Assembly (NCBI GenBank): GCA_903918045.1 | Contig: CAIXCY010000233.1 | Span: 1-56,530, forward strand | Reading direction: 5' to 3' | DNA from: an uncultured Bacteroidia bacterium | GTDB taxonomy: Bacteria > Bacteroidota > Bacteroidia > Bacteroidales > Prolixibacteraceae | DNA length: 56,530 nucleotides | In this document: one piece after another, positions 1 to 56,530 of the stretch | How positions within the stretch are numbered: position 1 is the stretch's first letter | How the letters are laid out: every line of letters starts with the position of its first letter | Notes under the pieces: generated by a model | What the model was told of the DNA's origin: nothing | Seen by the model: only the letters and a program-made list of their open reading frames with translations | Database searches by the model: none | Program-made: the position numbers and the translations under genes

Positions 1-64
1 CTAATTAAGAGTGTAAACAGTAATGACCAAACGTATTTTTTCATAATAAACGCACGTATTAAAT

Positions 65-3000
65 TTAATTGTTTGTCAGTATTCCCCGATAAGGAACGAC
101 CTCATTATTCAGATTAATTATCTTCACCTCACTCAGACGGACAAACCCGTCGAGATCAGGGTTTGAAGATGTCGGCAGATCGGCTCCCTTTACGGAAATC
201 CGCACCCCCTCAACCTCCCTTATTGATTCGAAATGCACACTATTTTTCCTTTCATTTCCAATATTCACAGTTTTAAAAGGATTCCATTTCCCATCTTCAA
301 ATAATTCAATCGTGTAATTCTTTGGCAGCGGAATTGAATCACGCTTATCGTTCACTATCATCAGCCCTTTCAATTTTACAGGCTGACGAAATCTGGCGCT
401 CCACCAGATATCGGCTGGCTGACTTTTGGATCCTCCGCCATATTTTGCCGAAATCCATGAAAAATCGGGCTCATCAGATCCGTCAAGCGCCTTAAAAGCG
501 ATATTGGATTCAAAAGTCGACTGAGCCTGAACATCGGGGAAATTATCGGGTTCAATGGTAACTGTCACTTCATTGGAAGCCTCGCCTGCCTTACCCATAT
601 TGTCTATGGCAACAACTTTGTAATAATAAGTTTTGCCATTTTCAACGCTTTCATCGGTATAAACCTGGGCATCGTACTCGTTTAATTTTCTGTAGAGCGT
701 TTTAAATCCATGTGGTGTGGTATGTTTAAAAACCTGTGAGACATCAAGATCCTCATAAGAATCGGCCTTTTCAGGTTTGAAATCACTCTTTAGACTCTTA
801 AAAATACGATACGTTTTCACATCAGATTCAGGATTTGAGTGGAACCAAAGTGCAGCAAACCGGTTATGACCAACGTTTGATACCAGGTATCCCCTGATTC
901 CCAATACCCTGGAGGGCGTCGAATTCGCAACAGATGATGCCGGGGTAGTTACTTTCACAACGTTTGAAGCAGGTCCCTCATTATTCAGGTTATCAACAGC
1001 GCAAACTTTATAATAGTAGGTTGTATTTGGCTCCAGTCTGGTTCCCCAGCCGAAAGATTTTGTTTGAGGAACATCAGAAAAACAACTCGTTTCAGCTTTC
1101 CCAACCCGGTTACGCAGGTTTGGTTTAAACCCGGGCAATTCATCACGATAGATGTTATAATAGATTACATTACCAGGATTTTTCTTCCACTTCATATCAA
1201 CCTGCATATCGGCAACTGCATTTGCACTGAAACCCTGAACTGCATTCGCCTGATTTTTTCCAAGTATCCTTATTGTCTTGAGCCCAAACCCGTTTATCGT
1301 GAAGGTTAACGAATTCCCATCAACCTTAACCGGAATTCCCCTGTTAACTTCAATAAGATTGGTCTCTTCAGCCTTTTCAATTTTTTCCAGAAACGGTAAT
1401 TTTATGGTAACTTCAGTTGACTGACCACATACCTCGTTAACGCGCAGAATGTAGCCGCTGCCATTCATTTCTGCAGGCTTAAAGGTACTAACCGAGACGT
1501 TCGGTTTGTCTATTTTCAGGAAACCAAACTCATCGGAAGGCATCGTTCCTGAACTGTTTGATTTAGGCAGAAACCGGGCATATAACGGATGGGATATCTC
1601 GGCTCCGCTTATGTAGGCCTTACCATCGATCCAATTACCCGAATGACTTGAAATGCTCCAGGTTAGATTATGTTTTCCGCGCTGATCGACCTGAATATTC
1701 GTGCCGAACCAGTTATTCATCGGATAAAGAAACATATAGCTTTTCTCAGGTTTTTTGAGAAAGGATTCGTTTACCCAAAGTTGAGAGTGCCGCGGATAAC
1801 CATATTCAATCAAACCGCATTCAGCAGTTGCCAGTGTAATTCCAAAATCGTTGCCTGAGATATCAGAGAAACTCTGAATTCCGTAATGACTGGTAGTTGA
1901 GCCTTCGCTTTGATCAGCTATCGGTTCCACAACTGTTCCGGGCAGGTCATGATGTATTGTGAATCCGGGGACATTGAAGGGGAAAGCGAAAAACACCGAC
2001 TCCTTTCCCCAAAAAGTGTAGGTTTTGTAATCTTCGTGGCGTCGCATGGATGGAGATTTATCCATGGTAACTACAAAATCAATACGTTTAATCTCGTTAT
2101 ACAGAATGATCGTTTGCTCCATCTCCCTCACCCCTTTGGCCTTTATTTTGGCAACCATAACCTCCGAAACGTTCCCTTTTGAAGCGGTGAGCGTGGCAGA
2201 TTCGGCGCGATAATCCTTCTCCTTTTCGTCCACATAATTATATAGATATTCACCGAGTTTATAGTTTGCTTTAGGATCAACCAGCTCTTTCTTCAATTCC
2301 TTATCCCAGATACTGGAAACAGCTCCGCTTTTAGTGTCGAATAAAACTTTGTAGAACCGGTTTTCAAGTGTGGAAGTTTTAGCCATCATAGGGGATAATG
2401 GAGGAGCCAGTTTATCTTTCACTATTTTATACGTTTTATAACCCATTGATGGAATATTAGTTGCGACAAATGCTATTGAATTATCGGGCAACTTTTGGGT
2501 AGGAACAATTTTACCCGTGACATTATCAGTTAACTGAAATTCACCGGACATATTTTGCAGCCGGACAACATCAGACCGCTCAAAGGCAAGCGGGTTGAAA
2601 ACGGCCAGAGTACTGTCGCCGTTGGTTTTGATCAAGCCGTCAAATTGCCGGTTTACCTTTTCTTTAGCCTTATCGATGTAAGTTTTTGCATCGGTAACAA
2701 AGGCGCCGTGCATCGAATACTCGGTTTCATAATAACATTCCAGGCTTGCTTCGGAATTTTTTAAAGTTGAAGGGGCCTGCACCAATCCCTCAGAATAGGC
2801 TCCCATTGTATGTTCATCGAAATTCAAAAGATTGTTGTACCCGGCCCACACGTCCTCCCAGATTGAGCCTTTAGCTCCGGAAGCCGATGCAACAGCTCCA
2901 AAAGATTCAACTTCGACAAGTTTATTGCTTAGCAGGCGTGCCTGCGAAGCTGATTTAAAATCGGCATAATGCTCATCAACCCATGAATTTGGAGCGTCTT

Positions 3001-4210
3001 TATCAAAAACGAAGGTATTATCAGGTTTCAATTGGGAAGTGCCATCTTCAAAGAACATTGTCATCGTGGCATTGATAACCTTGGGATACTCCCATTTTTT
3101 ATTCCAGTTATTTATCAGGATTGAATTATCAAATACCGGAAGGCTGAAGTCCCAGCACTCCTTGAACATCACACAATTCAACGGCCATTTTTTCTCTTCA
3201 TAACTCTTCAGAATATCCTGTACTACAGACATTTTCCCCTCGGAAAAATCACCCGAATGGATACTGCAGTGATAGTGAGTGGTCTGAAACCAGGTCATAT
3301 TATCTTTATCATTGTCGGGTGAAAGCCACTTATAAAACGCGTTGGACGATGCGGGCCTCATTTGATCCTCCCCGTTATTCCGTCCATGGAAGAAATACTT
3401 CAACCCTGCCTCCTTTGTATAAAGCGGCAAAGAGCGTGGTAATCCTTCAACATCATCGAGCAAAGCCAATTTTCGCGGCTCGATCTCCAACATATCAACG
3501 ATATATCGGTTGGGCGTATAGAATAATCGGGCTAAGAACTCGGCATTCAGCATCTCAACATTGGCTGAGTTATGTATGGCTCCAAGTTCGATGCGCCCCT
3601 CATTAATGCGGGCAAGGAGCTCCTCAACCTTTTCCTTTGGTGCATTGCGGATCCACCGGGCCATAGGTTCCGAAGTCTCAACCGTCCAGCGGTACTGACT
3701 CTCCTTATCCCACCCATCTGTGAGTTTGCAATAATCCAGTGCCAGTTCAATCCCCAATTCACGAACATCCCGTCTCATTAAATGGAAATAATCGGCATAT
3801 CCCATGTCGTGATGCGAATAGGCAACATGATAAATTTTCCATTTCTTTTGAGGCTTCCAGGCAACGATCTTAGTATCCAATACCTTGCTGTCGTCGGATA
3901 AAATACTAAATTGGATATCGGTTGTAACTTCTTGTTCCGGAATGAAAATCTCATTTTTACTGTCACCGCCAGGCAAAGATTTCAATTGTTCCAAATGAAC
4001 CAATTGAGTACCATTTTTAACAACTAATTGAAAATTTCCTTCCTTCAAATTATTTGATATTGAAACATATACCAGTTGCTTTAAAGGTTCATTTCCCTTT
4101 TTCTTTTGAAAAAAAGGTGTCTGTTCAATATTTTTAATCACAATCTGACCATAACCTGTGATAGAGAGAGACAGGGTAAAAATAAATGAAATAATCAGGG
4201 CTTTATTCAT
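65..4210 (-). CDS. Secreted GH38-like alpha-mannosidase with FN3 and discoidin modules
   Basis: Divergent GH38-type glycosidase, predicted to cleave alpha-mannosides outside the cytoplasm. I chose the ATG at 4210 because it opens directly on a signal peptide ending near TGYGQ; the frame extends 16 codons further, but that would overlap the upstream gene. The protein is about 1381 residues, longer than usual. A beta-sandwich lead-in (about 25-125) precedes the GH38 metal motif SHHDMGY (Asp135), with the candidate nucleophile region LLDDVEG at Asp252/253 and a later FDEHTMGA loop typical of the family. Two fibronectin-III-like domains follow (about 993-1092 and 1093-1222, each with a TYYYKV strand), then a C-terminal F5/8 discoidin-like domain (about 1223-1375), probably for carbohydrate binding. 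It starts 10 bp after the GH29 fusion gene and is the last gene of the run. The family is fairly certain; linkage specificity is unknown. Confidence 0.82.
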   Translation of the reverse strand: MNKALIISFIFTLSLSITGYGQIVIKNIEQTPFFQKKKGNEPLKQLVYVSISNNLKEGNFQLVVKNGTQLVHLEQLKSLPGGDSKNEIFIPEQEVTTDIQFSILSDDSKVLDTKIVAWKPQKKWKIYHVAYSHHDMGYADYFHLMRRDVRELGIELALDYCKLTDGWDKESQYRWTVETSEPMARWIRNAPKEKVEELLARINEGRIELGAIHNSANVEMLNAEFLARLFYTPNRYIVDMLEIEPRKLALLDDVEGLPRSLPLYTKEAGLKYFFHGRNNGEDQMRPASSNAFYKWLSPDNDKDNMTWFQTTHYHCSIHSGDFSEGKMSVVQDILKSYEEKKWPLNCVMFKECWDFSLPVFDNSILINNWNKKWEYPKVINATMTMFFEDGTSQLKPDNTFVFDKDAPNSWVDEHYADFKSASQARLLSNKLVEVESFGAVASASGAKGSIWEDVWAGYNNLLNFDEHTMGAYSEGLVQAPSTLKNSEASLECYYETEYSMHGAFVTDAKTYIDKAKEKVNRQFDGLIKTNGDSTLAVFNPLAFERSDVVRLQNMSGEFQLTDNVTGKIVPTQKLPDNSIAFVATNIPSMGYKTYKIVKDKLAPPLSPMMAKTSTLENRFYKVLFDTKSGAVSSIWDKELKKELVDPKANYKLGEYLYNYVDEKEKDYRAESATLTASKGNVSEVMVAKIKAKGVREMEQTIILYNEIKRIDFVVTMDKSPSMRRHEDYKTYTFWGKESVFFAFPFNVPGFTIHHDLPGTVVEPIADQSEGSTTSHYGIQSFSDISGNDFGITLATAECGLIEYGYPRHSQLWVNESFLKKPEKSYMFLYPMNNWFGTNIQVDQRGKHNLTWSISSHSGNWIDGKAYISGAEISHPLYARFLPKSNSSGTMPSDEFGFLKIDKPNVSVSTFKPAEMNGSGYILRVNEVCGQSTEVTIKLPFLEKIEKAEETNLIEVNRGIPVKVDGNSLTFTINGFGLKTIRILGKNQANAVQGFSANAVADMQVDMKWKKNPGNVIYYNIYRDELPGFKPNLRNRVGKAETSCFSDVPQTKSFGWGTRLEPNTTYYYKVCAVDNLNNEGPASNVVKVTTPASSVANSTPSRVLGIRGYLVSNVGHNRFAALWFHSNPESDVKTYRIFKSLKSDFKPEKADSYEDLDVSQVFKHTTPHGFKTLYRKLNEYDAQVYTDESVENGKTYYYKVVAIDNMGKAGEASNEVTVTIEPDNFPDVQAQSTFESNIAFKALDGSDEPDFSWISAKYGGGSKSQPADIWWSARFRQPVKLKGLMIVNDKRDSIPLPKNYTIELFEDGKWNPFKTVNIGNERKNSVHFESIREVEGVRISVKGADLPTSSNPDLDGFVRLSEVKIINLNNEVVPYRGILTNN

Positions 4211-4220
4211 ACAATTGTTT

Positions 4221-7200
4221 TTAAAAATTAGTAACAGGAATTTTAAATAATCCATCATTATCCTGACTTACTACATTTCCATTTACTTTGATAATCTCTT
4301 TTCCGCGCTCTGCGTTAATTTCAATTTTCAACCTTCCACTCCTATATCGAAGGTCAGCAGATACTGTTTGGCCAGCCGGAAACAGATTTGGCCGAAGAAT
4401 CAGGTATTCCCCCGATACTTTTACGCCCAGCCAATGTCTGACAACAAACGAGGTAACTTCGGCTGATGTCCATGGGACGATTCCGCAAAAAGGAACCTGA
4501 CTGCGGTTCAGTGGGAGCTCTTCGAACCAGGCGCCGGCATTTCCTCCCTGGATATCGTTTAGCCACTGAAGTGAACGGCGGCTGCGATCAAGTAGTCCGG
4601 CGTCATGCTGAGCACGGGCGATAAATGCTGTTCCAAAGGTCCAGGGGCCGGGCTGGTCAAGCTGCGAACTGGAGTGGTACCGTTCATACCCGCCCATATT
4701 CCATCGGGCGTTCCAGATTGTCTCAAGCTTATCCAGTGAATTTCGCGCTAACGCAGACTGGGGATCAATAATTCCCAGTAAAATTGGGATTGCATAGGTC
4801 GCATCCGGATTCAGACGATGGGCAAATTCGGTTTGAATAGGGGCATCATAGGTATATGCATTTACACGTCCCTGCGTAAGATCGGCAATGTCCCCGGCTA
4901 CATTTCGCCGCTTAATTAAAGCATTATGATCCACTAATGAAAATGATGGATGATGTAACATTGCATTCAAAAAGCGGTCAGCTTCCCTCCTCCAGCCGGC
5001 TGCTTTTCCAGGAACACCCAATTGCTCCGAAAGATCGGCTGCATCCCTTAATCCCTGGATCATATAGGTTTGGTAAGCCATTTCATAACCGTCGCTAAAT
5101 GTGCGCTCCCAGAATTCTCTGCGGTTATGAACCATTCCTGTAGAATCGCGAAAAACCGGATTCAGCGGCCGCTCAATCAGCATCAAAATTTTCTTTTGGT
5201 ATTCGGAGAGCAAGGAATTGTCACCGGTCCAGTCAGAATAGAGTTTAAGACAATTCATTAAGACACCCATCTGGTCGAATTCTTCACGGTCAGGCTCATC
5301 AAATCCACCGGCTATGACCGTTGTTCCTTCATCAGAGACCAGCTCCGAAAGAATATAGTTGAGCAATCCTCTTGCATTTTCGAATGACCCGCTGTATATC
5401 AATCCCATTGCGACATTTGAACCATCCCTCACCCACTGGTTTCCGTATTCAAATACACCGGCATCCATACGCCCGTTCGCTGCCACCATCCCCGGCAGGG
5501 CAAAAGAGGCATTTTGAAAAAGCTTGTTTACCAGGGTATCAGTGGTTGAAATTGATGACAATGGATTTTGGAAGTTATTTATCCCAGCTGAAGGGTGAAC
5601 GTCCGGGACAGTGAATTTTCGTTCTATTAAAATTGTTTCCCCTTTTATAATGGGGATCGGTTTCGAATCAGGATATCCGTCAATGGCACCGATTCGTAAC
5701 GTATCGTTCCCTGCCAGATCACTGGCGGTTAGGGATATTTTATGCAAAAATGTTTCAGGCGTGTCAGCAACCGAAAGGGTTTCAATGACGCGGACACCCC
5801 CCGCCCACCAGCTGAGTTCGACTGCGGGTCTATTGTTTACTTTAATCCATTTTGAAGCTGAATTATGCCCTAACGCAGTAAAAGCAACTTCACCAAGGAT
5901 TAATTTCAGGGCAGTTTGCGAGAAATTCTTCCCCGGAACATAATTTAAAGCATTTACTTTCCGGGCCGACTGACCGGGATTAGCAGCATCAAACAGCAAA
6001 CGGGTAAAAGCGGGCAGCATTCCCGATTTATCGGCTTGGATAATCATTTTGGCATTTCCGCTCCGTAAAAAGTAATATTCCCTTCCCGCCTTATATGCAT
6101 TCAGATACTCAGCATCATCATCTGACGTATTATAAACCTGGAACTCGGAAATTGTGACCCCCTCAAGCGGCGGAGGTTTACCCGGAAAGGAGAGGACATT
6201 AAACCGGTTCTCTCCGGTTTTGAAACGCTTCACAACCAACCGAACCATCCGGCTCTCGACGGCTGGAAATTGCTTTGTAAATTTAGTGCCAATGCCGGTA
6301 CCCATTAAAATAGTTTTCCACTGGTCTCCCTGCAAATATTGAAGTTCAAAGGTTTCAATATGGGGAATATAAGGTTCAACAAGCGTCACTGTATTAAATC
6401 GCTTGAAACCGGCAAGGTCAACAGTTAGTGTTGGAAGGGAATCATTCACCTGAGCAAGCCAGCGGGTATTTGGATCTTCATCAACGGCATATTCGGGCAG
6501 GTATTCAACCCTGTCGCCTGATATACTTGACGATTTTACAGGTTGGTATCCGGTTAGCGTTTGAAAAGGTGATAATTCATCAGGATGGTCAATCACCTTT
6601 TTCAAATCGAGTAAACGATCGACAAGGTTTTGGGGAATCCTTCCGGTAAGATCAGGAGGAACATCAAGAAGAAGATTTGCACCACGACCGGTGGACTCCT
6701 TGTACCAGTGGTAAAGTGTCCGCACCGATTTAGTCACATCTCCCTCCATCCAGAACCAATTTTGGTTTATCGTCTGACATACCTCCATGGGGATATAATA
6801 ATTTTTTCCGTCAACTTTCCTCACCGGATCATGTCCCTTAACAGGTGGCAAGGTGCGTTCGCCATTAGTGATGTCTGCAGGAAAATTTGCCAAAACCGAT
6901 CCGTCCGTAAACCCGTTATTGCAGGTTACCAGACAATCGGGTTGACAACGTTTAACGATTTGGTATAATTCAGCACGCTGTTTCTGTTCCAGAATTGACG
7001 GAATATCAATCCAAATCTCGACAAGTCCTTTGTATCTGGTTGCCAGTTCGGTAATTTGATCCTTAACCAGCTTGAAGTATTCCTCTTTAGTTGAAACAGG
7101 TTGGTTATGATCATCCCAGAGACAATAATAGAGGGCCGGCCTGATATCGAATTTCCGGCAACTTGCCATAAATTGAGCAACGATATCTTTTCGATAGCCC

Positions 7201-7565
7201 GTTGTGGCAATATCGTAATCATATTCTTTACCTTTCCAGCTCACCTTGCTATCCCACAAACAGAACCCACCGGTATGTTTGGCAGTGAGAACGGCATACT
7301 TCATCCCGGCATCTTTAGCTGTCCTGATCCACTGATCAACATCGAGGTTTGCGGGATTAAAGCTTTGAGCAGCCATTTTACCATCGTCATATTCGGCCCT
7401 GGCAAAGGTGTTCATATTGAAATGGATGAACATTCCGTATTTCATCTGCTCCCATTGCCGGATATTCGGTTGAGGTGACAATAATCTAGTTTGGCCGGCT
7501 ACTAAGCCAGGCATAAAAAATATTAAACCCCAAATAATTCGAATTTGAAAACACCTGATATTCAT
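4221..7565 (-). CDS. Secreted two-catalytic-domain protein: GH29 alpha-L-fucosidase plus six-hairpin glycosidase
   Basis: After a signal peptide (ending about LVAGQ, residue 25), residues 35-325 are a GH29 alpha-L-fucosidase barrel: YGMFIHFN at 43-50, TAKHTGGFCLW at 94-104, and EIWID with Asp187 at the usual nucleophile position. A discoidin-like domain follows (about 335-478). Residues 490-1040 then form a second enzyme-like unit: a beta-sandwich and an (alpha/alpha)6 barrel carrying QWVRDGS (710-716) and PWTSAE (1031-1036), as in amylo-alpha-1,6-glucosidase and GH15/GH63-type six-hairpin glycosidases. At 1114 residues it is roughly twice a normal GH29. Whether the second domain is active, and on which sugar, cannot be read from the sequence. 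It lies 84 bp downstream of a stand-alone six-hairpin glycosidase and 10 bp upstream of a GH38 gene. GH29 assignment is strong; the second domain is recognised only at fold level. Confidence 0.85.
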   Translation of the reverse strand: MNIRCFQIRIIWGLIFFMPGLVAGQTRLLSPQPNIRQWEQMKYGMFIHFNMNTFARAEYDDGKMAAQSFNPANLDVDQWIRTAKDAGMKYAVLTAKHTGGFCLWDSKVSWKGKEYDYDIATTGYRKDIVAQFMASCRKFDIRPALYYCLWDDHNQPVSTKEEYFKLVKDQITELATRYKGLVEIWIDIPSILEQKQRAELYQIVKRCQPDCLVTCNNGFTDGSVLANFPADITNGERTLPPVKGHDPVRKVDGKNYYIPMEVCQTINQNWFWMEGDVTKSVRTLYHWYKESTGRGANLLLDVPPDLTGRIPQNLVDRLLDLKKVIDHPDELSPFQTLTGYQPVKSSSISGDRVEYLPEYAVDEDPNTRWLAQVNDSLPTLTVDLAGFKRFNTVTLVEPYIPHIETFELQYLQGDQWKTILMGTGIGTKFTKQFPAVESRMVRLVVKRFKTGENRFNVLSFPGKPPPLEGVTISEFQVYNTSDDDAEYLNAYKAGREYYFLRSGNAKMIIQADKSGMLPAFTRLLFDAANPGQSARKVNALNYVPGKNFSQTALKLILGEVAFTALGHNSASKWIKVNNRPAVELSWWAGGVRVIETLSVADTPETFLHKISLTASDLAGNDTLRIGAIDGYPDSKPIPIIKGETILIERKFTVPDVHPSAGINNFQNPLSSISTTDTLVNKLFQNASFALPGMVAANGRMDAGVFEYGNQWVRDGSNVAMGLIYSGSFENARGLLNYILSELVSDEGTTVIAGGFDEPDREEFDQMGVLMNCLKLYSDWTGDNSLLSEYQKKILMLIERPLNPVFRDSTGMVHNRREFWERTFSDGYEMAYQTYMIQGLRDAADLSEQLGVPGKAAGWRREADRFLNAMLHHPSFSLVDHNALIKRRNVAGDIADLTQGRVNAYTYDAPIQTEFAHRLNPDATYAIPILLGIIDPQSALARNSLDKLETIWNARWNMGGYERYHSSSQLDQPGPWTFGTAFIARAQHDAGLLDRSRRSLQWLNDIQGGNAGAWFEELPLNRSQVPFCGIVPWTSAEVTSFVVRHWLGVKVSGEYLILRPNLFPAGQTVSADLRYRSGRLKIEINAERGKEIIKVNGNVVSQDNDGLFKIPVTNF

Positions 7566-7649
7566 AATAAACAGAGATTTTATTACTATTAAATGTGCCT
7601 TTATTCAATTCAGATCCTGTTCTTTTCTGGGAAGCAAAATATTTCAGAA

Positions 7650-9818
7650 TTATGGAAATACTATCGATTCCCCAATTGGCTTTGTTGCCACTAATTTCTC
7701 ATCCCTGTAAACCGAAAAATTGCGCATTCCAATATGAATATTATATGATTTTCCCCGGAATTTAAAATCGCTAAGAGTGGTCTCCCCCATTTCTTCGTGG
7801 GTATTTGGTTTAATTGTGAGCACATCCTTGTCAATACTGATCCCAAATGTACCAAAGATAATCGCCTCCATACCCGCGCCTGCTGATATTTCAACCGGCA
7901 TCGAGGATCGGTCCTGAATCGGGGCATCGGTCCGTGGGTTTTGAGGGAGATAGGGGAAATATTCAATATAACGCATATTCCGTTTAAGGATATCCCAGCC
8001 CATTTCGGCAAAGCCCTGTTTGTAGAGGTTACGGGAGATGCGGCCAGGCATACCCGCATACTGGCCGCCACCACCCCAGTCTGAATCGATGAGGTCCCAG
8101 TGAACACTATCCTTTCTGGCAATTGAGTAGATCCCAAATTTTCCCAGGAAGACCCCTTCCCGCAGATGACTCACAAGTTTGTTCACCTGATTACCCGATA
8201 AATAATCGGTTCCAAGGGCATCGAAGAGGTGATCAGTCCAGATTGTCTCCCTTGTTCCGTCGGGGTAAAGGTTATCGAACCATCCCTCCTTTTCGTTCCA
8301 AAGGCAGGAGTTCATAAGTCCCTTCAGCTTCTCAGCATCCCTTTGATAACTTTCGGCATTTTTATCCTTCAGAATTGCTGCCCACTCCGACATCCGGTAG
8401 AGCAAATAGGTGGTGAGTACATTTACAATCGGTACTACATGATTGTACCCGTCGGTCCTGATTTCAATTATTTTCTGGGTATCATAACCAACATCCATCA
8501 AACCATCCTTATTTCTATAATTGGTTTTCAATTCATTAACCCATTGTTGCATACCCTCCCAGACAGTTACATCACCCCCCTTTTGATTGAATATTGTAAA
8601 ATCACCGGTGTGGCGTAAGTAGGCCTCAATCATAATCTGTAGCGCGAAGGGCTCCTGAATATAAAGATTTTCCCATTCAGCCCCTTTCCAGCTTACATAG
8701 GTTTTTTTCATCTTTACCTCCCGAAAATCGGTCAGGATTGCCTCCTTGAGACTTTTGGGATCGAGCATCGCAAGCACATCAGACGCATAAGAGGTATCCC
8801 AGCTGATTGTAAACGGCCAGTATCCCACTGCCCAGAATGGGTTTGTGATATAGTTCGGATTTTCGTACCGGCTCATCAATACAGAAAGCAGACATCGGTA
8901 ATAATATTCCTGAAGTTTTTTGTTCGAACTCTCAAGTTTCGGAACATTTTGGAACGCCCATTTAAGCTTATCACGCGAAATCCGATCGGCAACATTCATG
9001 CGAATAGCAATATCTTTCTGCACAACATCGGGGGATTTCGAATTCGCCGAATAAAACTGAACTGCAAAATAAGCGGTCACATATTCTCCAGGAGGGAGGG
9101 TCAGTTCAAATCCCTTTTCGCTCAACGTTTCAATGCTGGAGGAGACCCTTGCATGCATTTGGGCGCTTCCATACGTAAACGGATCGACCTGCCGGGCACT
9201 GTCGGAACCTTTCATCCCGTCGCAGTTCATCTGACTTGCGATCTGCTGGGGGATCAAAGTCAACTTCAACGGTTTATCCTTCCTGTTTTTGAAGACAATT
9301 TTCAAATAAACTTCATCACTATTGTACGACACATTGGTGCAGCTTCGGATTGAAAAACTCAGCCATTTACCGTCAATCTCCTTATGGAAGGTACCGGATC
9401 TGAAATAGCCATTCGGTTGCCAGGTCTCATCCTGTGTCACCATCATATAGGGTGCATACGATCTGAAATTGGCAGCAAGCGGATCGGAACCTTTTCCTTC
9501 ATTAATCCACTTATCCCATATTGTTGGGACATCATCCCGGATAAGCTTTCCGGTGTTTTGATCAAGAAAATTCAGATTAAAGGTATAAGTCGCGGAACTC
9601 AGGGGCAAAAACTGCACGTTTGTAAAACTGGTAATACTATACTGGCGGGGGCAGACAAATCCCCTGTAATTAAAAAGCATAACCTGCTGATCGTCGAACC
9701 GGATCTGCTGACGTTCCATCGCATAATATTCGGGATCGGAGGGATCAAATACTCTTTGGGCATTTACAAATTCCGAATACCCAATGATGCAAATCAGAAT
9801 AAATACAATATTTTTCAT
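7650..9818 (-). CDS. Secreted six-hairpin (alpha/alpha)6 glycosidase, GH63/MGH1-like
   Basis: A 722-residue exported protein (signal peptide ending about FVNAQ, residue 21). The N-terminal half is beta-rich. From about 290 the helical barrel begins, with SWDTSYASD and MLDP at 339-354, which matches the WDxxF/Y...DP signature of GH63/trehalase-like and mannosylglycerate-hydrolase-like enzymes. Later conserved stretches are AEWENLYIQEPF, DSDWGGGGQYAG and the terminal SAGAGMEAI strand. No GH family can be fixed without a profile search. The start codon overlaps the stop of the upstream GH29 gene in an ATGA, so the two are translationally coupled and probably act on the same glycan branch. Confidence 0.7.
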   Translation of the reverse strand: MKNIVFILICIIGYSEFVNAQRVFDPSDPEYYAMERQQIRFDDQQVMLFNYRGFVCPRQYSITSFTNVQFLPLSSATYTFNLNFLDQNTGKLIRDDVPTIWDKWINEGKGSDPLAANFRSYAPYMMVTQDETWQPNGYFRSGTFHKEIDGKWLSFSIRSCTNVSYNSDEVYLKIVFKNRKDKPLKLTLIPQQIASQMNCDGMKGSDSARQVDPFTYGSAQMHARVSSSIETLSEKGFELTLPPGEYVTAYFAVQFYSANSKSPDVVQKDIAIRMNVADRISRDKLKWAFQNVPKLESSNKKLQEYYYRCLLSVLMSRYENPNYITNPFWAVGYWPFTISWDTSYASDVLAMLDPKSLKEAILTDFREVKMKKTYVSWKGAEWENLYIQEPFALQIMIEAYLRHTGDFTIFNQKGGDVTVWEGMQQWVNELKTNYRNKDGLMDVGYDTQKIIEIRTDGYNHVVPIVNVLTTYLLYRMSEWAAILKDKNAESYQRDAEKLKGLMNSCLWNEKEGWFDNLYPDGTRETIWTDHLFDALGTDYLSGNQVNKLVSHLREGVFLGKFGIYSIARKDSVHWDLIDSDWGGGGQYAGMPGRISRNLYKQGFAEMGWDILKRNMRYIEYFPYLPQNPRTDAPIQDRSSMPVEISAGAGMEAIIFGTFGISIDKDVLTIKPNTHEEMGETTLSDFKFRGKSYNIHIGMRNFSVYRDEKLVATKPIGESIVFP

Positions 9819-11248
9819 TTTCTTTTTTCATTATAAACCATGATTTCAGCAATTCCCAACCCGGGCTTCCACCCATTTATCTGCAGACGTACTTTCGTTG
9901 AATGGAGCAGATTAAACCTGTGAATCCGAACCGGCTCATTGATTTGCCGGGTTTCAATAGTTATCCATGCTTTGCCATCCCAATACTGTAAAATATACGA
10001 GTCGATTTTTGATTCCCAGGATTCTCCAGGCTTTCCACTAATTATTTCCGCAATTCCTATTGCATTAAAAGATGTTTCCTTTTCAAACAAAACTTCAATC
10101 CAGGGTTGCCTAACCTGCGGCGCAGGACTCCATGCCGAATTGAAATTATCATCATTGGCAAAGTCTGAGATATTCATATCGTCGGACCAGCTTGAATTCA
10201 TTCTTTTCCCCTTGGCAAGATTGGAAGCGATAACCGGGTGTTTGAAAAATGGCAATTTAGGGGCAGGCCCACCGTGTTTCCAAATTTTTCCAACTTCCTT
10301 TAATTCGGCAAGGGCATTATCGTCAATCAACCCATACTTATTCGGAGCAACATTCAGTATGAAATTACAATGAGCGTTATTGAGTGGAATGAGATTTTCC
10401 TCCACAATATACTTTGCCCTTTTCACCGTTTCCGTTGCAGAGGTCTCCTTCCAGAACCAGTTAATATTAATCGGAATTCCAGCCTGGGCAGGAAGCATAT
10501 TCGTCTCTTTTGATACCTTTTGTCCCGCATTCTGCTCATAATGCTTAATGTCAGTATAAAACAGTTCGTCCGAAGGGTATTTTCCGGCATTATGCTCGGT
10601 AATCAGGCAATTGGGCTGCAAGGATTTAATATGGTTGTAGATCTCTTCAAATGAGACATCCTCATAACTTATTCGCGACCAGCCGGCATCCCAGCCGTCG
10701 ATAACAAGGCAGGTGATTTCACCATAATTTGTAAAAAGCTCAGTTAGCTGGTCTTTGATAAATTGTGTATTCTCCTTTCTGATCCATCCCGGACGGATAT
10801 TATGATGAGTATCCAAAATGGAATAATAGAGAAATACTTTAAGTCCCCTTTTGCGGAATGCATCCACATATTCCTTAACGACATCCCTTTTAAAGGGAGA
10901 ATTCATAACATCGTAGTTGGTCGTTTTGGTAGGCCAGATGCAAAAACCGCTATGATGCTTGGTTGTCAGGCAACCGTAAGTCATACCTGCTGAAACAGCA
11001 GCCTCCGCCCACTGGTTACAATCGAGCTTTGACGGATTAAATACGGCCGGGGATAAATTCGGATCGGGCCAATCTGCTAGTCCAAACGTGGGAATATTAA
11101 AATGGATAAACATCCCAAACCTAAGATCGAGGAACTGCTGCTGAAGTACAGCCAAGGGTTTGGCCGGACTTTTATCCGCAGACAAACCGATTGTCGAAAA
11201 CCCTAAAAGGCAAAGAAGGAAAAGGGAGATTCTTAATTTGAATTTCAT
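9815..11248 (-). CDS. Secreted GH29 alpha-L-fucosidase with C-terminal discoidin-like domain
   Basis: Releases alpha-L-fucose from glycans. Signal peptide about 1-23. Barrel motifs are FGMFIHFN (44-51), TTKHHSGFCIW (95-105) and CLVIDGWD, placing Asp184 as the retaining nucleophile. The barrel ends near 320, and residues 335-477 are a discoidin/CBM32-like beta-sandwich with AWSPAPQVRQPW and a closing IAEIMVYN strand. The 477-residue length is normal for this GH29 subtype. The gene ends in an ATGA overlap with the six-hairpin glycosidase. It follows a URO-D-like gene after 45 bp. The acid/base residue is not assigned by eye. Confidence 0.9.
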   Translation of the reverse strand: MKFKLRISLFLLCLLGFSTIGLSADKSPAKPLAVLQQQFLDLRFGMFIHFNIPTFGLADWPDPNLSPAVFNPSKLDCNQWAEAAVSAGMTYGCLTTKHHSGFCIWPTKTTNYDVMNSPFKRDVVKEYVDAFRKRGLKVFLYYSILDTHHNIRPGWIRKENTQFIKDQLTELFTNYGEITCLVIDGWDAGWSRISYEDVSFEEIYNHIKSLQPNCLITEHNAGKYPSDELFYTDIKHYEQNAGQKVSKETNMLPAQAGIPININWFWKETSATETVKRAKYIVEENLIPLNNAHCNFILNVAPNKYGLIDDNALAELKEVGKIWKHGGPAPKLPFFKHPVIASNLAKGKRMNSSWSDDMNISDFANDDNFNSAWSPAPQVRQPWIEVLFEKETSFNAIGIAEIISGKPGESWESKIDSYILQYWDGKAWITIETRQINEPVRIHRFNLLHSTKVRLQINGWKPGLGIAEIMVYNEKRK

Positions 11249-11293
11249 CGTTGAATAATTTAGTGTCGGGGTGACAGTTCGTGATTGGGATAG

Positions 11294-12418
11294 TCACCCT
11301 GCCACCTTTGCCGAAGTTGAGTACTTTCCATATTCGCTGACCAATTCGGAGACCCGTTTCACACGGCTTTCGAGCCCATCGGGTGGTACCTGATCGGCAA
11401 CGCCAAGCACATAGCGTGGTTTACTGGTCATAACAGATAAGAGGTGTTTGACATGGCGGTCAAACTCCTCATCACTGACACTGGCCGTGAAATATACCCC
11501 GGGAATTCCACCCCAAAGGATACTTTTGGATTCCCCACAGATGGCTTCAAGATTTTCCCATTTCAGATCACCCACAGGATAAGGAGTCAGGGCCTCAAGA
11601 ACCGTAAATCCAACCTGTGCCTCCTCCTTAAGGAGCCCCCCAAGGGTTCCATCGATATGAATAAAGGAATACTTACCTTTTTCTTTAATCTTACGTGTCC
11701 ACTCTACCTGATAATCTTGCATATATAACTGAAAAAAATCCGGTCCGACCATCTCAGAGGAGAGGTTCTCGGGGATCATAAGCACCTCTGCCGGACTGTC
11801 AACTGCCAGTTGAGCCGCCTGATCAAAAGCTTTTTTCATTGTATCGAGCAAATCCTGAAATTCGTCGGGCATAGTAAGGGCTGCCATCGTAACAGCCACC
11901 ACTCCTGCCTCCAAAGCAAGCAAATGCATAAACGGGCTTTTAGGCAGGTAACAGAGGACGACTCCCTGATCGCCAACCTGTTTTAGCCGTTGCCGGGCAT
12001 AATCATAGTCAGCTTCAAAACGGGTATTTTCATAGATATATTTCATTACCGGAATATCAACCTCCGATTTCATAAAGTGCTCAATTGGACCCTCAGAGAA
12101 TGAAGTTGGAATATATTCCCAGCATTCCCGCACAGAGCCCAGGGGAGTGACAATCTCTTTATAATGCTTTGCATCTTCATACCATTCCCTTACTTCACAG
12201 TTATTGTAGATCTGTCGGTAAGGAAAATACCCCTGCAGATAAAAACCGACTCCCAGATCTTTATGCCATAGTATATATTCATCAGACCCGACAAAACCTT
12301 CGGGTTTTAAGCCACGTTTAATAAGTGAATTCGCCCAATAATCAAGGTCACCGCACCACGGAACCTGATCAGGCTGTTCACCTTTGAGAATTGTGAGTAT
12401 TCGTTGTCTGGGAGTCAT
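11294..12418 (-). CDS. Uroporphyrinogen-decarboxylase superfamily protein 1 (MtaA/URO-D-like)
   Basis: A 374-residue cytoplasmic protein with the N-terminal TPRQRILTILKGEQPDQVP signature of URO-D superfamily proteins that are not heme enzymes. The superfamily includes true HemE and corrinoid methyltransferases such as MtaA and CmuA, which hold zinc through a His-X-Cys motif. Here the corresponding segment reads SFIHIDGT (His254, Asp256), so the Cys ligand is replaced by Asp. The C-terminal VADQVPPDG loop is kept. It is one of three paralogous types in this cluster, placed between a GH29 gene and the MFS sugar porter. HemE function is unlikely given the context and divergence. A sugar-related or methyl-transfer role is inference only. 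Confidence 0.75.
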   Translation of the reverse strand: MTPRQRILTILKGEQPDQVPWCGDLDYWANSLIKRGLKPEGFVGSDEYILWHKDLGVGFYLQGYFPYRQIYNNCEVREWYEDAKHYKEIVTPLGSVRECWEYIPTSFSEGPIEHFMKSEVDIPVMKYIYENTRFEADYDYARQRLKQVGDQGVVLCYLPKSPFMHLLALEAGVVAVTMAALTMPDEFQDLLDTMKKAFDQAAQLAVDSPAEVLMIPENLSSEMVGPDFFQLYMQDYQVEWTRKIKEKGKYSFIHIDGTLGGLLKEEAQVGFTVLEALTPYPVGDLKWENLEAICGESKSILWGGIPGVYFTASVSDEEFDRHVKHLLSVMTSKPRYVLGVADQVPPDGLESRVKRVSELVSEYGKYSTSAKVAG

Positions 12419-12488
12419 TGGATTAATGGATAATGATATAATGGTTAATAATACAATGATTAATGGTTAGAGAATAAACATGACAATA

Positions 12489-13865
12489 TTAAGCATTAAC
12501 GCATTCAGCATTCACCATTAAACTCTCTTTTTCAATATGTTCCAGTGTTTTTCCCTTGGTTTCGATGATGTATTTCTTCAGGTATATAAATCCGATAAAG
12601 GTTACCACTGCAAAGAAGATAAAGGCATAACTCATACCGATCTGTTGCGCAGCCTGGGTTGCACCAAAAAATCCGATCACCACGGGAAAGAAGAAATTAA
12701 GCAGTGCACTAATCACCCAATTGGCAAAAGAACCTATGGAAGCGCCCCGGGAACGGATGATATTCGGGAACATCTCAGACAACAGGACCCAGATAACCAC
12801 CCCCTGCGAGGCAGCAAAAAATGCGATATATGCCACCAGCAAAGCCACAAGCCAGTAACCGGAAATATTACCCGAAAGTAATCCGTATCCAAACAGACCA
12901 AGTACAACAACCATCCCCAATTGTCCGAATAACAAGAGCTTCTTTCGTCCGATCTTATCAATAATGGTCATGGCAATCAGTGTAAAAATCAAATTTGTAA
13001 CACCTAACAATACGCTTTGAAACATGGAAGAATCGCCGGAGAAACCTGCAATATGGAATATTTGTGCCGAATAATAGAATACAACCCCGATACCTGTGAG
13101 TTGACTAAAGATTCCAACGAAAATTCCGATAAAGATTATTCTACGATAAGGTCTCTTAAAGAGATTTATCCGTTTACTAAGGTTTTCAGTTTGTATAGAT
13201 TCCTGAATCTCACGAATGGTCTGGTCGGTATCGATTTCATGAGATGAAAGGTCTTCTATATTTTTTCGTGCTTCGTCGATTCTCCCCTTTTTAACCAGCC
13301 AGCGTGGTGACTTTCTAATCACGAGTAGCATCAGGAAAAATGCCACAGCAGGAATGGCGCCACTGAATAACATCCAGCGCCAGTTGGAATTGCCAATATT
13401 TAGTAACAAATAATTGGTTATTAGTGATAATAAAATCCCCAAAACTATAGCCAGCTGAAAAGTAGAGGCCAGGACACCCCTGTGCTTTGGAGGGGAGATC
13501 TCCGAAATGTAAACCGGACATAAAACAGATGCGCCGCCAATTGCAAGTCCACCCACGAACCTTGAAAGAATGAACACACTAATGTTGGTTGCAACCGCAC
13601 AGCCGACTGAAGAGACCAGAAACATGATTGCCAGCATTTGAAGCAGTCGTTTAGCTCCATAAATATCACCCGGACGACCAATTAGTATTGTGCCAAGAAT
13701 ACAACCAATGAGAGCTGAACTGACAGTCCAACCCTGCCAGGCGGGCGATAATTGAAAATATTTTACCAGGTCGATCATTGCCCCATTTATGATTACCGTG
13801 TCATAGCCAAAAAGAAGACCGCCCAAGGCTGAAGCAATGGTGCATTTAAGAAGAACCTTATTCAT
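12489..13865 (-). CDS. MFS sugar:proton symporter (XylE/GLUT-type sugar porter)
   Basis: A 458-residue, 12-helix inner-membrane transporter of the sugar porter family. Visible signatures are LFGYDTVIINGA in helix 1, the GRPGDIYGAKR loop 2-3 motif, PVYISEISPPKHRG after helix 4, QLTGIGVVFYYS in helix 7 and DKIGRKKLL in loop 8-9. It probably imports a monosaccharide released by the surrounding glycosidases; mannose, galactose or fucose all fit. The extreme C-terminus (MVNAECVNA) is encoded by DNA resembling the TTAATGG-type repeats that fill the neighbouring spacers, so the tail may be a repeat-derived extension. Five heptamer repeats lie just upstream of the start codon. Confidence 0.93.
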   Translation of the reverse strand: MNKVLLKCTIASALGGLLFGYDTVIINGAMIDLVKYFQLSPAWQGWTVSSALIGCILGTILIGRPGDIYGAKRLLQMLAIMFLVSSVGCAVATNISVFILSRFVGGLAIGGASVLCPVYISEISPPKHRGVLASTFQLAIVLGILLSLITNYLLLNIGNSNWRWMLFSGAIPAVAFFLMLLVIRKSPRWLVKKGRIDEARKNIEDLSSHEIDTDQTIREIQESIQTENLSKRINLFKRPYRRIIFIGIFVGIFSQLTGIGVVFYYSAQIFHIAGFSGDSSMFQSVLLGVTNLIFTLIAMTIIDKIGRKKLLLFGQLGMVVVLGLFGYGLLSGNISGYWLVALLVAYIAFFAASQGVVIWVLLSEMFPNIIRSRGASIGSFANWVISALLNFFFPVVIGFFGATQAAQQIGMSYAFIFFAVVTFIGFIYLKKYIIETKGKTLEHIEKESLMVNAECVNA

Positions 13866-13870
13866 TAGTT

Positions 13871-13909
13871 TAATGGTTAATGGTTAATGGTTAATGGTTA
13901 ATGGTTAAT
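13871..13909. repeat. Heptanucleotide tandem repeat (TAATGGT)x5 in the MFS porter leader
   Basis: Five perfect copies of TAATGGT (13871-13905) plus TAAT begin 5 bp upstream of the MFS start codon, reading AACCATT on the coding strand. Degenerate relatives of the same word fill the gap before the URO-D 1 gene (12419-12470), the end of the MFS gene (12485-12525) and the gaps at 13945-13985 and 16145-16170. A unit count that changes by slippage would shift leader or promoter spacing by 7 bp per unit. Confidence 0.9.
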
Positions 13910-13987
13910 TTATTAATTGTAAATATAATTAATTTCAAATAATCACATGTTTTATCATTAACCATTATACAATTAAGCATTAACCAA

Positions 13988-16135
13988 TTATTTTCCGATC
14001 AGCTCAATTTCAAATAATTGACTGTCATATTTCTTTTCCATTTTGACTTTAAATCCCTTTTCTTCCAAATCATGTCCTGTCATTTCAACAACTATCTTAC
14101 CCAAAGGTGCCTGTTTAACGAAATAATGCTTTGTCAAGCTTAACCCTGGAACAGAAATCGTACGTTGGTCATCGAGCGATCCCTGACGGAAGATTCCAAC
14201 GATTCCTCCCGCTTTTGTATCGGTATTGATGCGCGACCAGGCATCCCATGACCCTTCGGTGGGCTCACCAAAGCTGGGCAAGTCCTGCCGGAATAGATCA
14301 TAATTATATTTTTGCTGCATCGTCGAAATCCAGTCGGTCCATTGCCTGATTTCTACCTTTTTTTCTCTTGACAATTTTCGAAGGTCGCCCAATACAATGG
14401 GAAATGAGCCTATCAACGTTTTGAGTTCCTGAATAAATTCGGGACTATCCATCTCTAAATTCCCGATGATGAGGGAAGATGCAGGGATTGCCGGCGATTT
14501 CCACCAGGTTAAATTCCGGATCCGAAAGGCCCCAACCGGAAATGGTTCTCCTATATTTGTAAGCCAGTTCCCTTCGGCATGTTGACAAAAAGCGTAATCA
14601 ATCAGCTGTAGCTTACCAGCCGTTTCAAAAGTGCAATCAATATAAAGATTTGGAGCCTCGGCATGAAGTTCATCAAACAATTTAAACAACTGCTCATAAA
14701 TAACTATTAATGACTCTTCCCTGTCTTTGTGATATGGGTGGTTTTTGGCACTGCAACCTGATTTCTTATAATCTGTAACATAGGCGCTTGTGGCAACAGT
14801 CAAATCGAGTTTTACGAAGCCAAGCCCCTCATTTTTGACAAGACCAAGAATCATATTTTTAATATAACTGCTCCACTCAGTTCCGAAACACATCGTATTG
14901 AGATCGATTCCTCCTGTAGTATGAAGGTCGACAGGTTCTCCATTTTCATTCCTGACTGCCCATTCTGGATGATCCCTGAAAACCTTTGATTTAGCAGCCG
15001 CCGAACCAACACTGATCCATAATCCAGGTTCCATACCCTTTTTCCGGATTTCATCAAAAACAGGTTTTAAACCATTTGGGAATTTTGATTTATCTGCAAT
15101 CCAGTCTCCTGTGTTTTCTATCCAGGAAACTGGTTTTCCAATATTCCCCTCAGTGGTATGCCAACCACAATCGATTTCAAACTGTTTGATGCCGCATTCT
15201 GAAGCAAGATTGGAAAGATTCACCAGTAAAGTGTCCTTAAAATTATCATAAAACGGCACATAGTTATTGTACATTAGGGTGGGTCGTTTTGCAATTTCAT
15301 TAATCCGAAGGCCCATGTGGCGACGGACAAAATCAGCAAGCGAACTATTCATGACCTTCCATGGATCGGCTGAATTGATGTACGGAATAACAAATACCTG
15401 AGGGGTCATCCAGCTTTCACCTGGCTTGATATATTTTCTGAAGGGATAGTTCTCGCCTTTATGGGTCAGGCCGATATCAACATTGTTATAACCGGTATTG
15501 TAGGCTGTCCTCTTGAGCACTCCGGGAGATTCATTTCCAAGGAGGATCCCGGCGTTTTGGGAATAGGAATGGACGGCGATTACCGGATCATCCCAGTTGC
15601 CCACATAGGTGCTTAAATGTTTCTGTCTGCCATAATTCGCATAGGTAACCGCCTCAACAAAGCTAAATCCAAGGATCAATTTCTCGACATCAAATGATTC
15701 TATCCGGATCTCTTTTCCCGAATTATTCAGCAGTTTTATTTGTTTGCGGATTACCGGCAGATCAGGATAGAGCAGATAAGTAATATCGGCCTCAATACCC
15801 GAAAATTCCATTGTCCCCTGAAGTTTTACGGTCGCACCGTTTCCTTTGCGCGAATCGCCTGCAGCTGTAAATGAGATTAAATTCCATTCCGATTCCCCGT
15901 CACACACCTTGCCATCAATTTCAAGTGAAAACTCCTTTGAAACTTCGGAATCAAAATTAAGATCAGTTCCTTTAATTTTAAGGGTTTTGGTATGAATATG
16001 GCCGTTCACGACTTCGATTTCGCGCTTCACCAATCCATTATCAAGCGTGAGTAAATTATTGTGCCAGCTGGCAAAGTCCTCCCCCATTGCAGAAATGCCT
16101 AGCAGGAAAAACCCAATTAAAAATGATACCCTCAT
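13988..16135 (-). CDS. Secreted GH36/melibiase-like alpha-galactosidase
   Basis: A 715-residue exported protein (signal peptide about 1-18, ending SAMGE). An N-terminal beta-supersandwich (about 20-270) precedes a TIM barrel with EIDCGWHTTEGN (320-331), GMEPGLWIS (367-375), FRDHPEW (386-392) and VKLDLTV (441-447), where Asp444 fits the GH36 nucleophile (usual motif KWDxN). A C-terminal beta domain closes the protein. The usual acid/base SDxxD segment is not obvious; the equivalent region reads YAFCQHAEGNW, so substrate or mechanism may differ from classical alpha-galactosidases. It is followed after 122 bp of repeat-rich DNA by the MFS porter and preceded 36 bp upstream by URO-D 2. Clan assignment is good; specificity is moderate. 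Confidence 0.8.
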   Translation of the reverse strand: MRVSFLIGFFLLGISAMGEDFASWHNNLLTLDNGLVKREIEVVNGHIHTKTLKIKGTDLNFDSEVSKEFSLEIDGKVCDGESEWNLISFTAAGDSRKGNGATVKLQGTMEFSGIEADITYLLYPDLPVIRKQIKLLNNSGKEIRIESFDVEKLILGFSFVEAVTYANYGRQKHLSTYVGNWDDPVIAVHSYSQNAGILLGNESPGVLKRTAYNTGYNNVDIGLTHKGENYPFRKYIKPGESWMTPQVFVIPYINSADPWKVMNSSLADFVRRHMGLRINEIAKRPTLMYNNYVPFYDNFKDTLLVNLSNLASECGIKQFEIDCGWHTTEGNIGKPVSWIENTGDWIADKSKFPNGLKPVFDEIRKKGMEPGLWISVGSAAAKSKVFRDHPEWAVRNENGEPVDLHTTGGIDLNTMCFGTEWSSYIKNMILGLVKNEGLGFVKLDLTVATSAYVTDYKKSGCSAKNHPYHKDREESLIVIYEQLFKLFDELHAEAPNLYIDCTFETAGKLQLIDYAFCQHAEGNWLTNIGEPFPVGAFRIRNLTWWKSPAIPASSLIIGNLEMDSPEFIQELKTLIGSFPIVLGDLRKLSREKKVEIRQWTDWISTMQQKYNYDLFRQDLPSFGEPTEGSWDAWSRINTDTKAGGIVGIFRQGSLDDQRTISVPGLSLTKHYFVKQAPLGKIVVEMTGHDLEEKGFKVKMEKKYDSQLFEIELIGK

Positions 16136-16171
16136 TCTAAGAAAAATTAAGTATTAACCGTTAACCATTAA

Positions 16172-17227
16172 TTAACTGCCTTTTTCATTAATACGTATCT
16201 CCTTTACCGCCTCAATCATAGCCATAAAACCATCAACGGGAATATATCCCGGAATTGAATTTCCCGATCCCAGACCATATCCTTTGGCAGAATTACGATA
16301 CTGAATACCACGATCAAAGACGGTCTGGCGAACATTTTCAGGCTTTTCCAAAACGAGCAAATTCAGGTCAAATCCGCCAAAGAGACCTATCCTGTCGCTA
16401 TATTTCTCAATCCATACCGGGAAAGCAGCTATTTGATCCTCGTTAGAATGTTTGGCGTCTATTCCAAGGTTAATGATATCCTCCATCAAGGGAAATATAT
16501 TTCCGCATGAATGAAGTAAAAACTTATGATTGGAGCGATGAATCAGGTCGATCACCTTTTTGTACTGCGGAAAAATATGTTCGCGGATAATATCAGGTTC
16601 TAGTAAGGTGGAGGTTTTATGTCCCAGGTCGTCCCCCATTCTGAAAAAAACGAAGATATCCGAATATTTTTCGATTACACCCGTCCAGAGTAACTCCCAC
16701 AAATCTCCAATTTTCCTAAAAATATCGCCGAAAAGTTCCGGATCGAGGCATTGCATTACGCATAAATATTCATAACCCACGAGATCCTGGCTCGCCTCAA
16801 AGATGCCATATCCGCAACCTCCATAGGCTTTCATTCCGGCAGGTAATGTTTTACGGATTGCTTCAAAATGGGGGGTGTAGGTTTCCCAGAATATCTTTGG
16901 GATATCGTCCCATGGGTAATTATTAAAATCTTCGCGTGTTTGAATCGGCCCGGCCATTCCGCCCATTATTGCCCCGTGACCGGGTAAAATATCACAGATC
17001 GCCGCCTCAAAATCGAAGCCGTCATAAGTCATATCTTTCCAAAAGCCGATCACTTTCCGGTAATAATCTTCAAGTTCATGATTTTTCAATCCCTGAGAAG
17101 AGATCGTCTCACCAAGCAATTTTGAAATAAACGGGGCATCGATATGATGCTCGTACAAGGGTAAACGGTCCGGTCGCTGATTATTCAGGACCTGAAGGAG
17201 GTTTTGATAGTTTGGTTCGAAGCTCAT
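16172..17227 (-). CDS. Uroporphyrinogen-decarboxylase superfamily protein 2
   Basis: A 351-residue cytoplasmic URO-D superfamily protein, distinct from the copies at 11294 and 32363. It keeps the acidic FRMGDDLGHKT loop (about 195-205) and a metal-binding type motif, LLHSCGN (His239, Cys241), matching the His-X-Cys of MtaA/CmuA corrinoid methyltransferases. A third Cys ligand near the C-terminus is not seen; the matching loop reads LGSGNSIPGY. It sits between the DUF433/DUF5615 pair and the GH36 gene, 36 bp from the latter, suggesting co-transcription. True heme synthesis is unlikely; the reaction is unknown. Confidence 0.78.
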   Translation of the reverse strand: MSFEPNYQNLLQVLNNQRPDRLPLYEHHIDAPFISKLLGETISSQGLKNHELEDYYRKVIGFWKDMTYDGFDFEAAICDILPGHGAIMGGMAGPIQTREDFNNYPWDDIPKIFWETYTPHFEAIRKTLPAGMKAYGGCGYGIFEASQDLVGYEYLCVMQCLDPELFGDIFRKIGDLWELLWTGVIEKYSDIFVFFRMGDDLGHKTSTLLEPDIIREHIFPQYKKVIDLIHRSNHKFLLHSCGNIFPLMEDIINLGIDAKHSNEDQIAAFPVWIEKYSDRIGLFGGFDLNLLVLEKPENVRQTVFDRGIQYRNSAKGYGLGSGNSIPGYIPVDGFMAMIEAVKEIRINEKGS

Positions 17228-17322
17228 TAGTGATCTATTATTTTATTCGACAAAAGAAAACGCGCGCACCATTGATTAACATGCTTATATATAGATCATT
17301 ATAGATGTTCATAGCCAACTAA

Positions 17323-17646
17323 TTACTTATCTATAATATATGCCTTATGTTTCTGAAAGTTTGGAACCTGTGATTTGAAAGATGGTAAAAAGGTAACCAG
17401 TTCTTCAATTTTGCTTGTCTGACTATTTAAAACAATAATTGAAATTGGATATCTGTCAAGATTTTGCTGAAAGATCAAGTTCTTATCAATCGTAAGTAAA
17501 AGGTCAAAATTATTCTCACAACATTAAACCATTAACTTACCATTTTTTATTCCACTTAGACCCAATTCTCTGACTGTTTGGACCTGAAATTCTTCCAGAT
17601 AATTTTTCAGGCGTTTTGTTACGCACTCATCAAGCAAAATTTTCAT
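17323..17646 (-). pseudogene. DUF5615 (PIN-like) protein gene interrupted by one in-frame TAA
   Basis: The minus strand from ATG 17646 reads MKILLDECVTKRLKNYLEEF and on to KNGKLMV, meets a TAA at 17524-17526 (codon 41), and continues in the same frame with ENNFDLLLTIDKNLIFQQN and PISIIVLNSQTSKIEEL to a TAA at 17323-17325. This is the DUF5615 family (PIN-like fold, predicted nuclease or toxin, about 110 residues), complete apart from the stop. The first codons overlap the upstream DUF433 gene by 17 bp, the usual order and spacing for this pair. It looks like a recently inactivated toxin-like partner; a sequencing error at one base is the alternative. Confidence 0.82.
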
Positions 17647-17863
17647 TCAAAATATTTGTTGATGTTTCAATCAGCTTTTGGGACATCTCAAGGACTTTCA
17701 CAACCTGATCTTTACTTACTCCCTCAAAATCATCAAGAAAGACCTCAATTGAATCTCCGGTTTCCAGGTAATCAAAAAGATTTTTTATAGGGACTCTGGT
17801 TCCAAAGAATACTGGGGTGCCACCTAAAATATCGGGATCAATATTTATTACTCGTTTGTCCAT
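17630..17863 (-). CDS. DUF433 protein, antitoxin-like partner of DUF5615
   Basis: A 77-residue DUF433 protein. I chose ATG 17863 (MDKRVINIDPDILGGTPVF) over a TTG seven codons upstream, since the family begins at this point. The GGTPVFFGTRVPI segment and the following helix-turn-helix-like stretch (KNLFDYLETGDSIEVFL) are characteristic. DUF433 proteins pair with DUF5615 proteins and are thought to act as antitoxins, possibly DNA-binding. The partner here overlaps the 3' end by 17 bp but carries a nonsense codon, leaving an orphan antitoxin. It sits between the GH38 gene at 17948 and URO-D 2. Confidence 0.85.
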   Translation of the reverse strand: MDKRVINIDPDILGGTPVFFGTRVPIKNLFDYLETGDSIEVFLDDFEGVSKDQVVKVLEMSQKLIETSTNILNENFA

Positions 17864-17947
17864 GGCGTAAGAATTTATTCCCAAATTTAATCAATTTTTT
17901 ATCGTTTTAGATATTGTTATTAAGGTAAAGGTAAACCTATTAATGCA

Positions 17948-20881
17948 TTACCAAATAACCTTTAACGTCGCCATCCCGTTTGCTGGGACTGTTAATTCAT
18001 TATTGATTTTTGGTCCAGCCACCTCCTCTGTTTCGCAAAGGTTTACAGAAGAAGGATTTCCGGCGGGCCACGATAATTTGACCGCTTCATCCTTATCCGA
18101 GACCGAGCGCAGACGTATAATCACTGAATTTTTGGAGGAGGGTGATTTAAGAATTGAAACTGTCACAGCCGGTGATCCTTCGAGCGCAAACAACGGTTTT
18201 GAAACTGCGTTGTTTTTTGCTGCAAAAGCGATCAAAGGCTGAGCCTGTTCCAATCCGAAACGGTTGGCTGCAGCTACATCATAACCCCCATGAGGGAGGA
18301 TGCGGTAACGGAATGCAACCTGACCATCCTGCGTAAGCGGAAAGTTGGTAAACCAGTGATTATTCATTACCCATGAATAAATTGCAGGAGCTGATTCAAG
18401 CTTTTTAAGCCATGGTTTCCGCTCGCCGCTCCAGGTGCCTGACTGATTTGCAGTCATTGAACCACTTTCAATTAATGGAGCATCGAGAGAACACCAGGTG
18501 ACACCATCCTTTTCGTTGGAGATATCGGCCCACCGCTGCATCGTCAGCCAGTTCCGGTTAGCTCCGGGCAACTGATCTTTTTCAACCTCCATCACGCCCC
18601 ATGGAATATCCACATGTGTTATCCCTTTAGGAATGTCAAATCCAAAACCAAAATGGACCCCGTCTTTCGCGACCAGAGGGAGCTTATCCACAATATTGGA
18701 TATTTCGACCCACGGCTGCCCATGAACAAGCCTGACCGAACGGGAAACCGAACGGCATCCTGGTGCTTTTGAAGTGACTTTCAATTCTACAACCAAAGGG
18801 CCGGTTTCAACTGTGGAAATGGAAATCACAGAGTCGGCAATGGCATTATCATTGTCGCCCGACAGCCACCGAAAGGCATTGAGTCCTCCGTTGATTTTCA
18901 CATCGGCAAAGTTGCGTCCGGTTAATCGATTCTGAAGCTGCGTAATATTTCCTGAAACAGGATCAATCTTGACCTGAAGATCTTTATTCGTTAACGTATT
19001 TCCGGCTAAGCTACAACCTTCATTTAGCGGAGATTTTCCGGCCATCACCTGATAATGATCAGAACCAAATGCAGGAACATCCTTCGCAAGGAAGAGCAGT
19101 TCACCTGTTGAGAGTCTTTGTGACATGACATCTTTCCCCTGACTGTCGGTAACCCTGTCGCCACGTGAACTTTCAGCCTTTGAAAGAGTAACCGGTCCGC
19201 TATGTGGCCATGACTGGGTATTGATCACAGCAATTCCACCCTCCGAGGGCCCTTCAGCAGGTCCGAGTGCGCCGGTTGACCGGTCAGTGGCAGGTGCGAT
19301 TGCCTCTTCTAAAAGTGTCTGAGTCCGTTCGTCCGCAGTATGAAAGTAACTTTGTTTAACCTTCCAGATGGCATCCTGAAAGAATGGTTCGGTTGGATTT
19401 TCGGCACACCAGGTATGTTCAGATCCCAGGGCGATAAAGCGCCAGGCATCATCAAATTCAGCACGAGGGGCCCCTTTCCCCGGACGAAGCATGGTCCAGA
19501 GTGTCTCGGCCTGAACAAGCCGCTCCCTGGCATTGCGGTTGATTGCGGTAAGGCCGGCAGCAGTGCCTAACCCGTCGGTCCAGTATTCGGTAAAGTCACC
19601 TTTAGCAACGGGTAACTTATCTCCATAGTTCTTCTCGATCATCTCCATGATCTCTGTCCCGCCCGCGATCACCAAATGAGGAAAGGCATATTGCTCATTC
19701 CATTTTTTCACAGCATCCGGAACATCAGCATCGAGTGGACAATTATCCCACAGACACCACGAAACAACATAGAATTTATAGGGATTATCAGACCTTTCAC
19801 GTTTTACCAATGCAGAGAGGAAATTCACATTCGCGCTATCAGTTTTAATTACCAAAGGAACCTTGTCCAGATCACGCTGACCAAACCAGGGGCGCCCGGT
19901 TGTTCCACCTTTTGACATACTTCCGCTGTTGCCATAGCTTCCCGGTTGAAAAAAGAGGACTTTTGATTTTCCGTCCGGCCCTAACCACCAGAACGGTTTT
20001 TCATCCACACCATGACCATTCCCGGCACGGCAACCATTTGGCCACATCATGATGTAACGGACACCCTGTTGTGCCATTACTGGAACAAGACCCCACGATA
20101 TACCAGGAATATCCATTTGCTGATAGGTTTTCATTGGAGTTCCGGTAAGATTCTGCATTTCGCGGCTGAACCGCAATACCTGGAACAACTCTTCACCCGA
20201 ACAGCTACTTGTATTCAGGTTCAAATAGCTGGCATCAATGCAAAGTGAACCCTCCCTGATCGCCTGAACTACCCGGTCTTTTTGTTCCCGATTAGCAGTT
20301 TGCCAGTAACGTTCCAAAGGCCAGGTGATTTCGGGATTCCAGCGATAACGTGACCCCTCGGGATTGCCCTTTGTCGCCTGAGCGAGCCTGATACCCTCAT
20401 CAATATTCCGTTTATGGAGAATCTCAACATTGGCCTGCGTGTTTGTATAGCCAATATCGACATGAGAGTGCGGGTAGATATAAACCGTCCAATTACGCAT
20501 TACAGGAACGACAATACTCTTCTTTAATGAATTTTTACCCTGGCGAATCGTAACCAAAACCTGGGACTCTTTTTTCAGACCCACGTTGGCGGGCAAAAGA
20601 ATCGGAACATCCGATTGTCCCGATGTTGGGAATGACAATTCAGTAGACTCTGTTAGCTTATCTGCAGTCACTTCAACCAGCACCTTACCCGAAAGTTTCC
20701 CCCCTTTAAAATCAAGGGTGATCTCCCTGCCGGGTTTTCCATCAGGGCGAAAGCGGTAATATGGCTGTGGCTTGCAGTTCACCGCTGTTGGAAACATTAA
20801 ACCAGTTTCTGTCAACGGAATATTTTGACCAAATGTTTCCAGCGTGAAGAGCATTAAAATAAGGAGGTTAAACTTCTTCAT
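17948..20881 (-). CDS. Secreted GH38-like alpha-mannosidase (second GH38)
   Basis: A 977-residue exported protein starting at ATG 20881 (MKKFNLLILM...); the open frame adds four codons from a GTG, which I discount. Signal peptide ends about ETFGQ. An N-terminal beta-sandwich (about 25-130) leads to the metal motif PHSHVDIGYT (His138, His140, Asp142), and the candidate nucleophile Asp257 lies in QMDIPGISWG, a variant of the canonical LPDxFG. A large all-beta C-terminal half follows, as in other GH38 enzymes. It resembles the GH38 copies at 65 and 36020 in lead-in domain and motif (HxDIGYT) more than the canonical one at 29663. The next gene upstream is a GH29 after 37 bp. Confidence 0.85.
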   Translation of the reverse strand: MKKFNLLILMLFTLETFGQNIPLTETGLMFPTAVNCKPQPYYRFRPDGKPGREITLDFKGGKLSGKVLVEVTADKLTESTELSFPTSGQSDVPILLPANVGLKKESQVLVTIRQGKNSLKKSIVVPVMRNWTVYIYPHSHVDIGYTNTQANVEILHKRNIDEGIRLAQATKGNPEGSRYRWNPEITWPLERYWQTANREQKDRVVQAIREGSLCIDASYLNLNTSSCSGEELFQVLRFSREMQNLTGTPMKTYQQMDIPGISWGLVPVMAQQGVRYIMMWPNGCRAGNGHGVDEKPFWWLGPDGKSKVLFFQPGSYGNSGSMSKGGTTGRPWFGQRDLDKVPLVIKTDSANVNFLSALVKRERSDNPYKFYVVSWCLWDNCPLDADVPDAVKKWNEQYAFPHLVIAGGTEIMEMIEKNYGDKLPVAKGDFTEYWTDGLGTAAGLTAINRNARERLVQAETLWTMLRPGKGAPRAEFDDAWRFIALGSEHTWCAENPTEPFFQDAIWKVKQSYFHTADERTQTLLEEAIAPATDRSTGALGPAEGPSEGGIAVINTQSWPHSGPVTLSKAESSRGDRVTDSQGKDVMSQRLSTGELLFLAKDVPAFGSDHYQVMAGKSPLNEGCSLAGNTLTNKDLQVKIDPVSGNITQLQNRLTGRNFADVKINGGLNAFRWLSGDNDNAIADSVISISTVETGPLVVELKVTSKAPGCRSVSRSVRLVHGQPWVEISNIVDKLPLVAKDGVHFGFGFDIPKGITHVDIPWGVMEVEKDQLPGANRNWLTMQRWADISNEKDGVTWCSLDAPLIESGSMTANQSGTWSGERKPWLKKLESAPAIYSWVMNNHWFTNFPLTQDGQVAFRYRILPHGGYDVAAANRFGLEQAQPLIAFAAKNNAVSKPLFALEGSPAVTVSILKSPSSKNSVIIRLRSVSDKDEAVKLSWPAGNPSSVNLCETEEVAGPKINNELTVPANGMATLKVIW

Positions 20882-20918
20882 ATAAAATATCACTTAAATT
20901 AGAATTGATAGGAGATTA

Positions 20919-22217
20919 TTAGTTGTCTACTCTGGTCACAGGCTTATCAAATGTCAATTCAACAATTGTATCGGGTGCGTTACGATCTTTTGGTGTACTT
21001 ACTATTTTGATCTTACCATTTTCGGACGTAACTTTAATATTCGATTCAGTAAGATTTTTGGAATCGATAAGTTTTTCGTTCATCATTGGTAATTCAATTT
21101 TATCAGGAGCAGATTTGAAAAGATGAACATAGACCTTATTCTCCTTAAACGTTCCGCCGCCCCACTTTCCATTACGAAACGGACCACCGGCAGTGCCATA
21201 AATTGTAAAACCGTATTTTCTGATCCATTGGCCTAATTCTGCCAGTCTGTTTGCCTGGTCAGCCGGAATCTCACCCGATGCATCGGGGCCAACATCCAGC
21301 AACAGGTTCCCATCGCCAGTTGCACAACCAACCAGATTTCTGATGCATTCGGCAAAGGGTTTGACGTTACCATCTTTCCGGTATGACCATCCTCCGCCCG
21401 GAGCATCAACCACACACATACACGATTCCCAGTTTCGGGTGGTTTGATAAGATCCTATTTTCTGCTCCGGTGTATCAAAATCGGCCTGCAGCGAAGGTAT
21501 ATTTTCTCCAAAAAAACTGCACCGATTATTAATGATTGCCTGAGGCTGAAGTGTTTTTACAAGTTCAAGCACTTTATCAGCATGCCAGTAATTAATCGAT
21601 TCACCAGTTCCGAAACTATCAAACCAGACTACATCTACCTGCCCATAATTTGTAAGCAGCTCCGTAAGTTGACCTGTCATATACTTTTCATATTTACTGT
21701 TATCACCCATCCCATAATCGGGGTGGTGCCAGTCGCGGGGTGAATAATATATTCCAAAGCGGATACCTGCCTTTTTGCACTCAGCTGCCAGTTCCTTAAT
21801 AATATCCTTTCGGTACGGAGTTTTCATGATGGAATAATCGGTATATTTAGTATTCCACATACAGAATCCTCCATGATGTTTAGCTGTGAAAACCAGATAT
21901 TTCATCCCGGCATCTTTGGCAATTTCGACCCAATGCTTTGCGTTGAATTTGGTAGGATTAAATCGTTTGTAAAGGTTATCATAGATTGAATCACCACCTG
22001 TTCCGGCCGGAGCGCCCCATGAACCGTCCAATGGTTTTGGACCGAGTCGTGACCAGCTGATCTCTGTTCCTGCCACGCTGGACATATCCCAATGGATAAA
22101 CATCCCAAAACGGGCATCGCGCCACCATTTCATGCGGTTCTGATCAGAGTCATCACCTGCACCAAACGCTTTGATGATCATTAGAAAGGTTAGAATTACA
22201 AGTATCGATTTTTTCAT
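20919..22217 (-). CDS. Secreted GH29 alpha-L-fucosidase (third GH29 domain)
   Basis: A 432-residue exported fucosidase, compact and without a discoidin module. Signal peptide 1-20 (ending KAFGA). Motifs are RFGMFIHWD (36-44), TAKHHGGFCMW (111-121), TPYRKDIIKE (133-142) and VVWFDSFG with nucleophile Asp200. A short beta-sandwich closes the protein (about 345-432). It is the most canonical GH29 of the three. Spacing is 15 bp to the upstream GH95-like gene and 37 bp to the downstream GH38, consistent with one transcript. Confidence 0.93.
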   Translation of the reverse strand: MKKSILVILTFLMIIKAFGAGDDSDQNRMKWWRDARFGMFIHWDMSSVAGTEISWSRLGPKPLDGSWGAPAGTGGDSIYDNLYKRFNPTKFNAKHWVEIAKDAGMKYLVFTAKHHGGFCMWNTKYTDYSIMKTPYRKDIIKELAAECKKAGIRFGIYYSPRDWHHPDYGMGDNSKYEKYMTGQLTELLTNYGQVDVVWFDSFGTGESINYWHADKVLELVKTLQPQAIINNRCSFFGENIPSLQADFDTPEQKIGSYQTTRNWESCMCVVDAPGGGWSYRKDGNVKPFAECIRNLVGCATGDGNLLLDVGPDASGEIPADQANRLAELGQWIRKYGFTIYGTAGGPFRNGKWGGGTFKENKVYVHLFKSAPDKIELPMMNEKLIDSKNLTESNIKVTSENGKIKIVSTPKDRNAPDTIVELTFDKPVTRVDN

Positions 22218-22232
22218 AAAGCGGAGATATTT

Positions 22233-24416
22233 CTATTCAGATTTTAGTTCGATTTTTTCATTGGCAGATGTTTCAAAGGAGATTCTGTCACCGGAAATTG
22301 TTTCTTCCGGTTTTCCGTTTCTTATCAAAACCACCTTTTTACCCGGCCAGGGATTAATACATGTACAAAGCTTCCCTTTTTCGCTTAAAATACTTACGTT
22401 GGATACTAATCCACCTGAAATTTGCGCAGAAACCAGAAAAGCGCCCCACATCCGGATATTCTTAAAAATTGCTTTTTGATTACCTGGAAAATGGCCAAAA
22501 ATGCGAATTACATTTCCCACACTCATGCAGAACATCTCATTGATCGCATTGGTCACGGTACAACTATTTTCGATGCCGTGGGGATTGCCTGACTGAAAAC
22601 CATTTGGGAAAGTATGTAATGCATAATTATGCAACTCTTTTAACACGTTAGAGAAATCGTATCCGACGCGAATTGCAGCAGCAAAGAAACTATTACTTGT
22701 ATTCTGATCGTGCCACCGCTGCATCATTTCAATCGTATTTCGTGCAACGGACAATAATTCGGGTTTACTGTCAAGGGTGATTGCATTGCAGGGATATATT
22801 TGCTGAATCCCCAGACCATTTCCGTCCACCCAGTCGAGACCCTCTTCCGTATACCGAAAAACCTCCCTTCCATTCCGCTGTTGAATTGGGAAATCGCTTA
22901 GCTTGGCCAAAATATCCCTCCACTTTGCTTGCCGATCTTCATCTCTTTTCAAAGCAGAACTAAGATCAATCATCAGATCAAGTGCATTACGGATAAGTCC
23001 CAGTGATAAAACAGGATTCTTATCCTTTCCGGAACCTTCGTGTATCGCGTCACCATAGATCACATACCGCCCGTTTTCAAATTTAAGGTAGTCTTCCCAA
23101 AAACTGGCAACGGCTAAGGCATAGGGATAAATCTTTTTACCATATTCAGGATCATAGGTGCAACGCCAGTGCTGGGCCATGTTGATCAATCCATAGGCTG
23201 CATTTGAACGCTGACCATAAAACAACCCTTCGAATTCGATATCGTCATTTTTCTGATAACCACCGACGGCAAAGTTGCGGGTTACCTCAATGCCCAAAGG
23301 ACCGATTCCAACAGGATAAAGTATACCCCTGGTTTTTGTGGCATTTTTGCCGTAGAATTCCCCTCTTGACATAAAATCAAGCAACGGTTGATCATGAGGT
23401 TCAATCTGTTCTAACCGGTTGGCTGAACAAAGACTATAAAACGGAGCCTGAAAATTATAATTCAGATGATAATCGCCGTTCCAGGCAGGGGTATCATTGG
23501 TTGTCCAGCCAAACAGCCCGGGTGGAAATTTCGGATTACGGCTACAGGAAGCCATCGTATAAAGTCCCTGGTACCAAGACTTCATCAAAACTGTATCTTC
23601 AAGTGAAACAGAGGACCTGTTCCAATATTTCTGCCACCACTGATTGTGTTTAATAAGTAATGCAGCCTCTGAATTTGTATTGAGCATTTTTACCCGGTTC
23701 TGCACATATCCCAACGGGTCTTCTTTTTTGAATTTGCTTTCAACAGCTAAAGCAATCACGAGTTTTTTACCCGGTTGAACCGTTATCGATTCACCCTTGT
23801 AATTAAACACCTTCAAGGCTACCGCGACCTCTGTCGGAATATCAACGCTATCTTTAAATGCTCTGGTCAGCCAGAAAGTATCATTTGTCTTGCCTATTTT
23901 TAAAATAGCCTGCCTGTTTTCCGGCGCGGTAAGATTTAGAGTAATCTGAGCCTCTTTATCCCTTGAGTTAATTTCAATGAAGATCAGGTTTCCGGTAGCC
24001 GAAACCCACGATCTGGATTCAATTTTTTGTTCCCCGTTTTTAAGCTGACAGGTTGTAATCCCGTTTTTAATAAGCTGCTCTGCTGAAAAATCTGCTTTAT
24101 CAAACCCGTCAATTTTAAGATCAACAAATCCCACCACCCGCGGGCCCGATAACCCATCAGCCTGAGAACGCAGCCTCCAGAAATCATTTTTGGAAAGATA
24201 AAATCGCAGCAAATTATCCTGAAAACCGATGCTCATTGTCAGGTCACCATTCCCCATCAATGGGGCATCAACAGAGAAATCACTTGGTATCCGCTCAGGT
24301 GCCCTAGTCCAATAATTTTTAAAAGGAACAGATGTATCAGATTGGTCAACATTGACCTGAGCATGCAGGCAACACCAAACAACGAGAAGAAATAGGGTCA
24401 GTCCGCTTATTTTCAT
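22233..24416 (-). CDS. Secreted GH95-like six-hairpin glycosidase
   Basis: A 727-residue exported enzyme from ATG 24416, where a signal peptide begins (MKISGLTLFLL...CCLHAQ). An N-terminal beta-sandwich with APLMGNGDL (51-59) and YLSKNDFW is followed by a helical barrel containing WNGDYHLNYNFQAPFY (312-327), close to the catalytic HWDxHxNxNxQ segment of GH95 alpha-L-fucosidases and galactosidases, and a late NPHGIENSCTVT stretch. The open frame does not stop at 24416 but runs 150 codons further upstream through a BRO-N/Fic remnant. Translation from there would bury the signal peptide, so I treat 24416 as the functional start. GH95 itself is likely but not proven; a neighbouring six-hairpin family is possible. 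Confidence 0.75.
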   Translation of the reverse strand: MKISGLTLFLLVVWCCLHAQVNVDQSDTSVPFKNYWTRAPERIPSDFSVDAPLMGNGDLTMSIGFQDNLLRFYLSKNDFWRLRSQADGLSGPRVVGFVDLKIDGFDKADFSAEQLIKNGITTCQLKNGEQKIESRSWVSATGNLIFIEINSRDKEAQITLNLTAPENRQAILKIGKTNDTFWLTRAFKDSVDIPTEVAVALKVFNYKGESITVQPGKKLVIALAVESKFKKEDPLGYVQNRVKMLNTNSEAALLIKHNQWWQKYWNRSSVSLEDTVLMKSWYQGLYTMASCSRNPKFPPGLFGWTTNDTPAWNGDYHLNYNFQAPFYSLCSANRLEQIEPHDQPLLDFMSRGEFYGKNATKTRGILYPVGIGPLGIEVTRNFAVGGYQKNDDIEFEGLFYGQRSNAAYGLINMAQHWRCTYDPEYGKKIYPYALAVASFWEDYLKFENGRYVIYGDAIHEGSGKDKNPVLSLGLIRNALDLMIDLSSALKRDEDRQAKWRDILAKLSDFPIQQRNGREVFRYTEEGLDWVDGNGLGIQQIYPCNAITLDSKPELLSVARNTIEMMQRWHDQNTSNSFFAAAIRVGYDFSNVLKELHNYALHTFPNGFQSGNPHGIENSCTVTNAINEMFCMSVGNVIRIFGHFPGNQKAIFKNIRMWGAFLVSAQISGGLVSNVSILSEKGKLCTCINPWPGKKVVLIRNGKPEETISGDRISFETSANEKIELKSE

Positions 24417-24866
24417 TGCTTCTATTTGCTTTAATGTGGCGCCAAGGAATTGTGATACTGCAAATTGGAAACCGCCTTTCGAAATGTTTTTTTGCCTGAT
24501 TTGCCCGGCAATACTGTTATCGCTATATAAAAACCAATCTAAAAATTTCATTGCCCTGGTGTTCGCGAAATATTTAGCCAAAGCAATAATACCTTCACTA
24601 TCCAAAGTGTCGGTCAGGTATTTTTTACCATCAGGTGCCGATAATTTCAGTTGGTTAGTGGCACTAACCAACTCGTTTTTTTCTTTTTTGAGTTTTGTTT
24701 TTAGGTATTTCCAATAGTTCCGCACTTTGGTGTAATCGGCTTCCTCGTTCAAAACACCAACAACATCAACCACACTAAACCACCACCTGGCGTTTTGCTC
24801 GTCCCAGATAGCCCGCACCTCGCGGTCATCAAAAAAACGGATGGATATTTTTTGTTGCGCGTTCAT
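24417..24866 (-). pseudogene. BRO-N/Fic protein remnant fused in frame to the GH95-like gene
   Basis: Residues 1-118 of the open frame form a BRO-N (prophage antirepressor type) domain: IRFFDDREVRAIWDEQ, WWFSVVDVVGVL, DSEGIIALAKYFA and KFLDWFLYSDNSI. This jumps directly to AGQIRQKNISKGGFQF and LKQIEAM (120-151), which is the middle of a Fic domain. In intact BRO-Fic proteins of Bacteroidota roughly 40 residues lie between these parts, and the HPFxxGNGR catalytic motif follows; both are missing. The Met of the last Fic residues is also the start codon of the glycosidase. The remnant has lost Fic activity, may still express a DNA-binding domain, and supplies the leader of the GH95-like gene. 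It begins 25 bp after the mannitol dehydrogenase gene. Confidence 0.75.
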
Positions 24867-24891
24867 TTTTTTAAAATGATTTTTTGCCGTA

Positions 24892-26094
24892 TTATTGATT
24901 TAATATTTTATCAAGTTCAATGGCTCCATTAATCACTTCACCATCAGGGTTTACATCAAATCCACAAACAGTGGTCATCACATCTTTTATACCTTTCGCA
25001 TAAATAGCCGCAAATTCCATGTCTGAAGGCAGTAGATTTCCTGCTTCATCCTTAGCCCTGAAGTGAAATCCTGCAACCAAGGCCTGCAATATCAAATCAT
25101 ACGGAAGGTGCAATTCAAGCGCCAGATGGATTGCTCCAGCCATCCGGTCCTCTTTTCCAAGTTTTCGTTGTAAATCACAGCCTACACGGAAAACCGTATC
25201 GCCCAATGCTTTGTTTTGAAACCTGCGGATCAGATCATCCGCATGGTCAATAAGTGCATCCATCGTAAATTCATCAGGGTACTTTGCCAGCAAGATGGCA
25301 GCAGCCTGCAGCATGGTTTGTCGAACTTTTTCTTTTATCGATTGATCGGATAAAACTTCATATAAAAAGGTGGACTCAGGATCGGAAATAAAACCAAAAT
25401 AAGCTGTAGCCGCATGACCCAGGTTGTGGATAAACAGTTTCCGGTCGACCCATGCCTTCATATTCTCCTTCGGAGCAAGCCCCTCGATCTGTGGGATCGG
25501 ATTTTTAAATGCCCGCTTATCGAGAATCAGCGTATTGTATGGTTCCGCAAAAACCTGCAAAAAATCTGCCTCCATCTCTTTTCTCAGCATGATCGGAACC
25601 ATTTTGCCAATACTTGTTTCAATCAGGCCAACCCGTTCATTCAGAGGATAACCTTCGGGCAAATGCTTTTTAAGCTCCTCATAAATAAACTCAGCAGCAT
25701 TCCGGAGGTTCTCAGCAATTATGATATCAAGAGGTGTTGCATCCGGTACTTCATATCGCGACACCAAACCCTTGGCGATCAAATGCATGATTGCCTTTAA
25801 GCCATGTAAACCAACCGAAACTGCTAAAATTCGTGCAGTTGCGATTTCGTTAACTACCTGATCCTCGTCACCTCCAAAAACCCCTCTAACATTGTCTACC
25901 ATAATGACAGATTCGACATCGTCCTTGACTACAACACGGTAGCAGTGACGGATATTCAATTCGTCAATCACAGGTTTAAAAACATCAATAAAAACAACTT
26001 CGTAGCCACCTCTGCTAAAGAGCTGACCGATGAAGGAGCGGCCAATTTTACCCGCTCCAAAAAGGACTAATTTATTTTCGGAATCATTAATCAC
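24892..26094 (-). CDS. mtlD: Mannitol-1-phosphate 5-dehydrogenase family protein
   Basis: A 400-residue cytoplasmic NAD-dependent polyol dehydrogenase that would interconvert mannitol 1-phosphate and fructose 6-phosphate. The Rossmann motif is LFGAGKIGRSFIG (11-23), and the catalytic K-x4-N-x2-H reads KLFIHNLGH (Lys219, Asn224, His227). Residues such as ELNIRHCYRVVV match MtlD proteins, which are usually about 380 residues. The start overlaps the stop of the upstream PfkB kinase gene by 4 bases (ATGA). With the kinase and lyxose/mannose isomerase it forms a mannose-fructose cassette; related fructuronate/tagaturonate reductases are a less likely alternative. Confidence 0.83.
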   Translation of the reverse strand: MINDSENKLVLFGAGKIGRSFIGQLFSRGGYEVVFIDVFKPVIDELNIRHCYRVVVKDDVESVIMVDNVRGVFGGDEDQVVNEIATARILAVSVGLHGLKAIMHLIAKGLVSRYEVPDATPLDIIIAENLRNAAEFIYEELKKHLPEGYPLNERVGLIETSIGKMVPIMLRKEMEADFLQVFAEPYNTLILDKRAFKNPIPQIEGLAPKENMKAWVDRKLFIHNLGHAATAYFGFISDPESTFLYEVLSDQSIKEKVRQTMLQAAAILLAKYPDEFTMDALIDHADDLIRRFQNKALGDTVFRVGCDLQRKLGKEDRMAGAIHLALELHLPYDLILQALVAGFHFRAKDEAGNLLPSDMEFAAIYAKGIKDVMTTVCGFDVNPDGEVINGAIELDKILNQ

Positions 26095-27293
26095 CTCGTA
26101 GAAATTTGGATAAGATACTGAAGTTTAAATATTTCCACGATCGTATGTTTTTCACGCGGTTCCCGCTCAATATAGGTTCCTCCAATATAATAGCATGCAA
26201 AACCTCCCGAAGCAACACCCCACGCTATCGCTTCGGTCAAATTCAATTTTCCGGTTGCTTCAGTTTTTATCTGACGTGCCAGAGATGCGATGATTCCCCC
26301 TGCAAAGTTATCCCCGCAACCCGTAGTGTCGCCTTTGGATGAAGGGTTGTGTGTAAAATCTTCGTTGACTTTTTGAGAAACAGGAAGTTTTTTAAGATCA
26401 CACATTTCAAATAATTTTCCGTTTGAAAAAAGATAAAAATCCTGAGCCCCGTTTGTAATCACAAAGGTTGGAACATCGAGATCAACAAAATATTGTGCCG
26501 CTTCCTCAATCGTTTTTTGGCCACTGATTTTAAGTGACTCCTCACAATCCATGATCAGTAAGTCGATCAGTTTAAAATCTTCAGGAGATTCGACCAGCGG
26601 CCAGGGATGCCCCGGATTAAGCTTCTCATTGCGAAAATCAAAAACGGTATTAACCACGGTGAGACAACCATTTTCTTTGGCACGGGACAACAAGGTTGTG
26701 AGACTATCATGAATTCGCGGAACCAGTGCTGTTCCGCCAAAACAGACGATATCCGCCCTGAAAAAATCGTCTCCGAGGAGGTCTGGTGTATAATCCCACG
26801 CAGCGCCGATATTATTAATGAACGTGCGCTCACCGTGATTATTGTCGTATGTAGTATCAGAAAGGACATCGGTAAACGGCGTCCTTTTTTCGGAAACACG
26901 GTGGTAATGATCGATGTTCAGAGGTGTTTTCCGGACCAGTTTTTCAATAAACGTTGCTGTTTCATCCATTCCTGTTCCGCCGTAAAAGCAAACCTCAAAA
27001 TCCTCCTGAGGAAGCAGTTGTGCTGCATTGATCAAAGAAACCAAACCGGGTCCGCCAATATTTACGGCTTCGGGTGACTCGCCACCTGTTAGTTCCCTGC
27101 TTATTTCAGAATAAAAAACTCCCGAGAATTTCTCGAGTTCCTCTGTGAAAACGAGTCTTCCGGGTGCCAGACCACCATCCCCTGCATTGTGTGAAAGATA
27201 TTTTTGAAAAACTGGCGAATCGAAACGAACCCCGGTATATAAATAATCGGCAAGTGCACATCCTGTCCCTGCCACAATAATTTTTTTGCTCAT
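26091..27293 (-). CDS. PfkB-family carbohydrate kinase, probably hexokinase/fructokinase type
   Basis: A 400-residue ribokinase-superfamily kinase. The C-terminal signature GDTTGCGDNFAGG (321-333) gives the catalytic base Asp328 and the anion hole. The N-terminal half has the substrate side GGPGLVSLINAA and the CFYGGTGMDE loop. It is longer than typical fructokinases (about 310), with an N-terminal region (GDGGLAPGRLVF) seen in a PfkB subgroup of unknown substrate. It lies 3 bp downstream of the isomerase and overlaps the dehydrogenase by 4 bases, so the three are almost certainly one unit. Fructose is the likely substrate if the isomerase acts on mannose, but this is inferred. Confidence 0.88.
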   Translation of the reverse strand: MSKKIIVAGTGCALADYLYTGVRFDSPVFQKYLSHNAGDGGLAPGRLVFTEELEKFSGVFYSEISRELTGGESPEAVNIGGPGLVSLINAAQLLPQEDFEVCFYGGTGMDETATFIEKLVRKTPLNIDHYHRVSEKRTPFTDVLSDTTYDNNHGERTFINNIGAAWDYTPDLLGDDFFRADIVCFGGTALVPRIHDSLTTLLSRAKENGCLTVVNTVFDFRNEKLNPGHPWPLVESPEDFKLIDLLIMDCEESLKISGQKTIEEAAQYFVDLDVPTFVITNGAQDFYLFSNGKLFEMCDLKKLPVSQKVNEDFTHNPSSKGDTTGCGDNFAGGIIASLARQIKTEATGKLNLTEAIAWGVASGGFACYYIGGTYIEREPREKHTIVEIFKLQYLIQISTR

Positions 27294-27296
27294 CCC

Positions 27297-27971
27297 TTAC
27301 AGAAATTTCTTGTAATCAGATGCTAACAGATGGATTGGCATTTCATCCTCTTCGATTACAGGGAATCGTCCAATTGTCTCATGAAAGCGGTTATCCGAAG
27401 AATCATCGTTCACGCTGCTCACCTCTCCGACAAGTACCGTTCCTTTTCCAGGCTCGCCATAAAAACGGTGGTAGATCCCCTGTTCTAGGCAAATACTTTC
27501 GCCCGGAGTCAGAACAACAGAGTCGCCGGGTTGAAGGTTTCGGACAACCCCATCTGTTTTTACAGAGAACGGGAGATCTGAAAGTTCCTCATCTTTATCC
27601 GATTTGTATAATTCAATAACCAGATTACCACCGCCACGGTTGATAATATCTTCCATCTTGGCCCAGTGAAAATGCATGGGTGTTTCCTGGTTTTCCTCAA
27701 CGATCATGATTTTCTCGGCATAGGGCTTCCTGTCAACGTGCAAATTGCCGTTGCGGATTGTAAACAGGAAAAGTCCCCTTTTATAGAAATCCCCCGAACC
27801 AAAATCGGTGATATCCCATCCAAGCATATTTTCAATAACTTCATGGGCGTCTGTCTTATTTGCCTTCCAATCACCTACACTCCAGTAAGCCCATGGGGGT
27901 AAGATAAATTGTTTTTCGGCCATAAATGCCTTTGCATCCAGGAGAATCTGGTTTATTTCGCTGCGTTTCAT
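27297..27971 (-). CDS. D-lyxose/D-mannose isomerase (cupin, YdaE type)
   Basis: A 224-residue cupin isomerase of the D-lyxose isomerase family, which converts D-lyxose to D-xylulose and D-mannose to D-fructose. Metal ligands are visible as PMHFHWAK (His100, His102), the following IELYKSD (Glu120) and QGIYHRF (His168). RGGGNLVIELY and LQPGDSVVLTPGESICLEQ are family signatures. In a cluster with four GH38 and several GH92 mannosidase genes, mannose to fructose is the obvious role, feeding the kinase 3 bp downstream. It follows lspA after 44 bp. Confidence 0.9.
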   Translation of the reverse strand: MKRSEINQILLDAKAFMAEKQFILPPWAYWSVGDWKANKTDAHEVIENMLGWDITDFGSGDFYKRGLFLFTIRNGNLHVDRKPYAEKIMIVEENQETPMHFHWAKMEDIINRGGGNLVIELYKSDKDEELSDLPFSVKTDGVVRNLQPGDSVVLTPGESICLEQGIYHRFYGEPGKGTVLVGEVSSVNDDSSDNRFHETIGRFPVIEEDEMPIHLLASDYKKFL

Positions 27972-28015
27972 TTGGTTGTTATTTTAATTTTTTAAAACTG
28001 TTATTCAGTTGTCAA

Positions 28016-28513
28016 CTATTCAATCTTTCGTCGATTACTATATTGACTAAAAAGAATCATAAAGAATCCTGTTGTCACAGAAATATCGGCCATATTTACT
28101 ACACCTGTATGGAATACGACAAAATCAAAGTACAGAAAGTCTGTGACCGAACCGTATACAATTCGATCTATAATATTTCCAATTCCACCGCCAATAGCGA
28201 AACTTATCCCAATAATCAGAAGATTAGACAAAGTATTCTTTTTCATTAAATAATAAAGAGCATATCCAATTGCAATTAAAGGTAATAAGATCATTAACAA
28301 TACATACAGAGGTCTTGGAATTGAATTTCCCAGACCTAAAAATGCGCCTGTATTTTCAACCTTTGTAAGAATCACATACGTACTAATTACATTAATCTGA
28401 GTATGATATTCCATCTTTTTTCTAACTATATCCTTTGTAATCTGGTCGCAACTGATTGTAGAAACCAACAAAATTAAAATGTAAAATATCCTTAATACCC
28501 GTTTTGCTTTCAT
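28016..28513 (-). CDS. lspA: Lipoprotein signal peptidase (signal peptidase II)
   Basis: Inner-membrane aspartyl protease that cleaves diacylglyceryl prolipoproteins before the lipobox cysteine. A 165-residue protein with four predicted membrane segments. All key motifs are present: CDQITK (22-27), ENTGAF (53-58), GGGIGNIIDR (108-117) with Asp116, TDFL with Asp125, and VNMADIS with Asp143; Asp125 and Asp143 match the catalytic dyad. Its position is odd, between an epimerase-like gene and the lyxose isomerase gene of a sugar cluster, with 82 and 44 bp gaps. It could be a second, cluster-dedicated copy, perhaps for the lipoprotein GH92 encoded at 33736, or the housekeeping gene displaced; the window cannot tell. 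Confidence 0.92.
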   Translation of the reverse strand: MKAKRVLRIFYILILLVSTISCDQITKDIVRKKMEYHTQINVISTYVILTKVENTGAFLGLGNSIPRPLYVLLMILLPLIAIGYALYYLMKKNTLSNLLIIGISFAIGGGIGNIIDRIVYGSVTDFLYFDFVVFHTGVVNMADISVTTGFFMILFSQYSNRRKIE

Positions 28514-28595
28514 TCCAATTTTTTATGAAGTATTGTTCTCTATAGCTATGGTTAATACCTCTCTACCATCTGAAGGATAAATTCAGCTATTAATA

Positions 28596-29657
28596 TTACA
28601 AATTATTTATTTTCCGGATCATCGCATTGATCTCATCAATTCCACTGAGAAGTTCAATGGTCAGATCAATATTTCGGATTTCACCAGGTTCGAGGTACTC
28701 CTTCACATCTGCATTTCGGGGATCGATGCGGCCACCGACGAAACAATTGCAAGGTTCCATACCCATCACATAATCTCCCTCTCCCATTTGCTTCCACTGC
28801 GCAAAATTGAAGAGTTCGTTTTTACTGTAATGAAGGACTACTCCGATTTCAAGTCGTTTATTGATCAGAGCCACACAGGTATTGCCTTCCTGATCTGCTT
28901 TTAGATCGTGATAGAAGACCTGTTCTGCATAATCGGCAGTTGGAGACTGACACTCGCCAGATATTGCCTCGCCGTTTATTGCCTCCTGATCTCTTGGTAT
29001 AAGTTTTGCCGTTGGGGTGACCAGAATTGAATCGCCATCAAGCAGCGGATAACCCATATTAAAATGAAACAGCAAATTCAGCTCTTCACGTTTAAAACCC
29101 AGATTCTCAATTGAATTTTGAAGGGTGATCTTGTTTTCGCCATATCTGGAAATGATTTTTCTGCTCAGAACCAGGTTTTCGCCAAAAAGCCGCGCCTCGC
29201 GCATTTGTCCGCTTATGGTCATTACAGGAACATCATCAATCCATTGGGTTGAAGCATTGACCTGTTCAGCAGGGGTATTTCCCATCCTGCCATGCAGCGG
29301 GAAATATTCGCCATTCTCTTCACATGGTGAGCCGACATTACGCAAGCCACAAGTGGTCAAAAAACCTGCCAGGTAGCTGCGCAGAAAACCGATCCCGTTT
29401 TCGTCATAATATTCAGGGGCTACAATACCTGTCTTGGTGATATAACTGCAGTTAATTCCCCTGAACGATAATCCTGCAATATCAAGGCATCGGTCAGCTA
29501 AGATTGTAAACTCTAAACCAGATCCGTTTATGACATCATACGCCCTTACCCCTTTGGCTTTCCCATCAACAAGGACATACTCCTTAATTCCAAATAGTTG
29601 ACTAACATCCCCGACATAACGGAGCATCTCCCTTTTATTCTCGTTTTTTGTTGCCAT
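28596..29657 (-). CDS. DUF4432 aldose-1-epimerase-like protein
   Basis: A 353-residue cytoplasmic beta-sandwich protein of the DUF4432 family, related to galactose mutarotase. Signatures are EFTILADRCLDIAGLSFRG, an N-GxxFLRSYLAGFLTTCGLRNVG stretch, PLHGRMGNTPA (His candidate) and GMEPCNCFVGGR near the C-terminus. These proteins sit in sugar-catabolic clusters and probably interconvert anomers or epimers of the released monosaccharide; no substrate is established from the sequence. It overlaps none of its neighbours but lies only 5 bp downstream of the canonical GH38 gene. Confidence 0.85.
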   Translation of the reverse strand: MATKNENKREMLRYVGDVSQLFGIKEYVLVDGKAKGVRAYDVINGSGLEFTILADRCLDIAGLSFRGINCSYITKTGIVAPEYYDENGIGFLRSYLAGFLTTCGLRNVGSPCEENGEYFPLHGRMGNTPAEQVNASTQWIDDVPVMTISGQMREARLFGENLVLSRKIISRYGENKITLQNSIENLGFKREELNLLFHFNMGYPLLDGDSILVTPTAKLIPRDQEAINGEAISGECQSPTADYAEQVFYHDLKADQEGNTCVALINKRLEIGVVLHYSKNELFNFAQWKQMGEGDYVMGMEPCNCFVGGRIDPRNADVKEYLEPGEIRNIDLTIELLSGIDEINAMIRKINNL

Positions 29658-29662
29658 AAATT

Positions 29663-32335
29663 CTATTGCTTAATACCAAGTGTAATTATTTCGTGAGGTT
29701 TTAATTTTACATTTACTTTTGTCCCTTGAATTTCAGGGGCTTGCGTATTTTCAAGTGGATACTCAATGATGCTTAATCGTCGGACCGATTTAGCGGCCAC
29801 CGGAAGTGTTACAGTTGCAGAGGTTTCTTTTCCCGTTATCTCGACAAGACGAACTATAAGTTCATCCCCTTCCTCCGACTGTTTTACACCACTCATGATT
29901 ATATTTGAAGGTAAAACAGAGAAAAATGAGGCCTCTTCAGGTCGGGTAGCGTGCTCTTTCACGAGTGCAAGTGAAGGGGGTTCAGCGGCATAAACCGGGA
30001 CATTAAAATCATCGCCTTCGGCCCAAACGTCGTTTTTCCAATCCGCAGCGTGAGGATAAAGTGCATAGCTGATGTTGAATTTACCAAGATTTGGGTAAAT
30101 ATCGGGGTCTCCCGCTGATCGCATGAGGGTGATTCTCAATTCTTCCTTTTCGAACGAATGGCCATATTTGGTTTTATTCAGAAGGGCAATTCCGGTTTTT
30201 CCATCATTTACATCCACCCATTTCTGAGCAGGAACTTCCTGTCCATCATTGGCCTCCGAAACAATACCATAATCATTGCGATGTTTAAGTGATTCTGCTA
30301 TTGGTTTTCCTGCAATTAATCCATCCGCAGGCCGCTCCACAATATCAAACGGAACCTGGCAATAAAAGCCCGATTTTTGAATTGCCAGCGGGAATACGGC
30401 GCGTAACATCGGAGAATTGGTTGAATCGGATCCTGTCTCAAGCCAGTGCACCTCCATATCGTAAGTAATGCGCGGATAGGCGCGGTAGATATAGGCACGT
30501 TCGATAAATCTCGATTTCCCCCAGGTCTTAACTGTTTCGATGCACGCTCTGACCGGTCCGTCTTCAACCACCTTCACGCTTTTAATATTTGTAACATCTT
30601 CTATCTTAACGTTTTTATTCAGAACCCATGACTTCATCCCACCCTTTTTGTCTTCCTGAAACATTCGCAGGGTATTGAGTTGCCCCCCCTTTTTCACACA
30701 CTCGGTCTTGGTCCGCTTATCATACAGACTTACAATTCCTCCGGTTTTCATGTCCACTTTTATCGTGAAAAAGTCGGTTTCAAAGGTTTGGTCTTTGAAT
30801 GAAATTGGTTCGTTGTACTCTCCGGGTTTGGTCACATCGATATAGAATGTTTTATAGCCACCTGCAGGGAGGTCATTTACAACAAATTGCACCTTTGAAG
30901 TAAATCCAGGAGGGGTAACCTTTGCCCAGACAATCTGAGCGGGGTAACTCTTCCCCGAACCATCCCGAACCAAAACAGTTGCCACTTTTCCCTGACCCTT
31001 GTCGATTGGTTTGATATTTTTGGATCCATAAAAATCGCCCCAGCTATTGACTTTGACTGTTACTGGTTCCGTATGGGAATAGACACTCGCCTCAACAATG
31101 GTTTTGCGTGATGTCGGATGAAGGTTATAGGCAACAATAGGTTGTCCCATTCCGGTTTTAAATTTCACCTCATCGGCCATCTTGCGGAAGGCATTATCAC
31201 GCAGATCGGTTGATTTGCGCAAAACGTCAGCATATCGGGCTACTGCTTCCTTGTTTGCCTCATTAATTGCAGAGCCTGGAAGAATATCATGGAATTGATT
31301 AAAAGCAACGGTTGTCCAAAGATCGCGAAGTTCTGCATCCGGGTATTTATCACCGTTTAGCCATCGCAGGGAATTAAAAAATTCACTGCTGTAGAGCATA
31401 TTCTCACAATTCCGGTTCCCCTCCTTGATGTCAGAAACATTGGAATAACACCCCTCAAAAATAAATTGCATTTCACCCCGATGAGTTGGTCTTCCATCCA
31501 TCTCCTTCGAGATTTTATCAAAAAAAGTTCCTGCAGAGGTAAATTTAACAGCCGGATAGCCGGGTGTTTTATCAAGTTGATGAACCATGTCGATATTAGC
31601 GCGAGTTGGACCACCACCATGATCTCCAACACCCGTAATTTGAAGCAACCGATGTTTATCCGGGGTGATTTTTTTGAATTCGTCTTTCAGATCAGGCTTA
31701 ATATCACCATTATAACCATCATTGGCATAACACAACACCTTCGTTGAATCACTGCCTACCCACCAGAATGAACCTTTAAACGGTTTGGTCCGATGAAAAT
31801 AAAAATAATCACAACCTGCCTGTTTTAAGATCTGGGGCATTTGTGAAATATGGCCGAAGTTATCAGGTAACCAACCCACATGGGCCATTTTGCCGAAACG
31901 ACTTTGGAAGTAACGCTGCGCCAGAAGAAAGGAGCGACCGATGGCCTCTCCCGAGGAGAGGTTTACGTCCCCTTCGGTCCACATTCCGCCACCTAATTCA
32001 AGTCTTCCGTCCTTCACATATTTTTTCACGAGCTCGAACAGTGGAGGGTCGACTTTTTCAACAAAATTATACACAGAAGCCTGACTTTGGATCATGGTAA
32101 AATCGGGAAACTCATCCATAAAGGCAACCGTTTGGCGGAGATTGTCGTTTGCCATCTTCATCGTTTCGGAATAGGTCCAAAGCCAGTTCATATCCATATG
32201 GGCATGGCCAACAACATGAATCGTGTCTTTTGAAGAAACCTCAATACCTTTCCCTTTCGCGAAAACAAACGCCGGCAACAAAATTAAGATCAGCGAAATA
32301 GCTACAACATTCTTCCACAATATTCTTATTGTCAT
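29663..32335 (-). CDS. Secreted GH38 alpha-mannosidase, canonical type
   Basis: An 890-residue exported enzyme (signal peptide about 1-26). It carries the textbook GH38 motifs: GHAHMDMNWLW (43-53; zinc ligands His44/46 and Asp48) and WLPDNFGHISQMPQIL (155-170; nucleophile Asp158). The helical domain and beta-sandwiches follow (FNQFHDILPGSAI is the conserved segment around residue 355). It is the closest of the four copies to characterised bacterial alpha-mannosidases. It is 27 bp from URO-D 3 upstream and 5 bp from the epimerase-like gene downstream. Confidence 0.95.
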   Translation of the reverse strand: MTIRILWKNVVAISLILILLPAFVFAKGKGIEVSSKDTIHVVGHAHMDMNWLWTYSETMKMANDNLRQTVAFMDEFPDFTMIQSQASVYNFVEKVDPPLFELVKKYVKDGRLELGGGMWTEGDVNLSSGEAIGRSFLLAQRYFQSRFGKMAHVGWLPDNFGHISQMPQILKQAGCDYFYFHRTKPFKGSFWWVGSDSTKVLCYANDGYNGDIKPDLKDEFKKITPDKHRLLQITGVGDHGGGPTRANIDMVHQLDKTPGYPAVKFTSAGTFFDKISKEMDGRPTHRGEMQFIFEGCYSNVSDIKEGNRNCENMLYSSEFFNSLRWLNGDKYPDAELRDLWTTVAFNQFHDILPGSAINEANKEAVARYADVLRKSTDLRDNAFRKMADEVKFKTGMGQPIVAYNLHPTSRKTIVEASVYSHTEPVTVKVNSWGDFYGSKNIKPIDKGQGKVATVLVRDGSGKSYPAQIVWAKVTPPGFTSKVQFVVNDLPAGGYKTFYIDVTKPGEYNEPISFKDQTFETDFFTIKVDMKTGGIVSLYDKRTKTECVKKGGQLNTLRMFQEDKKGGMKSWVLNKNVKIEDVTNIKSVKVVEDGPVRACIETVKTWGKSRFIERAYIYRAYPRITYDMEVHWLETGSDSTNSPMLRAVFPLAIQKSGFYCQVPFDIVERPADGLIAGKPIAESLKHRNDYGIVSEANDGQEVPAQKWVDVNDGKTGIALLNKTKYGHSFEKEELRITLMRSAGDPDIYPNLGKFNISYALYPHAADWKNDVWAEGDDFNVPVYAAEPPSLALVKEHATRPEEASFFSVLPSNIIMSGVKQSEEGDELIVRLVEITGKETSATVTLPVAAKSVRRLSIIEYPLENTQAPEIQGTKVNVKLKPHEIITLGIKQ

Positions 32336-32362
32336 TAGTTTAGTTTTAGATCATGATACCAA

Positions 32363-33604
32363 TTAAGCATTGAATTCATTAACAGCCTCGAACATCGCTA
32401 CAATATTTTCAGGCGGTACATCAGGCATTATATTATGAACCGTATTAAATACATAACCTCCCCCGACTGATAAAATTTCAAGATTATGTTTGACATGATC
32501 CTTAACCTGTTGAGATGTTGCATTATTTAAGATACTCTTGGTATCACAACCTCCGCCCCAGAAAACGATATCCTTGCCAAATTCATTCTTCAAACGCTCA
32601 GGTTCCATATTTACAGCGTTAATCTGGACCGGATTAAGAATCTCAAAACCGGCTTCAATTAGTTCAGGAATCAGTTCATAAACTCCGCCACAACAATGCA
32701 ACATAGTATGAGCTGTTGAATTTTTTTTCACATAATCGCAAAGTTGTTGATGTCGTGGTTTAAAGAATTCCTGATACATTTCCACCGACATAAACGGGCC
32801 GTTAGTCATTCCAAGATCGTCGCCAAATTTAATAATATCCACTACATCGCCAACGGCTTCAATCGTTTTTTGAAGACCATTCATATGACTTTCCATCAAA
32901 GCATCGAGAAAAGAGTGAACATTTGACGGGTCAGCAAGCAAATCCATGAGGAAATTATCCATTCTGCGGATAAATGTGCCCCATTCGAACAAGTTACAGC
33001 CAATTCCCAGAAGTAAGGCTTTGTCGGTTTTGGTTTTAAGATCGATTGTCTTTTCCCTTAACAACTTATAAAAATCCTTATCATCTGACCAGTCCCAGGG
33101 AGTAAAGCCAACACCACCCCAGATCACCCGCTTCATATCTTTGGCCAGATCGTTGTAATTATCAGGATAGCCATTCAGGTAAGGGAAAATAGTCTGATCA
33201 AAAAATGTTGCACCAACGGGCATCCGGCCTATGACCTCACCACTTGAACCGTAAATTATATTCGAATCATCCGCAAGCCGCTCTGTCTTGAGCCAGTTAG
33301 GATAAAAGGCTTTGTGGCCAGCTATGATCTCGATCTCCTTCCAGTAATTTTCACCTGTATTGAAATGTCGGCCAATATCAATCACGTCCACTTTAAAATG
33401 ATCGAGCAGCTCCATTTCAGGTTGGGCAACCTCCTGGATCACATCGTAAGCATGAGTTTTCAGATGCGTTTTGCCCAGATATTTAATCAGGTTTTGATAA
33501 GCAACTACCGAAATGCCAGAGCTAGGTGTTGCCCCCAGGTCGATTGGCACCCGATCCGGTTGCTGGTGATTAATGGCTGCAAGAATGCGTTCGCGTGAGT
33601 TCAT
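32363..33604 (-). CDS. Uroporphyrinogen-decarboxylase superfamily protein 3
   Basis: A 413-residue cytoplasmic URO-D superfamily protein. The N-terminus (SRERILAAINHQQPDRVPID) is typical of the non-heme branch. It keeps FGDDLGMTNGP (260-270), a metal-type motif MLHCCGG (His303, Cys304, Cys305), FWGGGCDT (around 355) and the terminal TVHNIMPDVPPENI segment. So it has more potential metal ligands than copies 1 and 2. It lies between the GH92 and canonical GH38 genes, 27 bp from the latter. Its leader contains two short tandem arrays. The reaction is unknown; methyl transfer is a hypothesis from the superfamily. Confidence 0.8.
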   Translation of the reverse strand: MNSRERILAAINHQQPDRVPIDLGATPSSGISVVAYQNLIKYLGKTHLKTHAYDVIQEVAQPEMELLDHFKVDVIDIGRHFNTGENYWKEIEIIAGHKAFYPNWLKTERLADDSNIIYGSSGEVIGRMPVGATFFDQTIFPYLNGYPDNYNDLAKDMKRVIWGGVGFTPWDWSDDKDFYKLLREKTIDLKTKTDKALLLGIGCNLFEWGTFIRRMDNFLMDLLADPSNVHSFLDALMESHMNGLQKTIEAVGDVVDIIKFGDDLGMTNGPFMSVEMYQEFFKPRHQQLCDYVKKNSTAHTMLHCCGGVYELIPELIEAGFEILNPVQINAVNMEPERLKNEFGKDIVFWGGGCDTKSILNNATSQQVKDHVKHNLEILSVGGGYVFNTVHNIMPDVPPENIVAMFEAVNEFNA

Positions 33605-33657
33605 TTTGTTCGTTGTTAGTATTTTAATTAAAAAAGGCTATTGGGACGTAAACTAAT

Positions 33658-33734
33658 GGCCTATAGGCTTTTAGGCTGTAGGCTATAGGCTATAGGCTAA
33701 AAGTCAATTGTCTAATTGACTAATTGACTAATTG
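33658..33734. repeat. Two adjoining short tandem arrays in the URO-D 3 leader
   Basis: A heptamer array of GGCTATA-type units (33658-33699: variants GGCCTATA, GGCTTTTA and GGCTGTA, then GGCTATA twice and a partial unit) is followed by three CTAATTG-type octamers (33711-33734). They occupy the 131-bp gap between the GH92 stop and the URO-D 3 start and have no coding potential. Confidence 0.85.
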
Positions 33735-33735
33735 T

Positions 33736-35961
33736 TTACTTCCTCCCCCATTCCTTATTCGGTTTATCACTCATCATCAGGTGAAGTTTTCCACCATTCA
33801 TAATATCTTTATGGCTAATAAACGGCGTATCCAAAACTTTACCATTGAGTGTTGCGGACTTAATGTATTTGAACTTTTTGGAACAGTTTTCTGCTATCAC
33901 CTGAAATGTTTTACCATCCGGCAACTGTATTTTTATACTGTTGAAAAACGGGGTGCCAATTGCGTATATCCCGCTTCCTGGAGTAACAGGGAAGAAGCCC
34001 ATTGCTGAAAAGACATACCAGGCGCAGAGTCCACCACCATCCTCATCCCCGGGGATACCTATTGGCCGATCATCAAACCACATATCCATGATTTCACGGA
34101 TACGTCGCTGTGTTTTCCAGGGCTGACCTGCATAATTATACAGATACGGGATATGAAAAGATGGTTCATTACCGGTCACAAACTGGCCGTTAAGACCAGT
34201 AGAATCAGGGAACTTACCCATAAACTGCCATTTGGATATATGTGTGGGTTCATTAAACAGTGCATCCAGCCTCACGACGAATGCCTCATTTCCACCTAAA
34301 AGGTTTATCAGATCTGGAATGTCCTGAGTTACGCTGTAATTCCAGGTCCATGCATTATTTTCGGCATAATAGGCACGACTGCCGACACCACCTGATAACT
34401 GAGGATCAAACGGCTCAATCCATTTTCCATTTGCCATTTTGGGAGCCATAAAACCGGTTGCCGGATTAAAGACATTGCGATAGTTTTTCGACCGTTTTTC
34501 GAAATAAGCATAATCATCATTTTTGCCCAGAGCTTTGGCAAGCTGCGCGAGGCACCAATCGTCATAGCTATGTTCCAGAGTGAGGGTGACTGCCTGCCGT
34601 TTTTCAAAACCATCCACACGGGAGACTGTTTCAATACTATCCTCAGGTAAAGCCGGATACCATCCGTTTTTGGTATAGAAGGTGTCCAGTGAACACATCG
34701 GGCCGTTACGCCAGGGGAGCATGGTGGCCTTCGTCGCATTTTTCTTTAACCCTTCATAGGCTTTAGCCACATCAAAATTTGTTGCCCCCTTTTGATAGGA
34801 ATCCCAGACCAATGCCGCTGAGTGAAAGCCTACCATTGCGGGAAAATCACCATAAAACTGCGGAAAACCGGGCATCCAGCCACTTTGCTCATACATCCGC
34901 ACATAGGAATTGACCATATCAGACTGCTGGGCCGGATTAAGAATCAACATCAAAGGGTGCAGACCGCGATAGGTATCCCAAAGCCAGTCATCCACAAAGA
35001 AAGGGTGTCCTCCGTCGTCATGTACCTTACCGTCATATCCGCTGAAATACCGTCCATCCTCCGAAATATTGACCATCCGTTCGTTGCAGCGATACAGTGA
35101 AGTGTAAAAAATCCTTTTCTCCCGTTCGGTTCCCCCCTCAACCTGGATTTTGCCAAGTTCGGCAGCCCAAATCTTATGACTCTGGCCCTTAATTACCTCA
35201 AATATCTTATCCTGAGTTTCCTGATGCAGATTCACTTCAGCCTGGTTTTCATCGATCAACGAGATACCTACACGAACTTCTAAAGGTTGAGTAAGAGCCG
35301 AATATCCAACATAAATCCCAATTCCATTACCGGAAATCTCATTTTTATCCTGAATATTTCCCGATTGGAATGACCCCGACTTTTCGAACGGCCGACTAAA
35401 TTCAGCATAAAAATATTGCTTCGTTTTTTCAAATTCTTCCCAACCCTGAACGATATTCTTTCCGGTAACCTTAAAATTAGCTTTTCCTTCAGATCTGAAA
35501 ATAAGATTATCGGCATCTTTGGTTTTGAAGTTGAACCGATAAATGACTGCGCGTTCAGTGGTGGTCCAATCGGCTTCAATATTTGACTCCTCCAGCCATA
35601 CTTTGTGATAATATGGATGAACCTCCTCCTGATCGTGGTCATAAAGGGCACCATTTTCATCCCGGTTTAGGTTTAATTTTCCTGTTGTTGGCATCATCTC
35701 TGTAACATGTCCCATGCGGTATGCTGGCATATTTAACGCAAATCCATAGATTTTATCACTCAGGTACCGATCGCCTAAACCGGATTTTGTAACCGGAAAC
35801 ACACGAACCATTGAATGAGGTCGATGAACAGTGGGGTTCTTCGTTGTCAATAACGTTGCAACGCTACCGATATTGGGGTCAACATATACCGTAACATCTT
35901 TTTGGGTGCAGGCACAAAGAAAAAGGACAAAGAGCAGTAAGATATTTTGTAATCGTTTCAT
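33736..35961 (-). CDS. GH92 alpha-1,2-mannosidase, lipoprotein
   Basis: A calcium-dependent exo-alpha-mannosidase family member, 741 residues. The N-terminus has a lipoprotein signal with lipobox LCAC (Cys18), so it is probably surface or periplasm anchored, unlike the soluble GH38 enzymes. GH92 motifs are TVYVDPNIGS (24-33), MGHVTEMMPT, GNEPSFH (the Glu fits the catalytic acid) and GIPGDEDGGGLCAWYVFSAMG, a variant of the usual PGNDDxGxxSAWYVFSAMG that keeps two acidic residues. It is the only intact GH92 of the window. Upstream (58 bp) is a GH38 gene. Confidence 0.93.
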   Translation of the reverse strand: MKRLQNILLLFVLFLCACTQKDVTVYVDPNIGSVATLLTTKNPTVHRPHSMVRVFPVTKSGLGDRYLSDKIYGFALNMPAYRMGHVTEMMPTTGKLNLNRDENGALYDHDQEEVHPYYHKVWLEESNIEADWTTTERAVIYRFNFKTKDADNLIFRSEGKANFKVTGKNIVQGWEEFEKTKQYFYAEFSRPFEKSGSFQSGNIQDKNEISGNGIGIYVGYSALTQPLEVRVGISLIDENQAEVNLHQETQDKIFEVIKGQSHKIWAAELGKIQVEGGTEREKRIFYTSLYRCNERMVNISEDGRYFSGYDGKVHDDGGHPFFVDDWLWDTYRGLHPLMLILNPAQQSDMVNSYVRMYEQSGWMPGFPQFYGDFPAMVGFHSAALVWDSYQKGATNFDVAKAYEGLKKNATKATMLPWRNGPMCSLDTFYTKNGWYPALPEDSIETVSRVDGFEKRQAVTLTLEHSYDDWCLAQLAKALGKNDDYAYFEKRSKNYRNVFNPATGFMAPKMANGKWIEPFDPQLSGGVGSRAYYAENNAWTWNYSVTQDIPDLINLLGGNEAFVVRLDALFNEPTHISKWQFMGKFPDSTGLNGQFVTGNEPSFHIPYLYNYAGQPWKTQRRIREIMDMWFDDRPIGIPGDEDGGGLCAWYVFSAMGFFPVTPGSGIYAIGTPFFNSIKIQLPDGKTFQVIAENCSKKFKYIKSATLNGKVLDTPFISHKDIMNGGKLHLMMSDKPNKEWGRK

Positions 35962-36019
35962 TTATTTTTCGTTACAGTAAATATTGGTTTTATTATAAGA
36001 CTAAAAATTGATGCCGGTT

Positions 36020-38911
36020 TCAAAATTGCACCTCAACAAATTTCACTTCAAAAGGATTCAACCTTATCGATTGAACAGGATTTCCCAATTCTCTACCAAG
36101 GGCATTTACCTCAATAATTCGTTTTATAGGACGTCCGGCAATCTTGGATTCAAGGGTGATTTGTGCCGGTTTTCCTTCGAGTTCCCTGAAATGTAAAACC
36201 ACCGATTCCGGATTTTTGAACGAAGGGCGACTGTTCACAAGAAAAGCATTGTCACCCCCAGAAATCTTAAGAGTCTCCATTGAAGGAAACTTCAATTCAT
36301 TGGCTCCCGCAGGGAAAGTCCTGGTAGGGAATATATTCCGCTCGTTCCATGCATATTTGGTTGCAAAAGTATTTGTCGTATCTGCTGTTGAAGTAACCTG
36401 ATAGCTCCAGCTGAATGCACCCTCCTGAAAAGCACGGAAATTGGTGAACCAGTAATTATTCATCACATACGAATAGAGCCACGTCTTTCCCTGCTTGGGA
36501 TATCGTTCATATTTCTTCATGTTAAAATCACTGAATTGCCAAAGCGGCACTTCGTTGCTTACGATGATTACCTGTCCTTTTTTGCCACGCACCGATACGA
36601 AATTCTGCGCCGCATTCCAGTCTGAGGATGATCCGGGGAGCTGCTCTCCCTGGGTTAATATACCCCCGATTGTCTCAAATACAATTCTCGATTCGGGCAT
36701 TGAGAAGGGAAATGCAACGTAAAGCGCCTCAGGATCCGTTACTATAACCTTGCGCGCCAGATATTTAAATTCGATCTTCTTGACATTTTTATAAAGACGG
36801 ATCTCCAGGTCAATTCCTTTTGGAGAGCCCTGATCCCCTTTTTCAAACCCCTCAAGATCGGATGCAATTTTAACACTCTCCCAAACAATGCCATTGACTC
36901 CGCTTTCGATCTTCACATTTGAAACTGTGGTACGGATAAATGGTGCCGATTCATCCCGTTTCTTTGTGGTCTCCTTTACCGGTTGCCCGATGTTATAAGG
37001 ATTTTGAGTGTCAGCTAATTCCTGCTTAAGTTCTTTATCATACAGGCTGTTTAAAGCTCCTGTCGATTTATTTATTGTTAACTTATAAAAACTGTTTTCA
37101 AGCACAGTTGGGTTAGAATTATTTTCAGCCTTTGTTTGGATTTCACCCGACTCAATCTTTAAAGCTTTATATCCAAGGCCAGGAATGTCTTTCACCTCAA
37201 GCACCCAATAAGCCCCTTCTGCCCGTTTCGAAACCATTTGAGCAGCCACCTCCCTGCCGGTTGAGATATCTGTTATTCTGGGTTTTCCAGATACAGAAAG
37301 AATCTCATTATCAATAAATAAATTAATATCTCCCGAGCGGTTCCAGCCCATGGAATTTATCACATAGATCACCGGAAATTCGGCTTTTTTAAGATACTGC
37401 TGAAAACGGGCAAGCCCCTCCTCATGAAGCAGGGTTACCTTTTTGAGCGCCTCCCAGGCATAGGCCCCCTTTTGCAACCACTGACGCGTTGAATTTTCGG
37501 AATAGGGGTGATCGATACTTTCGTCGGCGCCACAGGTATGCTCATCAAAGAAAATTGCATTCTCACTGATATGGTTCATGTTTGTTTCCAGTGAGGTTGA
37601 TTGTTCGCCCCCCATCATTGCGACCATGGCAAATAGCCCGTCATCGCCCTGCTTCATATTCTGGGTCTTTCTTACCTCGGCTGTCTCGCGGGATGTAGAC
37701 CCATAACCATCGGTCCACCAGTCGAGCCAGGCATTTTTATATACGGGAAGGGTAGCGCCATATTTATTTTCAATATATGCGAAAAACTCACTTGCAACGG
37801 ACAAACGAAGTTTTGGAGATTCGTGGGTTGCATTCCAGTTTTTCACCAGTTCGCATGCAGCAGTTGATGGTGGCGAATTATCTGTAAAATAGCCTGAAAA
37901 TTGAATGCCGATCTTGTCGAACGGATAATGTTTCTCATCCAGTTTTGCAAGGTGATTGAGCATATTGGGGACTTTAATCGCTTTTGACTCCATTCCAAAA
38001 AAATTTCCCGTCATATAATGGTCGGCCCTGAAAGCGAGTAATCGAGCACCCGAGGGCGCTTCCCACCAGAATGCTGTAGGTTTATCAAAGGGAAGTATAG
38101 AACGGGTTTCATTAATCCCCATATCAAGATACTTTACCCCTGTATTCTTAAAATAATCTGGCATACACCAGGCGATCCCGTTAACGTCATCCTGCATGGC
38201 AGTGTTGACAAGTATTCCAAGTTTATCAAACTCCTTCAGCGGCTGAAGAAAATCAACCATAATATTCTCATCCGAGATTTCAGCCATATTGCAGTACATT
38301 CCGGTGACTTCAATCCGACCTTCTGCAATCCGTTTTTTGAACCGCTCAATTTGAGAAGAGGGTCGTGAACGGAGGTATTCCCTGGTCACCCAGGATGATT
38401 CGCAGCTCCAGCGGAATTTAGCGGCATCGGGAAGTGTATCGGTCTGATCGCAATAATCGAGTGCATAGTCGATGTAACGCATGTGCTCAGCAAGTATTTC
38501 AGATTGCGGTCGTGTATATCCGATGTCAGTATGGGCATGCTGGACCAGATCAATCTCCCACTTCTTAACCGGAGTTAACGTAAACGGATATTTTCCAGCA
38601 AAAACTTTATCCCCTTTTACGAGAATATCCAACTTTTTTACTGAATTAACAGCTGAAACAGTTAATAAAAGCACATTATCCCCTTTCTTCACTGAGTCTT
38701 TCTGAAACTTCTCGCCCGAAATGGAAAATGTAAGTTCACCGGGTTGTTCAGCTTTGATATCAGCGATGATTTGCTGAACCATTTTACCACCCTGTTTAAA
38801 TAAAACTGGTGCATTTCTGAAAGTTACGGAGGTAGTTTTAGCCGTTTGGGCGTGTACAGAGAGCATCGCTGCCAGCAGAGAGGCTGCAAGAATAAGACGA
38901 ATCTTTCTCAT
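36020..38911 (-). CDS. Secreted GH38-like alpha-mannosidase (fourth GH38)
   Basis: A 963-residue exported protein (signal peptide about 1-22, ending SVHAQ). The N-terminal beta-sandwich (25-115) leads to QHAHTDIGYT (His125, His127, Asp129), then the candidate nucleophile pair Asp241/242 in MQDDVNG and the FDEHTCGADES loop. The C-terminal half is all-beta. It is closest in layout to the gene at 65 (same lead-in and FDEHT loop) but lacks FN3 and discoidin modules. A 193-bp gap upstream, one of the longest in the run, could hold a promoter; no perfect TAnnTTTG was found on the coding strand. Confidence 0.88.
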   Translation of the reverse strand: MRKIRLILAASLLAAMLSVHAQTAKTTSVTFRNAPVLFKQGGKMVQQIIADIKAEQPGELTFSISGEKFQKDSVKKGDNVLLLTVSAVNSVKKLDILVKGDKVFAGKYPFTLTPVKKWEIDLVQHAHTDIGYTRPQSEILAEHMRYIDYALDYCDQTDTLPDAAKFRWSCESSWVTREYLRSRPSSQIERFKKRIAEGRIEVTGMYCNMAEISDENIMVDFLQPLKEFDKLGILVNTAMQDDVNGIAWCMPDYFKNTGVKYLDMGINETRSILPFDKPTAFWWEAPSGARLLAFRADHYMTGNFFGMESKAIKVPNMLNHLAKLDEKHYPFDKIGIQFSGYFTDNSPPSTAACELVKNWNATHESPKLRLSVASEFFAYIENKYGATLPVYKNAWLDWWTDGYGSTSRETAEVRKTQNMKQGDDGLFAMVAMMGGEQSTSLETNMNHISENAIFFDEHTCGADESIDHPYSENSTRQWLQKGAYAWEALKKVTLLHEEGLARFQQYLKKAEFPVIYVINSMGWNRSGDINLFIDNEILSVSGKPRITDISTGREVAAQMVSKRAEGAYWVLEVKDIPGLGYKALKIESGEIQTKAENNSNPTVLENSFYKLTINKSTGALNSLYDKELKQELADTQNPYNIGQPVKETTKKRDESAPFIRTTVSNVKIESGVNGIVWESVKIASDLEGFEKGDQGSPKGIDLEIRLYKNVKKIEFKYLARKVIVTDPEALYVAFPFSMPESRIVFETIGGILTQGEQLPGSSSDWNAAQNFVSVRGKKGQVIIVSNEVPLWQFSDFNMKKYERYPKQGKTWLYSYVMNNYWFTNFRAFQEGAFSWSYQVTSTADTTNTFATKYAWNERNIFPTRTFPAGANELKFPSMETLKISGGDNAFLVNSRPSFKNPESVVLHFRELEGKPAQITLESKIAGRPIKRIIEVNALGRELGNPVQSIRLNPFEVKFVEVQF

Positions 38912-39104
38912 AAAGGTGTTAATTTTTAGTTTAAAGCAGGAAAAAAGTGGTTATCAGAATCAAATTTCAGGCAATTTTATTTTGAAGTTTAATATTAGGG
39001 CTTTTTCGTCAAATATTAGTAATAGTTAAACGATAAATTATTAGCTTTTATCAATACAATATTCACCTTGCAGATAAAAGATTGACCGTTATATTTGCAT
39101 TTAA

Positions 39105-41036
39105 TTAATGAACTTCCACATTATCAAAATCAACCCGGTTAAAGCTACTTCCAAGCCCAATCATGCCGTGAGTATAGGTTGAATCAATGATTTCGGCAAC
39201 TGTTTGACCATTAATTTCAGCCGTAATTTTATCCCCCTTTGCATCCAGTTGAAGTGAATACCAGCTATCTTTGGGAAGAGCAATCAATCCTGACACCATT
39301 CTTTTGGTCCCTGCCATTAGGTCCCATTTGCCCGAAGATTGGAGCTTCAGCTGATAGGCTTCGGCCAATTGATGCGACCGGTGCATTTCTGTGGCCCGGG
39401 ATAAAACAAAAGCATAACTGTAAGGTTCGGCAAAGAACACCTCGCATTTGACGGAATAATCACGCCATAACGTGTCACCAACTACAGTCTGATTAAATAC
39501 CGGAGAATCTTCCCATTCGATAATTCTTCGGGTAATTAGCTGACGCAGGCAATTGCCTTTTCCGTCGTTCCGACTTGCAACCTCAAATGCACCACCCTGA
39601 TCCATGAAATATTTAGGTGTGCTTTTTACCTTTTCATCTTCGAAGCCGGCCACAAACGGGAACGGGAATGGCTTATTTTCCGCTGGAGTGGCCCATCCTT
39701 TTTGCTGACCTGTCGTAGTTGTAAACGTGTAAAGTGCTTTAGGTTCAAGAGTTATTGCAAATCGGCCACTTCGTATTGGAACTGATTTGAGTTGTTCGAA
39801 GATTTTGCCTTTCACAACAGTCTCCCAGACAAACACTTTCTCCATTGGACTATTGTTGTCAATTTTAAAGGTTAATGTTTGAGGTTTATCTGAATCCATT
39901 GTCTCAATAACAATGCTGAAGTCGTTCTTTCCTAAGGGTGAAACCATTGTGACGTAACTCCCTCTCTGTTCGAGGTATCCACAAGCCGAATCAACATATC
40001 TCCATCCTGGTTCGGCAAACTGTGTGGTGTGGGCAACAGACCAAATAGCCGGTTCAACATCATAATAACCTGACCAGGGAGAATTTGCGGTCATGAGTCC
40101 GGAGTTAGGCAGAGAAAGATTATTGAAATAGGAGGTGATCAGGCTCCAGGTAATATTCTTGGTCATTCGCCCCTCGATATAATCGCGGTTGTACATTTTG
40201 GCAAGGTATTCAAAACCTGCCCAGTCTCCTTTCCATGGACCACCTTCATTATTCCAGACAGGTAGCCCGAAACTTTTAGCATTTTCGCTGCTGTCATAAG
40301 CACGATCCCGTTCGGTGTAATGATCGCCGATCACATCAACAGCCTGCCCGAGCGCATCATCCTTTTTCATATCATCGGCGATCTGCCACTGGTTATGACA
40401 GCAAAGGTCAGCTGCAACCAGTTTTACTTCATTCAATCCATTGTCATTTAATGCTTTTCGCAGATTTTTTACAAATTCGATATCATACATCCGCTCGTTC
40501 CAGATACCCGTATAGTCAATTTTCAGGTTGTGATAAGTCTTTGCACCCGTGATAAAGGCAATGATATAATTGATATTATCCTGAGAATAGTATTTCCCAT
40601 CGCCGATCCAGCCGGGTGCGCCCCATTCAAGGCAATCGAGAAGGATTGTTGGATTTCGTTTTTTGGCCTCTTTCATCAGCCACCACTCGTAACCACGGTC
40701 GAAATACTCCGGTTTGGGATGGTCAAATTCTTCACGTGTCCGGGCATGACTCGGTTCCGTGCCGCAGGTTGAATTGGCATCGCCGCCAATCTCAACCTTC
40801 AGATGCTGAAGGCTGGCCCCGAATTTGGGTTTAAACAGAAAATCGAGAACCTGACTCCGGTAAGGCTCAGGATAATCGATCAAAAGCCGCGTGGATGCTC
40901 CGGCACTCAGGGCGCCGATCCCTTCGAAAACGCGTCCTTTGCCTGAAGGATCTATAACGATTTGTTGCTGGGCAAATCCCAAATACCCTGAGCCGATTAA
41001 AAGAATCAGCATTCCAATTAATACCTTAATATTCAT
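39105..41036 (-). CDS. Secreted GH59 galactocerebrosidase-like beta-galactosidase
   Basis: A 643-residue exported protein (signal peptide about 1-22) with striking, full-length resemblance to animal lysosomal galactocerebrosidase (GALC): FEGIGALSAGAS (37-48), YPEPYRSQVLDFLFKP (55-70), LKVEIGGD (79-86), RGYEWWLMKEAKKRNP (114-129), GIWNERMYD (acid/base Glu181) and VWNNEGGPW (nucleophile Glu264). After the barrel come the small beta-sandwich and a C-terminal lectin-like domain (about 455-643) as in GALC. Expected activity is removal of terminal beta-galactose; whether from a glycolipid or a polysaccharide is unknown. It is followed upstream, after 18 bp, by an ORF6N gene. Confidence 0.92.
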   Translation of the reverse strand: MNIKVLIGMLILLIGSGYLGFAQQQIVIDPSGKGRVFEGIGALSAGASTRLLIDYPEPYRSQVLDFLFKPKFGASLQHLKVEIGGDANSTCGTEPSHARTREEFDHPKPEYFDRGYEWWLMKEAKKRNPTILLDCLEWGAPGWIGDGKYYSQDNINYIIAFITGAKTYHNLKIDYTGIWNERMYDIEFVKNLRKALNDNGLNEVKLVAADLCCHNQWQIADDMKKDDALGQAVDVIGDHYTERDRAYDSSENAKSFGLPVWNNEGGPWKGDWAGFEYLAKMYNRDYIEGRMTKNITWSLITSYFNNLSLPNSGLMTANSPWSGYYDVEPAIWSVAHTTQFAEPGWRYVDSACGYLEQRGSYVTMVSPLGKNDFSIVIETMDSDKPQTLTFKIDNNSPMEKVFVWETVVKGKIFEQLKSVPIRSGRFAITLEPKALYTFTTTTGQQKGWATPAENKPFPFPFVAGFEDEKVKSTPKYFMDQGGAFEVASRNDGKGNCLRQLITRRIIEWEDSPVFNQTVVGDTLWRDYSVKCEVFFAEPYSYAFVLSRATEMHRSHQLAEAYQLKLQSSGKWDLMAGTKRMVSGLIALPKDSWYSLQLDAKGDKITAEINGQTVAEIIDSTYTHGMIGLGSSFNRVDFDNVEVH

Positions 41037-41054
41037 ATCACCTATTTTAAATAC

Positions 41055-41579
41055 TTAATATCCAATACCTTTCCGTGGCGGTGGATTTACCTGTTTGTTG
41101 ATTAGTTCATCGAGATAATTGAAAACAAGTTCAATATTTTTATCCTGGTTTTGAAGCTTCTTTTTAATCTCTTCGATTTCAAGTTTTAATTCAAGGGTGT
41201 CGGTAACCATAAGTCTCAGCTTTGTGAAAATCCGCATAATCTGAATATTTACCGCGATTGCGCGATCACTATTTAAAATCCCGGACAACATTGCAACTCC
41301 TTGTTCTGTAAATGCATATGGTATACTCCGGGTCCCTCCCCATCTTGCTCTTCCAAATTGGAATAGCAAGATTTCGAATTCTTCACTACTCAGTTGAAAC
41401 ATAAAGTCTTCCGGAAAACGTTTGATGTTTCGTTTAACTGCCTTGTTTAGATTTCCGGTTGAAACCCCATACAATTCGGCAAGATCTTTATCAAGCATAA
41501 CCTTTAGACCCCTGATTAATAGTATCTTGCTTCCAATAATTTCATCGGGGACCAAAACACTCGTTTTTTCTGTGTCCAT
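41055..41579 (-). CDS. ORF6N-domain (KilA-N/antirepressor-type) DNA-binding protein
   Basis: A 174-residue protein; ATG 41579 (MDTEKTSVLVPDEI) is preferred over a GTG three codons upstream. The N-terminal ORF6N domain (about 10-95) shows KILLIRGLKVMLDKDLAELYGVS, LNKAVKRNIKRFPEDFMFQL and YAFTEQGVAMLS. The C-terminal 45 residues are a charged coiled coil (LELKLEIEEIKKKLQNQ). ORF6N proteins are phage-derived DNA-binding proteins, abundant in Bacteroidota as orphan genes. It is the first gene of the minus-strand run here, 18 bp before the GH59 gene and divergent from the serine hydrolase gene, so it could regulate this promoter region, though nothing proves it. Confidence 0.9.
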   Translation of the reverse strand: MDTEKTSVLVPDEIIGSKILLIRGLKVMLDKDLAELYGVSTGNLNKAVKRNIKRFPEDFMFQLSSEEFEILLFQFGRARWGGTRSIPYAFTEQGVAMLSGILNSDRAIAVNIQIMRIFTKLRLMVTDTLELKLEIEEIKKKLQNQDKNIELVFNYLDELINKQVNPPPRKGIGY

Positions 41580-41737
41580 CAGATTCACATTTAGTGGTAT
41601 ATTACCAAACTAAAATAAGTGTCTATTTTAATCCTAAGATACAAAATTTCAGCTTATCAAGGTGTTCATCCTTAATTTTAGTATAATTTAAAACTATCTG
41701 TTAACTTCAATGTTATTAATGTATTGTTTTAAGACTA

Positions 41738-41770
41738 TTTGCATTCAAACAATTATTTAACATACGTTTG
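41738..41770 (+). promoter_or_regulatory. Bacteroidota-type promoter for the serine hydrolase gene
   Basis: TTTG at 41738-41741 and TACGTTTG at 41763-41770 are separated by 21 bp, an exact match to the -33 TTTG / -7 TAnnTTTG consensus of the phylum's primary sigma factor. It lies 61 bp upstream of the start codon at 41832, in the 252-bp divergent gap with the ORF6N gene. Confidence 0.62.
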
Positions 41771-41831
41771 GTTTATCGTTACAGGAAATGCACTATGCTT
41801 TAGAAGATTACATTATTTAAAATGAACTGAC

Positions 41832-43616
41832 ATGCGAAAAATTATCTCTCTTTTTATAGCAGCCTTTTGCTATGTTACAGCCTTTGCTCAGGAGGCAAAA
41901 GTAAATAAGCAGTTGAACGGCTTGGACCAATATATGACGCAAACGCTTAAAGACTGGAATACACCTGGTGCATGTATTGGTATTGTTTATAAAAACAAGC
42001 TTGTATTTACAAAAGGATATGGCTACCGTGATTATGAAAAGAAACTGCCTGTTACCCCAAATACGTTATATCAGATTGCTTCAAACACAAAGCTATTCAC
42101 AACAATCGCAACCGGAATGGTTATCGAAAAGGGAAAGCTTGATTGGGACAAACCAATAAAAACTTATGTTCCTTCCATTCAGTTTTATAATGACGAACTT
42201 AACAATACGGTTACAATTCATGACATGCTTTCGCACCGGACTGGCATCTCACGCCACGATCTGATCTGGTATAAAGCAGATTTTTCAAGAAAAGAATTAT
42301 TTGAAAAGTTAAAATATCTCGAGCCAAGCCAGCCATTAAGACAGGGATTTTTATACAACAATCTGATGTATGCTGCAAGCGGATATATTATTGAACTTTT
42401 AACCGGAAAAACATGGGAAAATTACGTGCGTGAAAATATTTTCAGCCCGCTGCAAATGAACAGCACTGTTTTCAGCATAAGTGATATGACGAAGCAAGCT
42501 GACTATGGTGTCCCGTTTAACGAGAAAAGAGATACAACTATACTTTACCGCATTCCGTTTTATGAAGAGACGGGTGGTCTGGGTCCTGCAGGTTCAATCA
42601 TTTCAAATGTAAATGATATGTCGCACTGGCTCATGGCCTTGATGAACGATGGAAAATATGAAGGCGAACAAGTGCTTCCTTCATCAGCAGTCAAGACCAG
42701 TTTAACGCCCTCGGTTGCATTGCCAAATACAAATCTTGAAAAAGGATTTACTGAAATTTTAAATCCGGTTTATGCAATGGGGCGGCAACAATCATCATAC
42801 CGCGGGCACCTTTTGGCTTATCATGGAGGAGATTTGCCAGGGTTTCATTCGCAGATCTCTTATATGCCAATGGACAGTGTTGGTGTGATTGTGTTCGTAA
42901 TTGGCGACCAAAGTGCACCGCTTTATAATATCATCTCTTTTAATGTTTATGAACGTTTGTTAGGGCTTTCGCTGACACCCTGGAGTGAACGGATTTTGAA
43001 AGAGGTAAATGAAGGCAAAAAAATCAGCAGAGAAGCCAGGGGGAAATCAGCGGTAGGGAAAATTGAGGGAACAAAACCTTCGCATCATATGGAAGATTAC
43101 GCAGGAGCGTATGAAAATGGTGCTTATGGAATAATTAATATAACTCAAAAAGATACAGCCATGCAGTTCACGCTGCATCATATCTCCCTTCCGCTTTATC
43201 ATTTTCACTATGACCGTTTTGACACACCAAATGATGAACAGGACGGGTTATACTCATTAAACTTTGGCACAAATCCACAGGGTGACATTGACCGATTTGT
43301 AGTTTCATTGGATGAAGGTGAAGCTACATTTAAAAAGAAACCGGATATGTCACTAAGTGATGTAAAAACGCTTTCACAATACACCGGAAAATATGAAATA
43401 GCGGGAACGATTATAACAGTTGTGTTAAAAAATGAAAACCAGCTATACCTTACTGTTCCGGGACAACCTGCAATTGAGCTAATTCCTTATAAGACAAGAT
43501 TATTCCATACAAAAGAATTCTCAGATATGACAATAGAATTCATTCAACAAAATGGACAAATAACTGCAATGAAGCAAAAAGATCCTTCCGGTGAATATGA
43601 AATAAAGAAGAAATAA
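41832..43616 (+). CDS. Secreted serine beta-lactamase-like hydrolase (class C/AmpC-type) with C-terminal DUF3471-like domain
   Basis: A 594-residue exported protein (signal peptide about 1-19, ending TAFAQ). The penicillin-binding/class C fold spans about 25-385: SNTK (Ser84-Lys87), YNN (Tyr175) and HGG (331-333) are the three active-site boxes. The C-terminal ~200 residues are a lipocalin-like DUF3471-type domain. Such proteins are esterases or D-amino-acid peptidases more often than beta-lactamases. It is one of only two complete plus-strand genes in the window and is separately promoted; its stop lies 6 bp from the stop of the convergent SGNH gene. A role in de-esterification of the glycan is possible but unsupported. 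Confidence 0.88.
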   Translation: MRKIISLFIAAFCYVTAFAQEAKVNKQLNGLDQYMTQTLKDWNTPGACIGIVYKNKLVFTKGYGYRDYEKKLPVTPNTLYQIASNTKLFTTIATGMVIEKGKLDWDKPIKTYVPSIQFYNDELNNTVTIHDMLSHRTGISRHDLIWYKADFSRKELFEKLKYLEPSQPLRQGFLYNNLMYAASGYIIELLTGKTWENYVRENIFSPLQMNSTVFSISDMTKQADYGVPFNEKRDTTILYRIPFYEETGGLGPAGSIISNVNDMSHWLMALMNDGKYEGEQVLPSSAVKTSLTPSVALPNTNLEKGFTEILNPVYAMGRQQSSYRGHLLAYHGGDLPGFHSQISYMPMDSVGVIVFVIGDQSAPLYNIISFNVYERLLGLSLTPWSERILKEVNEGKKISREARGKSAVGKIEGTKPSHHMEDYAGAYENGAYGIINITQKDTAMQFTLHHISLPLYHFHYDRFDTPNDEQDGLYSLNFGTNPQGDIDRFVVSLDEGEATFKKKPDMSLSDVKTLSQYTGKYEIAGTIITVVLKNENQLYLTVPGQPAIELIPYKTRLFHTKEFSDMTIEFIQQNGQITAMKQKDPSGEYEIKKK

Positions 43617-43622
43617 AGAACG

Positions 43623-45848
43623 TTATGGCTCGGCAATCAGGGATCTGATTGCTTCTGCCCAAATCTGATACCCCTTTTCGGTCGGATGGCAGAAGTCGCC
43701 CATGATCTCTTTTGAAATGGTTCCATCTGGTGAAAGCATCCTCGGACCAATATCAACCAATGTGATTTTTTCTGCTTTGGCAAACTGTGTAAGATTTCTG
43801 TTTATTTCGTTGATCAGAACCCTGCGCGGATTGTCGGCAGTTTGTTCACGTGGGAAAACGGCCATTAGGATGATTTTTGCCCCCGGCACTTTGGAACGTA
43901 CCCTGAGACAAACTGCACGAATCCCCTCAACGATCTCCTCAGCACTGTTCATCCGGGCATTATTGGTCTGACTTGTATTGTTTGTCCCGATATCGATGAT
44001 CACCTTACCGGGGTGAAGTCCGTCAAGCTCACCATGATCAAGACGCCATAAGGCATTTTGTGTGCGGTCCCATCCAAAACCAAGATTTAAAACCCGGTAA
44101 TTTCCGAAAAGCGATGCCCACGTTTTAGGGCCGTTAGGAACCCTTGGGCTTCCGTCTGCATGCCTGATCCGAGGCTCACCGCCCCAGAAATGGGTAATCG
44201 AATTGCCAATCAATACAATTTCAGGGTTTATAGAGTCTTTGATCTGCAAAACCTCGGCGTGGCGACCCCACCAGTTGTAACTGTCCTCCTCAAGTTTTGA
44301 TGCAGGAACAATGGCTGAATTTGCCGGGATTTCGGCATCGTGCGATTTGTCATCCATAAGCTCAGACAACAAAGGCTCCATGGCCTGCGCCCACCGTTTA
44401 GCCCCCTCCGGACTCGGATGCAACCAGTCGGGCATCATCTCGTGATTGATCGATCCGTCCATATTCAGAAAGACATGGTTTACATCACAATAGAAAATAT
44501 GTTTTCTGTCGGCAAGTCCGGAGACCAGGTCTGAGGCCCGCTCAAGAATTGCGCGGTGAGATGTGGGATTCGGTCCGCCATAACATCCCGGGAAACATCG
44601 CATTACAACAACCTTAGAATCGGGACATTTTTCACGCAGCAGTTTCACAATAGCCTCGATGCCGCCTGCAAGCTGGCCGGCGGTATGTCGTGTCGGGTAA
44701 TTCTTCTCATCGATGTTATTGGTTCCTATCTCCACGATTATAACTTTGGGCGATTGACCTTCGAGTTCACCATGCTGAATATTCCAGAGCAGATTCTCGG
44801 TGCGATAACCGGAATAACCCAGATTAATCGATTTTCTGGGTTCAAAAAACTGCTTCCAGACCGGCTGATATTCGGGTTTCTCAAAATTATTGGTAATTGA
44901 ATTCCCGATCAGGATCAGGTCGAACTTCTCTTTGGCGACAAGTGCCAGTTTCTCCGCATGACGGTCAGAACTATAACCGGCCACCGGAATCGCAGCCGGA
45001 TTTACAACCGTTGATTTTAGTTCTCCCTTCGTCTCCAAAAAGTTTTTAAGGACCTCTGCCAGTTTAGGGCAAATTGCATTCAGCGTTTTACCACCTGCCA
45101 AAACTTTGGTAGTATCGGTAATCAGCTTAAAGGAGGCCTGCCCATCATATCCGATCCAGGTTTTGGTATATTCACCGGCACTTCTGATCCACTCTTTATT
45201 ACCATCCGACGAGAAGGTGCAAAGCAACCTCCCTTTTAGTCTCAATGGTGGCATAACAGCACAAAATACTGTTCCAGGGACAGTTTCATCCAGGTTGGAA
45301 GGATTCACAAGAATCAAATCGTCGGGCTGTTCCTCATTTACAAGTTTTTGAACCGTACGTGCTGCGAGGTATCCTCGCGATCCAAGACCTAAAATACCAA
45401 AATGATCACCTCCTATTCCAAGCTCCTTAGCGTTTGCACGCAGAGTTCTGTATGCCTGAAGTGAATTTAGAAGCGCTAGATTTGATATGAGGGAATCTTC
45501 CTGTTTCCCGTTGCATTCCCAGTTCGCTACATCAAAACCTTCATCTAAAAGAAAATGAAGAACTTTTTCATTGATATCTCCTGTTTTTGGAAGTTCTGCA
45601 GAATTCCCGGAAAGCAGCAAAATGGTCCCTCTTTTAAGTTTTGTTTTTGTAAAATTCAGATGTAAGATTAGAGCACCGCCATTTACTTCAGCCTTAATTT
45701 GATTTTTATCAGATAGTAATTGACCAGCTAGGGAAATGTATGATTCCTTGGCTGGATTTTGCTTTATGTCACTTATTGTTTGTCCAAATGAAGGAACAGT
45801 TAATAACAGTAAAATAAAGGTTGCAATTATTAGCGTCGAGAATTTCAT
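43623..45848 (-). CDS. Secreted three-domain esterase: degenerate alpha/beta-hydrolase plus two SGNH/GDSL domains
   Basis: A 741-residue exported protein (signal peptide about 1-23). Residues 60-275 look like an alpha/beta-hydrolase, but the nucleophile elbow reads GLGSRG (Ser157) rather than GxSxG, so it may be inactive. Two SGNH domains of the PAF-acetylhydrolase type follow in tandem, both with full catalytic blocks: domain A has GNSIT (Ser317), GTNN and DWLH (Asp474/His477); domain B has GNSIT (Ser550), GTNN and DFCH (Asp718/His721). These domains remove acyl (often acetyl) esters from sugars. In this cluster they probably deacylate the target glycan before the exo-glycosidases act. Confidence 0.87.
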   Translation of the reverse strand: MKFSTLIIATFILLLLTVPSFGQTISDIKQNPAKESYISLAGQLLSDKNQIKAEVNGGALILHLNFTKTKLKRGTILLLSGNSAELPKTGDINEKVLHFLLDEGFDVANWECNGKQEDSLISNLALLNSLQAYRTLRANAKELGIGGDHFGILGLGSRGYLAARTVQKLVNEEQPDDLILVNPSNLDETVPGTVFCAVMPPLRLKGRLLCTFSSDGNKEWIRSAGEYTKTWIGYDGQASFKLITDTTKVLAGGKTLNAICPKLAEVLKNFLETKGELKSTVVNPAAIPVAGYSSDRHAEKLALVAKEKFDLILIGNSITNNFEKPEYQPVWKQFFEPRKSINLGYSGYRTENLLWNIQHGELEGQSPKVIIVEIGTNNIDEKNYPTRHTAGQLAGGIEAIVKLLREKCPDSKVVVMRCFPGCYGGPNPTSHRAILERASDLVSGLADRKHIFYCDVNHVFLNMDGSINHEMMPDWLHPSPEGAKRWAQAMEPLLSELMDDKSHDAEIPANSAIVPASKLEEDSYNWWGRHAEVLQIKDSINPEIVLIGNSITHFWGGEPRIRHADGSPRVPNGPKTWASLFGNYRVLNLGFGWDRTQNALWRLDHGELDGLHPGKVIIDIGTNNTSQTNNARMNSAEEIVEGIRAVCLRVRSKVPGAKIILMAVFPREQTADNPRRVLINEINRNLTQFAKAEKITLVDIGPRMLSPDGTISKEIMGDFCHPTEKGYQIWAEAIRSLIAEP

Positions 45849-45904
45849 TATGGTTGGTTAATAAAAAAGGTGATTAACTAAATAAAAAGTGGAAAATTTA
45901 ACCC

Positions 45905-46008
45905 CAACGAACCGCTGAGGAAAATCTCAGAGATTTCGCAAAGTATTAAACAAAAAAACAATAACTCTGCGGCCCTTTGCGCTTTCTTTGCGTAATATCT
46001 CTGCGGTA
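45905..46008. repeat. Interspersed intergenic repeat of the GCGCAAAG/CTCTGCGG type
   Basis: The spacer holds AAATCTCAGAGATTT (a 7-bp inverted repeat around one base) and then CTCTGCGGCCCTTTGCGC, CTTTCTTTGCGTAAT and CTCTGCGG. Spacers with this vocabulary (TTTGCGC, TTTGCGTAA, CTCTGCGG) recur between genes in many Bacteroidota genomes. It has no coding potential and sits in the 207-bp gap between the rhamnosidase-like and SGNH genes. Confidence 0.6.
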
Positions 46009-46055
46009 AAAATATTTTTGATTCAACATTATTTTGTTCAAGGCCAATTTAAAAT

Positions 46056-48524
46056 TCACTTTAAACTTCCCGAACATTCCCCCATTAATTTCGGAATAAC
46101 AATCCACCGACCTTCAATGGTGATTCCATTACCCGGTATTCCCTTATTCATTAAAACCTTCCCGTTCATTGTCAGGGTAGTTTTCGTTGTAAGTATTGGA
46201 AGATGAAGGGTCGCATGAATTCCTTTAGGAATAGTTATTTTATATTGAAGTGATTTTCCGTCTGATGATTTTTTCCATGAAACAGGTACAGCACCATGAG
46301 GCGTGACCACCACCCCTTCTGCAAAAGAGAGATCCCCCAGACGGGGTTCGATCACCAGTTTTTTATCCCACACAGCTCCGTCCAATTGCACCCCAAGAAT
46401 ATTTGTACTCAGGAAATAGGCGGGAACAGAACCGTAGTTGTGACACGACTCGCTCGCCCCCTCCCCTTTTTCATCGGTAAACGATTCGCACAACGTTCCG
46501 GCATCCTGCATAAAATTGACCATCGAAGTCCAGCGACGACGCATCTCCCCGATAGCCTCCCTGTCAAGATCCTCTCTGTCCATCCTGTAAAGTTGACTGA
46601 AAACCCAGAAGTAAACGACAGGCATTTCGACCCCCGACTTTTGATTGACCATCACCTCCAGATCCGGATTCAGACAGCTATGTTTCATCCCCTGGTTTTT
46701 ATAATTTGTAAGGAACCATTTTTCAACTGATGCCTTACGGTTTTCAGGGACCAGGTCATAGTGCAGGGCAATCAGCTGGGCATGCACGGTGGGTGGATAA
46801 AGCTTATTTTGATAAAATGCCGAGTTGTAGGCTAACTCTGAATCGTTCCAAAATTGGTGATTAAATGCAATTTTCAGTTCCTCTGCTGCAATTTTATATT
46901 CCATTGATTTTTGGGCTTCCCCGGCAATCAGGGCAAGCTCCTCGCAATTTTTTAAAGCCGAATAGAAAAAGGCGTTGATCGTCGCCCCCTCGCATGTATA
47001 ATAAGCAAATGGGTTATCAAAGGAGGTGTATTCGCGTGCCAGTAGCAGTCCACGCGCTGTTCTGTGGCTAAGGAACCAGTTGATCTGCGCAACGAGGGTG
47101 GGCCACATCTCCCGCACAAACTCCTTATCTCCGGTAACATTGTAATAAGTTTTAAGCCCCTCGAACCACTGGCACGAATAATCATCGATGATATAATGGC
47201 AGTCTTCGGGACCACGATCGGTCGGAAAAGTAGCGAGTAACTGTCCATTTAGCAATTGTGACTGGGCAGCATGGCATAGCATATTTTTAAGCAGGCGGGG
47301 GTCTGAATAAACTGGCTTTCCGTCTTTTCCCGGTCCTGCAGAACCAACCCTCGTTGTTGAAAAGCTTGCCTTACCTGCATCCTGAATCCACTCATTCCGC
47401 TCACGGGCATCGGAGCCATAGCCATCATCGCTCGTGATTTCAATTGTGTTTTGGGCCATTGTCCAAAGATTGGTCAGCACCTCATCGCTGCATCTGAAGT
47501 TTCCAATCCGGTCGAAGGGATAACTTCGATCGGTAATTTTCAAACCAAGCAGCTTCACATGTCCGGAAGTGCATTTCACCAACATATAATGAGATCCCCA
47601 CTGATCGGTAGTCATAAAACTCTGAACACCCTGGCGACAGGTATAGTGATTGCCATCGCCATACATCTCATCCGGAATTCCATTTTTATAGCGCAGTGCA
47701 TATTGCATGGATATCTGACTGCCCGATTCTGCCTCAAGGTCCATTGAGGTATAAGCCTGTACCATGCGGCCAAAATCGACAAGTAGCTCTTCTCCTGCCT
47801 TAAGTTCCAGGGGTAATTCAGTACTCAAAAGTTTTCCTGTGGGCAATATCCGAAGCCGGTTAAGCTCTGTTTCCCGGGCAAGGGGAATCTGACGCGGGTA
47901 CATCCTCCCCCACTGATTTCCATCAATCGGTTTGGCAGACTGCCAGGCAGAATCATCAAAGCTGGAGGTTATCCACGCTGCGTTATCAATCCGGCCATCG
48001 ATTACATCCGGAACGGTATTCCACGATTCCGGAGAAGGGAGGTACCGGGTATGATCGTTGCATCGCCACGATGGATCTGTGCGAAGAATCTCCTTTCCCG
48101 CTATTTCCAGCACGGCGGTTAATCCCGGCACATGTTTCATGATATGGCCGTTGACTGCATTTCCATAATTATGAGCAAGAACAACGATCACATTATTTCC
48201 CTTTTTCAGATAAGCGTGCACATCAACTACGTCATATTCAGGTCGTTTCGGATTAAACCGGCAGGGACCGCGTAAAACATATTTCCCGTTTATCCACAGC
48301 AGGTAGCGCGAGTCGGCAAACAGTTGCAGTTTTGCCGATGCTGAAGTTTCACTCAGTTCAAAACTCTTTCGGAATGCGATATAAGCCTGCTTTCCGTCAG
48401 GTGTTGAAGTGGACCAGATCATGGAAGACTGGATGCTGGTTACTGAATCCGGATTCTGCTGGTTTGCATGGCAGATTGGGGATAAAAAGAGGAAAAAAAG
48501 GAGGAATAAGTAACGAGATTTCAT
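46056..48524 (-). CDS. Secreted GH78-like alpha-L-rhamnosidase
   Basis: An 822-residue exported protein (signal peptide about 1-21). It has the GH78 layout: N-terminal carbohydrate-binding beta domains (about 35-330, with LWINGKYVLRGPCRF), an (alpha/alpha)6 barrel beginning near 345 with SDARERNEWIQDAG (371-384, the conserved acidic catalytic segment), DYSCQWFEGL further on, and a C-terminal beta-sandwich introduced by SESCHNYGSVPAYFL. Activity is predicted on terminal alpha-L-rhamnose, though GH78-like proteins include other specificities and GH106-like relatives. It is the upstream-most complete glycosidase of the minus-strand cluster; decayed DNA begins right after its start. Confidence 0.85.
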   Translation of the reverse strand: MKSRYLFLLFFLFLSPICHANQQNPDSVTSIQSSMIWSTSTPDGKQAYIAFRKSFELSETSASAKLQLFADSRYLLWINGKYVLRGPCRFNPKRPEYDVVDVHAYLKKGNNVIVVLAHNYGNAVNGHIMKHVPGLTAVLEIAGKEILRTDPSWRCNDHTRYLPSPESWNTVPDVIDGRIDNAAWITSSFDDSAWQSAKPIDGNQWGRMYPRQIPLARETELNRLRILPTGKLLSTELPLELKAGEELLVDFGRMVQAYTSMDLEAESGSQISMQYALRYKNGIPDEMYGDGNHYTCRQGVQSFMTTDQWGSHYMLVKCTSGHVKLLGLKITDRSYPFDRIGNFRCSDEVLTNLWTMAQNTIEITSDDGYGSDARERNEWIQDAGKASFSTTRVGSAGPGKDGKPVYSDPRLLKNMLCHAAQSQLLNGQLLATFPTDRGPEDCHYIIDDYSCQWFEGLKTYYNVTGDKEFVREMWPTLVAQINWFLSHRTARGLLLAREYTSFDNPFAYYTCEGATINAFFYSALKNCEELALIAGEAQKSMEYKIAAEELKIAFNHQFWNDSELAYNSAFYQNKLYPPTVHAQLIALHYDLVPENRKASVEKWFLTNYKNQGMKHSCLNPDLEVMVNQKSGVEMPVVYFWVFSQLYRMDREDLDREAIGEMRRRWTSMVNFMQDAGTLCESFTDEKGEGASESCHNYGSVPAYFLSTNILGVQLDGAVWDKKLVIEPRLGDLSFAEGVVVTPHGAVPVSWKKSSDGKSLQYKITIPKGIHATLHLPILTTKTTLTMNGKVLMNKGIPGNGITIEGRWIVIPKLMGECSGSLK

Positions 48525-48694
48525 TGAGGTTTCATTAACGGTTAACCAAAAAGTCTTTTTGAGATTGTTGGGATAAAAGTAGTGATTTAAGATTTTTATT
48601 CACATGAAACTAAACTTTATTCAAAAAAATATGGTTTTATTACCCATTCCATACTTAATTAAATGGTGGAATCTTCAAAGGTTACAAGGTCACG

Positions 48695-49147
48695 TTATCT
48701 CCATAATCTGGAATAATGAGCACAATAATTGCGAATTTGAGCTATGCTTTGTAACCAGCTGGGTAGGAATGTATGGTTTACTGCACCAAATTCCTCGGCA
48801 ATTATTGACTTCGATTTAACTGTGTTTTTCAGATTTCCATATAGCTTTGATAAAGCACCTAAGCTTTTCTGCTCAAGTGATTTCCATGCCGGAGGAAATC
48901 TTAAATCATCGCTATGTTTCTTAAAATGATTTTTTATTGTAACATCTTTAGATCTTGATAGTTCCTCCTCAAGATTAAATAAAGTGACAACCAAAGCCCT
49001 ACTATTAATAAAAATATCAAAGTTTTGGAACCACCATGGATCAAATTCCTGGGAAAGGTGGTATATAAGCTTAGTTCGGAGGCTAATTTCAATTTTTTCA
49101 ATAACTTCGAATATGAGGGATCTTAATTCACTATCAAATCGGTACAA
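48695..49147 (-). pseudogene. Abi_2 (AbiD/AbiF-type, HEPN) abortive-infection protein fragment
   Basis: A 150-residue frame without a genuine start: it opens in the middle of an Abi_2 protein (YRFDSELRSLIFEVIEKIEISLRT) directly at the point where GH92 homology ends. It retains the RNYCAHYSRLW stretch, the RX4H motif of HEPN-type RNases, then stops one residue after the tryptophan. The family usually has about 80 more N-terminal residues and a longer tail, so it is truncated at both ends. Abi_2 proteins act in phage defence by RNA or tRNA cleavage; this copy is presumably dead. Confidence 0.8.
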
Positions 49148-49644
49148 TCTGATCCTTCCGGGAAGGTGATATTAAAAATCGCACAACGAAGCGTGGAGGC
49201 CATCTCGGTTTTGATGATACCTCCGGCTTTATTCTGCATTTCAACCGAATAGGAATAAGGTGTTGCCTTTTCATTTTTATGGAGAAATCTCAACGCCCGT
49301 TCGGCAGGAGATATTTTCACGGCGCCCGAAGATGGGAGAATGGAGATAAAACCGTAGTCGCCCATCCAGATTGCAGGCTGATGGGTTCCCAGAAACCCAA
49401 TAATGGTGGTATCCCTGTAATTATAGGGATTGTTGCTGATGAAGTTCTCGCGGGTCATTGCGACCCATTGCGTCATCGCGAACGGGGGAGCTACTGCAGG
49501 GATTGTTCCCCCATAGTCAGAATCTGTCGCCCCGGTTGAGCCGATATAGGAATTGATAAATTTTAAGGAGTCCTCCTTTTTGTCTGTTGCACATGAGAAG
49601 AGGGAGGCGAAAAGCAAGAGCAGTAAAAGCGGATTTAATTGCAT
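49123..49644 (-). pseudogene. Truncated GH92-type alpha-mannosidase (N-terminal part only)
   Basis: From ATG 49644 a lipoprotein signal (MQLNPLLLLLLF...SLFSC) leads into the GH92 N-terminal domain: FINSYIGSTGA, GGTIPAVAPPFAMTQW and IIGFLGTHQPAIWMGDYG. The homology ends at FNITFPEGS near 49150, where the sequence passes into the Abi_2 fragment and the frame closes at 49123. About 560 residues, including all catalytic motifs, are missing. It is a relic of a further GH92 gene; a separate frame upstream to 49716 is ignored because the signal peptide defines the start. Confidence 0.82.
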
Positions 49645-49669
49645 ACTTAAAGTAATTAGTTTTTTAGGG

Positions 49670-49852
49670 TCAAAGTAATGGGATACTGATAGGAAATTGG
49701 GACTCCTCGTACTCAATCACGATCTCGGACATTATTTTAAGTTCAATGGCTTTACGCTCATAAATTGCCGTCTCATCTGAAACCAGTGGTAGGAGCCCCT
49801 CTATTCTTAGAAGCGCTGTCTTATAAATGGTTTCTGTGATAGTCTTTTCCAT
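49670..49852 (-). pseudogene. HigA-type antitoxin, N-terminal fragment
   Basis: A 60-residue frame starting at ATG 49852. The pattern YKTALLRIEGLLPLVSDET followed by KAIELKIMSEIVIEYEESQFPI matches the helical N-terminus of HigA/HTH antitoxins (typically YxxALxRIExLM...ELxLLxxLVxxYExxHYPI), which continue into a helix-turn-helix. Here the frame ends seven codons after FPI, so the DNA-binding half is lost. No HigB toxin frame is present on either side. It could be a short expressed peptide, but a remnant is more likely. Confidence 0.6.
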
Positions 49853-49922
49853 AGCTTTTCTGGTATTAAATCAATTAACAGTCAGTTTTAACAAAAATAC
49901 TATTTGTCAGCCGGATGAAAAA

Positions 49923-50031
49923 ATATTACGGTACGCTGTACCTATTAAAAAGCACTTAAATCCCTATTCTACAAATATAAACGGTGCTCCGCACCTTAAA
50001 GTAATTATCACTATTCATTTTTTTAATTATG
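49923..50031. repeat. 109-bp direct repeat, copy 1, with two hairpins
   Basis: Identical over 109 bp to 50808-50916. It contains two 13-nt hairpins with 5-bp stems and 3-nt loops: GGTACGCTGTACC (49930-49942) and GGTGCTCCGCACC (49983-49995). The rest of 49853-50249 shows no gene. Confidence 0.95.
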
Positions 50032-50249
50032 AAGAGTATTTTTCTATGAGAATAGTAATTGGGATTTGTGAAAAATAAAATATTGGGATATTTAATTCGA
50101 ACTAATGATTATCGTTTCAAATGATATAAATAAGAGTTGCCAATATTGGAGATCTTAAAAACAACAGGAGTGAAGATTCCATATGTAATCGGTGAAGATC
50201 TAATACAATCACAAAAAAAAACTTTGGCAAAATGATTCCTTAAGAAAAA

Positions 50250-50313
50250 GGTACGGAGTACCGCAAGATTTGTAGAAAAGATGAATAATTGTTGTTTGAA
50301 GGTACAGAGTACC
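50250..50313. repeat. Diverged inverted copy of the hairpin pair, at the 3' end of the transposase gene
   Basis: Two hairpins, GGTACGGAGTACC (50250-50262) and GGTACAGAGTACC (50301-50313), 38 bp apart. Together with the flanks (AAGGT...CCG...TTTGTAGAA...GTACCGTAATAT) the block aligns to the reverse complement of the 109-bp repeat, with substitutions. It ends 6 bp before the transposase stop codon. Confidence 0.85.
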
Positions 50314-50319
50314 GTAATA

Positions 50320-50799
50320 TCATTCCCAGTTAAATACCTGATCAAAAAAATGAAAAACGTATTCATCCTTAAATTCAATCTCATTCTTTCGAAGTAACTC
50401 TAAATACTCTTCACGAAATGTCCTTTTTTCATGGTGAATTTCCTGGTTCTTTATGTACTGGATGACTGTATTTAACTGAGAATGAGAATGGGTAAAAGCT
50501 CCATATCCTTTTTGCCATTCAAATTTGAACCTAGAGAGATTATTATTCTTTATCCAAGAATTGCTGGATGTTTTAATTTCTTCAACTAAATTAGGAATCA
50601 AATGATTAACATTATAACCTACAAAAATATGCAGGTGATCAGGCATGGCAAAAATGTATAAAAGTTTGTGTTTATGATTTTGAATGATTTGAGTAATATA
50701 CATCTCTAATTCATTTTTCCATACCTTCTTAATTAATGCATCACGGTTCTTAACCGCAAATACCAGATGGAAATAGCATTGAGTATATGTATCGGCCAT
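50320..50799 (-). CDS. tnpA: HUH/Y1 transposase, IS200/IS605 TnpA or RAYT type
   Basis: A 159-residue single-strand DNA transposase. The HUH motif reads MPDHLHIFVG (His55, His57) and the catalytic tyrosine is Tyr115 in VIQYIKNQEIHH. N-terminal CYFHLVFAVKNR and KGYGAFTHSHSQ are family signatures. Length is complete for Y1 transposases. The start codon lies 8 bp from a 109-bp repeat containing two hairpins; another hairpin pair overlaps the 3' end, which suggests these palindromes are its recognition sites. No TnpB or other passenger gene is present. Confidence 0.9.
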   Translation of the reverse strand: MADTYTQCYFHLVFAVKNRDALIKKVWKNELEMYITQIIQNHKHKLLYIFAMPDHLHIFVGYNVNHLIPNLVEEIKTSSNSWIKNNNLSRFKFEWQKGYGAFTHSHSQLNTVIQYIKNQEIHHEKRTFREEYLELLRKNEIEFKDEYVFHFFDQVFNWE

Positions 50800-50807
50800 A
50801 TGAACAG

Positions 50808-50916
50808 ATATTACGGTACGCTGTACCTATTAAAAAGCACTTAAATCCCTATTCTACAAATATAAACGGTGCTCCGCACCTTAAAGTAATTATCACTATT
50901 CATTTTTTTAATTATG
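50808..50916. repeat. 109-bp direct repeat, copy 2, with two hairpins
   Basis: Perfect duplicate of 49923-50031, offset by 885 bp. Hairpins are at 50815-50827 (GGTACGCTGTACC) and 50868-50880 (GGTGCTCCGCACC). It lies immediately upstream of the transposase start codon and probably forms its leader. The remaining 50917-51190 shows no gene or clear signal. Confidence 0.95.
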
Positions 50917-51190
50917 GAGGATACAATTTTATAAAATTACTTCCATAGGTTATCGGGATTTATGGCAATTAAGTATATATACAAAGATAATCATTTAATA
51001 TCGAAGTAGGAGGTCTGCTAATATACAGAACTTAAATCTCTTGAAAATTATCTGATCGGTGAATAAAAGTTTTTTTTTTGCTGCCTGTCTTCACACCCAT
51101 AATAAAACACTTTCATTTTCAATATTTTCGAATAAGAAATTTCCGATATTTATAGCACAAAATGTTATTCTATCACGATATAATGACATC

Positions 51191-54100
51191 CTAGTCCTTC
51201 TGCCACAACATAAATTCATTAATCTCCTTTTCCGAAAGCGGCTGATCAAAAACCATCACCTGATCGATATAGCCATTGAATTTGCGCTCTGTATTTTCAG
51301 CATTTCGGCCAATATACCAAGGAAAGGTGGTCGATCCCGTAAGATTACGCTTGTCATCCAGCTCCTTTTTGATCATGAGCTTCCCGTCGATATACAAGGT
51401 CAGGGTCTGCCCGTCACTGACGGCGGCCAGATGGTGCCAGTTCCGGTTCCAGTTTTCGGGAAGTAACGTATACGCTTCGCCACGGTCTGGTCCACCTGAA
51501 TAATAATTCACCTCGGTGTTGCTTGCCCTGACCTGGATTACGTTAAGATCCCCCTTTGTGATAATATCGGCAAAATTGCGCTCATCGATGGGGTAAATCC
51601 ATAGCAATGTGGTCATTACCTTTCCGTCGGCAATCCCCTTGTATCCAATATGATCAGGAATTTCAATATAGGCATCCCTCGTTGCATCGGTCTTTATCGC
51701 CTTGCCAAAGAGGCCATCAACCCACTCAACACCTCCATGGACAATCGCATCATTTTTAAGATATGAGAGGTCTTTAATCTTCGAATTACCTGGCTCATCA
51801 AAGCCAAACGACATTACCGGCCTGATCTTTTTCTCCTTAATCTGATCTGCTGAAAAGTGGGGGCCATAAACCAGAAGCTTTTCTTCCTTAACATTACCAA
51901 TTCGCAGGCTACTTAACCCTTCCTTATCAAACTTCCTATCAAAAACAATCTCCTTTTCTTCACCCGGATTCAGCGTTACGGTAATCTGATCAATCAGTTC
52001 ACCGTTTTGGTATAGTTTCACCCCTTCCGAAGCCCTGAAGCTCCCAATATTCTTCACATTGGCTTTCAGCCTTACCTGACTGTTTTCCTTCACAACTGGA
52101 GGTAATGGAATCGTGAAATTTTGATATTCAAATGCGGCAACACTGTTTGCTTTTATTTTAATTTTTCGAAAAGGTAAATGATTTACGGAACACGTATAAT
52201 CGCCTGAGCGGTATAGCTTCATCGGAACAACCGCGGTTACTGACTCGCCTCCCTTAATCCTAAACCATCTTGCAGTTGAAAGGGTGTCATTCAGGTATAC
52301 ATTTACAGGAAATGAACCGGAGGCCTTCCCTTTGTTCTGAATTTTAACCTTCACATTTATCTCTTCGTTTGCTTCTACACTATTTTTTGAAACAACCCAA
52401 TCTTCGATTTTAAATTCCGGTTTAGTTTTGGTTTCTGAAGCAGGCAAACCTGCATCTTTCACCGCTGTTTTCATCGGATTTTCACCCATAGCAAATCGAA
52501 GTTCACCCCCTGCCATAATTTGATCATGGCTGATCCAAAGATTTGAATAATTCTTCCCGTTTAAGGAGGCTGACTGGATATATTTATTTTTTGCTGAGGC
52601 CTTCTCTGCTTTAAGGACGAATGGCATTCCCCCATCGGGTGTGATCGTAACCTTACGAAAAATCGGCGACCCTATGACATATTGTGTAGTCCCGGGACAA
52701 ACAGGGAAAAAGCCCATGGCGCTGAAAACATACCAGGCCGAAAGTGCGCCAAGGTCATCATTCCCCGACAAACCACCGGGCGTCGCACTGTAATCGAGTT
52801 CCATAATTTTCCGGACGGCCTGCTGAGTTTTCCAGGGTTCTCCCGCATAACAATACAAATAGGAATTATGCAAAAGGGGCTCATTATCATGAAAATAGTT
52901 ACCACCCAGAAAACAGGAGTCGAGCTTTGCCACAAACTCTTTTTTTCCGCCCGAAAGGTTAATCAGCCCCTGAATATCATGAACCGGCGTCCAGTTATAG
53001 GCCCATTTATCCCCCTCGCGGTATCCCCCCTTTTGCCACGTACCCGCTGTACTTTTGGCGGTCATGAATTTTGTATCGGGATTAAAGATATTCTCAAACC
53101 ACGTACTGCGCTCCATACAAATCGTATAATCTTCCGGTTTATTCAGTGCTTTTGCCATTTGTGCCATGGCCCAGTAGTCGAAGGAATATTCGAGTGTCTT
53201 GGTTACCGAATACCCGATTTCGGCAGGAACATAGTGATGGGCAATATAATCGTCGATATTTGCCCGACCAAAAGGTGGGATTAGAAGACTCTTCTCCATT
53301 GCCTTCCAAGCCTTTGAAACATCAAAATCCCTGATATTTTTAAAATAACTGTCAGCGATAATCGGGATATTGTGCACTCCGGTCATGGGTCCTGCATCGA
53401 GCATTCCGGATATATCAAACTGATCTAGCAGGGATTTTATCATGTCACTCTGCCTGGTTTTTTCGAGCAGGGTGATCAGGGGTTGTTTACTCTTGAAGGT
53501 ATCCCACGGTGAGAGATCGGTGTATCGTTTGGGCATCCCAAAATCGGAAATCAGGTGCGGATCGAGCAGGCTGTGATACAACGCGGTATAAAATATCTCC
53601 TTATCCTTTTCATCATCCCCCTCAACCAAAATTCTGCTCAGGTGTTTATTCCAGATTTCTGCAGCATCTTTTCTTACCCGATCAAAGTTCCAGTCGCCGA
53701 TACTATTTTGAAGGTTTGCCGCCGCTTTTTCAATGCTGTTGACCGAAAACCCGATCTTTACCATCACTTCGCCATCCTTATTATTTTCCGGTCGGATGAT
53801 GACCTTTGAATTTTGAATTTTAATATTTGACTTCTGATCATTAACGTTTAATGTGAAAAAATAGCCATCACACTTCCCTGTCAAATTGCCCTCCTTGTCA
53901 CTCAGGGGTTCACTAATCCCGTCGATAGCAATTCCAGGTTCATCGGTTCCCTGAAAATTTAACCGAAAGAATGCTGCTTATTCGGTTAGCGTCATCTCAG
54001 CATTTATCCGGTAGTGCTCCAAAAATGCCGAGTAATATCCGGGAATTGCCGTTTCTTTTTCATGGTTAAAAGTTGAGCCGATCCTATTAAATTCAGCGTT

Positions 54101-54400
54101 GTTCCCTGTGAATGGCATGATATGAAAACCTCCCGAGGAACCTTTTGGATAGCCGTGGGTATGATTGAGAACGGAGAATAATTTAATATATTTTTGATCA
54201 TAGTGGTAATCATCGGGAGTGACCTGCACCATTCCAAATGGAAGGGCCGCACCGGGATAGGCCCCCCCATTGGCCTCCCAGATTGAGGGGCGCAGAGAAT
54301 TTGAGGTTCCGATGAAGGGATTAACATAGTTGACCGGGTCTTTGGCTGTGCCTGAAAATTTGAAAAAACAGACAAACAAAAGTGAAAAAAGTATTCTCAT
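51191..54400 (-). pseudogene. GH92 alpha-mannosidase with CARDB-like and LamG modules, interrupted by one in-frame TAA
   Basis: From ATG 54400 a signal peptide and GH92 N-terminus (VNYVNPFIGTSNS, GGAYPGAALPFGMVQVTPD) run to MTLTE, then a TAA at 53978-53980 (codon 141). The same frame continues without another stop from AAFFRLNFQGTDEP to 51191. The downstream part keeps the GH92 core: HDNEPLLH (catalytic-acid Glu) and GNDDLGALSAWYVFSAMG. Two CARDB-like beta domains follow (about residues 660-750 and 760-860 of the joined protein) and a LamG/concanavalin-like domain (about 875-1065, with YIEIPD, WHHLAAV and YIDGKL). Without the stop it would be a 1069-residue secreted enzyme. An internal TTG at 53884 could start a protein lacking export signal and N-domain, unlikely to be functional. 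Confidence 0.85.
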
Positions 54401-54429
54401 AACAACCGTTTGATGAAAAGCTTTAAAGT

Positions 54430-54502
54430 GATTCAATAAATCTATTGAGGAATTTGGGATTGCTAAAATACATAAAATAATATGGAATAGGGCGTTTCCG
54501 AC
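54430..54502. repeat. Diverged direct repeat, copy 1 (upstream of the GH92 pseudogene)
   Basis: About 80 % identical by eye to 56201-56273 over some 73 bp without gaps, including a perfect 20-bp core (54458-54477, GATTGCTAAAATACATAAAA). It lies in the divergent gap between the GH92 pseudogene and the AAA ATPase. The rest of 54503-54670 shows nothing recognisable. Confidence 0.75.
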
Positions 54503-54677
54503 TCGATTGGAACAGTTTTCATTTCTACATTATTTTCCTTGAGAAATTGGTCACAATAATTTCTTTGTTCTAAAATGATTCGATCTTTAGCGATACAGAG
54601 GCAGATTATCTGAAAGTGGAGAAAAGCAAAGTATTGTCAAGTAGGCTGGAAAACTAAATATATTAACAGCATTTAAG

Positions 54678-54709
54678 ATTGGATTACTAAATATTTTTAT
54701 CTAATTTTA
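54678..54709 (+). promoter_or_regulatory. Possible promoter of the AAA/DUF4143 ATPase gene
   Basis: TTGG around 54679-54682 and TAATTTTA at 54702-54709 approximate the -33/-7 elements with about 20 bp between them; the -7 element differs from TAnnTTTG at the last base. It lies 20 bp upstream of the start codon, which would give a very short leader. Confidence 0.3.
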
Positions 54710-54729
54710 CCTTGTAAAACTAAATATCC

Positions 54730-56052
54730 ATGGAAAGATACCTTTTTTCACAATTAATAGCCTGGGTAGAAATGAAACGACGCAAACCATTATTATTGCG
54801 TGGTGCAAGGCAGGTTGGTAAAACATGGCTGATAGAAAGACTTGGAAGGGAACAATTTGAATTTTATTTAAAGGTTGATTTTGAAGAGAATTCGGAAATG
54901 GTTTCATTATTTAGTGGTGATTTAAATCCTCAAAAAATATGTTCTGAACTGGAACTAAGAACGGGGATTGATATTATACCCGGAAAAACACTCCTCTTTT
55001 TTGATGAAATCCAGATTTGTCCGAGAGCCATTATTTCTCTTCGTTATTTTTATGAGAAAATACCTGATTTACATGTCATTGCTGCTGGTTCACTTTTGGA
55101 ATTTGCTTTTAGTGAAATCTCATTTCCCGTTGGACGAATTCAATCGATGGAAGTTCATCCCATGAATTTCTCAGAATTCTTATTGGCATTAAATTATGGA
55201 AAAGCAGCAGAAATTTGTAATAATATGATCTCTGAAGTGTCGCAAACCACCCATGAATTTCTTTTGGAACAGCTTCGGATTTACTGGTTGGTTGGCGGAA
55301 TGCCTGAATGCATTAAAGAGTACGTAAGCACGAAATCACTAAAAAGAGCTTCAGAAGTTCAGGCTGAGATTTGTGAAACCTACCGGCTGGACTTCAATAA
55401 ATACAAACCTAAAACAGATATAAACTGCCTAAAAGCTGTTTTTTCAACCATTGCAGCCAATGTTGGTCAACAAATAAAATATACAGGTTTGGCTATTGAC
55501 TTCACTATCCCAACGATAAAAAAAGCTTATGAGAGTTTATTATTGGCCCGTTTAGCTAAAAAAGTAAAATCCGTTAGCAACATCGGAATACCGCTTAACA
55601 TATATGCCTCAGACAAGAAATTTAAAAACATTTTTCTTGATATTGGTTTGATGAACAGGGTTATGGGAATTGACTATAATAAAGCCTTATCCCATCAAAA
55701 TTTACTGGCAATCTACCGGGGACAACTTGCCGAACAATTTGTTGGTCAAGAGTTTGCAACAGCAACCAACAACCAACTTTATTACTGGTCGAGAGATGCC
55801 AAAAACAGCAATGCAGAAATTGATTATTTAATGTTTTATGAAGGATTGATTTATCCGGTAGAAGTTAAGGACGGACCATCCGGAAAACTTCGAAGTTTGC
55901 ATCTATATTGTGATGCCTACCACCCTTCCTGGTCTGTTGTCTTTCATGCCGGTCAGACGGGAGTCCTGGAGAATAAAAAAATAATATTCCTGCCGTTATA
56001 TTTTGCAGGCGCTTTTGCAAAATTCGGAATTAATTTACCTAAATCAATCTGA
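54730..56052 (+). CDS. AAA_14/DUF4143 family ATPase
   Basis: A 440-residue cytoplasmic protein. The Walker A is GARQVGKT (25-32), the Walker B is LLFFDEIQ (Asp92, Glu93), and the sensor segment VIAAGSLLEFA with the substrate-side VGRIQSMEVHPMNFSEFL follows. The C-terminal DUF4143 domain (about 205-390) contains a PD-(D/E)XK-like arrangement: EQFVGQEF, YYWSRDAKNSNAEIDYL and IYPVEVKDG. These genes are common, multi-copy and laterally mobile in Bacteroidota and archaea; their function is not established. It is flanked by two copies of a ~73-bp repeat and interrupts an otherwise minus-strand region, which suggests insertion or local duplication. Confidence 0.93.
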   Translation: MERYLFSQLIAWVEMKRRKPLLLRGARQVGKTWLIERLGREQFEFYLKVDFEENSEMVSLFSGDLNPQKICSELELRTGIDIIPGKTLLFFDEIQICPRAIISLRYFYEKIPDLHVIAAGSLLEFAFSEISFPVGRIQSMEVHPMNFSEFLLALNYGKAAEICNNMISEVSQTTHEFLLEQLRIYWLVGGMPECIKEYVSTKSLKRASEVQAEICETYRLDFNKYKPKTDINCLKAVFSTIAANVGQQIKYTGLAIDFTIPTIKKAYESLLLARLAKKVKSVSNIGIPLNIYASDKKFKNIFLDIGLMNRVMGIDYNKALSHQNLLAIYRGQLAEQFVGQEFATATNNQLYYWSRDAKNSNAEIDYLMFYEGLIYPVEVKDGPSGKLRSLHLYCDAYHPSWSVVFHAGQTGVLENKKIIFLPLYFAGAFAKFGINLPKSI

Positions 56053-56200
56053 AATTCTTGTTAAAAAAACTTACTATTTCCGGTATAAACGAATATTTTA
56101 CTGAAATTATAACGATATTCTTTTATAGACGAATATTTCTATATTTAATATGGATTTAGTATAAAAAAATTGACCATTGCAGGAAAAAGTGGCATGAATT

Positions 56201-56273
56201 GATTCAATAAAGCTATTTAGTTAATAGTGATTGCTAAAATACATAAAAGAATTTGGAATTGGGAGTATCTGGC
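56201..56273. repeat. Diverged direct repeat, copy 2 (downstream of the AAA ATPase)
   Basis: Partner of 54430-54502; the perfect 20-bp core is at 56229-56248. It sits between the ATPase stop (56052) and the end of the fucose-permease-like gene (56347). Nothing else is recognisable in 56053-56346 beyond AT-rich sequence. Confidence 0.75.
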
Positions 56274-56346
56274 AGCACGTATTAGGTTGATATCGAAATC
56301 TTGACTGAAATTATCAGGATAAGCAGAGAAGGCCAGTGCAACCATT

Positions 56347-56530
56347 TCAGGCCTTTACATGATGGCCCTTTAATGCGTAATAGAATATAAACACAAACAG
56401 CGGAATGGGGGCATAAAAGCCGACAGACATCGTATATTGATCAGATATCCAACCCATTATTGGCGGGAATATGGCTCCACCTACGACTGCCATTACGATA
56501 AGGGAGGCAGCCTTTTTGGTTTTCGGTCCC
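56347..56530 (-). CDS. FucP-like MFS sugar permease, C-terminal end (gene runs off the window)
   Basis: Only the last 60 codons are inside the window; the gene continues past the right edge. The minus strand reads KTKKAASLIVMAVVGGAIFP, then PIMGWISDQYTM and a final hydrophobic helix before HHVKA and TGA (56347-56349). The VMAxVGGAIFPPxMGxxxD pattern is characteristic of the L-fucose:proton symporter FucP and related glucose/galactose permeases. An L-fucose importer beside three GH29 and one GH95-like fucosidase genes fits well, but FucP and other sugar permeases of this family cannot be separated from the tail alone. Confidence 0.82.
   Translation of the reverse strand, partial: GPKTKKAASLIVMAVVGGAIFPPIMGWISDQYTMSVGFYAPIPLFVFIFYYALKGHHVKA

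Follow-up and report, generated by a model that had tools for sequence, protein, structure and literature searches.

The fused reading frame and its neighbours

The window analyzed here (the whole 56,530-nt stretch, from an uncultured bacterium of the Prolixibacteraceae, genome G000) contains, at positions 22233..24866 of the minus strand, an open reading frame which starts with ATG, encodes 877 amino acids and has no internal stop. ORF analysis, Pfam searches and alignment bore out what an earlier note had described: this one frame runs from a BRO-N domain through a scrap of Fic into a GH95-like glycosidase with a putative signal peptide (designated GLY). Its left neighbour, at what would be the old site of the island discussed below, is a mannitol dehydrogenase-like gene (24892..26094, minus strand), and its right neighbour, syntenic across the sister loci, is an alpha-L-fucosidase-like gene (20919..22217, minus strand).

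The 5′ part is a BRO-N/Fic remnant of 150 codons (24417..24866, minus strand, with its ATG at 24866). It comprises a Bro-N domain (24528..24821, minus strand; residues 16-113) and a mid-Fic scrap, AGQIRQKN...QIEA (24417..24509, minus strand). In the 150-aa piece, Bro-N (Pfam PF02498, E 1.4e-5) reached 26.1 bits against a cut-off of 25.6; in the whole 877-aa protein it scored 22.3 bits, below that cut-off. The scrap was matched by the NCBIfam profile NmFic (residues 103-149, E 1.4e-6) with 28 bits, far below the cut-off of 230, and its identity therefore rests mainly on alignment with intact proteins. Profile searches of residues 1-150 thus upheld the Bro-N half of the original assignment and fell short for Fic. 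Pfam Fic gave no match in the window protein, and the alignment shows that the HPFxxGNGR motif of Fic, present in the sister genomes G013 and G014, is absent from it. In the predicted model of the remnant (mean pLDDT 75.7) BRO-N is folded (pLDDT 76-92 per block of ten residues from residue 11 to 110), and pLDDT falls below 50 at residues 118-137.

GLY itself (22233..24416, minus strand; 727 aa) carries the Pfam domains DUF5703_N (residues 204-312 of the 877-aa frame) and GH95 catalytic (residues 391-778), the latter detected by PF22124 with 83.3 bits against a cut-off of 27. Hydropathy and start context place its own start and a signal-peptide-like sequence at 24357..24416 (minus strand), beginning at the Met of QIEAM; the hydrophobic stretch (mean hydropathy 2.8 over 12 residues) looks typical by sequence. 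Both fused genomes, that of the window and G002, retain this sequence at the internal Met. GLY resembles other GH95-like glycosidases with DUF5703_N in domains and synteny, but the window adds to it an in-frame N-terminal extension of 150 codons. The claim that the remnant has replaced the native leader of GLY is upheld, with the unfused leader seen in sister lineages and not in that of G000 and G002.

A protein search of the window's own genome found four places, namely the window and three others of only 41-44% identity, and the idea of a multi-copy scrap was rejected on these grounds.

The remnant probably derives from a gene of a restriction-modification island

The genus search covered 18 genomes and the two protein searches 101. 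In G013 (contig C180) the end of hsdM, hsdS, an intact BRO-Fic gene (292 aa) and hsdR (1008 aa) are followed by GLY and the syntenic downstream genes; the contig covers the right flank of this island, the left flank lying beyond its end. Pfam recognized Methylase_S, HSDR_N and Fic in the island, its hsdM piece being without a Pfam match, and PADLOC recognized MTase_I, Specificity_I, REase_I and PDC-S04. The intact BRO-Fic protein was matched by Pfam Fic, by NCBIfam NmFic adenylyltransferase and by PADLOC PDC-S04 (E 1.5e-161), with Bro-N slightly below its cut-off.

The source of window residues 1-150 was probably such a gene, that is, an RM-type BRO-Fic (PADLOC candidate PDC-S04, the NmFic-type 'protein adenylyltransferase Fic') from an RM island that has been lost. 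Compared with PDC-S04, the window frame lacks the Fic motif and the C-terminal half, has 42 residues deleted and has a glycosidase attached. An accessory gene embedded in a type I RM island is what G013 shows directly before GLY; in the window, no hsd gene lies beside the frame. One study reports that it found no evidence of defence activity for PDC-S04 in its model system (PMC12409345).

BRO-N had been taken for a prophage-type domain. A prophage origin was rejected, since the G013 gene at the GLY site lies within a type I RM island and none of the six matching phage records has BRO-N and Fic together; none of them covers 80% of the protein either. Plasmid records gave 1325 matches, one of which covers 80% of the protein. 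Ant, KilA-C and ORF6C are named as partner domains of prophage BRO/antirepressor proteins (PMC2701414, PMC4257102); Pfam found none of the three in the window protein, which has the Bro-N domain alone in common with the phage proteins. In intact relatives Bro-N is partnered by Fic.

To place the gene among its relatives, the nearest ORFs (each trimmed to 380 aa at most) were scanned with profiles, 73 upstream and 69 downstream, after 7 upstream and 11 downstream loci had been dropped because of a contig edge or distance. Methylase_S was found in 10/73 of the upstream and HSDR_N in 9/69 of the downstream ORFs, and the other neighbour families were mostly single host genes. The G013 hsd proteins, as queries too narrow for typing, gave an hsd match besides BRO-Fic in 11 of 80 relatives. 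RM is a minority context of BRO-Fic overall, though it is the context at the GLY site.

Within the aligned part, identity with the window was 97% for G002, 94% for locus L005 and 67-88% for the other 29 rows of the alignment. L005 (positions 690-1544) is labelled Kiritimatiellae, and at the DNA level its BRO-Fic gene shares 91% identity with the window remnant; this similarity may reflect either a recent cross-phylum transfer or a mis-binned contig.

States of the locus in sister genomes

Besides the G013 island, the sister genomes contain several other arrangements at this site: (i) in G014 (contig C42) the mannitol dehydrogenase-like gene is followed by an hsdS-tail-like scrap, an intact BRO-Fic gene (300 aa plus stop), 27 nt and GLY, (ii) in G002 (contig C86) the dehydrogenase-like gene and an hsdS-tail-like scrap precede BRO-N and half of Fic, fused to GLY in an ORF of 915 aa, and (iii) in G005 and G010 the site is clean, the dehydrogenase-like gene lying directly before GLY with neither island nor BRO-Fic (GLY matches lie on two contigs in each of these genomes, and the start side was compared). 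The two hsdS-tail-like scraps were judged by eye, and that of G002 has an internal stop. GLY is syntenic with the fucosidase-like and GH38-like genes, and the synteny across the region holds in G002 and G014. The same-strand genes that are separate in G014 are thus joined in G002 and the window; among the matches listed, open frames longer than 400 aa occur only in G000 (888) and G002 (915). The 5′ ends of the two fused BRO genes differ (MNAQQKIS versus MKIS).

The G014 copy (L145, 7742-8644) is an intact BRO-Fic gene without the rest of the RM island, preceded by the hsdS-tail-like scrap, and suggests that a BRO-Fic gene can outlast the hsd genes. A further degraded Fic scrap (QIEAMPKTTFDEIV...) lies within other sequence in the sister genome G016 (contig C4; L167, about 3600-3850).

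The two deletion junctions

The Fic/GLY join, the second junction of the window (QIEA/MKISG), lies at AATG (24414..24417, minus strand), at the identical base in G002. The tetranucleotide occurs in the Fic frame (GAAGCAATG) as well as at the GLY start of G005, G010, G013 and G014 (GAATG), and QIEAM is natural in the intact relatives L007, L016, L026 and L060, as the alignment shows. Read from Fic, AATG contains an in-frame Met codon; read from GLY, it contains the start codon. We infer that the join arose by deletion via this microhomology, the use of which would keep the frame automatically; the argument that preservation of the frame was improbable by chance (about 1 in 9) is therefore weak. 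In the DNA search of the genus, which took in 18 genomes, several of them incomplete, 9 matched, and G002 alone besides the window spans the join.

The other junction is the scar of an in-frame deletion of 126 nt (42 codons) inside BRO-Fic, at 24498..24512 (minus strand; I119/A120), recognized by comparison with G013 and G002. Exactly 126 nt of the intact G013 gene are missing, between the imperfect repeats ATTGACGGGCAAA and TTTGCCGGGCAAA, and an alignment with 30 BRO-Fic proteins of other loci places the 42 missing residues where SDNSI joins AGQIRQKN. This deletion was found only in the window genome, the G002 fusion being without it. Both of the in-frame deletions proposed from the window sequence therefore exist, with prior and intermediate states in sister genomes, but they did not occur in one episode: the join is shared with G002 and the internal deletion is not.

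The internal junction was found in none of the best 80 of 520 loci. In 79 of these, 186-193 codons match 144-150 query residues, and these loci are therefore without the deletion; the remaining one (L079, 6001-6400, a Bacteroidales MAG) has a BRO-N gene truncated differently, which ends soon after KKKAYA. A stand-alone short family with the same internal junction, named in the earlier note as what would overturn it, was thus not found among the best 80 of 520 loci, and we attach practically no weight to the reading in which such a family merely abuts GLY. Nor is an assembly artefact at all likely: the internal deletion is present in one assembly only, but the Fic/GLY join recurs in a second one (G002), the regional synteny extends to G002 and G014, and the ends of the internal deletion sit in an imperfect repeat.

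Divergence of the fused segment and its possible transfer

The BRO parts of G000 and G002 are separated by a dS of 0.11-0.12 (0.119 over 146 codons; 0.11 over 145), against 0.75-1.75 in ten flanking genes, which indicates that the fused piece postdates the split of the two species. GLY (dN 0.106, dS 1.165 between G000 and G002) is under purifying selection. The window BRO is more distant from the sister alleles of G013 (dS 0.42-0.43) and G014 (0.81-0.82), and repeated gain or exchange of islands is therefore probable; the series of eroded states compares different loci and does not trace the history of a single lineage.

The body of the dehydrogenase-like gene in the window is G014-like (dS 0.53 versus 1.05), unlike its last ~100 nt and the spacer, which look G002-like; the stretch comprising the spacer and the last dehydrogenase codons (24867..24955, minus strand) may mark an approximate edge of recombination. 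A permutation test on the kinase and dehydrogenase genes (dehydrogenase tail) gave 118/5000, and one at the GLY start (prefix) gave 158/2000, which is not significant. The recombination signal is modest. In the mannitol dehydrogenase-like and PfkB kinase genes (window positions 24892-27293) the window resembles G014 far more than G002; in four genes lying further upstream that were compared with both, its distances to G014 and G002 are roughly equal. The region is of mosaic ancestry.

The transfer of the fused segment by recombination, considered as a separate step, is somewhat favoured. It is contested by the possibility that both species received closely related islands at this site and each lost the same stretch via AATG, giving independent identical fusions. 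The low dS of BRO next to flanking genes at 0.75-1.75 and GLY at 1.16 would fit such a history, as would the fall in G000/G002 identity soon after the join and the unlike 5′ ends of BRO. However, the same ends would have to arise twice at a microhomology of 4 bp, which is unlikely; the spacer before BRO is also common to the window and G002, and the tail of the dehydrogenase-like gene is G002-like while its body is G014-like. We favour a single fusion that then spread by recombination, and regard two identical deletions as improbable, though the main rival for this step.

Constraint on the remnant and the choice of start

Apart from the variable N-terminus, 13 codons differ between the BRO parts of G000 and G002; of the nucleotide changes, 5 are replacement and 9 silent. 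Neutrality gave P values of 0.001-0.016, depending on the transition rate (conservatively, at most 6/15), and on single branches P was 0.02-0.13, which is not decisive. If the fusion is older than the G000/G002 changes, the constraint acted after it; otherwise it may pre-date the fusion. The absence of accumulated stops, to which significance had been attached, is uninformative because the chance of no stop after 15 substitutions is 0.44-0.53. The window copy itself shows relaxed constraint: the Fic motif is gone, and P101, which is Pro in 103/103 of the family loci in the comparison (in which some loci are represented twice), is Ala.

Start-context scores were trained on 32 gene starts, a small and partly related set that includes two sister GLY starts. 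The BRO ATG scored 5.59 and the GLY ATG 1.46 (training median, 4.60). The latter lies above 95.9% of 291 internal Met codons, whose mean is -6.1, and the GLY ATG of G002 scored 5.0. The score is noisy, as the genuine BRO start of the intact G013 gene reached only -0.11. Judged in this way, both ATGs may be usable as starts; the likeliest case is that translation of GLY still begins at its own ATG, with the remnant tolerated.

These data also bear on exaptation, in which selection keeps the fused frame, either for two starts (a cytoplasmic BRO-N-tagged and a secreted plain GLY) or because BRO-N tunes expression. The frame is open in two species, G002 retains BRO-N in full together with half of Fic, the BRO differences lean towards silent changes, BRO-N is predicted to fold and both starts look usable. 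We nevertheless consider exaptation doubtful, because the lack of stops carries no information, the constraint may pre-date the fusion, the window copy has lost 42 residues as well as the otherwise invariant Pro, and no fused match was found in the other 16/18 genomes of the genus, some of them incomplete. Still less probable is its combination with transfer, namely a dual-start gene with a captured BRO-N, held in frame by selection, of which the allele passed between species by recombination.

Proposed history and significance

Our preferred explanation, to which we assign a probability of roughly two-thirds, is that the remnant is a scrap of the BRO-Fic gene of a type I RM island, which was fused to GLY by deletion and transferred, with GLY still made from its own ATG. 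An hsdM-hsdS-BRO-Fic-hsdR island would once have lain between the mannitol dehydrogenase-like gene and GLY, and loss of the hsd genes would be a further step beyond the two deletions. Deletion through the AATG microhomology would have joined Fic to the start of GLY, and the fused segment would have passed between the G000 and G002 lineages by homologous recombination; the internal deletion of 126 nt separates the window from G002. GLY would be translated from its own ATG, signal peptide included, and exported. Initiation at the BRO ATG would additionally yield an 877-aa product whose signal sequence is internal; this product would probably not be exported in the normal way and would have no selected role.

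Bacterial genes that are neighbours on the same strand become fused when a deletion removes the intervening stop and spacer. Compared with the usual fusions of this type, the window has a decaying defence-type gene as its 5′ partner and a gene with a putative signal peptide as its 3′ partner, and the long product is for this reason probably not the useful one. A BRO-Fic/GLY fusion was not found described in the open-access literature consulted. The case is a genuine fusion by deletion in which remains of an RM-type island took part, and it is well resolved and fairly ordinary.

Its value lies in the fact that one syntenic site in one genus presents the RM island, the eroded, fused, and fused and trimmed forms and the clean site side by side, so that gene fusion by deletion can be followed step by step. 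For annotation, a 'BRO-N glycosidase' in which a signal peptide lies internally may have been given the wrong start, and BRO-N at the GLY site marks the debris of a defence island, not a prophage.
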